In this document: in pieces, positions 1-36,843 of the stretch
Layout: each line of letters starts with the position of its first letter
Position numbering within the stretch: position 1 is the first letter of the stretch
Assembly (NCBI GenBank): GCA_016866775.1
Contig: VGLJ01000048.1
Location: 1-36,843, forward strand
DNA length: 36,843 bases
From: Candidatus Rokuibacteriota bacterium
GTDB taxonomy: Bacteria > Methylomirabilota > Methylomirabilia > Rokubacteriales > CSP1-6
Direction: 5' to 3'
The notes under the pieces: model-generated
What the model was told of the DNA's origin: nothing
The model's database searches: none
Seen by the model: the letters and a program-made list of their open reading frames with translations, nothing else
Translations under genes and position numbers: made by a program

Positions 1-110
1 GTCAGGTGGCGGATGTCGTGCGTGATGCCGCCGGGAATCGCGCGGCGCGCCCGCTCGTAGAGCGCCGCGGCTTTCGGATGACGCGCGCGGTAGGTCTCGA
101 GGATCGTCAT
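1..110 (-). CDS. Class III aminotransferase, glutamate-1-semialdehyde aminomutase-like (5' end only)
   Basis: Only the first 36 codons are inside the window; the gene runs off the left edge. The start is the ATG read leftward from 110. The translated start contains LYERARRAIPGGITHDIRH, which resembles the N-terminus of the glutamate-1-semialdehyde 2,1-aminomutase (HemL-like) branch of PLP-dependent class III aminotransferases, where a PGG motif followed by a short conserved stretch precedes the first domain. The PLP lysine lies outside the window, so the substrate cannot be inferred; many HemL-like paralogues are not involved in tetrapyrrole synthesis. It lies downstream of treZ on the same strand with a 26-nt gap and could be cotranscribed with it. 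Confidence 0.6.
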   Translation of the reverse strand, partial: MTILETYRARHPKAAALYERARRAIPGGITHDIRHL

Positions 111-136
111 GGCGGGGATGATACCCCGCCCGACGA

Positions 137-1915
137 CTACGCGCCCTCGAACAACACCGCCTGGTGCGGGGCGAGACGCACGACCTGGCCCGGGCCGCCG
201 AAGCGCGTCTCCGCGCTGTCGAGGATGACGCGTCCGCGGAGATCGGGCGCGGCCTGGCGCGTGTCGCTCAGATTGGCCACGAGCGTGACGCCCGCGCCGT
301 CCGGCGTCGAGCGCTGGAGCGTGAGCACCTGACCGCCCGGATCGAGCGTCGCGCGCGCGCGGTCCTTGTGTGCGGCGCCGAGCGCCGGATGCTCGGTCCG
401 CAGCGCGAGCCAGCGCCGGTAGTACTCGCGCAGCTCGCGATGGCGTGGCGCCGTGGCGAGCGCGTGGTTGAGACGCGAGCGCAGGAACGTGGCGGGCGCG
501 CCGGGATCGGGCAAGGCGCCCTCCCACGCGAACTTCTCGAACTCCGCCGCGCGGCCCCGCCGCACCGCCTCCATCAGACCGGGATCGAGGAACGAGGTGA
601 AGAACTGGAACGGCGACGTCTCGCCGTACTCCTCGCCCATGAAGAGCAGCGGCAGCGCCGGCGCCCCGAACATCAGCGCGGCGGCGAGCTTCACCGCTTC
701 GAAGCTCACGACCGTCGAGAGACGGTCGCCCTGCGCGCGGTTGCCGACCTGGTCGTGGTTCTGGACGCAGATGACGAAGCGGTCGCCGGCGAGATCGGCG
801 CTCGGCGTGCCGCGCTCCCGCCCGAAGTACTCCGAGTGCTCGCCCTGGAACGCGAAGCCCTCGGCGATCGCGCGCGGCAGCGCGTCCTTCGTCTTGAAGT
901 CGGTGTAGTAGCCGCCGTGCTCGCCGGTGAGTCGCACGTGTACCGCGTGATGGAAGTCGTCCGACCAGATGCCGTCGACCCCGATGCCGCCATCCGGTGC
1001 GGGGAGCACGAGGCGGCGATCGTTGTCGTGCGACTCGACGGCGACGTGCACCGGCCGGCCGAGCGCGCCGGCGGCCTCGCGCGCCGCCTCGGTGAGCTCG
1101 GTCAGGATGTGCCGCGGGCTCGCGTCGAAGATCGAGTGGACGGCGTCGAGACGGAGGCCGTCGATGTGGAACTCGCGCACCCAGGAGCGCGCGTTCTCGA
1201 CGAAGTGGCGCCGCACGCCGGCCCCGTCCTGGCCGTCGAAGTTCACCGCCCGGCCCCACGGGGTCTTGTACCGCTCGGTGAAGAAGGGCCCGAACTCGGC
1301 GAGGTAGTTTCCCTCCGGGCCGAGGTGGTTGTAGACGACGTCGAGGAACACCGACAGCCCCTTGGCGTGGCAGGCGTCGACCAGCCGCCGCAGGCCCTGC
1401 GGGCCGCCGTACGTCGACTGCGGCGCGTAGAGGTGTACGCCGTCGTAGCCCCAGTTGCGAGAGCCCGGAAACTCGGCGATCGGCATCAGCTCGATCGCCG
1501 TGACGCCGAGGTTCGCCAGCGACGCCAGGTGGGGGATGAGCGCCTCGAAGGTCCCGGCGGTGGTGTACGTGCCGACGTGCAGCTCGTAGAAGACGAGGGC
1601 GTCGCGTGCGTGGCCGCGGAACCCATGGTCCGTCCACGCGAACCGCGTCGGATCGACGACGACCGAAGGGCCGTGAACACCTTCCGGCTGCCATCGCGAC
1701 ACGGGATCGGGCCGGTCGCGCTCGCCGTCGAGCCGGTACTGATAGCGGACGCCGGACCGCACCGCCGCGAGCGTGATCTCGCGGAGGCCGTCCTCGGTTT
1801 CGCGCATCCGCTCGGGCGGGCGGCCTTCGATCACGAGGTCGACGGTGCGGCAGGCCGGCGCCCAGACCCGGAACGTCGTGCCGTCAGGATGGAGGCTTGC
1901 GCCCAGCGGGTTCAT
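137..1915 (-). CDS. treZ: Malto-oligosyltrehalose trehalohydrolase
   Basis: Cytoplasmic GH13 enzyme that releases trehalose from maltooligosyltrehalose made by TreY. The order is family-typical: an N-terminal CBM48-like domain (about residues 1-100, TTFRVWAPACRTVDLVI), then a catalytic barrel with DVVYNH near 195, the nucleophile Asp in GLRLDAVHS near 257, the acid/base Glu in VAVESHDND near 294, and QNHDQVGN further on, then a beta C-terminal domain. Length (592 aa) is normal and no lesion is seen. I chose the ATG at 1915; a TTG three codons upstream (1924) is the alternative. It is divergent from the branching enzyme, with only 17 bp between start codons. Its partner TreY, on the other strand, is damaged, so TreZ may now lack its substrate. 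Confidence 0.93.
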   Translation of the reverse strand: MNPLGASLHPDGTTFRVWAPACRTVDLVIEGRPPERMRETEDGLREITLAAVRSGVRYQYRLDGERDRPDPVSRWQPEGVHGPSVVVDPTRFAWTDHGFRGHARDALVFYELHVGTYTTAGTFEALIPHLASLANLGVTAIELMPIAEFPGSRNWGYDGVHLYAPQSTYGGPQGLRRLVDACHAKGLSVFLDVVYNHLGPEGNYLAEFGPFFTERYKTPWGRAVNFDGQDGAGVRRHFVENARSWVREFHIDGLRLDAVHSIFDASPRHILTELTEAAREAAGALGRPVHVAVESHDNDRRLVLPAPDGGIGVDGIWSDDFHHAVHVRLTGEHGGYYTDFKTKDALPRAIAEGFAFQGEHSEYFGRERGTPSADLAGDRFVICVQNHDQVGNRAQGDRLSTVVSFEAVKLAAALMFGAPALPLLFMGEEYGETSPFQFFTSFLDPGLMEAVRRGRAAEFEKFAWEGALPDPGAPATFLRSRLNHALATAPRHRELREYYRRWLALRTEHPALGAAHKDRARATLDPGGQVLTLQRSTPDGAGVTLVANLSDTRQAAPDLRGRVILDSAETRFGGPGQVVRLAPHQAVLFEGA

Positions 1916-1932
1916 ACGGTCCAATTCCGATT

Positions 1933-3621
1933 GTGCCCTCGACCTTCGCCCTCGTCCTTCACACTCATCTTCCGATGGTGGTCAATCACGGCCGCTGGCC
2001 GCACGGAAGCGATTGGCTGAACGAGGCGACGTTCGAGTGCTATCTGCCCCTCCTCGAGGTCGCGCATCGCCTCGTCGCCGACGGCGTGTCGCCGAAGTGG
2101 ACGGTCAACATCTCTCCCGTCCTCGCCGAGCAGCTGGCCTCGCCGGAGTTCCAGAAAGAGCTGAGCTTCTACTACGAGAACGTCCGCCGCGCATGCGTCG
2201 AGACGCGCGAGCACTTCGAGCCGGAAGGCCGCGACGACATCGTCGGGCTCACGCGCTACTGGGAGAGCTTCTACGAGCGGATGTGGGAGCTGCACCGCCG
2301 CATCGGCGGCGACATTCCCGGGACGTTCGCCGAGCTGCAGCGCGGCGGCCACGTCGAGATCATCACGTGCGCCGCGACGCACGGCTACCTGCCGCTGCTC
2401 TCGCGCGACGAGTCGGTCCGCCTCCAGCTCCGCACCGCCGTGGAGACGCATCGCCGTCACTTCGGCGCGCCGCCGCGCGGCATCTGGCTGCCCGAATGCG
2501 CGTATCGCCCGCGCTACGAGTGGACGCCGCCCGCCGGCCAGCACCGCGGCGATCGCCGCCTCCGTCCCGGCGTCGAGGAGATGCTGGCGGAGGTCGGCCT
2601 GGAATACTTCGTCGCCGACGCGCACCTCGTCGCCGCGGCCGCGCCCGTCTTCCTCTATCGGGATTACGTCCCGCGCAAGACCCAGCTCGATTCGCCGGGG
2701 CCCGACGTGAGCCGCAAGGCGCCCCTCTCGCCCTACCAGCCGTACCGCGTCGCGTCGCGCGGCGGGAGGGGCTCTGCCGTCGCGTTCTTCCGCGATCCGA
2801 AGACGACGATGCAGGTGTGGAGCCGCGAGCACGGCTACCCGGGCGAGTACGCGTACCTCGAGTTCCACAAGAAGCACTTTCCCGGCGGGCTGCGCTTCTG
2901 GCGGATCACCGACAACACGCAGGACCTCGCGAAGAAGGCCGTCTACGATCCCGCGCTCGCGGCCGAGAAGGCGCAGAGCCACGCGCGCCACTTCGTGGAT
3001 CTCGTGAAGGAGACGCTCCACCACGCGCGCACGCAGCGGCCCGCGGTGGTGTGCTCGCCGTACGACGCCGAGCTCTTCGGTCACTGGTGGTTCGAGGGTC
3101 CGCAATGGCTCGAGCACGTCGCGCGCGGCATGGCGCGCGCCGGCATCGTGACGGCGACGCTCGGCGAATCGCTCACGGCGGTGCCGTCGTCGTCGACGGT
3201 CGCGCTCCCCGAAGGCTCGTGGGGCGAAGGCGGCGATCACCGCGTGTGGCTCAACCGCGACACCGAGTGGACGTGGGACCGCGTCTACAGCGCCGAGGCG
3301 GAGTGGGCGCAGGACCTCACGCGCCTGCGCCACGTGCACGGCGACGTGGGCCGCGTCTTCGCGCAGGCGACGCGCGAGCTGCTGCTCCTCGAGGCGTCCG
3401 ACTGGCAGTTCCTCATCACGACGCACGCGGCGCGTGACTACGCCGAGCGCCGTGTGGCCGAACACTACGCCGACTTCAAGCGCCTCTCCGAGATGGCGCG
3501 CTCGCTCGCGGACGGACAGACGCTGAGCGTGGAAGCGGCCGACACGCTGCGCCGGCTCGAGCGCGAGGACTTCGTCTTCGCCGGGCTCCAGACCGGGTGG
3601 GCGCAGTCCCCGGAGGCATAA
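1933..3621 (+). CDS. GH57 1,4-alpha-glucan branching enzyme
   Basis: Likely introduces alpha-1,6 branches into the glucan made by GlgE or a glycogen synthase. The protein (562 aa) opens with ALVLHTHLPMVVNHGRWPHG, the HxHxP signature of GH57 branching enzymes. It carries the nucleophile Glu188 in GIWLPECAYRPRY and the acid Asp378 in SPYDAELFGHWW, followed by the DUF1957-type helical C-terminal domain. I start at the GTG at 1933, just before the conserved strand; the frame is open upstream but that part overlaps treZ and is not conserved. glgC follows after 6 nt, so this gene probably heads the glucan operon. GH57 amylase activity cannot be excluded from sequence alone, but the DUF1957 architecture favours branching. 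Confidence 0.88.
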   Translation: MPSTFALVLHTHLPMVVNHGRWPHGSDWLNEATFECYLPLLEVAHRLVADGVSPKWTVNISPVLAEQLASPEFQKELSFYYENVRRACVETREHFEPEGRDDIVGLTRYWESFYERMWELHRRIGGDIPGTFAELQRGGHVEIITCAATHGYLPLLSRDESVRLQLRTAVETHRRHFGAPPRGIWLPECAYRPRYEWTPPAGQHRGDRRLRPGVEEMLAEVGLEYFVADAHLVAAAAPVFLYRDYVPRKTQLDSPGPDVSRKAPLSPYQPYRVASRGGRGSAVAFFRDPKTTMQVWSREHGYPGEYAYLEFHKKHFPGGLRFWRITDNTQDLAKKAVYDPALAAEKAQSHARHFVDLVKETLHHARTQRPAVVCSPYDAELFGHWWFEGPQWLEHVARGMARAGIVTATLGESLTAVPSSSTVALPEGSWGEGGDHRVWLNRDTEWTWDRVYSAEAEWAQDLTRLRHVHGDVGRVFAQATRELLLLEASDWQFLITTHAARDYAERRVAEHYADFKRLSEMARSLADGQTLSVEAADTLRRLEREDFVFAGLQTGWAQSPEA

Positions 3622-3627
3622 CCAACC

Positions 3628-4869
3628 GTGGCTCGACGTCCGCGCATGCTCGCGATGATCATGGCCGGCGGCAAAGGCGAGCGTCTCCATCCCCTCACCC
3701 GCGACCGCTCGAAGCCCGCGGTGCCGTTCGGGGGCCGCCACCGCATCGTCGACTTCGTGCTCTCGAACTTCTTGAACTCCGGGATCCTCGCGCTCTACGT
3801 GCTCGTGCAGTACAAGTCGCAGTCGCTCATCGAGCACGTGCGGCTCTCGTGGCGCACCACGGGCATCCCGTCCGAGGCGTTCGTCACGGTCGTCCCGCCG
3901 CAGATGCGCTTCGGGACCGCGTGGTACCGGGGCACCGCCGACGCCGTGCTCCAGAACCTGAACCTCATCGACGACTTCGCGCCCGACGTGATCGCCGTCT
4001 TCGGGGCCGACCACATCTATCGGATGGACATCGCGCAGATGGTCGACTTCCACCTCGACCAGAAGGCCGACGTCACGGTCGCCGCGCGCCAGGTGCCCAT
4101 CGGCAGCGCCTCCGAGTTCGGCGTGCTCGCGGTCAACGCGCAGAGCCGCATCGTGCGCTTCGACGAGAAGCCGAAGAGCCCGTCGCCGATGCCCGGCCAC
4201 CCGGGGCGCGCGCTGGTCTCCATGGGCAACTACCTCTTCAGGCGCCAGCCGCTCGTCGAAGCGCTGCTCTCGGACGCGCGCCGCAGCACGGATCACGACT
4301 TCGGCCGCTCGATCATCCCCGAGATGGTCGAGACCGGCCGCGTGTGCGCGTACGACTTCGAGCAGAACGAGGTCCCCGGCGTGAAGCCGTACGAGGAGCA
4401 GGGTTACTGGCGCGACGTGGGGACCATCGAGTCGTACTGGGAATCGCACATGGACCTGCTCGGCGAGTCGCCGCGCTTCGACCTCGACAACAGCCTCTGG
4501 CCGATCCGCACCGGCCAGCACCCGGGGCCGCCGGCGCGCTTCATCGGCAGCGACATCGACAACGGGCAGGTCGGCGAGGGCTCGCTGATCAAGCGGGCGA
4601 TCGTGCGGAACTCGATCCTCGGCCGCAGCGTGTGGGTGAACGAGGGCGCGGTGATCGAGGACTCGATCGTCATGGACCACACCACCGTCGGCAAGGGGGC
4701 GCGCGTCCGGCGCGCGATCGTCGACCGCTACAACATCATCCCCTCCGACACCGAGATCGGCTACGACGCCGAGGAGGATCGCCGCCGCTACCATGTCGAC
4801 CGCGCGGGCATCGTCGTGGTGCCGCGAGGCGGACGGCGTGAATTTTTGCGCGGCCTCGAGGAGCTGTAA
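3628..4869 (+). CDS. glgC: Glucose-1-phosphate adenylyltransferase (ADP-glucose pyrophosphorylase)
   Basis: Makes ADP-glucose from glucose-1-phosphate and ATP, the donor for glycogen synthase, GlgM-type maltose-1-phosphate synthase or TreT-like enzymes. The 413-aa protein has the nucleotidyltransferase loop AGGKGERLHPLT at its N-terminus followed by KPAVPFGG, and FGADHIYRMD in the catalytic domain. A C-terminal left-handed beta-helix is suggested by the repeated IKRAIVRNSILG and VIEDSIVMDH hexapeptides. The start is GTG at 3628 with GGAGG at 3612-3616, inside the end of the preceding gene. No GlgA is found in the window, so the ADP-glucose user may be the adjacent GT4 enzyme or a gene elsewhere. 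Confidence 0.95.
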   Translation: MARRPRMLAMIMAGGKGERLHPLTRDRSKPAVPFGGRHRIVDFVLSNFLNSGILALYVLVQYKSQSLIEHVRLSWRTTGIPSEAFVTVVPPQMRFGTAWYRGTADAVLQNLNLIDDFAPDVIAVFGADHIYRMDIAQMVDFHLDQKADVTVAARQVPIGSASEFGVLAVNAQSRIVRFDEKPKSPSPMPGHPGRALVSMGNYLFRRQPLVEALLSDARRSTDHDFGRSIIPEMVETGRVCAYDFEQNEVPGVKPYEEQGYWRDVGTIESYWESHMDLLGESPRFDLDNSLWPIRTGQHPGPPARFIGSDIDNGQVGEGSLIKRAIVRNSILGRSVWVNEGAVIEDSIVMDHTTVGKGARVRRAIVDRYNIIPSDTEIGYDAEEDRRRYHVDRAGIVVVPRGGRREFLRGLEEL

Positions 4870-4871
4870 CC

Positions 4872-7286
4872 GTGCCCGCGCGGCGTTCCGTGGTCATCCA
4901 CGGCCACTTCTATCAGCCGCCGCGCGAGAACCCCTGGCTCGAGGCGATCGAGGTGCAGGACTCGGCCGCGCCCGCCCACGACTGGAACGAGCGCATCACC
5001 GACGAGTGCTACGCGCCCAACACCGCCGCGCGCCGCCTCGATCGCGCCAACCGGATCCTCGACATCACGAACAACTACGCGCGCATCTCGTTCAACATCG
5101 GGCCGACGCTCTTCGCGTGGCTCGAGCGCGAGCGCCCGGGCATCGCCGCGCGCATCGTCGAGGCGGACCGCGCGAGCGTGCAGGCGCGCCACGGCCACGG
5201 CAACGCGCTCGCGCAGGTCTACAACCACGTGATCATGCCGCTCGCCTCGCGCGCGGACAAGGTCACGCAGGTGCGATGGGGGCTCGAGGACTTCCGCCGG
5301 CGCTTCGGCCGCAACGCCGAAGGGATGTGGCTCTCGGAGACCGCGGTCGACGAGGAGACGCTCGAGGTGCTCGCCGAGGCCGGGCTCTCCTTCACGGTCC
5401 TCGCGCCGCACCAGGCGTGGCGGGTCCGGAAGCTCGACGCGAAGGGCGCGACGGAGGCGGCCTGGGACGAGGTCGGCGAGCGGATCGATCCGAGCCGCGC
5501 GTACCGCTGGCGTGGCAAGCGCGGCGCGACGCTGGCGCTCTTCTTCTACGACGGGCCGATCTCGCGCGCGATCGCGTTCGAGGGCTTGCTCGGAAGCGGC
5601 CTCGACTTCGCGGCGCGCCTCCGCTCGGCGTTCTCGGACGCGCGCGACTGGCCCCAGATCGTGCACGTCGCCACCGACGGCGAGTCGTACGGCCACCACG
5701 GCCGCTTCGGCGACATGGCCCTCGCCGCCGCGCTGCACGAGCTCGAGGGCGACCCCCACGTCACGGTGACGAACTACGGCGACTACCTCGCGCTGGCGCC
5801 GCCGACGATGGAGGTCGAGATCCGGAACTCGACCTCGTGGAGCTGCTTCCACGGCGTGGGGCGCTGGCGCGAGGACTGCGGCTGCCGGATCAGCAGCGAG
5901 AAACACCAGCGATGGCGCGCGCCGCTGCGGAACTCGCTCGACTGGCTCCGCGACAACGTCGACGCGCTCTACGCCGCGCGCGCCGGGCAGCTTCTCAAGG
6001 ATCCGTGGCAGGCCCGCGACGACTACATCGAGGTGATCCTCGATCGCACGCCGGCGACCGTGGCCGGATTCCTCGAGCGCCACGCCCGCGCGCCGCTCGA
6101 CGCGGCCGTGCGCGTCGAGGCGCTGCGCCTGCTCGAGCTGCAGCGCAACCGGCACCTCATGTACACCTCGTGCGGGTGGTTCTTCGACGAGATCTCCGGG
6201 CTCGAGCCCGTGCAGATCCTGAAGTACGCGGCCCTGGTGATGCAGTACGCGCGCGAGCTGGGTGGCGGCGCGCTCGAAGACGAGTTCGCCCGCCGGCTGC
6301 AGGCCGCGCCGACGAACGTCGCCATGTTCCGCGACGGGGCCGAGGTCTACCGCCGCCTGGTGCGGCCCGCGGTCACCGACCTCCGTCGCGTCACCGCGCA
6401 CTACGCGATCAGCAGCGTGCTGGAGCGCTTCGGCGACGTCACGCCCCTGTTCGCCTACGAGGTGACGCGCCTCGACGAGGCCGCGGAGTCGTATCAGGGC
6501 ACCGCGCTCAAGATGGGTCACGTGCGCGTGCTGGCGACGGTCACCGGCGAGACGCGCGAGCTGATGTACGCGGTGATCCACTTCGGGGGCCACGACGTGT
6601 CGTGCGGCGTCCGCGCGTGGGCGGGCGCCGCGCTCTACGAAGAGATGAAGGCCGACCTCCTCGTGCGCTACGCCCGGCACAGCATGGCCGACATGGTGCG
6701 GGGGATCGACACGTACTTCCCCGACGATCCGTACGGCCTGCGCGATCTCTTCCTCGAAGGCCGCCGGCGCCTCATCGCGGAGGTCACGCGCGCGGCGCTC
6801 GACCGGCACGAGGCGTCGCTCCGCCAGGTGTGGGACGAGACGCGCAAGCTCGTGCGCTACCTCCGCGAGATCGACGCGCCCGTCCCCGAGGCGCTCTCGC
6901 TCGCCGGCCGGCACGTCATGGAAGAGGAGGCGCGCGCCGAGCTCGAGCGCACGCCGAGGCTCGGAGCGATCCCGCCCCGCGCGTTCGAGCTCGTGGACGA
7001 GGCGCGCGAGGTCGGTCTGCGGCTCGACCTCGAGCCATGCCGTCCGGTGCTGCGCGGCGCGGTCCTCGCCGGGCTCGCGAGGGTCGCGGACTCGCCGGCG
7101 CCCGAGCGCGTCACCGCCGTGCTCGCGCTCATCAACGGCGCGCGCCGCCTCGACGTGGGCTTCGATCGCTGGGCGGCGCAGAACCGTGTCTTCGATCTCT
7201 GGCGCAAGCAGCCGGACGCGCGGGGCGCGCTGGCGCCGCTGGCCGACGCGCTCGGCCTCGCGCTGCCCTTGAAGGACCCGCTGTGA
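4872..7286 (+). CDS. GH57 family glycosidase with DUF3536 domain
   Basis: An 804-aa two-part protein. The N-terminal half is a GH57 barrel beginning with HGHFYQPPRENPW, with the probable nucleophile Glu156 in GMWLSETAVD and a second catalytic Asp candidate in HVATDGESYGHHGRFGD. The C-terminal half is the DUF3536 helical region, with SCFHGVGRWREDCGC at the domain border and HLMYTSCGWFFDE further on. Family members are annotated as alpha-amylase/alpha-mannosidase-like; activity is largely uncharacterised. Position between glgC and treY suggests action on alpha-glucan. The GTG start lies 2 nt after the glgC stop, and the stop overlaps the treY start by 3 nt in GTGA, so translation is probably coupled. 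No signal peptide is seen. Confidence 0.85.
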   Translation: MPARRSVVIHGHFYQPPRENPWLEAIEVQDSAAPAHDWNERITDECYAPNTAARRLDRANRILDITNNYARISFNIGPTLFAWLERERPGIAARIVEADRASVQARHGHGNALAQVYNHVIMPLASRADKVTQVRWGLEDFRRRFGRNAEGMWLSETAVDEETLEVLAEAGLSFTVLAPHQAWRVRKLDAKGATEAAWDEVGERIDPSRAYRWRGKRGATLALFFYDGPISRAIAFEGLLGSGLDFAARLRSAFSDARDWPQIVHVATDGESYGHHGRFGDMALAAALHELEGDPHVTVTNYGDYLALAPPTMEVEIRNSTSWSCFHGVGRWREDCGCRISSEKHQRWRAPLRNSLDWLRDNVDALYAARAGQLLKDPWQARDDYIEVILDRTPATVAGFLERHARAPLDAAVRVEALRLLELQRNRHLMYTSCGWFFDEISGLEPVQILKYAALVMQYARELGGGALEDEFARRLQAAPTNVAMFRDGAEVYRRLVRPAVTDLRRVTAHYAISSVLERFGDVTPLFAYEVTRLDEAAESYQGTALKMGHVRVLATVTGETRELMYAVIHFGGHDVSCGVRAWAGAALYEEMKADLLVRYARHSMADMVRGIDTYFPDDPYGLRDLFLEGRRRLIAEVTRAALDRHEASLRQVWDETRKLVRYLREIDAPVPEALSLAGRHVMEEEARAELERTPRLGAIPPRAFELVDEAREVGLRLDLEPCRPVLRGAVLAGLARVADSPAPERVTAVLALINGARRLDVGFDRWAAQNRVFDLWRKQPDARGALAPLADALGLALPLKDPL

Positions 7287-9545
7287 CCGTCGACGCGATC
7301 ATCGAGCGTCTCGCGAAAGACCCGGGCCAGCCGCTGCGCGTGCCGCGCGCGACGTATCGGGTGCAGCTCGGCCCGGATCTCACGTTCGACGACGCCGCGG
7401 ACGTCGCCGACTACCTCTCCGCGCTCGGCGTCAGCGACGTCTACACCTCGCCGTTCCTCGAGACGAGCGGCGCCGGCTCGCACGGCTACGACGTCGCCGA
7501 CCATTCGCGCTTCCGGGCGGAGCTCGGCGGCGGCGCGCAGTACGGCGCGGCGCTCGACGCGGGGCAGCTCGCGCGGCAGGGCGGGCGCTTCGTGCTCCGC
7601 TACTACGACACGGTGCTGCCGATCGGCCCGCGCAGCTACGCGCGCATCCTCGGCCTCCGGCTCGAGCAATTGAACCGCGTGCTCGGCGCCGAGCACCCGG
7701 CGGCCGTCGAGCTCAAGTCGATCATGTCGCTGCTCGCGACGATTCCCGTGCGCACCGAGACCGACCCCGCGCGCCTGGCCGCGCGCCGGCGCGAGATCGA
7801 GGGCGCCCGCGCGCGCCTCGAGGCGCTCTTCGAGGACTCTGCGGACGTGCGCGACTTCGTCGACGCCAACGTCGCGATCTTCAACGGCACGCCGGGCGAT
7901 CCGCGCAGCTTCGACATGCTCGACGCGCTGCTCGACGCGCAGGTCTACCGGCTCGCGTACTGGCGTGTGGCAGGCGAGGAGATCAACTACCGGCGGTTCT
8001 TCGACATCAACGAGCTCGCGGCGATCCGCATGGAAGTGCCGGAGGTGTTCGCGGCCGCGCACCGCCTGCTCTTCCGCCTCATCCGCGACGGCGTCGTCAC
8101 GGGCCTGCGGGTCGATCATCCGGACGGCCTGTACCGCCCCGCGGAATACTTCCGCCGGCTGCAGCGCGGCGCGCTGCTCGAGGTGTGTCACGGACTCTTC
8201 CGGAGCGCGGGCACGGGCGAGTGGCGCGATCAGGACGTGCTCGCGCGCTACGACCCGATGCACGCGGCGGGCGCCGTCCCCGCGCAGCCGTTCTACCTCG
8301 TCGCCGAGAAGATCCTCGCGCCGGGCGAGCAGCTGCCGGAGACGTGGGCGGTGGCGGGCACGACGGGCGACGACTTCCTCGACCTGCTGAACGGGATCTT
8401 CGTCGACCGGACCCAGGCCCGTGCGATCGAAGATCTCTACGCGCGCGTGCTGCGCGCGCGGCCGAACTTCGGCGAGACGGTGTACGAGGCGAAGCGGCTC
8501 ATCATGGACACCTCGATGGCGTCCGAGCTGAACATGCTCGCGCATCGCCTCAACCGGATCTCGGAGAAGCACCGGTCGTCGCGCGACTTCACGCTCGGCA
8601 GCCTCCGGCGCGCCCTGCGCGAGATCATCGCCGCGTTCCCCGTCTACCGGACCTATCTCGGCGACGACGAGGGGTCCGAGGCCGGACCCGTGGGGTCCGA
8701 GGCCGGACCCGTGGGGTCCGAGGCCGGGCCCGTCGGTTCCGAAGGCGCCGAGGGCGGCGGCGGGGGCAAGACGCCGAGCGCGCAGGCGACCGATCGCGAC
8801 CGCGAGTACATCGCGCGCGCCGTCGCCGCCGCGAAGCGGCGGATGCCCACGGTGGACGCATCGACGTTCGACTGGGTCCAGGACATCCTGTCGGCGAAGG
8901 TGCCCGAAGGCGGGAGCGACGCGGACCGCGCCGAGCGCCGCGACTTCGTGATGCGCTTCCAGCAGATCACCGGCCCGACGACCGCGAAGGGCTACGAGGA
9001 CACCGCGCTCTACCGGTACAACCGTCTCGTCTCCCTCAACGAGGTCGGGGGCGAGCCGAGCCGCTTCGGCACGACGCTCGCCGAGTTCCACGCGGCCAAC
9101 GTCGAGCGCGCGCGCGACACGCCGTACGCGCTGTCCGCCACGTCCACGCACGACACGAAGCGCGGCGAGGACACGCGCGGGCGCATCGACGTGCGGTCGG
9201 AGGTGCCGCACGAGTGGCGGGCCGCGGTCCAGCGGTGGCAGCGTCTCAACCGCCGCCACCGTGTGACGATCGACGGACGCCAGGCGCCGAGCGCGAACGA
9301 GGAATACCTCGTGTACCAGACGCTCGTGGGCGCGTGGCCGATCGACGCCGAGCGTCTGAGCGCGTACGTCCTCAAGACGGCGCGCGAGGCGAAGCAGAAC
9401 ACGAGCTGGACGACCGCCAGCCCGAAATGGGACGAGGCCCTCACCCACTTCGTGGAGACGATCCTCGACGAGGGCACGTCCGCGGAGTTCCTGCGCGACC
9501 TGCGCGAGTTCCACGCAAAGATCGCGCCCTTCGGGATCCTGAATT
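7283..9545 (+). pseudogene. treY: Maltooligosyl trehalose synthase, internally deleted and 3'-truncated
   Basis: TreY (GH13) isomerises the reducing end of maltodextrin to a trehalosyl unit. The frame starts at GTG 7283 (GTGA overlap) with RVPRATYRVQL, SDVYTSPFLET and SHGYDVADHSRF, all typical. ELGG then runs directly into AQYGAALDAGQL near 7530. Homologues place about 75-80 residues there, including the VPNH region that builds the active site. The central barrel is otherwise recognisable (GLRVDHPDGLY, VAEKILAPGEQLPETWAVAGTTGDDF, ATSTHDTKRGEDTR). At GILNS (about 9540) similarity stops: the remaining roughly 190 residues (the PGVPDIYQGTELWD region) are absent and the next bases belong to another gene. 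The frame runs on as shifted sequence to 10126. As written the enzyme should be inactive. Real deletion and misassembly are both possible. Confidence 0.85.
8672..8734 (+). repeat. Three tandem 21-bp repeats inside treY
   Basis: Three head-to-tail copies of a 21-bp unit, starting at 8672, 8693 and 8714, encode GSEAGPV three times in the treY frame; a degenerate fourth start (GSEG) follows and leads into a Gly-rich stretch. Units 1 and 2 are identical and unit 3 differs at two wobble positions. Each unit contains GGGTCC-gaggcc-GGACCC, able to form a small hairpin. The insertion sits where homologues have a variable loop before the conserved DRDREYI segment, so it is probably tolerated. Confidence 0.95.
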
Positions 9546-10076
9546 CACACGCACGGCTACTTCCTGCGGCACCGCCCGATCACCACCGCGTACGGCAACG
9601 ACTTCGCGGCGTGGACGGCGGTGCAGGTCCGCGACCAGGCGCTCTCCGAACGCCTCGCGGTCGTGAACCCGTTCGAGTTCCCGTCGCTGGAGGCGCTGCG
9701 CGAGGAGCTGGTGACGGTCGTGCACGATCACCTGCGGCGCCTGCGCACGGTGCCGCGCGTCGAGATCGGCGAATCCTTTCACTTCCAGCAGTCGTACATC
9801 GTCGAGGTCGAGCTGGGCTCGCCCGCGACGACGCTGGTCGAGTTTCGCGACGGCCTCGCGTCGGTCGACGCGAGCGCCGTGTACTTCCACATGGTGGAGG
9901 CGCGCACGCGGCTCGGCCGGCGCTCCGGCGACTTCGGCGAGTGGATCCGCACGTCGCTCGGCCTCACCGACCTGGCGGAGCGCATCGAGCGCATCGACAC
10001 GTACATGACGAGCCTCGAGCGCGTGCGCGCGCGGGTGCTGAGCCTCGTGGACGCCGAGCTGGAGAGACAGCAGTGA
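9543..10076 (+). pseudogene. DUF5752 family protein, N-terminus missing
   Basis: In the frame ending at TGA 10074 a conserved protein can be read from about 9543 (IHTHGYFLRHRPITTAYG), but an in-frame TGA at 9540-9542 stands immediately before it and no start codon with a ribosome site is present. The text HTHGYFLRH, NDFAAWTAVQ, LSERLAVVNPFEFPSLEALREEL and FHFQQSYIVEVE matches what I recall of DUF5752 proteins, which normally begin about 45 residues earlier. The missing 5' part and the missing treY 3' part meet at one point, so a single deletion explains both. The function of the family is unknown. The C-terminal half is helical and charged. The treT-like gene follows after 46 nt. Confidence 0.7.
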
Positions 10077-10122
10077 GTGGACTGCCGAGCGGGCGGGCGA
10101 AGCCCGGGAGCCCGCGAGTTCA

Positions 10123-11336
10123 ATGACGACGGCGAGCCGGATCGACGACTATCGGCAGGTCGCGCCGCCCGGCGCGGTCGATATCATCCTGAAGCTCGCC
10201 GAGCACGTGCGCGGCCGGCGCTTGCTCCACGTGAGCGGAGGCCGCTTCGGCGGCGGCGCGGCCGAGGCGCTGCAGACGCTCGTGCCGCTGCCCGGCGACG
10301 TCGGCGTCGACACCGCGTGGGAGATCACCGGCGGTGACCCGGTGTTCTACGGCACCGCGACGGCGCTGCAGGCGGCGATGGAGGCGGCGAGCGCGTCTTC
10401 GACGACGAGGCCCTGAGTCACTGGATGGAGATGAACCGCATCAACGCCAAGAAGCTCCGGCTCGAGGCCGACGTGGTGATGGTGCACGACGTCCAGCCGG
10501 CGTCGATCATCGGCAGCCGGCCCAACGGCGGCAAGTGGCTCTGGCAGTGTCACTTCGACGGCTCGGCGCCGCAGCGCCGCGCGTGGAGCGTCTTCCGTCC
10601 GCTGCTCGAGCAGTACGACGCCGCGGTCTTCGCGCTGCCGCGCTTCGGCCGCCGTCTCAGCATTCCACAGTACGTGATCCAGCCGTCGATCGATCCCCTC
10701 TCGGAGAAGAACCGCGAGCTGCCGCCGCGCGAGGTCGCGCGCATTCTGCAGGCGCTCGCGGTCCCGCAAGACCGGCCCCTGCTGGTGCAGATCGGGCGGT
10801 TCACGCGCAACGCCGATCCGCTCGGCGTCGTCAACGCGTATCGGCTGGTCAAGAAGCACCATCCGGTGCGCCTCGTCGTCGCGGGCACGGCCGGCGACGA
10901 CCCGGAGAGCTTCCAGATCGTGGCGGAGCTCCGCCGCGCCGCCGAGCACGATCCCGACATCCTCGTGCGCGACCTCCCGCCCGACGCGCACCTGCAGATC
11001 AACGCGCTCCAGCGCGCGGCCACCGTCGTGCTCCAGAAGTCGGTCCACGAGGGCTTCGGGCTCGGCGCGACCGAGGCGATGTGGAAGGGCAGGCCGATCG
11101 TCGCGGGGTTCGCGGGCGGGCTGCCGCACCAGATCGTCTACGACGTGACCGGCTACACCGTCCACTCCGTCGAGGGCGCGGCCTTCCGCGTGCGCCACCT
11201 GCTCAACAATCCCGAAGTGGCCGCGCGCATGGGCGCCGCGGGGCGCGAGCTCGTGCGCCGCCAGTTCCTCGTGACGCGCCACCTCACCGACTACCTCGCG
11301 CTGCTCATCCACCTGACCAGTGGCAGTGCGAGGTGA
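10123..11336 (+). pseudogene. GT4 glycosyltransferase, trehalose synthase (TreT)-like, frameshifted
   Basis: TreT-type enzymes join a nucleotide-glucose donor and glucose to make trehalose. Two frames give one protein: 10123-10416 carries the N-terminus (DDYRQVAPPGAVDIILKLA, HVSGGRFGGGAAEALQTLVPL), and 10425-11336 the rest (WQCHFDGSAPQRRAW, PQYVIQPSIDPLSEKNREL, INALQRAATVVLQKS, EGFGLGATEAMWKGRPIV). The join restores if one base is added near 10384-10389 (GCGGC to GCGGGC), giving MEAGERVFDDEALSHWMEMNRINAKKL across the gap. The GT4 donor-site motif EGFGLGATEAMW is intact. The shift lies in a G/C run, so sequencing or assembly error is plausible. The start ATG overlaps the TGA of the shifted treY frame. 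If functional, GlgC beside it could supply ADP-glucose. Confidence 0.8.
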
Positions 11337-11366
11337 GCAGCGTCTCGATGCGAGCCGAGCGGTGAA

Positions 11367-12626
11367 ATGGTTCGAGAGATAGCCACGGTCGACGTGACGG
11401 GGCCGATGGACGAGCAGATCGCCCGGGTCGGCGGGTGCGACGTCGCGGTCGCGTTCCTCACGTGCAACAACGCCGACACGCTGCCGGGGCTCCTCGCCGC
11501 GACGGGCCGCGGCCTGGCCGAGCACGTCCCCGCGATGCCCGTCGCGTACGTCGTCGCGGACGCCGGCTCGTCCGACGGGACGCGCGATCTCTTCGCGTCG
11601 GCCGCCGTGCCCTCGGTCGTCATCACGCACGAGGCGCCGCTCGCGGAGCGTGTCGCGGTTCCGTTTCACGGGGTGCCGGGCCGCGGCAGCGCGCTGCGCG
11701 CCGCGCTCGGCGCGGCGCAGCGCCTCGGCGCGCGTGTCGTGCTGATCGTCGAGGCCGATCTCATCTCGTTCGCGCCGGACTGGATCGATCGCTTGACCGC
11801 GCCGGTGCGGGACCAGAAGGCCGACTACGTCGCGCCCGCGTACGCGCGCCACCGCTTCGACGGCACCATCACCAATCTCCTCATCGCGCCGCTCGTCCGT
11901 GCGCTCTACGGCCGCCGCCTGCGCCAGCCGCTCGGCGGCCAGCAAGCGCTCTCCGGCCGGCTCGTCGAGCATCTGCTCCTCCACCCGAAGTGGGATTGGA
12001 GCGCGCGCGAGCTGGCGGACGTCTGGATCCTCGGCACCGCCATCGCCGACGGATTCTCGGTGTGGCAAGCGTGGCTCGGACCGCGCATCATCCGCTCGCG
12101 GACGCGAACGACCGATCTGCCCGCGATGGTCTCGCAGACGCTCGGCGGCGTCTTCAGCGTCATGGACCGCCATCACGACCTCTGGCGCGACGTCCGCGCG
12201 AGCGAGCCGCTCCCGGCGGTGGGCGAGCCGATCCTTCCCGAGACCGAGCCGCGCGAGGTGGACGTCGAACGCATGGCCAGCGCGTTCCGCCTGGGCCTGC
12301 GTGACCTCCCCCCCGTGTGGGAGCACGTGCTCGCGCCGGAGACGCTCGGCGACGTGCTGAGCCTCGAGACCGACGACCTCGATCGCTTCCGTTTTCCCGA
12401 CGAGCTCTGGGCGCGCGTCGTCTACGACTTCGCGCTCGGCCACCACTACGCCGTCATCCACCGCGAGCACCTGCTGCGCTCACTCGTGCCGCTGTATCTC
12501 GGGCGCACCGCCGCCTACGTCCTCGCCGTCCGCGACCGCGGCGCCGCCGCCAGCGAGGCGGCGGCCGAGGCCGTCGCCCGCGCATTCGAGCGTCAGAAGT
12601 CTTACCTCGTGGAGCGCTGGACATGA
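11367..12626 (+). CDS. GT2-fold glycosyltransferase related to glucosyl/mannosylglycerate synthases
   Basis: A 419-aa GT-A fold enzyme. The N-terminus has the nucleotide-binding pattern AFLTCNNADTL and VVADAGSSDGTRD, the GRGSALRAAL loop, and an acidic metal-binding motif EADLISFAPDW. The signature YARHRFDGTITNLLIAPLVRALYGRRLRQPLGG is typical of proteins annotated as glucosylglycerate or mannosylglycerate synthases and of glucosyl-3-phosphoglycerate synthase relatives; quoted here as two adjacent blocks. The C-terminal half is helical. The substrate is not shown by sequence. It follows the TreT-like gene after 30 nt with GGTGA before its ATG, and overlaps glgE by 4 nt (ATGA), so it belongs to the glucan/compatible-solute operon. 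A role in making a glyceryl glucoside osmolyte or a glycogen primer is inference. Confidence 0.7.
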   Translation: MVREIATVDVTGPMDEQIARVGGCDVAVAFLTCNNADTLPGLLAATGRGLAEHVPAMPVAYVVADAGSSDGTRDLFASAAVPSVVITHEAPLAERVAVPFHGVPGRGSALRAALGAAQRLGARVVLIVEADLISFAPDWIDRLTAPVRDQKADYVAPAYARHRFDGTITNLLIAPLVRALYGRRLRQPLGGQQALSGRLVEHLLLHPKWDWSARELADVWILGTAIADGFSVWQAWLGPRIIRSRTRTTDLPAMVSQTLGGVFSVMDRHHDLWRDVRASEPLPAVGEPILPETEPREVDVERMASAFRLGLRDLPPVWEHVLAPETLGDVLSLETDDLDRFRFPDELWARVVYDFALGHHYAVIHREHLLRSLVPLYLGRTAAYVLAVRDRGAAASEAAAEAVARAFERQKSYLVERWT

Positions 12627-14617
12627 GCCCTCGCAACCCGACCGGGAGCACCGCCAAGCGGAAGCCGCGCGCCGCGCCGCCGGCCGCCGTGCCCGCGACA
12701 CGCCGCACCGTGATCATCGAGAACGTCGCGCCGTCGGTCGACGGCGGGCGGTACGCCGCGAAGCGCGAGATCGGCACGCGCGTCGAGGTCTCGGCCGACG
12801 TCTTCAAGGAAGGCCACGACGTCCTCGCCGCCTGGGTCCTCTATCGTCACGAGACCGAGACGGCGTGGCGCGAAGCGCCCATGCGCTTCGTCGACAACGA
12901 CCGGTGGGGCGGCGAGATCGTCGTCGACAGGCTCGGGCGGTGGCTCTTCACCGTCGAGGCGATGAACGACGCCTTCCAGAGCTGGCTCGCCGACCTCGCC
13001 AAGCGCGTCGACGCGAAGCAGGACGTCGCGAGCGAGCTGAAGGAGGGCGCGGCGCTCGTCGCGACGGCCGCGGAGCGCGCGAGCGGCTCGGACGCGCGGC
13101 GGCTCTCCGAGCACGCGACGCGGCTGGCCCGCGGCGACGCGAACGCCGCGCGCAACCCGGACCTCGCCGCGCTGATGGCGCGTCACCGTGACCGCAGCCA
13201 GGCGACGCGCTGCCCGATCGAGTTCCCGCTGCAGGTGGATCGCGAGCGCGCGCGCTTCGCCGCCTGGTACGAGTTCTTCCCGCGCTCCGGGTCGACCGCC
13301 GAGCGCTCCGCCACCTTCAAGGAGGCGCAGGCGCAGCTCGAGCGCGCGGCGGCGATGGGCTTCGACGTCGTGTACCTGCCGCCGATCCATCCGATCGGCC
13401 GCAGCCATCGCAAGGGGCGCAACAACACGCTGACCTCGAAGCCCGGCGACCCCGGCAGCCCGTGGGCGATCGGCGGGGCCGAAGGCGGCCACGACGCCGT
13501 GCATCCGGATCTCGGCACGATCGAGGACTTCGACGACTTCGTCGCGAAGGCCGGCGAGCTCGGCCTGGACGTCGCGCTCGACTTCGCGATCCAGTGCTCG
13601 CCGGACCACCCGTACGTGCGCGAGCATCCCGAGTGGTTCTTCCACCGGCCCGACGGCACGATCAAGTACGCCGAGAACCCGCCGAAGAAGTATCAGGACG
13701 TCTACCCGGTGAACTTCTACACCGAGGACATCGGTCCGCTCTGGGCCGAGATGAAGCGCGTGGTCGAGTTCTGGGTCGGCCACGGCGTCAAGACGTTCCG
13801 CGTCGACAACCCGCACACGAAGCCCGTCGTGTTCTGGGAGTGGATGATCCGCGAAATCCAGCGCGAGCATCCCGACGTCGTCTTCCTTGCGGAGGCGTTC
13901 ACGCGCCCGAAGATGATGAAGGTGCTCGCGAAGATCGGCTTCACGCAGTCCTACACGTACTTCACGTGGCGCAACGAGAAGACCGAGATTCGCGAGTACC
14001 TGGAGGAGATCACGGAGGATCCCGTCGCGGAGTACCTCCGGGGGAACCTCTGGCCGAACACACCGGACATCCTCCACGCCACGCTCGTGCGCGGCGGCCG
14101 GCCGGCGTTCAAGATGCGCCTGGTCCTCGCGGCGACGCTTTCCTCGCTCTACGGCATGTACTCGGGCTACGAGCTCTGCGAGCACGTGCCGGTCGCGCCG
14201 ACGTCCGAGGAGTACCTCGACTCGGAGAAGTACGAGGTGAAGGCGCGCGACTGGAACGCGCCCGGCAACCTGTCCGACTTCATCACGCGCGTGAACACGA
14301 TCCGGCGCGGCAACCGCGCGCTGCAGCTCTACCGCAACCTGCGCTTCTACCAGTCCGACAGCCCGCACATCCTCTGGTACGGCAAGATGACCGAGGACCG
14401 CGAGAACGCGATCTTCGTCGCGGTGAACCTCGATCCCACCGCCGAGCGCGAGTCGATGGTCGAGGTGCCGCTCGACGTCCTCGGCATCCCCGCGAACCGG
14501 CCGTACACGATGCACGAGCTGCTGAGCGACCGCACGTGGGAATGGGTCGGGCCGCGCGGCTTCGTGAAGCTCTACCCCGACGTCGACCCGGCGCAGGTCT
14601 TCCGTCTCGAGCGCTAG
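12623..14617 (+). CDS. glgE: Alpha-1,4-glucan:maltose-1-phosphate maltosyltransferase
   Basis: Extends alpha-1,4-glucan two glucoses at a time using maltose-1-phosphate from Mak (GH13_3). The 664-aa protein has a Pro/Ala-rich N-terminus (about 1-30), a beta domain (RTVIIENVAPSVDGGRYAAK), the helical insertion, and a catalytic barrel with VYLPPIHPIG. The nucleophile is Asp395 in FRVDNPHTKP, the acid is Glu424 in FLAEAFTRPKMM, and the third carboxylate is Asp482 in NTPDILH. These spacings agree with characterised GlgE enzymes. A C-terminal beta domain follows. The ATG overlaps the preceding stop (ATGA). The 3' end overlaps the convergent PIN gene by 4 nt. treS and mak, the other pathway genes, lie 1.75 kb downstream, separated by minus-strand genes. 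Confidence 0.95.
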   Translation: MSPRNPTGSTAKRKPRAAPPAAVPATRRTVIIENVAPSVDGGRYAAKREIGTRVEVSADVFKEGHDVLAAWVLYRHETETAWREAPMRFVDNDRWGGEIVVDRLGRWLFTVEAMNDAFQSWLADLAKRVDAKQDVASELKEGAALVATAAERASGSDARRLSEHATRLARGDANAARNPDLAALMARHRDRSQATRCPIEFPLQVDRERARFAAWYEFFPRSGSTAERSATFKEAQAQLERAAAMGFDVVYLPPIHPIGRSHRKGRNNTLTSKPGDPGSPWAIGGAEGGHDAVHPDLGTIEDFDDFVAKAGELGLDVALDFAIQCSPDHPYVREHPEWFFHRPDGTIKYAENPPKKYQDVYPVNFYTEDIGPLWAEMKRVVEFWVGHGVKTFRVDNPHTKPVVFWEWMIREIQREHPDVVFLAEAFTRPKMMKVLAKIGFTQSYTYFTWRNEKTEIREYLEEITEDPVAEYLRGNLWPNTPDILHATLVRGGRPAFKMRLVLAATLSSLYGMYSGYELCEHVPVAPTSEEYLDSEKYEVKARDWNAPGNLSDFITRVNTIRRGNRALQLYRNLRFYQSDSPHILWYGKMTEDRENAIFVAVNLDPTAERESMVEVPLDVLGIPANRPYTMHELLSDRTWEWVGPRGFVKLYPDVDPAQVFRLER

Positions 14618-15069
14618 GACGGCTCGGCGCGACCGATCACGACCGGACCGTCGCGGCGAGGCGCGATCTGAAATCGTTGGCGGCCGCGAATGCGATAGGT
14701 CTCGAAGTCGTCATGGTCGATCGTGAGGATTCGATTCAGCGACTCGCGCTGAGCCAATAGGACGAGAGTCGCGTCAGCGAAGTCCATGGGGCGATCGCGA
14801 TAGCGCTGCATCAACTCGTCCAAGACGGGCAGATCGACGTCCGTGATCGCGCCGATCGTTACAGCCCCGGACCTCACAAACCGCCACGCCGCTTCGGTGT
14901 CGCGACGTCGATCGCCAACGAGGTGAAAAAGTTCGGTGAGCACCGCGGTGGAGGTCAGCAAGGGTAGACGAAACTGCCGGACGGCATCGGCGCATGCCGT
15001 GTGCCATCGATCGCCGCGATCGATGATGGCCAGAATCGCGCCTGTGTCGATGAGGCCGCTAGCGACCAC
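14614..15069 (-). CDS. PIN-domain toxin, VapC-like ribonuclease
   Basis: A 151-aa PIN-domain protein. It starts SGLIDTGAILAIIDRGD, giving the first conserved Asp. The conserved acidic Glu is in STAVLTELFHLV, and DFADATLVLLAQ and ILTIDHDDF carry the later acidic residues. Toxins of this family cleave RNA when freed from their antitoxin. The GTG start at 15069 lies inside the last codons of the upstream antitoxin gene, giving an 11-nt overlap, the standard antitoxin-first arrangement. The 3' end meets glgE tail to tail with a 4-nt overlap. The C-terminal tail (RRDGPVVIGRAEPS) is a little longer than usual. Target RNA is unknown. Confidence 0.85.
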   Translation of the reverse strand: MVASGLIDTGAILAIIDRGDRWHTACADAVRQFRLPLLTSTAVLTELFHLVGDRRRDTEAAWRFVRSGAVTIGAITDVDLPVLDELMQRYRDRPMDFADATLVLLAQRESLNRILTIDHDDFETYRIRGRQRFQIAPRRDGPVVIGRAEPS

Positions 15070-15346
15070 GGCGGCGCTTGAACCGCTCTCGAATCACCAC
15101 CCGTCCGCGCTCGGCCCGATGCGGGTCCCTGCCGTCGATCAATCCGATCACTTTGGCGAGGGCCGCGTGACGACGAGCCTGCTCCGCGGCATCGCCATCC
15201 TCACCACCCTGCCGACTTCGTAACCAGTCGTGCGCGATCTGGTCGAGAAGCGTCGCGACACTGGATCGCGCGCGCCGTGCCTCGGCCTCAAGCGCGGCCT
15301 TGGTCGCCGGCGCCACGCGCCAGCTATACACCTCGCTCTTCTTCAT
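15059..15346 (-). CDS. Antitoxin of the PIN toxin, ribbon-helix-helix type
   Basis: A 95-aa basic protein whose N-terminus, MKKSEVYSWRVAPATKAALEAEA, looks like a ribbon-helix-helix DNA-binding fold: a short beta strand with alternating residues, then two helices ending in VATLLDQIAHDWL. The Arg-rich C-terminus (VIRERFKRRRGR) would wrap the toxin. It overlaps the toxin gene by 11 nt and its ATG is the last part of a perfect 19-bp palindrome, the expected autorepression site. The family assignment rests on pattern, length and partner. Confidence 0.75.
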   Translation of the reverse strand: MKKSEVYSWRVAPATKAALEAEARRARSSVATLLDQIAHDWLRSRQGGEDGDAAEQARRHAALAKVIGLIDGRDPHRAERGRVVIRERFKRRRGR

Positions 15347-15364
15347 GCACTACAGTGTAGTGCA
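15346..15364 (-). promoter_or_regulatory. Palindromic operator over the antitoxin start
   Basis: TGCACTACA-g-TGTAGTGCA is a perfect inverted repeat with 9-bp arms around one base. Its left end on the plus strand is the final T of the antitoxin start (CAT at 15344-15346). Read on the minus strand, TACACT (15359-15354) could be the -10 box with a weak TGGCAC (15383-15378) 18 bp upstream, which would make the mRNA leaderless or nearly so. The dyad covering the promoter fits dimeric ribbon-helix-helix autorepression by the toxin-antitoxin complex; the promoter assignment is inference. Confidence 0.7.
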
Positions 15365-15386
15365 TTCGCGGGTCGGCGTGCCACCG

Positions 15387-16204
15387 TCATCGGACCTGTC
15401 GCTGCGTCTCGTCGCGAAGGCGCCGGTACTGGTCGCGCGCGGGCAAGCCGAGCCGCTCCGCGATGCGCGCGGCGCGTTCATACGAAGCAAGCGCTTCCGA
15501 ATTGTGTCCCAGCGCCCGGTGCACGTCGCCGATGTTCTTCATCGTGTCCGCGAGACCGGGCTCATTTCCGACCGTCTCCGCGAGCTTGACGCTGCGCTGG
15601 TAATGGTTGAGCGCCTCCGCATAGCGGCCTTGCCGCAGATGAACGTTGCCGATGTTATTGAGGGTCTCCGCCTGCCCGGCTGGTCGCCAAGCTGTTCCCT
15701 GAGCTTGAGGCTCCGGGCGTGGTGACTGAGCGCCTCGAGGTAGCGGTCCCGGCGCTCATGAATGACGCCGATGTTGTTGAGGGTCCGGCCCTGCCCCGGC
15801 TCGTCGCCGAGCCGCCGCATGAGGTTGAGGCTGCGGTCGTAGTGGCTGAGCGCCTCCGCGTAGCGGCCCTGCTGTGCCGCCGAAGCTCGTGTACGCGCCG
15901 AGGACGACTTGCTCGGCGCCCAGGAGCTTCCCGATCTTGATAGCCTGCGACGGGTCGACGAGATCGGCGAGGGGCAACTTCTGCTCCGCGAGCATCTTGT
16001 AAGCTGCGCGCGCTCGACGAGCTGCAGGCCACGGATCGCGTGCAGCTTCGTCGTCACCGTCTCCGCGACGGACGGCCCCAGCCACTCCATTGCGGGATCC
16101 TTCGCGGTGTTGACGAAGTCCATCACCGCGACCCGGCGCACCTGCGCCGACGCGGGGAGTGGACACGACATCAGCGCCAGCATCAGCAACAGCCACCGCA
16201 CCAT
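15387..16204 (-). pseudogene. Secreted CsgG-like/TPR repeat protein, multiply frameshifted
   Basis: The start ATG at 16204 has GGGAG upstream and opens a signal peptide (MVRWLLLMLALMSCPLPASA). A CsgG/FlgO-like beginning follows (RRVAVMDFVNTAKDPAMEWL, GLQLVERAQL). The frame then breaks near 16000 (one base lost); the next frame gives YKMLAEQKLPLADLVDPSQA and GAEQVVLGAYTSFGG. Near 15875 the text jumps to QQGRYAEALSHYDRSLNLM, as if the rest of the first domain and the first repeats were deleted. A further shift near 15678 restores AETLNNIGNVHLRQGRYAEAL and DTMKNIGDVHRALGHNSEAL through TGA 15387. The repeats are TPR units of about 40 residues with LNNIG motifs. Similar repeats can be collapsed by assembly, but single-base shifts also occur outside the repeats, so the gene is probably dead or badly called. 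Function unknown. Confidence 0.75.
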
Positions 16205-16288
16205 GCGGACGTCTCCCGATACCGCAAGAAATGGTGGAGACGGCCGCGTCTTACGAGTCGAGCCGGATTCTACGAGATCGCAAGGCGT

Positions 16289-16318
16289 TGCGGCGCGGTT
16301 CGCACTGATGAGTAGAAT
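16289..16318 (+). promoter_or_regulatory. Possible treS promoter
   Basis: In the 164-bp divergent gap before treS, TAGAAT (16313-16318) is a good -10 match. TTGCGG lies 19 bp upstream, a longer spacer than usual. Transcription would begin near 16325, leaving a leader of about 44 nt. The ribosome site before ATG 16369 is weak (GAG). Confidence 0.35.
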
Positions 16319-16368
16319 TGAGGCGTGCCTGCGATAACCCTTCACGAAGTCAGCCGCCCACTTCCGAG

Positions 16369-18016
<1,648 letters not shown>

Positions 18017-18042
<26 letters not shown>

Positions 18043-19363
18043 GCCGCTCGCGGCGTGGCTGCCCGCGCAGCGATGGTTCGGGGCCAAGAGCCGCCGCATC
18101 GGCGGCGTCAGCGTGGACGACTCGATCGAGCTCGGACCCGGCACGCTCCACGTCGTGCGCGTGACGCTCGACGACGGCGACGAGCAGCGCTACGCGGTCC
18201 CGCTGCAGCCGGGAACGGCGATGGCGGACGCGCTGGACGATCCCTCGTTCGCACGCCATCTCGTCGGCCTCGTGCGCGACGAAGCCCGTGTCGCCGGCGG
18301 CGCGGGTGCCGTCAGCGGCGATCGCACGCGGGCGTTCCCCGCTGATCTTCCCGCCGACGCGGCCGTCCGCAAGATCGGCGGCGAGCAGAGCAACACCTCG
18401 CTGATCGTGGGCGGCGGGCTGATCGTGAAGCACTTCCGGCGGCTCGCGGCCGGCGTGAACCCGGAGCTCGAGATCACGCGCTTCCTCACCGAGGCGGCGG
18501 AGTTTCCGCACACGGCGGCGCTCGCGGGCTGGATCGACTACACGCCGACCGACGGCGAGCCCGCCACGCTCGCGGTCGTCCAGCGCCTCGTGGCGGACGC
18601 GCGCGACGGGTGGGAGTGGATGCTCGCGGCCATGCGCGACGAGCGCCGGCGCTCCGCGACGATCGCCGCGCTCCGGCGGCTCGGCGACGTGACGGCGAAC
18701 CTCCACCTGGCGCTCGCACGGGCCCGGACGCCCGCGCTCGCGCCGGAGCCCGTCACGGACGCGGACGTCGCGCGGTGGACCGCGTCGGTGATCGCGCAGC
18801 TCGCGGCCGCGCGGGCCGCCGCGCCCGCGCACGCCGCCGCGATCCCGGCCGTGACGGCCGAGCAGGTCAGCGCCGCGCTCGGCAGCGTGCGCGGCCGCGT
18901 CAAGTGCCGGCATCACGGCGACTTCCACCTCGGCCAGACCCTCTACCGCGAAGCCGGCGGTACCTGGACGATCATCGACTTCGAAGGCGAGCCGCTGCGG
19001 CCGCTCGCCGAGCGGAGGCAGAAGCATGCGCCGCTGCGCGACGTGGCCGGCCTCCTCCGCTCGCTCGCGTACGCCGCGGAGACCGTCCGCGCGTCGGGCG
19101 CCGGCGACTGGATCGAGGCGTGGGAGGGCGAGGCGCGCGCGGCGTTCGTGAACGGCTATTTCACGACGGCCGGGCGCGCGCCGTTCCTGCCGGACGACGA
19201 GGACGGGGCGCGACGCGCGATCGCGGCCTTCGAGGTCGAGAAGGCGGCGTACGAAGTCGTGTACGAGGCGGACAACCGCCCGAGCTGGATCGCGATCCCG
19301 CTGCGCGGCGTCGTCAGCGCCGCGACGGCGCTCCGCCCGGCGCGGGCGGCTGGGGCGGCGTGA
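18017..19363 (+). CDS. mak: Maltokinase
   Basis: ATP-dependent kinase making maltose-1-phosphate, the GlgE donor. The 448-aa protein begins with [17 protein letters not shown], the conserved cap of maltokinases. It continues with the ATP-lobe motif [21 protein letters not shown], the catalytic Asp302 in [13 protein letters not shown] and the metal-binding Asp321 in [12 protein letters not shown], followed by [18 protein letters not shown]. The start ATG lies inside treS in another frame, giving a 26-nt overlap. The last 50 nt overlap the 3' end of the convergent BamE-like gene, so the two transcripts are mutually antisense there. No lesion seen. Confidence 0.93.
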
Positions 19364-19814
19364 AGTACATCTGCTCCGCGTTCACGCCCTCCTTGTCGAA
19401 GTAGACGACGAGGCCGGAGCGGTACGCGGCGAACTTCCTGCCTCTTTCCACGCTGGCGATGTCCGGTTCGCCCCAGCCGTCGAGCACGGTCTTCCGCGTG
19501 AAGATGCCGGGCTTCGGCTCGAGGAGCATCTGCCGCACGACGTCGGGCTTGTACCCCTGCGGCGTGAGCAGACCGAAGTCGATGGTGACCTTCTTCGCAC
19601 CCGTGGGGGCCTGCGCACCCTCGTAGAGCCACCGCGTGGTGTCGTAGCCCTCGAGCTTCTCGCTCGTGACCGTCGAGGGCGCGCCGAACCGCGCGCGCAC
19701 CGCGGCCTGCGTGGTCTCGCCGGGCCGCACCGTGGACCATTCCGCACTGTCGACGGCGGCCGCGAGCGCGAGCGTCGCGGCGAGGAGTGCCCCGGCGACG
19801 ACGAGCCGGCGCAT
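19314..19814 (-). CDS. Periplasmic BamE/SmpA-like small protein
   Basis: A 166-aa protein with an N-terminal signal peptide (RRLVVAGALLAATLALAAAV, cleaved about residue 23). The mature part starts with EWSTVRPGETTQAAVRARFGAP, the G-x-T-x-x-x-V-x-x-x-F-G-x-P pattern of the SmpA/BamE fold. A second copy-like segment (VLDGWGEPD, RSGLVVYFDKEG) may be the paired strands of the same fold. There is no lipobox cysteine, so it is probably soluble rather than a lipoprotein. The ATG shares one base with the gamma-glutamyltransferase stop (TGATG). The Pro-rich tail ([14 protein letters not shown]) is encoded antisense to mak. Function not known. Confidence 0.7.
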   Translation of the reverse strand: MRRLVVAGALLAATLALAAAVDSAEWSTVRPGETTQAAVRARFGAPSTVTSEKLEGYDTTRWLYEGAQAPTGAKKVTIDFGLLTPQGYKPDVVRQMLLEPKPGIFTRKTVLDGWGEPDIASVERGRKFAAYRSGLVVYFDKEGVNAEQMYFTPPQPPAPGGAPSRR

Positions 19815-21412
19815 CAGAGGCCGAGCGCGACGCCGTCGCCGCGCGGGTCGGCGCCGCCCATCATGACGCCGTCGCGGAACGTGATCGCGTGCGCGTGCCC
19901 TACCTTCGTGAAGAGCGCCGGCGCCGGCTTGACGGTGTGGCCCTTGCGCGCGAGCCCGGTGAAGACGCGCGCGGGCAGGCGGCTCTCGAGATGGATCGCG
20001 TCGGCCGGATCGTCCGGCAGGAACTCGCCGATGAGGAAGCGCGGACGCTCGATGGCTTCCTGCGGGTCCATGCCGTAGTCGAGGATGTTCGTCAGCACCT
20101 GCAGGTGAAACATCGCCTGCCCGTTGCCCCCCATCGTCGAGAACGCGATGTGCGGCCGGTCGTCCCGCGTGACGATCGAGGCGATCAGCGTGTGGAACGG
20201 CTGCTTGCGCGGCGCGAAGACCGCCGGGTGCTGCGGCTCGTACGTGAAATGCCGGCCGCGGTTCTGCAGCAGAACGCCCGTCCCCGGCACGACGATGCCC
20301 GAGCCGAAGATGTTGAAGACCGACTGGATGACACTGGCGACGTTGCCCTGCGCGTCCGCGACAACGAAGCCCGTCGTGTCGCCTTCGGGATCACCGGCTG
20401 CGTAGGCCTGCGCCTTCTTCGGGTCGAAGGCGTGGCGCCGCTTCGCCGCGTAGTCCTTCGAGAGCAGCGTCTCGACGGGCAGGCGCGCCCGAGCGGGATC
20501 GCCGATCCACCGGTCGCGATCGGCGTACGCGAGCTTCACGGTCTCCAGCAGCAGGTGCAGATGCTCCACGGAGTGGATCGTGCGACGTGAGAGCGGAAAG
20601 CCTTCGAGGATGTTGAGACCGATCAGCGCGGCCAGCCCCTGCGTGGGTGGGGGCGTCTCGTAGACCGTCGCGCCGCGATATGTCGTGCTGATCGGGTCGC
20701 GCCACGCGCCGGCGTGACGCGCGAGATCGTCGTCGGTCAGGAACCCGTCCGCGGCCATGCGCGCGGCGATGGCGCGGCCCACGCGCCCGCCATAGAAGAG
20801 GTCGGGCCCGTCGGTCGCCAGCGCCTTCAAGGTCCGCGCGAGGTCGTCCTGCACGAACGTGGCCCCGAGCGCCGGCGCGCGGCCGCCGGGTGTGAAGATC
20901 CGCTGCCATTCGGGATCGGGGTTGCCCGGCGCGAACTCGGCGATGTACTGGCTCTGCAGCGACGTCATCGGATAGCCGTGCTCGGCGCAGCGGATCGCCG
21001 GCGCGAGCAGCTCTGGAATCGGGCGCGTGCCGAAGCGCTCGTGGAGCATGAACCAGCCGCGCACGCAGCCGGGCACGCTCACTGTCGGCGCGCCGATCAC
21101 GGGCAACCGCGTGAGGCCGCGCCGCGCGAGCTCGTCGAGCCCGGCGCGCGATCCCGAGCGTCCCGCGCCGTCGAGGAAGTGGATCCGCCGCGTCGCGGCT
21201 TCGTAGTAGAGGCAGAAGATGTCGCCGCCCACGCCGCACATCGCGGGCTGTGTGACCGCGAGCACCGCGTTCGTGGCGATCGCCGCGTCGGCCGCGGTGC
21301 CGCCGGCGCGCAGCACGTCGATGCCGGCGAGGGTCGCCCACGGATGGCACGCCGAGACCATACCCTCGCGGCCGAGCGCGACGGGACGATGCGAATAACC
21401 AACACTCGGCAC
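19814..21412 (-). CDS. Gamma-glutamyltransferase family protein
   Basis: Ntn-hydrolase family enzyme made as a precursor that cleaves itself. The 532-aa protein has MVSACHPWATLAGIDVLRAGG and the VGGDIF region in the large subunit. The processing and catalytic nucleophile is Thr346 in GDTTGFVVADAQGN, followed by NRGRHF and STMGGNGQAMFHLQVL in the small subunit. There is no signal peptide, unlike classical periplasmic gamma-glutamyltransferases; cytoplasmic relatives include oxamate amidohydrolase-type and other acylases, so the substrate is open. The start is GTG at 21412 with a strong GAGGAGGT site 8 nt before it. The gene lies between the AIR-synthase-like gene (upstream) and the BamE-like gene. 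Confidence 0.9.
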   Translation of the reverse strand: MPSVGYSHRPVALGREGMVSACHPWATLAGIDVLRAGGTAADAAIATNAVLAVTQPAMCGVGGDIFCLYYEAATRRIHFLDGAGRSGSRAGLDELARRGLTRLPVIGAPTVSVPGCVRGWFMLHERFGTRPIPELLAPAIRCAEHGYPMTSLQSQYIAEFAPGNPDPEWQRIFTPGGRAPALGATFVQDDLARTLKALATDGPDLFYGGRVGRAIAARMAADGFLTDDDLARHAGAWRDPISTTYRGATVYETPPPTQGLAALIGLNILEGFPLSRRTIHSVEHLHLLLETVKLAYADRDRWIGDPARARLPVETLLSKDYAAKRRHAFDPKKAQAYAAGDPEGDTTGFVVADAQGNVASVIQSVFNIFGSGIVVPGTGVLLQNRGRHFTYEPQHPAVFAPRKQPFHTLIASIVTRDDRPHIAFSTMGGNGQAMFHLQVLTNILDYGMDPQEAIERPRFLIGEFLPDDPADAIHLESRLPARVFTGLARKGHTVKPAPALFTKVGHAHAITFRDGVMMGGADPRGDGVALGL

Positions 21413-21440
21413 GGGCGCTTACCTCCTCGGCACTCGCGGA

Positions 21441-21463
21441 GGGCGCGGATTCATTCCGCGCCC
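21441..21463 (-). terminator. Hairpin at the end of the AIR-synthase-like gene
   Basis: GGGCGCGGA-ttcat-TCCGCGCCC is a perfect 9-bp stem with a 5-nt loop that contains the TGA stop of the upstream gene. No U-run follows, and the ribosome site of the next gene lies about 10 nt downstream, so it may attenuate rather than end transcription or act as a stabilising structure. A second stem, CTTGGGGGG/CCCCCCAAG, lies at 21477-21505 inside the coding end. Confidence 0.4.
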
Positions 21464-22515
21464 GCAGCGTGGGGGGCTTGGGGGGCGCGCCTCGCACCCC
21501 CCAAGGCAAACAATCGCGTGATTTCGTCTTGATGGAAGATCGGCAAAAGCTGCTGGCGCGCGCCATCGACGAGCGTGCACCCCTGCTCGCGCGGCACGAC
21601 CTGGCCGATGAAGTGACAGTCGATCGACTCGCGCGCGAGCGCGTGGATGACCGCGCCCGCTTCGGCGGGCGACAGCGTCATGAGGAGCGCGCCGCTCGCG
21701 ATCGTCCCCAGCGGATCGAGGCCGAACGCGTCGCAGAGGATCCGGCCCTCCGGCAGCGTCATGATGCGGTCGCGATCGATGCGGAGGCCGACGCCGCCGG
21801 CGTCGGCCATCTCGTGGAGCGCGGTCGCGATCCCGCCTTCGGTGGGATCGTGCATGGCGTGGACGCTCGCGAGCTCGCAGGCGATCTCCGCCTCGGGCAG
21901 CACGCTGAGACCCGGCGTCCGCAGGAAGCCCTTCGCCTTGCGGATCACGGAGGCGGCGACGCCGCGCGCGCGGAGCTCCGCCTCCTTCTCGCGCGCGATG
22001 ATCGCCGCGCCCTCGAGCGGGACGCCCTTCGTCATGACGACCGCGTCGCCCACCTGCGCGCCACCGGTCGTCACCAGCTTGTCCTTCGCGACCTCCCCGA
22101 GCATCGTGCCGGCGACGATCGGGCGATCGAGACCGTACGTGATCTCGGTGTGGCCGCCGACGAGCGCGACCTCCATGTCCTCGCACGCCTCGTGCAAGCG
22201 CGCGAAGAGCGCCGTGACGTCGCCGTCGGAGGTGCGGCCCTCGGGCAGCAGGATCGTCGCGAGGAACCAGCGCGGGCGCGCGCCGCGCACGGCGATGTCG
22301 TTCGCGTTGACCTGGAGCGCGTACCACGCGACGTCGTCGGTGGCGAACGTGATGGGATCGCTCGTGGCGACGAGATAGCGGTCGCCCATGTCGATCACCG
22401 CTGCGTCCTCGCCCACGCGCGGGCCGACGACGACGCGCGGGTCCTTCACGGCGAGCCGCTCGAGGAGCGCCTGCAGCGTGCGGGCGGGAAGCTTTCCGAC
22501 GGGGAGAAACGACAT
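21451..22515 (-). CDS. AIR synthase-related protein (PurM/HypE superfamily)
   Basis: A 354-aa protein of the PurM/HypE/ThiL/SelD fold, which binds ATP across a dimer interface. The N-terminal domain has VGPRVGEDAAVIDMGDRYLVATSDPITF, the ATP-binding Gly-Glu-Asp-Ala motif, then WYALQVNANDIAVRGARPRWFLATILLP; these are quoted as consecutive parts. The second domain has VGGHTEITYGLDRPIVAGTM and MHDPTEGGIATALHEMA. The closest pattern is HypE-like, but the C-terminal Cys tail that HypE uses for carbamoyl dehydration is absent; the tail is a non-conserved GARRAPQAPHAAGAE. No hydrogenase or purine genes are nearby, so the reaction is unknown. It follows the DUF2889 gene by 15 nt. Confidence 0.8.
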   Translation of the reverse strand: MSFLPVGKLPARTLQALLERLAVKDPRVVVGPRVGEDAAVIDMGDRYLVATSDPITFATDDVAWYALQVNANDIAVRGARPRWFLATILLPEGRTSDGDVTALFARLHEACEDMEVALVGGHTEITYGLDRPIVAGTMLGEVAKDKLVTTGGAQVGDAVVMTKGVPLEGAAIIAREKEAELRARGVAASVIRKAKGFLRTPGLSVLPEAEIACELASVHAMHDPTEGGIATALHEMADAGGVGLRIDRDRIMTLPEGRILCDAFGLDPLGTIASGALLMTLSPAEAGAVIHALARESIDCHFIGQVVPREQGCTLVDGARQQLLPIFHQDEITRLFALGGARRAPQAPHAAGAE

Positions 22516-22530
22516 CGGCGCAGGAGTATA

Positions 22531-23406
22531 TCAGGCGAGCAGCTTGAGCACGTCCGCCGTCAGATCGAACAGCTGCGCGCAGCCGCTCGCGCCGCCGACG
22601 AGACCGCTCACGCGCTTGCGGAGGCCGGCATCGACGGTCTCGCCGACGAGCGCCTTGATCCGTCCCTGCGGCTCCGAGCAGATGCCGGCGTAGGGCAGGC
22701 GCGAGGTCACCGACTCGGCGCGCGTGATGCGGCCGGTCGTCGCGTCGATCTCGTACGTGAGGTCGAAGCCGTGCACGTTGTCGTGCATCGAGTGGAACAG
22801 CCGCAGCGTGCCGTCGACGCGCTCCACGCGCGCGACCTTGCGGCGCACGAAGACGCGCGTCTGTCCCGGGCGCGGGCTGTAGAGGTCGGGCTGCATCGGC
22901 GACACGACCGTACGCGTGCCGAGCAGCGCGCGGCCCGCGGCGCTGTACGTGAAGCAGGAATCCGGCAGGTCGATCCACCCGGTCGTGTCGAGCGTCCAGC
23001 ACTCGGCGGCGCCGCCGCTGGCGCGCTCGGCCTGATCGCGCGGGAGCTTCGCCACCTGCCGCGCCAGCCGCGCGACCTCGACCACCGCGTCGACGAGCAG
23101 TGCTCCGCCCGGACCGCGACCGACCGCCTCGGCCGCCGCGCGCGTGAGGCCGCCGACCATCCGGACGCCGGCGAGGCGCGGGATCGCGGCGACGGCCGCG
23201 GGATCGACGTCGCCTTCCGCGCGCGCACGCGCGTCGCGGATCACGTACTCCGGCGACGGGAGCGCGACCGCGCTGAGCTCGACCGTGCGCTCGGGCTCGA
23301 CGAGGCGCACGGTGTGCGTGAACGCGTCGTCGTGGGTGTTGTCGGTCCACCCGTCCATCACGCGCTCGTAACGCGCGCGCCCCGCGAGCACCGAGGGCGT
23401 GATCAC
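22531..23406 (-). CDS. DUF2889 family protein
   Basis: A 291-aa protein starting at the GTG at 23406, which overlaps the YHS gene stop by 4 nt (GTGA). Typical text is RARYERVMDGWTDNTHDDAFTHTVRLVEPE near the start (a conserved DUF2889 opening), GVRMVGGLTRAAAEAVG in the middle, RVFVRRKVARVERVDGTLRLF and FDLTYEIDATTGRITRAES later, and the CSEPQGRIKALVG region before the C-terminus; long stretches are named in parts. No signal peptide or membrane segment. The family has no established function. Its coupling to a metal-binding YHS protein and copA is contextual only. Confidence 0.75.
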   Translation of the reverse strand: MITPSVLAGRARYERVMDGWTDNTHDDAFTHTVRLVEPERTVELSAVALPSPEYVIRDARARAEGDVDPAAVAAIPRLAGVRMVGGLTRAAAEAVGRGPGGALLVDAVVEVARLARQVAKLPRDQAERASGGAAECWTLDTTGWIDLPDSCFTYSAAGRALLGTRTVVSPMQPDLYSPRPGQTRVFVRRKVARVERVDGTLRLFHSMHDNVHGFDLTYEIDATTGRITRAESVTSRLPYAGICSEPQGRIKALVGETVDAGLRKRVSGLVGGASGCAQLFDLTADVLKLLA

Positions 23407-23549
23407 GCGCTCAGGTACTTCTCGGGCGCGGCGTCGAACTGCTTCTTGCAGTTGGGGCAGCAGAAGTAATAGGTCTGGCCCTTGTAGCTCGACTGCGCGG
23501 CGGCGCGCGGCGGATCGACGGTCATCTTGCACACGGGATCGAGCGCCAT
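23403..23549 (-). CDS. YHS-domain metal-binding mini-protein
   Basis: A 48-residue protein too small for routine gene calling. It opens MALDPVCKMTVDPP, matching the DPVCGM start of YHS domains, and continues YKGQTYYFCCPNCKKQFDAA and PEKYLSA. Cys7 and the CCPNC cluster are the likely metal ligands. The ATG at 23549 is preceded by AAGGAG at the right distance, and the stop overlaps the next gene by 4 nt. YHS domains accompany copper ATPases and heavy-metal proteins, where they bind or deliver metal. Lying 12 nt after copA, it is probably part of the copper operon. Confidence 0.88.
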   Translation of the reverse strand: MALDPVCKMTVDPPRAAAQSSYKGQTYYFCCPNCKKQFDAAPEKYLSA

Positions 23550-23561
23550 GTCACGACTCCT

Positions 23562-25817
23562 TCACGCGACGGGGCGCGGGCGCCACCGTCTCAGACGCAG
23601 GCTGTTGGTCACGACCGACACCGACGAGAACGCCATCGCGGCGCCCGCGAGGATCGGCGAGAGGAGGATGCCCCAGAGCGGATACAGGAGCCCCGCGGCG
23701 ACGGGGATGAGCACCACGTTGTAGCCGAACGCCCACACGAGGTTCTCCTTGATGATCCTGATCGTGCGGCGCGAGAGATCGAGCGCGATGACGACACCGC
23801 CGACGTCGCCGCGCATCAGCGTGACGTCGGCGGCTTCGATCGCGACGTCCGTGCCCGAGCCCATCGCGATGCCGACGTCCGCCGCCGCGAGCGCTGGCGC
23901 GTCATTGATGCCATCGCCAATCATGGCGACGAGCTTGCCCTCGTCACGCAACGTGCGCACCTGGCGCGCCTTGTCCTCAGGGAGCACGTCCGCGAGAACA
24001 CGGTCGATCCCGGCCTGGCGGGCGATCCCCTCGGCGGTCGCGCGGCGGTCGCCCGTCAGCATCACCACGTCGACGCCGCGGGACCGCAGCGCGAGCACCG
24101 ACGCGGCGGCGTCCGGCTTGAGCACGTCGCCCACGGCGATCACGCCCAGCACGCGGCCCGCGAAGGCGACATAGATCACCGTCCTGCCCGTCTGCGCGAG
24201 CGCGGCCGCCTGCGCGTCGAGCGCGCCGGTCTCGGTGCCGCGTTCGTCCATGAGCAGGCGGTTGCCGATCAGGACCCGCCCGTCGGGCGCCATCGCGTCG
24301 ATGCCCCGGCCCGCCACCGACGTGAACTCGCTCACCGGCGGCAGCGCGAGGCCGCACTCCTTCGCGCGCGCGACGATCGCGGCGCCGATCGGATGCTCGG
24401 AGCCCTGCTCCGCCGCGGCCGCGATCGCGAGCACATCGTCCACCGCGACGCCGGCGGCCACAATCACGTCGGTCACGTCCGGGCGGCCGACGGTCAGCGT
24501 GCCGGTCTTGTCGAAGACGAGCACGTCCACCCGATGCAACTGCTCGAGCGCGGTCGCGCTCTTGATCAGCACGCCGTGCTCGGCGCCCTTGCCCGTGCCG
24601 ACCATGATCGCCGTCGGCGTGGCGAGGCCCATCGCGCAGGGACAGGCGATGACGAGCACCGCCACCGCGTTGGTGAGCGCGTACAGCAGCGACGGCGACG
24701 GTCCGAGCAGCACCCAGCCGGCGAACGTGAGGGCGGCGATCACGAGGACGATCGGCACGAAGACGGCCGCCACGCGGTCGGCGAGCCGCTGGATCGGCGC
24801 ACGTGAGCCCTGCGCCTCGGCGACGAGCTTGACGATGCGCGCGAGCGTCGTTTCCGCCCCGACGCGGGTCGCGCGAACGATGAAGGTGCCGCTGTGGTTC
24901 AACGTGCCGCTGAAGACCGTCGCGCCCGGTTCCTTCGTCACGGGCAGGCTCTCGCCGGTCAGCATCGACTCGTCGAGCGTCGATCGGCCTTCGGCCACGA
25001 CACCGTCGACCGGCACGCGCTCGCCCGGACGGATCCGCACGAGGTCGCCGACGATCACGTCGGCCGTGGGGACGTCGATCTCGGCGCCGTCGCGGAGCAT
25101 GCGCGCCGTGCGCGGCGCCAGGCGCACGAGCCGGCGAATGGCCTCCGACGTCCGCCCGCGCGCCCGCACCTCGAGCCAGCGGCCGAGCACCACGAGCGTG
25201 ATGACCACGGCCGAGGTCTCGTAGTACGTCATCGCGCCGAGGTCCATGAACGCGTGCGGCCACAGCGTCACCGCGAGGCTGAAGAGCCACGCGGCACCGG
25301 TGCCGATCGAGACGAGCGTCGACATGCTCGCGGACCGGTAGCGCAGGTCGTGCAGGAAGCCGCGATGGAGCGACGCGCCGACCCACCACTGCACGGGCGC
25401 GGAGAGCACGAGGAGGAGCCACGGGTTCCGCAGCGCCGCCGGCGCCCACGGGAAGATCTCGGGCATGCTCCCGATCACGACGGGCGCGGTGAGGATCGCG
25501 CCGGCGACGAACCGGCGCCGCAGCGCCCGCTGCTCGGCGGCGCGCCGCGCGTCGTCGCCGTCCGCGGTCTCGCGCGCGGGCGCGGCCGTCGGCGTCACGA
25601 GCTCGTAGCCCGCCGCCGTCACGGCCGCCTGGAGCGCGCCGAAGTCCGTGCGCGCGGGGTCGAAGGCGACATTCGCCTGCTCGGTGGCGAGATTGACGGA
25701 GGCGTCCTCCACGCCGCCGACGCCGCGCAGCGCACGCTCCACCGTGCCGACGCAGGCGGCGCAGTGCATGCCGCGCACGGGCGCGGTCACGTGCTCGACG
25801 GGCGCGCTGGCGGGCAT
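23562..25817 (-). CDS. copA: Copper-exporting P1B-type ATPase
   Basis: Inner-membrane pump that expels Cu(I) using ATP. The 751-aa protein has one N-terminal HMA domain with GMHCAAC (Cys19/Cys22), six to eight hydrophobic segments and the TGESLPVTKEPG actuator loop. The membrane metal motif is Cys392-Pro-Cys394 in VIACPCAMGLATP, the phosphorylated residue is Asp436 in DKTGTLT, the SEHPIG nucleotide-binding motif is present, and GDGINDAPAL forms the hinge. The C-terminal segments YNVVLIPVAAG and MAFSSVSVVTNSLRL carry the Cu+-type ligands (YN, M..S). The ATG at 25817 shares one base with the csoR stop. Upstream in-frame codons belong to csoR in another frame and were not included. Confidence 0.95.
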   Translation of the reverse strand: MPASAPVEHVTAPVRGMHCAACVGTVERALRGVGGVEDASVNLATEQANVAFDPARTDFGALQAAVTAAGYELVTPTAAPARETADGDDARRAAEQRALRRRFVAGAILTAPVVIGSMPEIFPWAPAALRNPWLLLVLSAPVQWWVGASLHRGFLHDLRYRSASMSTLVSIGTGAAWLFSLAVTLWPHAFMDLGAMTYYETSAVVITLVVLGRWLEVRARGRTSEAIRRLVRLAPRTARMLRDGAEIDVPTADVIVGDLVRIRPGERVPVDGVVAEGRSTLDESMLTGESLPVTKEPGATVFSGTLNHSGTFIVRATRVGAETTLARIVKLVAEAQGSRAPIQRLADRVAAVFVPIVLVIAALTFAGWVLLGPSPSLLYALTNAVAVLVIACPCAMGLATPTAIMVGTGKGAEHGVLIKSATALEQLHRVDVLVFDKTGTLTVGRPDVTDVIVAAGVAVDDVLAIAAAAEQGSEHPIGAAIVARAKECGLALPPVSEFTSVAGRGIDAMAPDGRVLIGNRLLMDERGTETGALDAQAAALAQTGRTVIYVAFAGRVLGVIAVGDVLKPDAAASVLALRSRGVDVVMLTGDRRATAEGIARQAGIDRVLADVLPEDKARQVRTLRDEGKLVAMIGDGINDAPALAAADVGIAMGSGTDVAIEAADVTLMRGDVGGVVIALDLSRRTIRIIKENLVWAFGYNVVLIPVAAGLLYPLWGILLSPILAGAAMAFSSVSVVTNSLRLRRWRPRPVA

Positions 25818-26098
25818 CACTTGCCCCGGAAGCGCGTGAAGACCTCGAGCAGCTCGTCGATCTTCCGCTGGCGGTCGTTCTTCGAGCCGGAGCGCATGGC
25901 GTCGGCCACACAGGATTCGATGTGCCGGCCGAGCAGGAGCTTCTCGACCTGCTCGAGGGCGCCCTGCACCGCGGCGACCTGCAGGAGGATGTCGACGCAG
26001 TAGGTGTCGGCGTCGATCATCCGCTGCAGGCCTTGCACCTGCCCTTCGATCCGCCGCAGCCGTCCCTGCACCTTGGCTTTCGTCGTCGCGTCGATCAC
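25817..26098 (-). CDS. csoR: CsoR-family copper-sensing repressor
   Basis: A 93-aa all-helical repressor with no helix-turn-helix. The Cu(I) ligands of the family are present in order: Cys in DTYCVDILLQ, then His and Cys in GRHIESCV. RRIEGQVQGLQRMI gives the basic DNA-contacting helix. In CsoR proteins Cu(I) binding lowers DNA affinity and frees transcription of the operon. The gene is first in the copper operon and starts at a GTG at 26098, directly after its own operator. RcnR/FrmR relatives sense other ligands, but the C-H-C set and copA next to it make copper the likely effector. Confidence 0.93.
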   Translation of the reverse strand: MIDATTKAKVQGRLRRIEGQVQGLQRMIDADTYCVDILLQVAAVQGALEQVEKLLLGRHIESCVADAMRSGSKNDRQRKIDELLEVFTRFRGK

Positions 26099-26101
26099 CG
26101 A

Positions 26102-26116
26102 TACCCCCAGGGGGTA
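26102..26116 (-). promoter_or_regulatory. CsoR operator
   Basis: TACCCCC-a-GGGGGTA is a perfect inverted repeat with 7-bp arms, the G-tract pseudo-palindrome bound by CsoR proteins. It begins 3 bp before the csoR start and reaches the last base of the -10 box, so bound repressor would cover the transcription start. The GGGGG half may also serve as the ribosome site, since there is no other. Confidence 0.88.
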
Positions 26117-26144
26117 GTATGCGGCCAGCGCACGGCCTTGTCAA
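26116..26144 (-). promoter_or_regulatory. Sigma70 promoter of the copper operon
   Basis: On the minus strand a perfect TTGACA (26144-26139) is followed after exactly 17 bp by CATACT (26121-26116). Transcription should start near 26109, giving a leader of only about 11 nt before the GTG. It overlaps the CsoR operator, giving a self-consistent promoter-operator pair. Confidence 0.82.
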
Positions 26145-26168
26145 CCGCGGACACCGGCGGGCGGCGCG

Positions 26169-26516
26169 CTACTCGAAGAGCGACGGTTGCGAGGCGTTCG
26201 TGGCGGCGACGCGCCGGCGCTTGGCGGTCGCCTTGGCCTTGGGCTTCCTCGACGCGGCCTTCGCGGGTGCGGGGAGCTTCCACCCTTTCTGGTGCGCGAT
26301 CCGCTCCCCCTGCTTGATCACGAGCAGGTCGACGAGCCGCGCGAACGGATTGCGGAGGAGCCCGAGGTACTTCTCCCAGTAGCGCGGCGAGTGCGCGAGG
26401 GTGCGCATCGACTCGAGCGCGAGGGTCAGCGACGAGCGGTCCCCTTTGCGACCGGCCAGACGGAGATCGGCGAGGATCTTCTGCCCGCTGACGCGCGACG
26501 GACTCCGCCTCGCCAT
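26169..26516 (-). CDS. Small basic protein ending in a beta-clamp-like motif, unknown function
   Basis: A 115-aa protein not recognised as a named family. The N-terminal two thirds look helical (SGQKILADLRLAGRKGD, ALESMRTLAHSPRYWEKYLG, LLRNPFARLVDLLVIKQGER). A Lys/Ala/Pro-rich linker (residues about 80-105) follows, and the protein ends QPSLFE. QPSLF matches the Q-x-S/D-L-F sliding-clamp binding consensus and sits at the extreme C-terminus, where such peptides are often found. Binding to DnaN is inference. The ATG at 26516 lies 26 nt after the response regulator stop, so it may be the last gene of the mre operon transcript. It ends 25 bp before the -35 box of the copper operon promoter. Confidence 0.65.
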   Translation of the reverse strand: MARRSPSRVSGQKILADLRLAGRKGDRSSLTLALESMRTLAHSPRYWEKYLGLLRNPFARLVDLLVIKQGERIAHQKGWKLPAPAKAASRKPKAKATAKRRRVAATNASQPSLFE

Positions 26517-26542
26517 CGGGCGGGATGCTACCACGCCGGCGT

Positions 26543-27394
26543 TCAGCGCCTCATCACGCCGCGCGCGATCGCCACGAGGTCCTTGACGGCGGCGACCGGC
26601 TTGAACACGACGCCGGCGAAGCCCATCTCGACGAGCTCGTGCGGGCGGTCCTCGTGCGAGGCCACGGCCACGATCGGAAGATCGGGCGAGCGCTCGAGCA
26701 GGCGATTCAGGAGCCACACCCCGTCGTGCTCGCCCCGCGTGAGCGACACGTCGGTGATCACGAGGTCGAGCGCCGTGGACTCCGCGATCGCGAGCGCCTC
26801 GCTGGCCGACGCGACGGCGGTCGCGCGCATCCCGGCGTGCTCGACGGCCTTCTGCATCATGGCGCGCGAGTCCGCGTTCTCCTGGATGACGAGGACGTGG
26901 GGCTCCGCCGTCTCCTTCGGCGCGCGCCCCTGCGCGTGCTCGGAGGCCGGCAGCTGGCTCGCCAGCGTCCAGTAGCGCTTCAGCAGCCTGATGTGCTCGA
27001 CGAACTCCCGGAAGTCCACCGGCTTCGTGACGAAGCTGTTGGCGCCGACGCTGTACGTGGCGTCGATCTCTTCCTTGCGGTCCGACGTGGTCAGCATGAC
27101 GACCGGGATCGAGCGGAACGCGGCGTCGCTCTTCACGACACGCAGGACCTCATGGCCGTTGAGCTTCGGGAGATGGATGTCGAGGAGGATCAAGCCCGGC
27201 CGGGGCGCGCTGGCAGGATTGGACCACTGGTTGCGGTGATGGAGGAAGTCGAGGGCCTCCTCGCCGTCCTTCACCCAGAACACGCGGCGCACGCCTTTGT
27301 CCGCCGCCAGGGTCTTCCGGGTGAACTCGGCATGATCGGGGTTGTCTTCGACCAGGAGGATGTCGACGCCCGCAGGCTGGTCCATGGCTTCCAT
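26543..27394 (-). CDS. Response regulator with two receiver domains
   Basis: A 283-aa protein with two CheY-like domains and no output domain. The first (about 10-130, Rcp1-like) has ILLVEDNPDH, the phospho-acceptor Asp in LILLDIHLPKLNG, MLTTSD and the Lys in VTKPVDF. The second (about 170-280) has VLVIQENADS, an Asp in LVITDVSLTRGEHDG, VAVASHED in place of the usual Thr/Ser pattern, and FKPVAAV, so it retains the acceptor but has a variant acidic pocket and switch residue. It follows rng by 17 nt. An ATG three codons in (27385) is an alternative start. Its histidine kinase is not in the window. It probably acts through protein contacts. Confidence 0.88.
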   Translation of the reverse strand: MEAMDQPAGVDILLVEDNPDHAEFTRKTLAADKGVRRVFWVKDGEEALDFLHHRNQWSNPASAPRPGLILLDIHLPKLNGHEVLRVVKSDAAFRSIPVVMLTTSDRKEEIDATYSVGANSFVTKPVDFREFVEHIRLLKRYWTLASQLPASEHAQGRAPKETAEPHVLVIQENADSRAMMQKAVEHAGMRATAVASASEALAIAESTALDLVITDVSLTRGEHDGVWLLNRLLERSPDLPIVAVASHEDRPHELVEMGFAGVVFKPVAAVKDLVAIARGVMRR

Positions 27395-27411
27395 GATTTC
27401 GGCCTGGCGGG

Positions 27412-28962
27412 TCAGGAACTTGAGCCCCTCACCATCAGCTCGTAGTCCTCGCGCGCCTTCGGCTGGCGGAAGGCTTCGACCGTGATCCGGGTGCGGAGCG
27501 CGTCGGCCAGCCGCGCGACGTCGTCCCGGGCCTCGCCGTCAAGGTGTTCGGCGAGGTCGGGGTGCACCCGCGCGACGATGTCCTTGTCCGGCGCGGTCGC
27601 GGCCCTGGCGCGGATCGCGCGGAACAGCTCGGCCGTGAGCGTCTCGTCCGATTTCGTCACGCCGCTGCCCTTGCACGTCGGGCACTGGGCGCTGAGGAGG
27701 GCGCGCAGGTCCTGGCGCACGCGCTTGCGGGTCATCTCGACGAGCCCGAGCTCGGAAATCTCGAGCACGTTCGTGCGCGCCTTGTCCTCGGCGAGCGCGC
27801 GCTTGAGCGCGCGATAGACCTGCTCGCGGTGCTCGGCCGTTTCCATGTCGATGAAATCGATGATGATGATGCCGCCGAGGTCGCGGAGGCGGATCTGCCG
27901 CACGATCTCCCCGACCGCTTCCATGTTGATCTTGAGCACCGTCTGCTCGAAATCGCGCTTGCCGACGTACTTGCCGCTGTTGACGTCGATCGAGACGAGC
28001 GCCTCGGTGTGGTCGATGACGATGTAGCCACCGGACTTGAGCCACACGCGCCGCCTGAGCGCCTTCTCGATCTCCTTCTCGATCCCCAGCGCCTCGAAGA
28101 CCGGCGTGGGCTGGTCCCAGAGCCGCACGCGCTCCGCGAGCGCCGGCACCAGCGTCTCGACGTAGCCGCGCACCTTGTCGTGGATCTCGGGGGTGTCGAC
28201 GACGAACTCCTCGACCTCGGGCGAGAGGAGATCGCGCACCACGCGGAAGATCAGATCGCCTTCCTCGTGGAGGACCGACGGCGCCCCGGCCGACGCCTCG
28301 CGCGTCTGCACCTGGCTCCAGAGCCGCCGCAGGAACTCGACGTCGCTGCGGAACTCGTCCGCGCCCTTGCCCTCGGCGTTCGTGCGCACGATGAAGCCGC
28401 CCGACGGCTGCGCGAGCTCGCGCACGGCCGCGCGGAGCCGATCGCGCTCGGCGTCGTCGCGAATCCGCCGCGAGACCCCGATGTGGCGCGACTGCGGCAT
28501 GTAGACGAGATAGCGCCCGGGGATCGAGATGAACGACGTGATGCGCGCGCCCTTCGTCCCGAGCGGCTCCTTCGAGACCTGCACGAGAACGTCTTGGCCC
28601 TTGTGCAGCATCTCCTCGATCGGGGCGACGGCTTCGCGCCGCGGCTCGTCCTCCGCGTCGCTGTCGAGCTCCGCCTCGGGATCGGTCACGGCGTCGGGAT
28701 CGTCTTCGGCGAGCCGCTCGGCGAGATCGCCGCGATCGGCGGTGTAGTCGCCGCCGTAGAGGAACGCGTCCTTGGTGAGGCCGATGTCGACGAACGCCGC
28801 CTGCATGCCCGGCAGCACGTTCGTCACCACGCCCTTGTACACGCTGCCCACGATCGAGCGGTGGCGCGCCCGCTCCAGGTAGAGCTCGGTGAGGAGACTA
28901 CCTTCCTGGACGGCGACTCGGGTTTCGGTCAGGCCCGCGTTGACGACGATCCGTTTGGCCAC
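27412..28962 (-). CDS. rng: Ribonuclease G/E family endoribonuclease
   Basis: A 516-aa RNase G-type enzyme cleaving single-stranded AU-rich RNA, with roles in rRNA and mRNA processing. It has an N-terminal S1 domain (SIVGSVYKGVVTNVLPGMQA, AAFVDIGLTKDAFLY) interrupted by an acidic insertion near residues 82-110 (DDPDAVTDPEAELDSDAEDE). An RNase H-like part and the 5'-sensor region follow. The catalytic Asp pair lies in VSIDVNSGK and IIIIDFIDME, and the zinc link in CPTCKGSG. It lacks the long RNase E scaffold tail. The GTG start at 28962 has GAGGTG upstream. It is the sixth gene of the mreBCD-mrdA-rodA run, a common placement for RNase G. Confidence 0.94.
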   Translation of the reverse strand: MAKRIVVNAGLTETRVAVQEGSLLTELYLERARHRSIVGSVYKGVVTNVLPGMQAAFVDIGLTKDAFLYGGDYTADRGDLAERLAEDDPDAVTDPEAELDSDAEDEPRREAVAPIEEMLHKGQDVLVQVSKEPLGTKGARITSFISIPGRYLVYMPQSRHIGVSRRIRDDAERDRLRAAVRELAQPSGGFIVRTNAEGKGADEFRSDVEFLRRLWSQVQTREASAGAPSVLHEEGDLIFRVVRDLLSPEVEEFVVDTPEIHDKVRGYVETLVPALAERVRLWDQPTPVFEALGIEKEIEKALRRRVWLKSGGYIVIDHTEALVSIDVNSGKYVGKRDFEQTVLKINMEAVGEIVRQIRLRDLGGIIIIDFIDMETAEHREQVYRALKRALAEDKARTNVLEISELGLVEMTRKRVRQDLRALLSAQCPTCKGSGVTKSDETLTAELFRAIRARAATAPDKDIVARVHPDLAEHLDGEARDDVARLADALRTRITVEAFRQPKAREDYELMVRGSSS

Positions 28963-29004
28963 GGCAGCACCTCGCTGACGCGGCGCCGGCGCGGCCGTCG
29001 CGTC

Positions 29005-30096
29005 TCATTGGAACTGCCGCATTCGGACCGAGACGAGGAGCCCCAGGCCCATGAGCGAGCACAGCACGGAGGTGCCTCCGTAGCTCATGAGCGGCAACGG
29101 CACTCCGACCACGGGCAGGAGTCCGGTCACCATGCCGACGTTGATCAACACCTGGGCCGCCAGCATGGTCGTGGCCCCGAGGGCGACGAGGCGTCCCACC
29201 GGCTCGCGTGTCGAGGCGGCGATGTCGAAGCCGCGCAGGAGCACGAACGCGTAACACGCGAGCAGGATCAGGCAGCCGACGAAACCCCACATCTCGGCGA
29301 ATACGGCGAAGATGAAATCCGTGTGACGCTCCGGGAGGAACGCGAGGCGGCTCTGCGTGGCCCCGCTGATGCCCTTGCCCAGGAGCTGACCCGAACCGAT
29401 GGCGATCTTGGCCTGGATCACGTTGTACGCGGTCCCGAGCGGATCGCGGAACGGGTCCAGGTACACGAGAATGCGTTCCCGCTGGTACTCCTTCAGGAAA
29501 AACCAGGCGACCGGCATCGCGGCGAGTCCCGCGAGGCTCAAGCCTCCCAGGAGTCTCAGGCGAATGCCCGCGCCGACGAGGAGTGCGAGGAGCACGGGAC
29601 AGAGGAGAAGGGCGGTGCCGAGGTCCGGCTGTTTCATGATCAGCACGAACGGGATCGCGACCACGGGCGCCACGAGCAGCAGCGTGAAGCGGCTGATCGG
29701 CTGCGCCCAGCGCGAGGTCAGGACCCACACCGCCATGAGCACGAAGGCGATCTTGAAGAGCTCCGAGGGCTGCACGCTCACGGAGCCGATGACGATCCAG
29801 CGCCGCGCGCCCGACACCGTGCGTCCGAGCACGAAGACGGACGCGAGCCCGGCGAGGCCGAGCACGTAGATGAGCGGCGCGATACGCACGAGTTTCTTGT
29901 AGTCGATGCTGGCGACGATGAGCAGCGCGACGAGGCCGACGCCGAACCACACGAGCTGGCGGAGCGCCACGGTGCCGCCGGCGCGTCCGACGTGCAGGCT
30001 CGACAGCGTGAGCCCGCTCAGCGTGGCGAACGCGAGGCCGATGGAGATGAGCGGCCAGTCGACGTTCTGCAGCAGCCGCCGGTCGATCCCGATCAT
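29005..30096 (-). CDS. rodA: Peptidoglycan glycosyltransferase of the elongasome
   Basis: SEDS-family polymerase that builds glycan strands with PBP2 during side-wall growth. The 363-aa protein has about ten hydrophobic segments. Family motifs are SVQPSELFKIAFVL, KQPDLGTALL, FLPERHTDFIFAVFAEMWGFVG (in the pore region) and GLLPVVGVPLPLMSYGGTS. Its ATG at 30096 overlaps the mrdA stop by 4 nt (ATGA), and rng follows 42 nt later. Confidence 0.95.
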   Translation of the reverse strand: MIGIDRRLLQNVDWPLISIGLAFATLSGLTLSSLHVGRAGGTVALRQLVWFGVGLVALLIVASIDYKKLVRIAPLIYVLGLAGLASVFVLGRTVSGARRWIVIGSVSVQPSELFKIAFVLMAVWVLTSRWAQPISRFTLLLVAPVVAIPFVLIMKQPDLGTALLLCPVLLALLVGAGIRLRLLGGLSLAGLAAMPVAWFFLKEYQRERILVYLDPFRDPLGTAYNVIQAKIAIGSGQLLGKGISGATQSRLAFLPERHTDFIFAVFAEMWGFVGCLILLACYAFVLLRGFDIAASTREPVGRLVALGATTMLAAQVLINVGMVTGLLPVVGVPLPLMSYGGTSVLCSLMGLGLLVSVRMRQFQ

Positions 30097-31925
30097 CCGC
30101 GGAACCCCGCCATCGCGACCTTCTCGTTGAAGATGGCGTTGAAGATCTTGCGCGCGATCGGCGCCGCGGCCTCACCGCCGTGGCCGCCGCGCTCGACGAG
30201 CACGACGACGACCACCTGAGGATCCCTCGCGGGCGCGAACGCCGCGAACCACGCGTGGTCCTCGCCGCGCTCCGACTTCGAGTTCGCGATGATCTGCGCG
30301 GTGCCGGTCTTGCCCGCGACGTCGAGGCCGGGGATCTTGGCGGCGCCGCCGGTGCCCCACTCGTTCACGACGGCCCAGAGACCGTCGCGGATCAGCGCCC
30401 ACACGACGGGCGAGAGCTCGATGTGGCCGTTCACGTGGCCGGGGTCACGGAAGACGACGCCCTGCTCGGGGCGCTCGATGCGCTGCACGAGCCGGGGCTT
30501 CCAGAGCACGCCGCCGTTGGCCACCGCGCTCATCATGCGCGCGATCTGCATCGGCGTCACGAGGACCGCGCCCTGACCGATGGAGACGTTGAGGGTGTCG
30601 CCGCCGGTCCACGGCCGCGACTTCTTGTCGCCCTTCACGCGCGGCTTGGGCTCGGGGATCAGGCCGATCTTCTCCGTGCCGAGCTCGATGCCCGTGGGCG
30701 CGCCGAGGCCGAAGGCCTTCGCGTACTTCGCGATGTTCGTGCCGCCGATCTTCAGGCCCTGTTGATAGAAGTACACGTCGCACGACTGCGCGATCCCGCG
30801 GCGGAGATCGACGCTGCCGTGTCCTTCCTTCTTCCAGTCCTTCCACGTGCGGCCACCGTACTCGAAGTGCCCGGGGCAGTGCACGCGGTCCACCGGCGTG
30901 ATGACCCCTTCCTGGAGACCCGCGGCCATCAGGATGATCTTGAAGATGGAGCCCGGCGGGTACATCGCCTGGCTCGCGCGGTTGAGCAGCGGGTGCTGCG
31001 GATCCTGGACGAGCCGGACCCACGCGTTGCGGTCGATGTTGCCGGTGAACGCGTCGATCGGAAACGCCGGCGTCGAGACGAGCGCGAGCACGTCGCCGTT
31101 GCGCGGGTCCATGACGACGACGGCGCCGGCCTTGCCCTCCATCGCCTTCTCGGCGGCTTCCTGGACGCGGCGGTCGATCGTCGTGACGACCTGCGCGCCC
31201 GGATGCGGCTCGGTCTGCTGCACGATGCGGATCGGGCGGCCCATCGCGTCGACTTCGATGCGCTCGCCGCCGTCGCGGCCGCGCAGGAACTCGTCGAGCA
31301 GCCGCTCGAGTCCCGTCTGGCCCACGAGCTCGCCGCGGCGATAGCGGCCCTGCTTCATCTGGTCTTCGCTCGCCTCGCGGACGTAGCCCAGGAGGTGCGC
31401 GGCGAAGCGGCTCGTCGGGTACGCGCGCTGCGGCTCGACTTCGACGATCACGCCCGGGAGCTCGAGCTTCCACTCCTCGACCTTCGCGACGTCGTCCATC
31501 GTGAGGCCGCGCCGGATGCGGACGGGCAGGAACGAGTCGGCCGACACGCGGCCGACGGCGTCGACGAGCTCCTGGTACGGCAGGCCGAGGAGCGTCGAGA
31601 GGCGCCCGAGCACGGCGTCGCGGTTGTCGAGCTCCCGCGGGATGATCGACAGCGTGAACGCCGGGCGATTGTCGACGAGCGGCACACCGTTGCGATCGAA
31701 CAGGATGCCGCGCGGCGCGGCGATGGGACGGATCCGGATCCGGTTCTTGTCGGACGCGTCGAGGAACCGCCCGCCTTCGAGGACTTGGAGATACCAGAGC
31801 TGCCCGATGATGGCGAGGAACCCGAACGTGAGGACGCCCACGATCGCGATGATGCGGCGCTGGCCGGGATCCCGCCGCCCCGGCTGAGGCCGGAGACGCG
31901 GATCGAAGCCGCGCCCCGGGTTCAT
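30093..31925 (-). CDS. mrdA: Penicillin-binding protein 2 (transpeptidase)
   Basis: Class B PBP cross-linking side-wall peptidoglycan with RodA. From ATG 31925 the protein is 610 aa: a short cytoplasmic part rich in Arg/Pro, one membrane anchor (IIAIVGVLTFGFLAIIGQLW) and the pedestal domain with RPIAAPRGILFDRNG. The transpeptidase domain has Ser326-x-x-Lys in YPPGSIFKII, the SCD variant of SxN in AQSCDVYFYQQG, and KTGTAQ. The active-site set is complete. The start overlaps the mreD stop (ATGA). An in-frame start ten codons upstream is unlikely because the ATGA coupling pattern recurs through the operon. Confidence 0.95.
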   Translation of the reverse strand: MNPGRGFDPRLRPQPGRRDPGQRRIIAIVGVLTFGFLAIIGQLWYLQVLEGGRFLDASDKNRIRIRPIAAPRGILFDRNGVPLVDNRPAFTLSIIPRELDNRDAVLGRLSTLLGLPYQELVDAVGRVSADSFLPVRIRRGLTMDDVAKVEEWKLELPGVIVEVEPQRAYPTSRFAAHLLGYVREASEDQMKQGRYRRGELVGQTGLERLLDEFLRGRDGGERIEVDAMGRPIRIVQQTEPHPGAQVVTTIDRRVQEAAEKAMEGKAGAVVVMDPRNGDVLALVSTPAFPIDAFTGNIDRNAWVRLVQDPQHPLLNRASQAMYPPGSIFKIILMAAGLQEGVITPVDRVHCPGHFEYGGRTWKDWKKEGHGSVDLRRGIAQSCDVYFYQQGLKIGGTNIAKYAKAFGLGAPTGIELGTEKIGLIPEPKPRVKGDKKSRPWTGGDTLNVSIGQGAVLVTPMQIARMMSAVANGGVLWKPRLVQRIERPEQGVVFRDPGHVNGHIELSPVVWALIRDGLWAVVNEWGTGGAAKIPGLDVAGKTGTAQIIANSKSERGEDHAWFAAFAPARDPQVVVVVLVERGGHGGEAAAPIARKIFNAIFNEKVAMAGFRG

Positions 31926-32410
31926 GTCGCACGCTCCTTGAGGGCGTCGGTCCACGCGAGCGCGAAGACGAGCGCGGCGCCGAGGAACCCGTTGTAGAGC
32001 GCCTGCGGGAGCACGACGAACGTCATCAGCTCTCCGAACGGCGCCGGGAAGCGGAAGAGCTGGAGCAGCGTGAAGCGCACCACGCCTTCCGCGACCGTGA
32101 GCAGCACGAGGCCGGGCACTTGAACGAGCGGCTGGGTCACGCGCAGCCGGCCGCCGGCGGCGCCGAGGCCGAAGCCGACGAGCGACTTCGTGAGCGCCTG
32201 CACGCCGATGAGCCCGCCTGCCGCGACGTCCTGCAAGAGGCCGGCGACGAAGCCGGCCACGCAGCCGAACTCCGGACCGCGGCGGAGTGCCAACAGGATG
32301 ACGACGATCAACGGGATGTCGGGCGCGACATCGGCGATGCGCAGCGCGGGCGCGAGCGTGGCGTGGACGAGACCGCCCCCGAAGACGGTCAGCACGAACA
32401 GCGTTTTCAC
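31922..32410 (-). CDS. mreD: Rod shape-determining protein MreD
   Basis: A 162-aa inner-membrane protein with about five hydrophobic segments (LFVLTVFGGGLVHATLAPAL, IPLIVVILLALRRGP, FGCVAGFVAGLLQDV, VLPQALYNGFLGAALVFALA). GLLQDVAAGGLIGVQALT is the recognisable MreD motif. The GTG start at 32410 overlaps the mreC stop (GTGA). It is coupled at both ends and lies between mreC and mrdA as usual. Confidence 0.9.
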   Translation of the reverse strand: MKTLFVLTVFGGGLVHATLAPALRIADVAPDIPLIVVILLALRRGPEFGCVAGFVAGLLQDVAAGGLIGVQALTKSLVGFGLGAAGGRLRVTQPLVQVPGLVLLTVAEGVVRFTLLQLFRFPAPFGELMTFVVLPQALYNGFLGAALVFALAWTDALKERAT

Positions 32411-33249
32411 CCGCCGCCGTCCCGTGGGAACGCCGCGGCCACGTCGTGCCGCGTGTCGCCGGTGAGGAGCAGCACTTCGTCGACGCGCGCGAAGTCCACG
32501 ACGGGCGCGAGCACCGCGTAGTGGAACAGCGCCGAGCCGCGATCGTCGATCGCGCGCACGCGGCCGATCGGAATGCCGCGCGGGAAGACGCCGCCCGCGC
32601 CGGAGGTCACGACGAGGTCGCCGACCTGGATGCCGCCGCCTTCGCGCGCCATGTACTTCAGGCGCATCGTGCCGCGCGGCTCCCCTTCGACGATGCCGGC
32701 CGTGCGCGTCCGCACGACGTGCGCGCCGACGGTCGACGCCGGATCGGTCAGCACCTGGATCACCGACGTGCCGCTGCGCACCTCCATCACGCGGCCGATC
32801 AGCCCTTCGGGCGAGATCACGGCGGTGAGGCGCGCGACGTTGTCGCCGCGGCCGCGGTTGACGGTGAGCGAACGGACCCAGCCGCCCCACTCACGCGCGA
32901 TGATCTCGGCGCTCAGGGTGGCGAGCGGCAGGCGCTGCTGCAGCGCGAGGAGCCGGCGCAGCCGCTGGTTCTCCATCGCGGTCTCGGTGACCTGCAGCGA
33001 CTCCACGCGCAGCTGCTGGTTCTCTTCGCGCAGGCGCCGGTTCTCGGCGCGGACGTTCTTCCAGTCGAGGTACGTCGACCAGACGTTCACCGCCGCGCGG
33101 TTCATCTTCGCGAGTCCGCTCTGGATCGGCGTGGTGATGAAGGCGAGCGCTTCCGCCGTCGGGGTGCTGTGCCCGCGCGTCTGGACCGTGAGGAGCAGTA
33201 GACAAGCGGCGACCACGGTGCCGAGCACGAGGACGCCACGCATCTTCAC
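32407..33249 (-). CDS. mreC: Rod shape-determining protein MreC
   Basis: Periplasmic scaffold protein that activates PBP2-RodA. The 280-aa protein has an N-terminal anchor (GVLVLGTVVAACLLLLTVQT) and a coiled coil around residues 65-105 (RAENRRLREENQQLRVESLQ). A beta-barrel region follows with REWGGWVRSLTVNRG, PEGLIGRVMEV and VTSGAGGVFPRGIPIGRV. The GTG at 33249 is preceded by GGAGGGG; an ATG two codons later would also work. mreB ends 21 nt upstream and mreD overlaps downstream. Confidence 0.94.
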   Translation of the reverse strand: MKMRGVLVLGTVVAACLLLLTVQTRGHSTPTAEALAFITTPIQSGLAKMNRAAVNVWSTYLDWKNVRAENRRLREENQQLRVESLQVTETAMENQRLRRLLALQQRLPLATLSAEIIAREWGGWVRSLTVNRGRGDNVARLTAVISPEGLIGRVMEVRSGTSVIQVLTDPASTVGAHVVRTRTAGIVEGEPRGTMRLKYMAREGGGIQVGDLVVTSGAGGVFPRGIPIGRVRAIDDRGSALFHYAVLAPVVDFARVDEVLLLTGDTRHDVAAAFPRDGGG

Positions 33250-33270
33250 CCTGCGGCCCCTCCGATTGAA

Positions 33271-34323
<1,053 letters not shown>

Positions 34324-34350
34324 TTACGGCCAAAAGCGAGGCTTGAGGGT

Positions 34351-34367
34351 AGCACAGGGCGTGCCAG
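34351..34367 (-). promoter_or_regulatory. Sigma54-like -24/-12 element upstream of mreB
   Basis: On the minus strand CTGGCACGCCCTGTGCT aligns with YTGGCACGRNNNTTGCW at all positions except the R and the first T of TTGC. The invariant GG and GC are separated by exactly 10 bp. A start would fall near 34340, giving a leader of about 38 nt before mreB. No activator-binding site was recognised, and a chance match remains possible. Confidence 0.4.
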
Positions 34368-34756
34368 ACCTACACAAATTCGCAGTCCTGAAGCCACTTT
34401 AGGCGGGTCCCGCGAGCGCCATCGCCGCCGTGATCATGCGGTATCTCCCTAGAATAAGGAAACACATTTCCTGCTCTCTGGCCGTTCCTCGCCCGGCCGA
34501 TCCGCGGGGGCCGAGGAGTCGGGACACCGCCCGCCGGGGGTCTTCCGAGGCGCGGGCGGGAAGTCGTCCCGGGAGAAAAGCGGCCGCGTGGCATCAAAAA
34601 CTGACCGGCGTGCCGTCACCGTGACACGCGGACGGCACGGAACGCACGGCGGCTCGGCTCGTCTTGCCGGGCGCGGGCTCGACGGCGGCCGCGCGGGACG
34701 CTCCGCATGCGCCGCGCGCACGCGTGTCGCGAGCTCGCGTCGTTGTAGAAAACGGG
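34368..34756. other. Gene-free stretch between mreB and cspA
   Basis: No convincing gene on either strand. It includes an AT-richer patch with the inverted repeat AGGAAA-caca-TTTCCT at 34457-34472, and a perfect 8-bp repeat GTGCCGTC/GACGGCAC at 34610-34638 which also contains GTCAC-c-GTGAC (34615-34625). These could be protein sites or RNA stems; nothing assigns them. Confidence 0.5.
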
Positions 34757-34786
34757 TTGACTTGCGGCGGGGTCCTGTGTGAATCT
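34757..34786 (+). promoter_or_regulatory. Probable promoter reading toward cspA
   Basis: TTGACT (34757-34762) is followed after 18 bp by GAATCT (34781-34786) with TGT directly before it, an extended -10 form. Transcription would start near 34793, leaving a leader of about 170 nt before cspA, a length typical of cold-shock genes. The -10 box is imperfect. Confidence 0.5.
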
Positions 34787-34839
34787 TGCGCCCGGTTCTG
34801 GCTCAGACGGACATCGGTGAAACAGAGTGACCGAGCACG

Positions 34840-34874
34840 ACGCCGCACGAGATCCAGTTCGTGCGGCGTTTTTT
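34840..34874 (+). terminator. Intrinsic terminator inside the cspA leader
   Basis: ACGCCGCACGA-gatccagt-TCGTGCGGCGT is a perfect 11-bp stem with an 8-nt loop followed by six T (34869-34874). The T run is on the plus strand only, so it acts on rightward transcripts. It lies about 50 nt after the predicted start and 88 nt before cspA, so it either ends a short independent RNA or attenuates cspA. Confidence 0.85.
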
Positions 34875-34877
34875 CTT

Positions 34878-34897
34878 GTCCGCCAATAACGGCGGAC
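34878..34897 (+). other. Second leader hairpin before cspA
   Basis: GTCCGCC-aataac-GGCGGAC is a perfect 7-bp stem with a 6-nt loop, 4 nt after the terminator T-run. It could be a structural part of the cspA leader, but no alternative pairing with the terminator stem was found by eye. Confidence 0.5.
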
Positions 34898-34961
34898 AAC
34901 CCCGCCACCACGGTGGGAGCACGCAGGGGCTGAGAAGACCCCGAAGAGAGAGGTCGGAGGT

Positions 34962-35162
34962 ATGGCACAAGGACAGGTGAAGTGGTTCAACGACGCCAAG
35001 GGTTACGGGTTCATCACTCAGGAGGGTGGCGAGGACGTGTTCGTACACTACTCCGCCATTCAGGCGAGCGGCTTCAAGAGCCTCGCGGAGGGTGACCGGG
35101 TGGAGTTCGAAGTGACCCGCGGCCCCAAGGGTCTTCAGGCAGCCAACGTCCGGAAGGTCTAA
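34962..35162 (+). CDS. cspA: Cold-shock domain protein
   Basis: A 66-aa single cold-shock domain that binds single-stranded RNA and DNA. It has [17 protein letters not shown] (RNP1 KGYGFI) and DVFVHYSAI (RNP2 VFVHY), the two aromatic RNA-binding motifs, and the final strand [11 protein letters not shown]. Start ATG 34962 has GGAGG 3-4 nt upstream. Full family length. It is on the plus strand, divergent from mreB, with a long leader that contains an intrinsic terminator. Which csp paralogue it is cannot be told from sequence. Confidence 0.95.
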
Positions 35163-35189
35163 CCCCCCCCTCTTCCACCTGCTGCTTCC

Positions 35190-35213
35190 ACCCGGGCCCG
35201 CACGGGCCCGGGT
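35190..35213 (+). terminator. cspA terminator hairpin
   Basis: ACCCGGGCCC-gcac-GGGCCCGGGT forms a very strong GC stem 27 nt after the cspA stop. Only a short mixed GCTTCT tail follows, so the U-run is poor, but position and strength fit termination. Confidence 0.7.
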
Positions 35214-35238
35214 GCTTCTCGCGGAACACACGTCGCCG

Positions 35239-35440
35239 AAAAAAAGCCCCGACGAGAGTCGGTGACGCTTCTCTCAGGACTGCGCGTCACCCCGGTGGTG
35301 AGCCGGGTCTCGTCGGGGCCGGTGGTGCCTGGACTCCCAGGCGCGTCCACCTCACATCAGCGTGGATCCTGCCTTAGGAGGCAACCACCTCACAGGTCAC
35401 CGTAGGGCTACACATCGACTGGATCACCTCCTATTCTCGG
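35239..35440 (-). ncRNA. Candidate structured small transcript on the minus strand
   Basis: The 3' end is a perfect 11-bp stem, GCCCCGACGAG/CTCGTCGGGGC (35319-35309 with 35256-35246), enclosing two more perfect stems: CCCGG/CCGGG (35291-35307) and GTGACGC/GCGTCAC (35262-35290). The three-way junction is followed by seven U (35245-35239). A further hairpin, GCCTGG/CCAGGC (35327-35342), is extended by GGTGG/CCACC. Upstream is AGGAGGTGATCCAG (35432-35419), followed by a 13-codon ORF. No known RNA family was recognised: RNase P, tmRNA, SRP and 6S consensus features are missing. The 5' end is uncertain; a promoter candidate at 35587-35615 would make it about 340 nt. It could be a regulatory RNA or a tiny mRNA. 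Confidence 0.5.
35374..35415 (-). CDS. Candidate 13-residue ORF with very strong ribosome site
   Basis: ATG 35415 to TAA 35374 encodes MCSPTVTCEVVAS. AGGAGG ends 11 nt upstream of the ATG, within a 14-nt match to the anti-Shine-Dalgarno tail. The final codons GCC TCC TAA contain CCTCCT, which could pair back with AGGAGG and close the start site. The two Cys codons recall leader peptides, but no biosynthetic gene lies downstream before the U-run terminator. No homologue known to me; may not be translated. Confidence 0.3.
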   Translation of the reverse strand: MCSPTVTCEVVAS

Positions 35441-35586
35441 CAAGGGCGCCACGCGGGCCCAGGTCCCACTGACCTCCAACCGGGTGCCGACTCCCGGCCC
35501 GAGGCTCGGCCACGTGCTGCCGCCGGCGTGATTGCCCGCGGGGACGCTGATGGAGCGCTGTGACGCTCCGGCCGACTTGTTTTTTC

Positions 35587-35615
35587 ATCGTACCTCAGCC
35601 CGCGAGAACTCCCAA
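35587..35615 (-). promoter_or_regulatory. Possible promoter of the minus-strand small transcript
   Basis: TTGGGA (35615-35610) and TACGAT (35592-35587) are separated by 17 bp on the minus strand, just downstream of the helix-hairpin-helix gene end. Predicted start near 35580. Both boxes are imperfect. Confidence 0.3.
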
Positions 35616-35625
35616 CAAAAAGTCG

Positions 35626-36039
35626 CTACTTCACGACGATGCGCCCGCGATTGCGCTCCCACACGCCGGTGCCGACGCCTTCCACCCTCCGAAGCTCGTC
35701 GGCTTTCTTGAACGGGCCGCGGCGCTCGCGATATTCGACGATCTTCTCGGCGACCCTGCGGCCGACGCCGGTGAGCGTCATCAGCGATTTCACGTCGGCG
35801 GTGTTGATGTTGACCGTGGGCGTCGTGTCGCTCGTGGGCGTCGTGTCGCTCCCGACGTTACGCACGCGCACGGGCGCGCGCGTGTCGGTCGCGGGGCGAG
35901 GCGCGTCGACGCGCGACGGCATCGTCGAGCGCAGCGCGGGCTTGTCGGGCTTGTCGGGGCGCTCGGCCGCGACGAGAGAGGGCGCGAGCACCACGGCGAG
36001 GACGAGCGCGAAGGGCGTGAGCGCGGCGTGCATCGGCAT
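35626..36039 (-). CDS. Secreted helix-hairpin-helix protein, ComEA-like
   Basis: A 137-aa protein with a signal peptide (HAALTPFALVLAVVLAPSLV, cleaved near residue 24). A Pro/Thr-rich linker holds the duplicated SDTTPT. The C-terminal tandem HhH domain reads VNINTADVKSLMTLTGVGRR, VAEKIVEYRERRGPFKKADE and LRRVEGVG. NINTA opens the ComEA-type DNA-binding fold. ComEA captures DNA in competence, but many secreted HhH proteins have no known role, and no other competence genes are here. The ATG at 36039 is preceded by AGGAGG at ideal spacing; an upstream in-frame start has no such site. Confidence 0.85.
   Translation of the reverse strand: MPMHAALTPFALVLAVVLAPSLVAAERPDKPDKPALRSTMPSRVDAPRPATDTRAPVRVRNVGSDTTPTSDTTPTVNINTADVKSLMTLTGVGRRVAEKIVEYRERRGPFKKADELRRVEGVGTGVWERNRGRIVVK
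35816..35851 (-). repeat. Direct 18-bp duplication in the HhH gene linker
   Basis: Two perfect head-to-tail copies (35816-35833 and 35834-35851) encode SDTTPT twice in the linker between the signal peptide and the HhH domain. The identity suggests a recent slippage duplication. Confidence 0.95.
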
Positions 36040-36156
36040 CGAGACCTCCTGACGGAAGAATGCGTGACGCGCGCATTCCATCGGCCCGTCGGAGGAGCGT
36101 CAATGTCCAACGTTTGAGTCACGACAAAGCGATACGTGTCTCCGTTCGTGCCCGGG

Positions 36157-36465
36157 TCAGTCGTCGTCGTCGCGACGACCGAGCGTGTCGAGATACTCCC
36201 GCCACTCGAGCGGGAGCAGCGCTTTCTTGCGATCGTTGCAGTCCTTGCAGGCGGGAACGACGTTGCCGCGAACACTGCGTCCGCCGCGGCCGAGCGGCAC
36301 GAGGTGGTCCATCGTCAGCGCCTTCACGCCCACGGCGCGACGGCAGTAGTAGCAGACGCCGTCGGAGATCCGCCGCTTCCACCAGCCGCTCGCGCGCAGC
36401 TCGCGCGCCTTCGCCCGCTCGCGCTTCAGGAGGTCGGGGTCGACCGGCGCGTAGTAGTCACCCAT
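36157..36465 (-). CDS. HNH endonuclease
   Basis: A 102-aa protein with the HNH nuclease fold: a structural zinc pair CYYC and CKDC, the catalytic core TMDHLVPLGRGG (the DH pair) and GNVVPACKDCNDRKKA. The N-terminal part (YYAPVDPDLLKRERAKAREL) is helical and basic. Stand-alone small HNH proteins occur in phage, mobile elements and as chromosomal genes with unknown targets. No phage or methylase gene is adjacent. The ATG at 36465 lies 7 nt after the stop of the ABC-F gene, suggesting cotranscription. Confidence 0.88.
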   Translation of the reverse strand: MGDYYAPVDPDLLKRERAKARELRASGWWKRRISDGVCYYCRRAVGVKALTMDHLVPLGRGGRSVRGNVVPACKDCNDRKKALLPLEWREYLDTLGRRDDDD

Positions 36466-36472
36466 GCGCGGC

Positions 36473-36843
36473 TCACTCGTGAGCCGCGAGCGCCGTCGAG
36501 AGCTCCTCCCACTCGTGCATCAGGCCGACGATCTCCTGCTCCGCCGTCCTTCGCTCGCCCGTGATCGTGCGCACGCGGTCGCCGTTCGCATAGAGCTTCG
36601 GGTCGGCGAGCATGGCCCCGATCTCTTCGATCCTCCGCTCCAGCGCGGCGATTTTCTTTTCCACGTCGGTCAGGCGTGCGCGCAGTTGCTTCACCTCGGC
36701 GCTCGGCCTCTTCTTCACCAGCCGGACGCCCGGTGTCGCGCCGCTCGCTGCACTCACGTCGGCCGTCGATCGAGCGGCAGGTGCGTCCCTGCGCGGGGCG
36801 CCGGGGGCTGCGGGCGGCGGCGCGGGCGGGTCCTGTCGCCGCT
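36473..36843 (-). CDS. ABC-F family ATPase, C-terminal end (partial)
   Basis: The frame is open to the right edge, so only the 3' end (about 123 codons) is seen. It has a Pro/Ala-rich linker (PPAPPPPAAPGAPRRDAPAA), then the basic SAEVKQLRARLTDVEKKIAALE and a coiled coil continuing through ADPKLYANGDRVRTITGERR to ELSTALAAHE. This is the pattern of the C-terminal Uup-type domain of ABC-F proteins, which bind ribosomes or branched DNA. The ATP-binding cassettes lie outside the window, so the subfamily is not certain. Confidence 0.72.
   Translation of the reverse strand, partial: RRQDPPAPPPAAPGAPRRDAPAARSTADVSAASGATPGVRLVKKRPSAEVKQLRARLTDVEKKIAALERRIEEIGAMLADPKLYANGDRVRTITGERRTAEQEIVGLMHEWEELSTALAAHE

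Follow-up and report, generated by a model that had tools for sequence, protein, structure and literature searches.

Ms1, an intergenic and stand-alone RNA of Actinobacteria of about 300 nt, binds the core of RNA polymerase. For M. smegmatis, PMC10454040 has separate entries for IGR-5 and for Ms1, which rules out that Ms_IGR-5 is Ms1, an equation that we had considered. Ms_IGR-5 itself is filed in Rfam as RF02471, under the label 'Actinobacteria sRNA', with its function unassigned and with a gathering cut-off of 45 bits. It is transcribed in S. avermitilis as a discrete unit, the start and end of which have been mapped (PMC8780764), and in M. smegmatis IGR-5 is transcribed as ncMSMEG15794c (PMC10454040). 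The papers that we found term this RNA an sRNA, and they mention no ORF.

Here, we compare with this family an RNA predicted in the genome of a Candidatus Rokuibacteriota bacterium, within a stretch of 36,843 nt (contig VGLJ01000048.1), the whole of which is referred to below as the window. In a first-pass annotation of the window it had been described as an orphan, minus-strand RNA of the interval between cspA and an HhH gene.

Relationship of the Window RNA to RF02471

No Rfam model matched the window at the gathering threshold, and to that extent the statement of the first-pass annotation that the RNA belongs to no recognisable family was correct. In a permissive scan, however, RF02471 matched the window at 27.8 bits (E 1.5e-4, under the cut-off), and the alignment was full-length: model positions 1-184 were aligned with 35441-35239 of the minus strand, ending exactly at the U tract. 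Moreover, 19 genomes of the same class exceeded the RF02471 cut-off, with scores of 50-72 bits. A covariance model, R1, which we built from a 22-sequence alignment (mostly Actinobacteria, plus Methylomirabilia and one proteobacterial MAG), matched the window at 35445-35321 with 35 bits (E 4.4e-7), and with E 6e-10 when 441 nt of the window were searched with the filters off. Among other bacteria, R1 found matches in 23 out of 60 Actinomycetota and 9 out of 60 Acidobacteriota. The model appears to give chance matches rarely, because only 2/59 genomes from the phylum of a groundwater 'Deltaproteobacteria' MAG and 1/61 from the phylum of a Manganitrophaceae MAG were matched, the single match in the latter being the centre genome itself. 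Taken together, the permissive Rfam match, the R1 match and the scores of the 19 class-mates contradict the description of the RNA as an orphan and indicate that it is a divergent relative or variant of RF02471; we do not call it a member, because the window fails the Rfam cut-off.

Extent, Promoter and Terminator of the RNA Gene

The whole RNA, of about 342 nt, spans 35239-35580 of the minus strand, on which all features described below are located unless stated otherwise. Its extent is supported by the folding z-score, by conservation in the family and by the RF02471 alignment. The terminator domain (35239-35319), as indicated by the sequence, the predicted folds and covarying pairs, consists of a long stem with two inner hairpins and of a U7 tract at 35245-35239, which directly follows the terminator stem formed by GCCCCGACGAG (35319-35309) and CTCGTCGGGGC (35256-35246). 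At the other end, a putative -35 hexamer, TTGGGA (35610-35615), and a putative -10 hexamer, TACGAT (35587-35592), are separated by a spacer of 17 nt and predict a transcription start near 35580. The first two T residues of the -35 hexamer are kept in 52/52 and 51/52 relatives, respectively, and TA..AT of the -10 hexamer is invariant in all 52; the conservation of the -10 hexamer among these aligned family members is 95.5%, as compared with 58% for the spacer. This conserved promoter, an element absent from the earlier description, agrees with the 5' end of the RNA, and the discrete, structured RNA with a U7 terminator that had been placed in the cspA–HhH interval was confirmed in that its stem and U7 tract were located and the promoter fits its 5' end.

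The folding energy of the 342-nt strand was -180.6 kcal/mol, as compared with -154.8 kcal/mol (sd 5.7) for shuffled sequences (z -4.55), and 0/100 shuffles folded as well, which upholds the view that the stems exceed chance. Compensatory changes among relatives, which had been named as a check, were found as well: in the consensus fold of 31 distinct family members both sides changed in 22 of the 83 predicted pairs, most of which belong to the 5' domain or the terminator domain. The nested stems proposed for the RNA are thus real and beyond chance, but they are in part mutually exclusive alternatives that compete for one strand, that of the ORF described below. Judged by these sequence features, the minus-strand stretch is a genuine structured RNA gene with its own promoter and intrinsic terminator. 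Searches at the DNA level found relatives of the RNA in 63 out of 99 genomes, 54 of which belong to its own Candidatus Rokuibacteriota family.

A reading of the plus strand, in which it would mimic the 3' end of 16S rRNA, was also considered and rejected: its consensus fold is weaker (-233 versus -256), the model matches are significant on the minus strand only, and the promoter and the U tract are on the minus strand. On the plus strand at 35540-35585, GGAGCG...CGCTCC followed by TTGTTTTTT resembles an opposite-strand terminator, possibly for readthrough from cspA.

A Long Shine–Dalgarno Sequence and a Conserved Micro-ORF

A very long Shine–Dalgarno sequence, AGGAGGTGATCCAG (35419-35432), assigned by its position, is perfectly complementary over 14 nt to the 3' end of 16S rRNA (CTGGATCACCTCCT); the 16S 3' ends in two members of the class read GGCTGGATCACCTCCTT. 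Relatives retain a sequence that can pair with the entire 16S 3' tail, including a G-U wobble in Actinobacteria. Four bases after the Shine–Dalgarno sequence begins a micro-ORF of 13 codons (ATG...TAA, 35374-35415) encoding MCSPTVTCEVVAS, whose frame, start and stop are kept in relatives, with a length of 12-19 codons across several bacterial phyla. Thus, the RNA indeed encodes no ordinary protein, as had been stated, but it carries this conserved ORF of 13 codons, which is preceded by a very strong Shine–Dalgarno sequence.

When bacterial and archaeal genomes were scanned for the pattern, at least 120 loci matched, and the same Shine–Dalgarno/ORF layout was found in all but eight of the 120 listed (L084, L095, L143, L153, L158, L166, L181 and L198), which were set aside as long ORFs or as atypical. 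An FMN riboswitch and a c-di-AMP riboswitch lie near pattern hits (L166 2695-2843 and L151 2909-3111). In 157 of 160 distinct regions ATG, GTG or TTG was found 7-12 nt after GGAGG; in some relatives (L208, L134, L160, L212 and L216) the start codon of the micro-ORF seems to be ACG, ATT or CTG. In all 160 regions the stop codon was located 6 codons (156 regions) or 5 codons (4 regions) from the codon before GAG. It was TAG in 135 regions, TAA in 17 and TGA in 8; helix P3 (see below), which holds the stop codon, may account for some of the conservation of TAG in Actinobacteria. In-frame stops were found in 0/1104 codons, as compared with 165/947 and 81/947 in the other two frames, a difference that is partly conditioned, as the search for a start codon began only after any stop. 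In 30 hits obtained with the covariance model, without coding information, the stop was located exactly 5 codons from Glu in 30/30 cases, with all three kinds of stop codon being used, and internal stops were found in 0/273 codons versus 51/486 in the other frames. In the MAG of locus L115, named Desulfuromonadales, the micro-ORF is identical to that of the Methylomirabilia genome G070 (MNICKVICEVVVS), and the name of this MAG may be wrong.

Residues encoded before Glu-Val vary freely, even among close relatives, and it is only Glu-Val that the peptides share, as exemplified by MYGYRTEEVTAG, MHKPHSTREVAVC, MNDSLFGTLEVVGR and MSSNHSEVAET. The conservation of these two residues can be attributed to RNA pairing, because they are encoded by GAGGTG, which is a strand of helix P1. 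A functional, conserved CEV peptide was therefore rejected: Cys is not conserved in the hits obtained with the model only, and Glu-Val coincides with P1. Literature searches for the peptide motifs and for Ms1 together with Gemmatimonadota returned nothing, and one for the Shine–Dalgarno string nothing relevant among the papers listed. A frame and a stop that are conserved while the residues drift indicate that the RNA is not plainly noncoding.

Covarying Helices and a Predicted Pseudoknot on the ORF Strand

Four helices were named in the cross-phylum alignment, which comprises the 22 sequences used for R1. P0 pairs the base before the Shine–Dalgarno sequence with the codon before GAG; P1 pairs GGTGGCTGC within the ORF with GCAGTCACC before the terminator; the start codon lies in the loop of P2, and P3 surrounds the stop. 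In the 22 sequences 91% of cells were paired, with double changes in 11 pairs as compared with 3.6 in shuffled alignments, and with 30-44% of cells paired in slid controls. P1 was paired in 100% of cases and had double changes in 5 of its 9 pairs, although its pairing level is inflated, since the 3' ends of P1 were picked by complementarity, which was not so for P0. Compensation is seen, for instance, as GGTGTCCGT/ACGGACACC and GGTGGCTCG/CGAGCCACC in P1, and as ACGCA/TGCG and ACACC/GGTG, the latter in L070, in P0. In the window, both the cross-phylum and the window alignments place the 5' strand of P1, GGTGGTTGCC, within the ORF at 35380-35389, and its 3' strand, GGCACCACC, adjoining the terminator at 35321-35329.

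The strand just before P0 is complementary to the loop of a hairpin of the terminator domain, which predicts a pseudoknot. In the window, this strand is GGUGA in the ORF (35397-35401), and its partner, positioned by sequence, is UCACC (35297-35301) in the loop of the hairpin 35307-35290. Among relatives the predicted pairs take the forms GGAC/GTCC, GGUGA/UCACC, UCGACC/GGUCGA, AGACC/GGUCU and GGAUGU/ACAUCC. In 87 relatives the pairing amounted to 425 bp, as compared with 367 bp (sd 7.8) after permutation, and was reached in 0/5000 permutations, which ignore relatedness. Comparison of the relatives thus shows that the ORF strand takes part in covarying helices and in a pseudoknot, in addition to demonstrating the promoter, the terminator, the complement of the 16S tail and the protected frame.

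The Rokubacterial Version of the RNA

The window RNA and RF02471 share a core that aligns end to end from the Shine–Dalgarno sequence to the terminator, including the position of the ORF, P1, the pseudoknot and the terminator layout. The window RNA differs as follows. At its 5' end it has an extra domain of about 145 nt (35450-35579), which is kept in the family with 88% mean identity and is missing in Actinobacteria and Methylomirabilis, whose versions of the RNA begin just before the Shine–Dalgarno sequence; BLAST matches in more distant members of the class also start only near the Shine–Dalgarno sequence. Helix P0 (of the ACACA/UGUG type) is not formed in the window, where its bases are mismatched in the alignment. 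Finally, in both the minimum-energy and the consensus folds CCTCCT at the end of the ORF (35376-35381) pairs with AGGAGG of the Shine–Dalgarno sequence, and this predicted sequestration, characteristic of the Rokubacterial type, excludes P1. The Shine–Dalgarno stem is invariant in the family and hence offers no evidence from covariation. Right after the stop codon, at 35359-35344 in the window, there is a second copy of GTGAGGTGG, kept as GGTGG in the Rokubacterial family, which competes with P1 for one CACCACC partner.

Discussion

We propose, with a probability of roughly 0.6, that the window RNA is a stand-alone RNA which captures 30S subunits and whose fold is remodelled by its own translation, and that the act of translation is selected rather than the peptide. 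Translation would probably be the way in which the RNA works, in contrast to a silent noncoding RNA; since selection has preserved the frame and not the peptide, it is likely that translating the ORF matters in itself. We infer that the long Shine–Dalgarno sequence would capture a 30S subunit, and that translation of the micro-ORF would open P1 and the pseudoknot and, depending on the lineage, also P0 or the Shine–Dalgarno stem. The RNA would switch in this way between two states, one compact and untranslated, the other occupied by a ribosome. It might serve as a reporter of free ribosomes or of initiation capacity, releasing its 3' domain, or else as a buffer that engages 30S subunits.

Some of the same features could be read differently. 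The anti-16S sequence might act only as a decoy that titrates small subunits, with the ORF allowing trapped ribosomes to leave. The preserved complementarity to the whole 16S 3' tail, including the wobble in Actinobacteria, is what such a decoy would have, but it would have no need of a covarying P1 and of a pseudoknot linking the ORF to the 3' domain, and in the window the Shine–Dalgarno sequence is predicted to be paired; we regard a mere decoy as unlikely. Slightly less probable still, in our judgement, is that the micropeptide is the functional product and the RNA merely its short mRNA. The strength of the Shine–Dalgarno sequence, the conservation of the start, stop and length, and the invariant Glu-Val near the C-terminus would fit such a product; against it, the residues outside Glu-Val drift, Glu-Val itself is accounted for by the pairing of GAGGTG in P1, and the Cys that precedes Glu varies in step with its partner in P0, as in ACACC/GGTG of L070. 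That the RNA is a leader or attenuator, steering a downstream gene by the position of the ribosome on the ORF, seems improbable. It has the layout of a leader peptide (an ORF, competing helices that its translation would alter, and a terminator), and in Rhodobacteraceae it is followed on the same strand by a gene that resembles ArfB, a GGQ peptidyl-tRNA hydrolase: in L087, L096, L123 and L195 the RNA-like element lies between a YhhQ/Vut-type transporter-like gene and this ArfB-like gene (gene names were given by eye). Unlike in attenuators, however, the terminator looks constitutive and the window offers no downstream gene to be steered: cspA, which lies downstream, is on the opposite strand, as was the longest downstream ORF in 49 out of 90 scanned relatives in a crude test of orientation.

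The remaining two explanations have very little probability. An RNA binding RNA polymerase in the manner of Ms1 or 6S RNA would be of similar size and stand-alone, like the structured 6S RNA, and would occur in bacteria related to the hosts of such RNAs; several actinobacterial hosts are also without a 6S match. Nevertheless, Ms1 and IGR-5 are distinct in M. smegmatis (PMC10454040), and the conserved ORF has no role in a polymerase-binding model, nor do we make any claim about polymerase for the window RNA. In addition, neither the gathering nor the permissive Rfam scans gave an RF00013 (6S) match at the RNA locus, while a canonical 6S RNA is encoded by a separate gene of the window genome (G000:C79:8750-8934, L078; 84.9 bits), and most relatives carry both a 6S RNA and an RF02471-like RNA. 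It is even harder to regard the RNA as what remains of the 3' untranslated region of the HhH transcript. The HhH gene is located just upstream on the same strand and is retained in most family members (a csp gene is retained near the RNA in 48), but a conserved promoter separates it from the RNA, and in other members of the class neither the HhH nor the csp neighbour was found, whereas the RNA core persists there.

Capture of the 30S subunit followed by translation-driven opening of the RNA, the reading that we prefer, may extend beyond the window. RF02471-like RNAs range over Actinomycetota, Methylomirabilota/Rokubacteria, Acidobacteriota and Binatota-type lineages, with single finds in Nitrospirota, Zixibacteria and Rhodobacteraceae. 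It is conceivable, and we advance it tentatively, that they are ancient and widespread translation-gated regulatory RNAs, switched by ribosomes via the entire 16S 3' tail, the peptide being irrelevant. An RNA classed as a noncoding sRNA of Actinobacteria thus occurs in several phyla, beyond the one to which its family name restricts it, and RNAs of this type carry a previously overlooked conserved frame and ribosome-binding site, the latter complementary to the entire 16S tail, as well as a predicted pseudoknot. Regulation by the act of translation is a hypothesis that can be tested in the cultivable M. smegmatis and Streptomyces, and what looked like an orphan RNA of uncultured Rokubacteria belongs to an old family.
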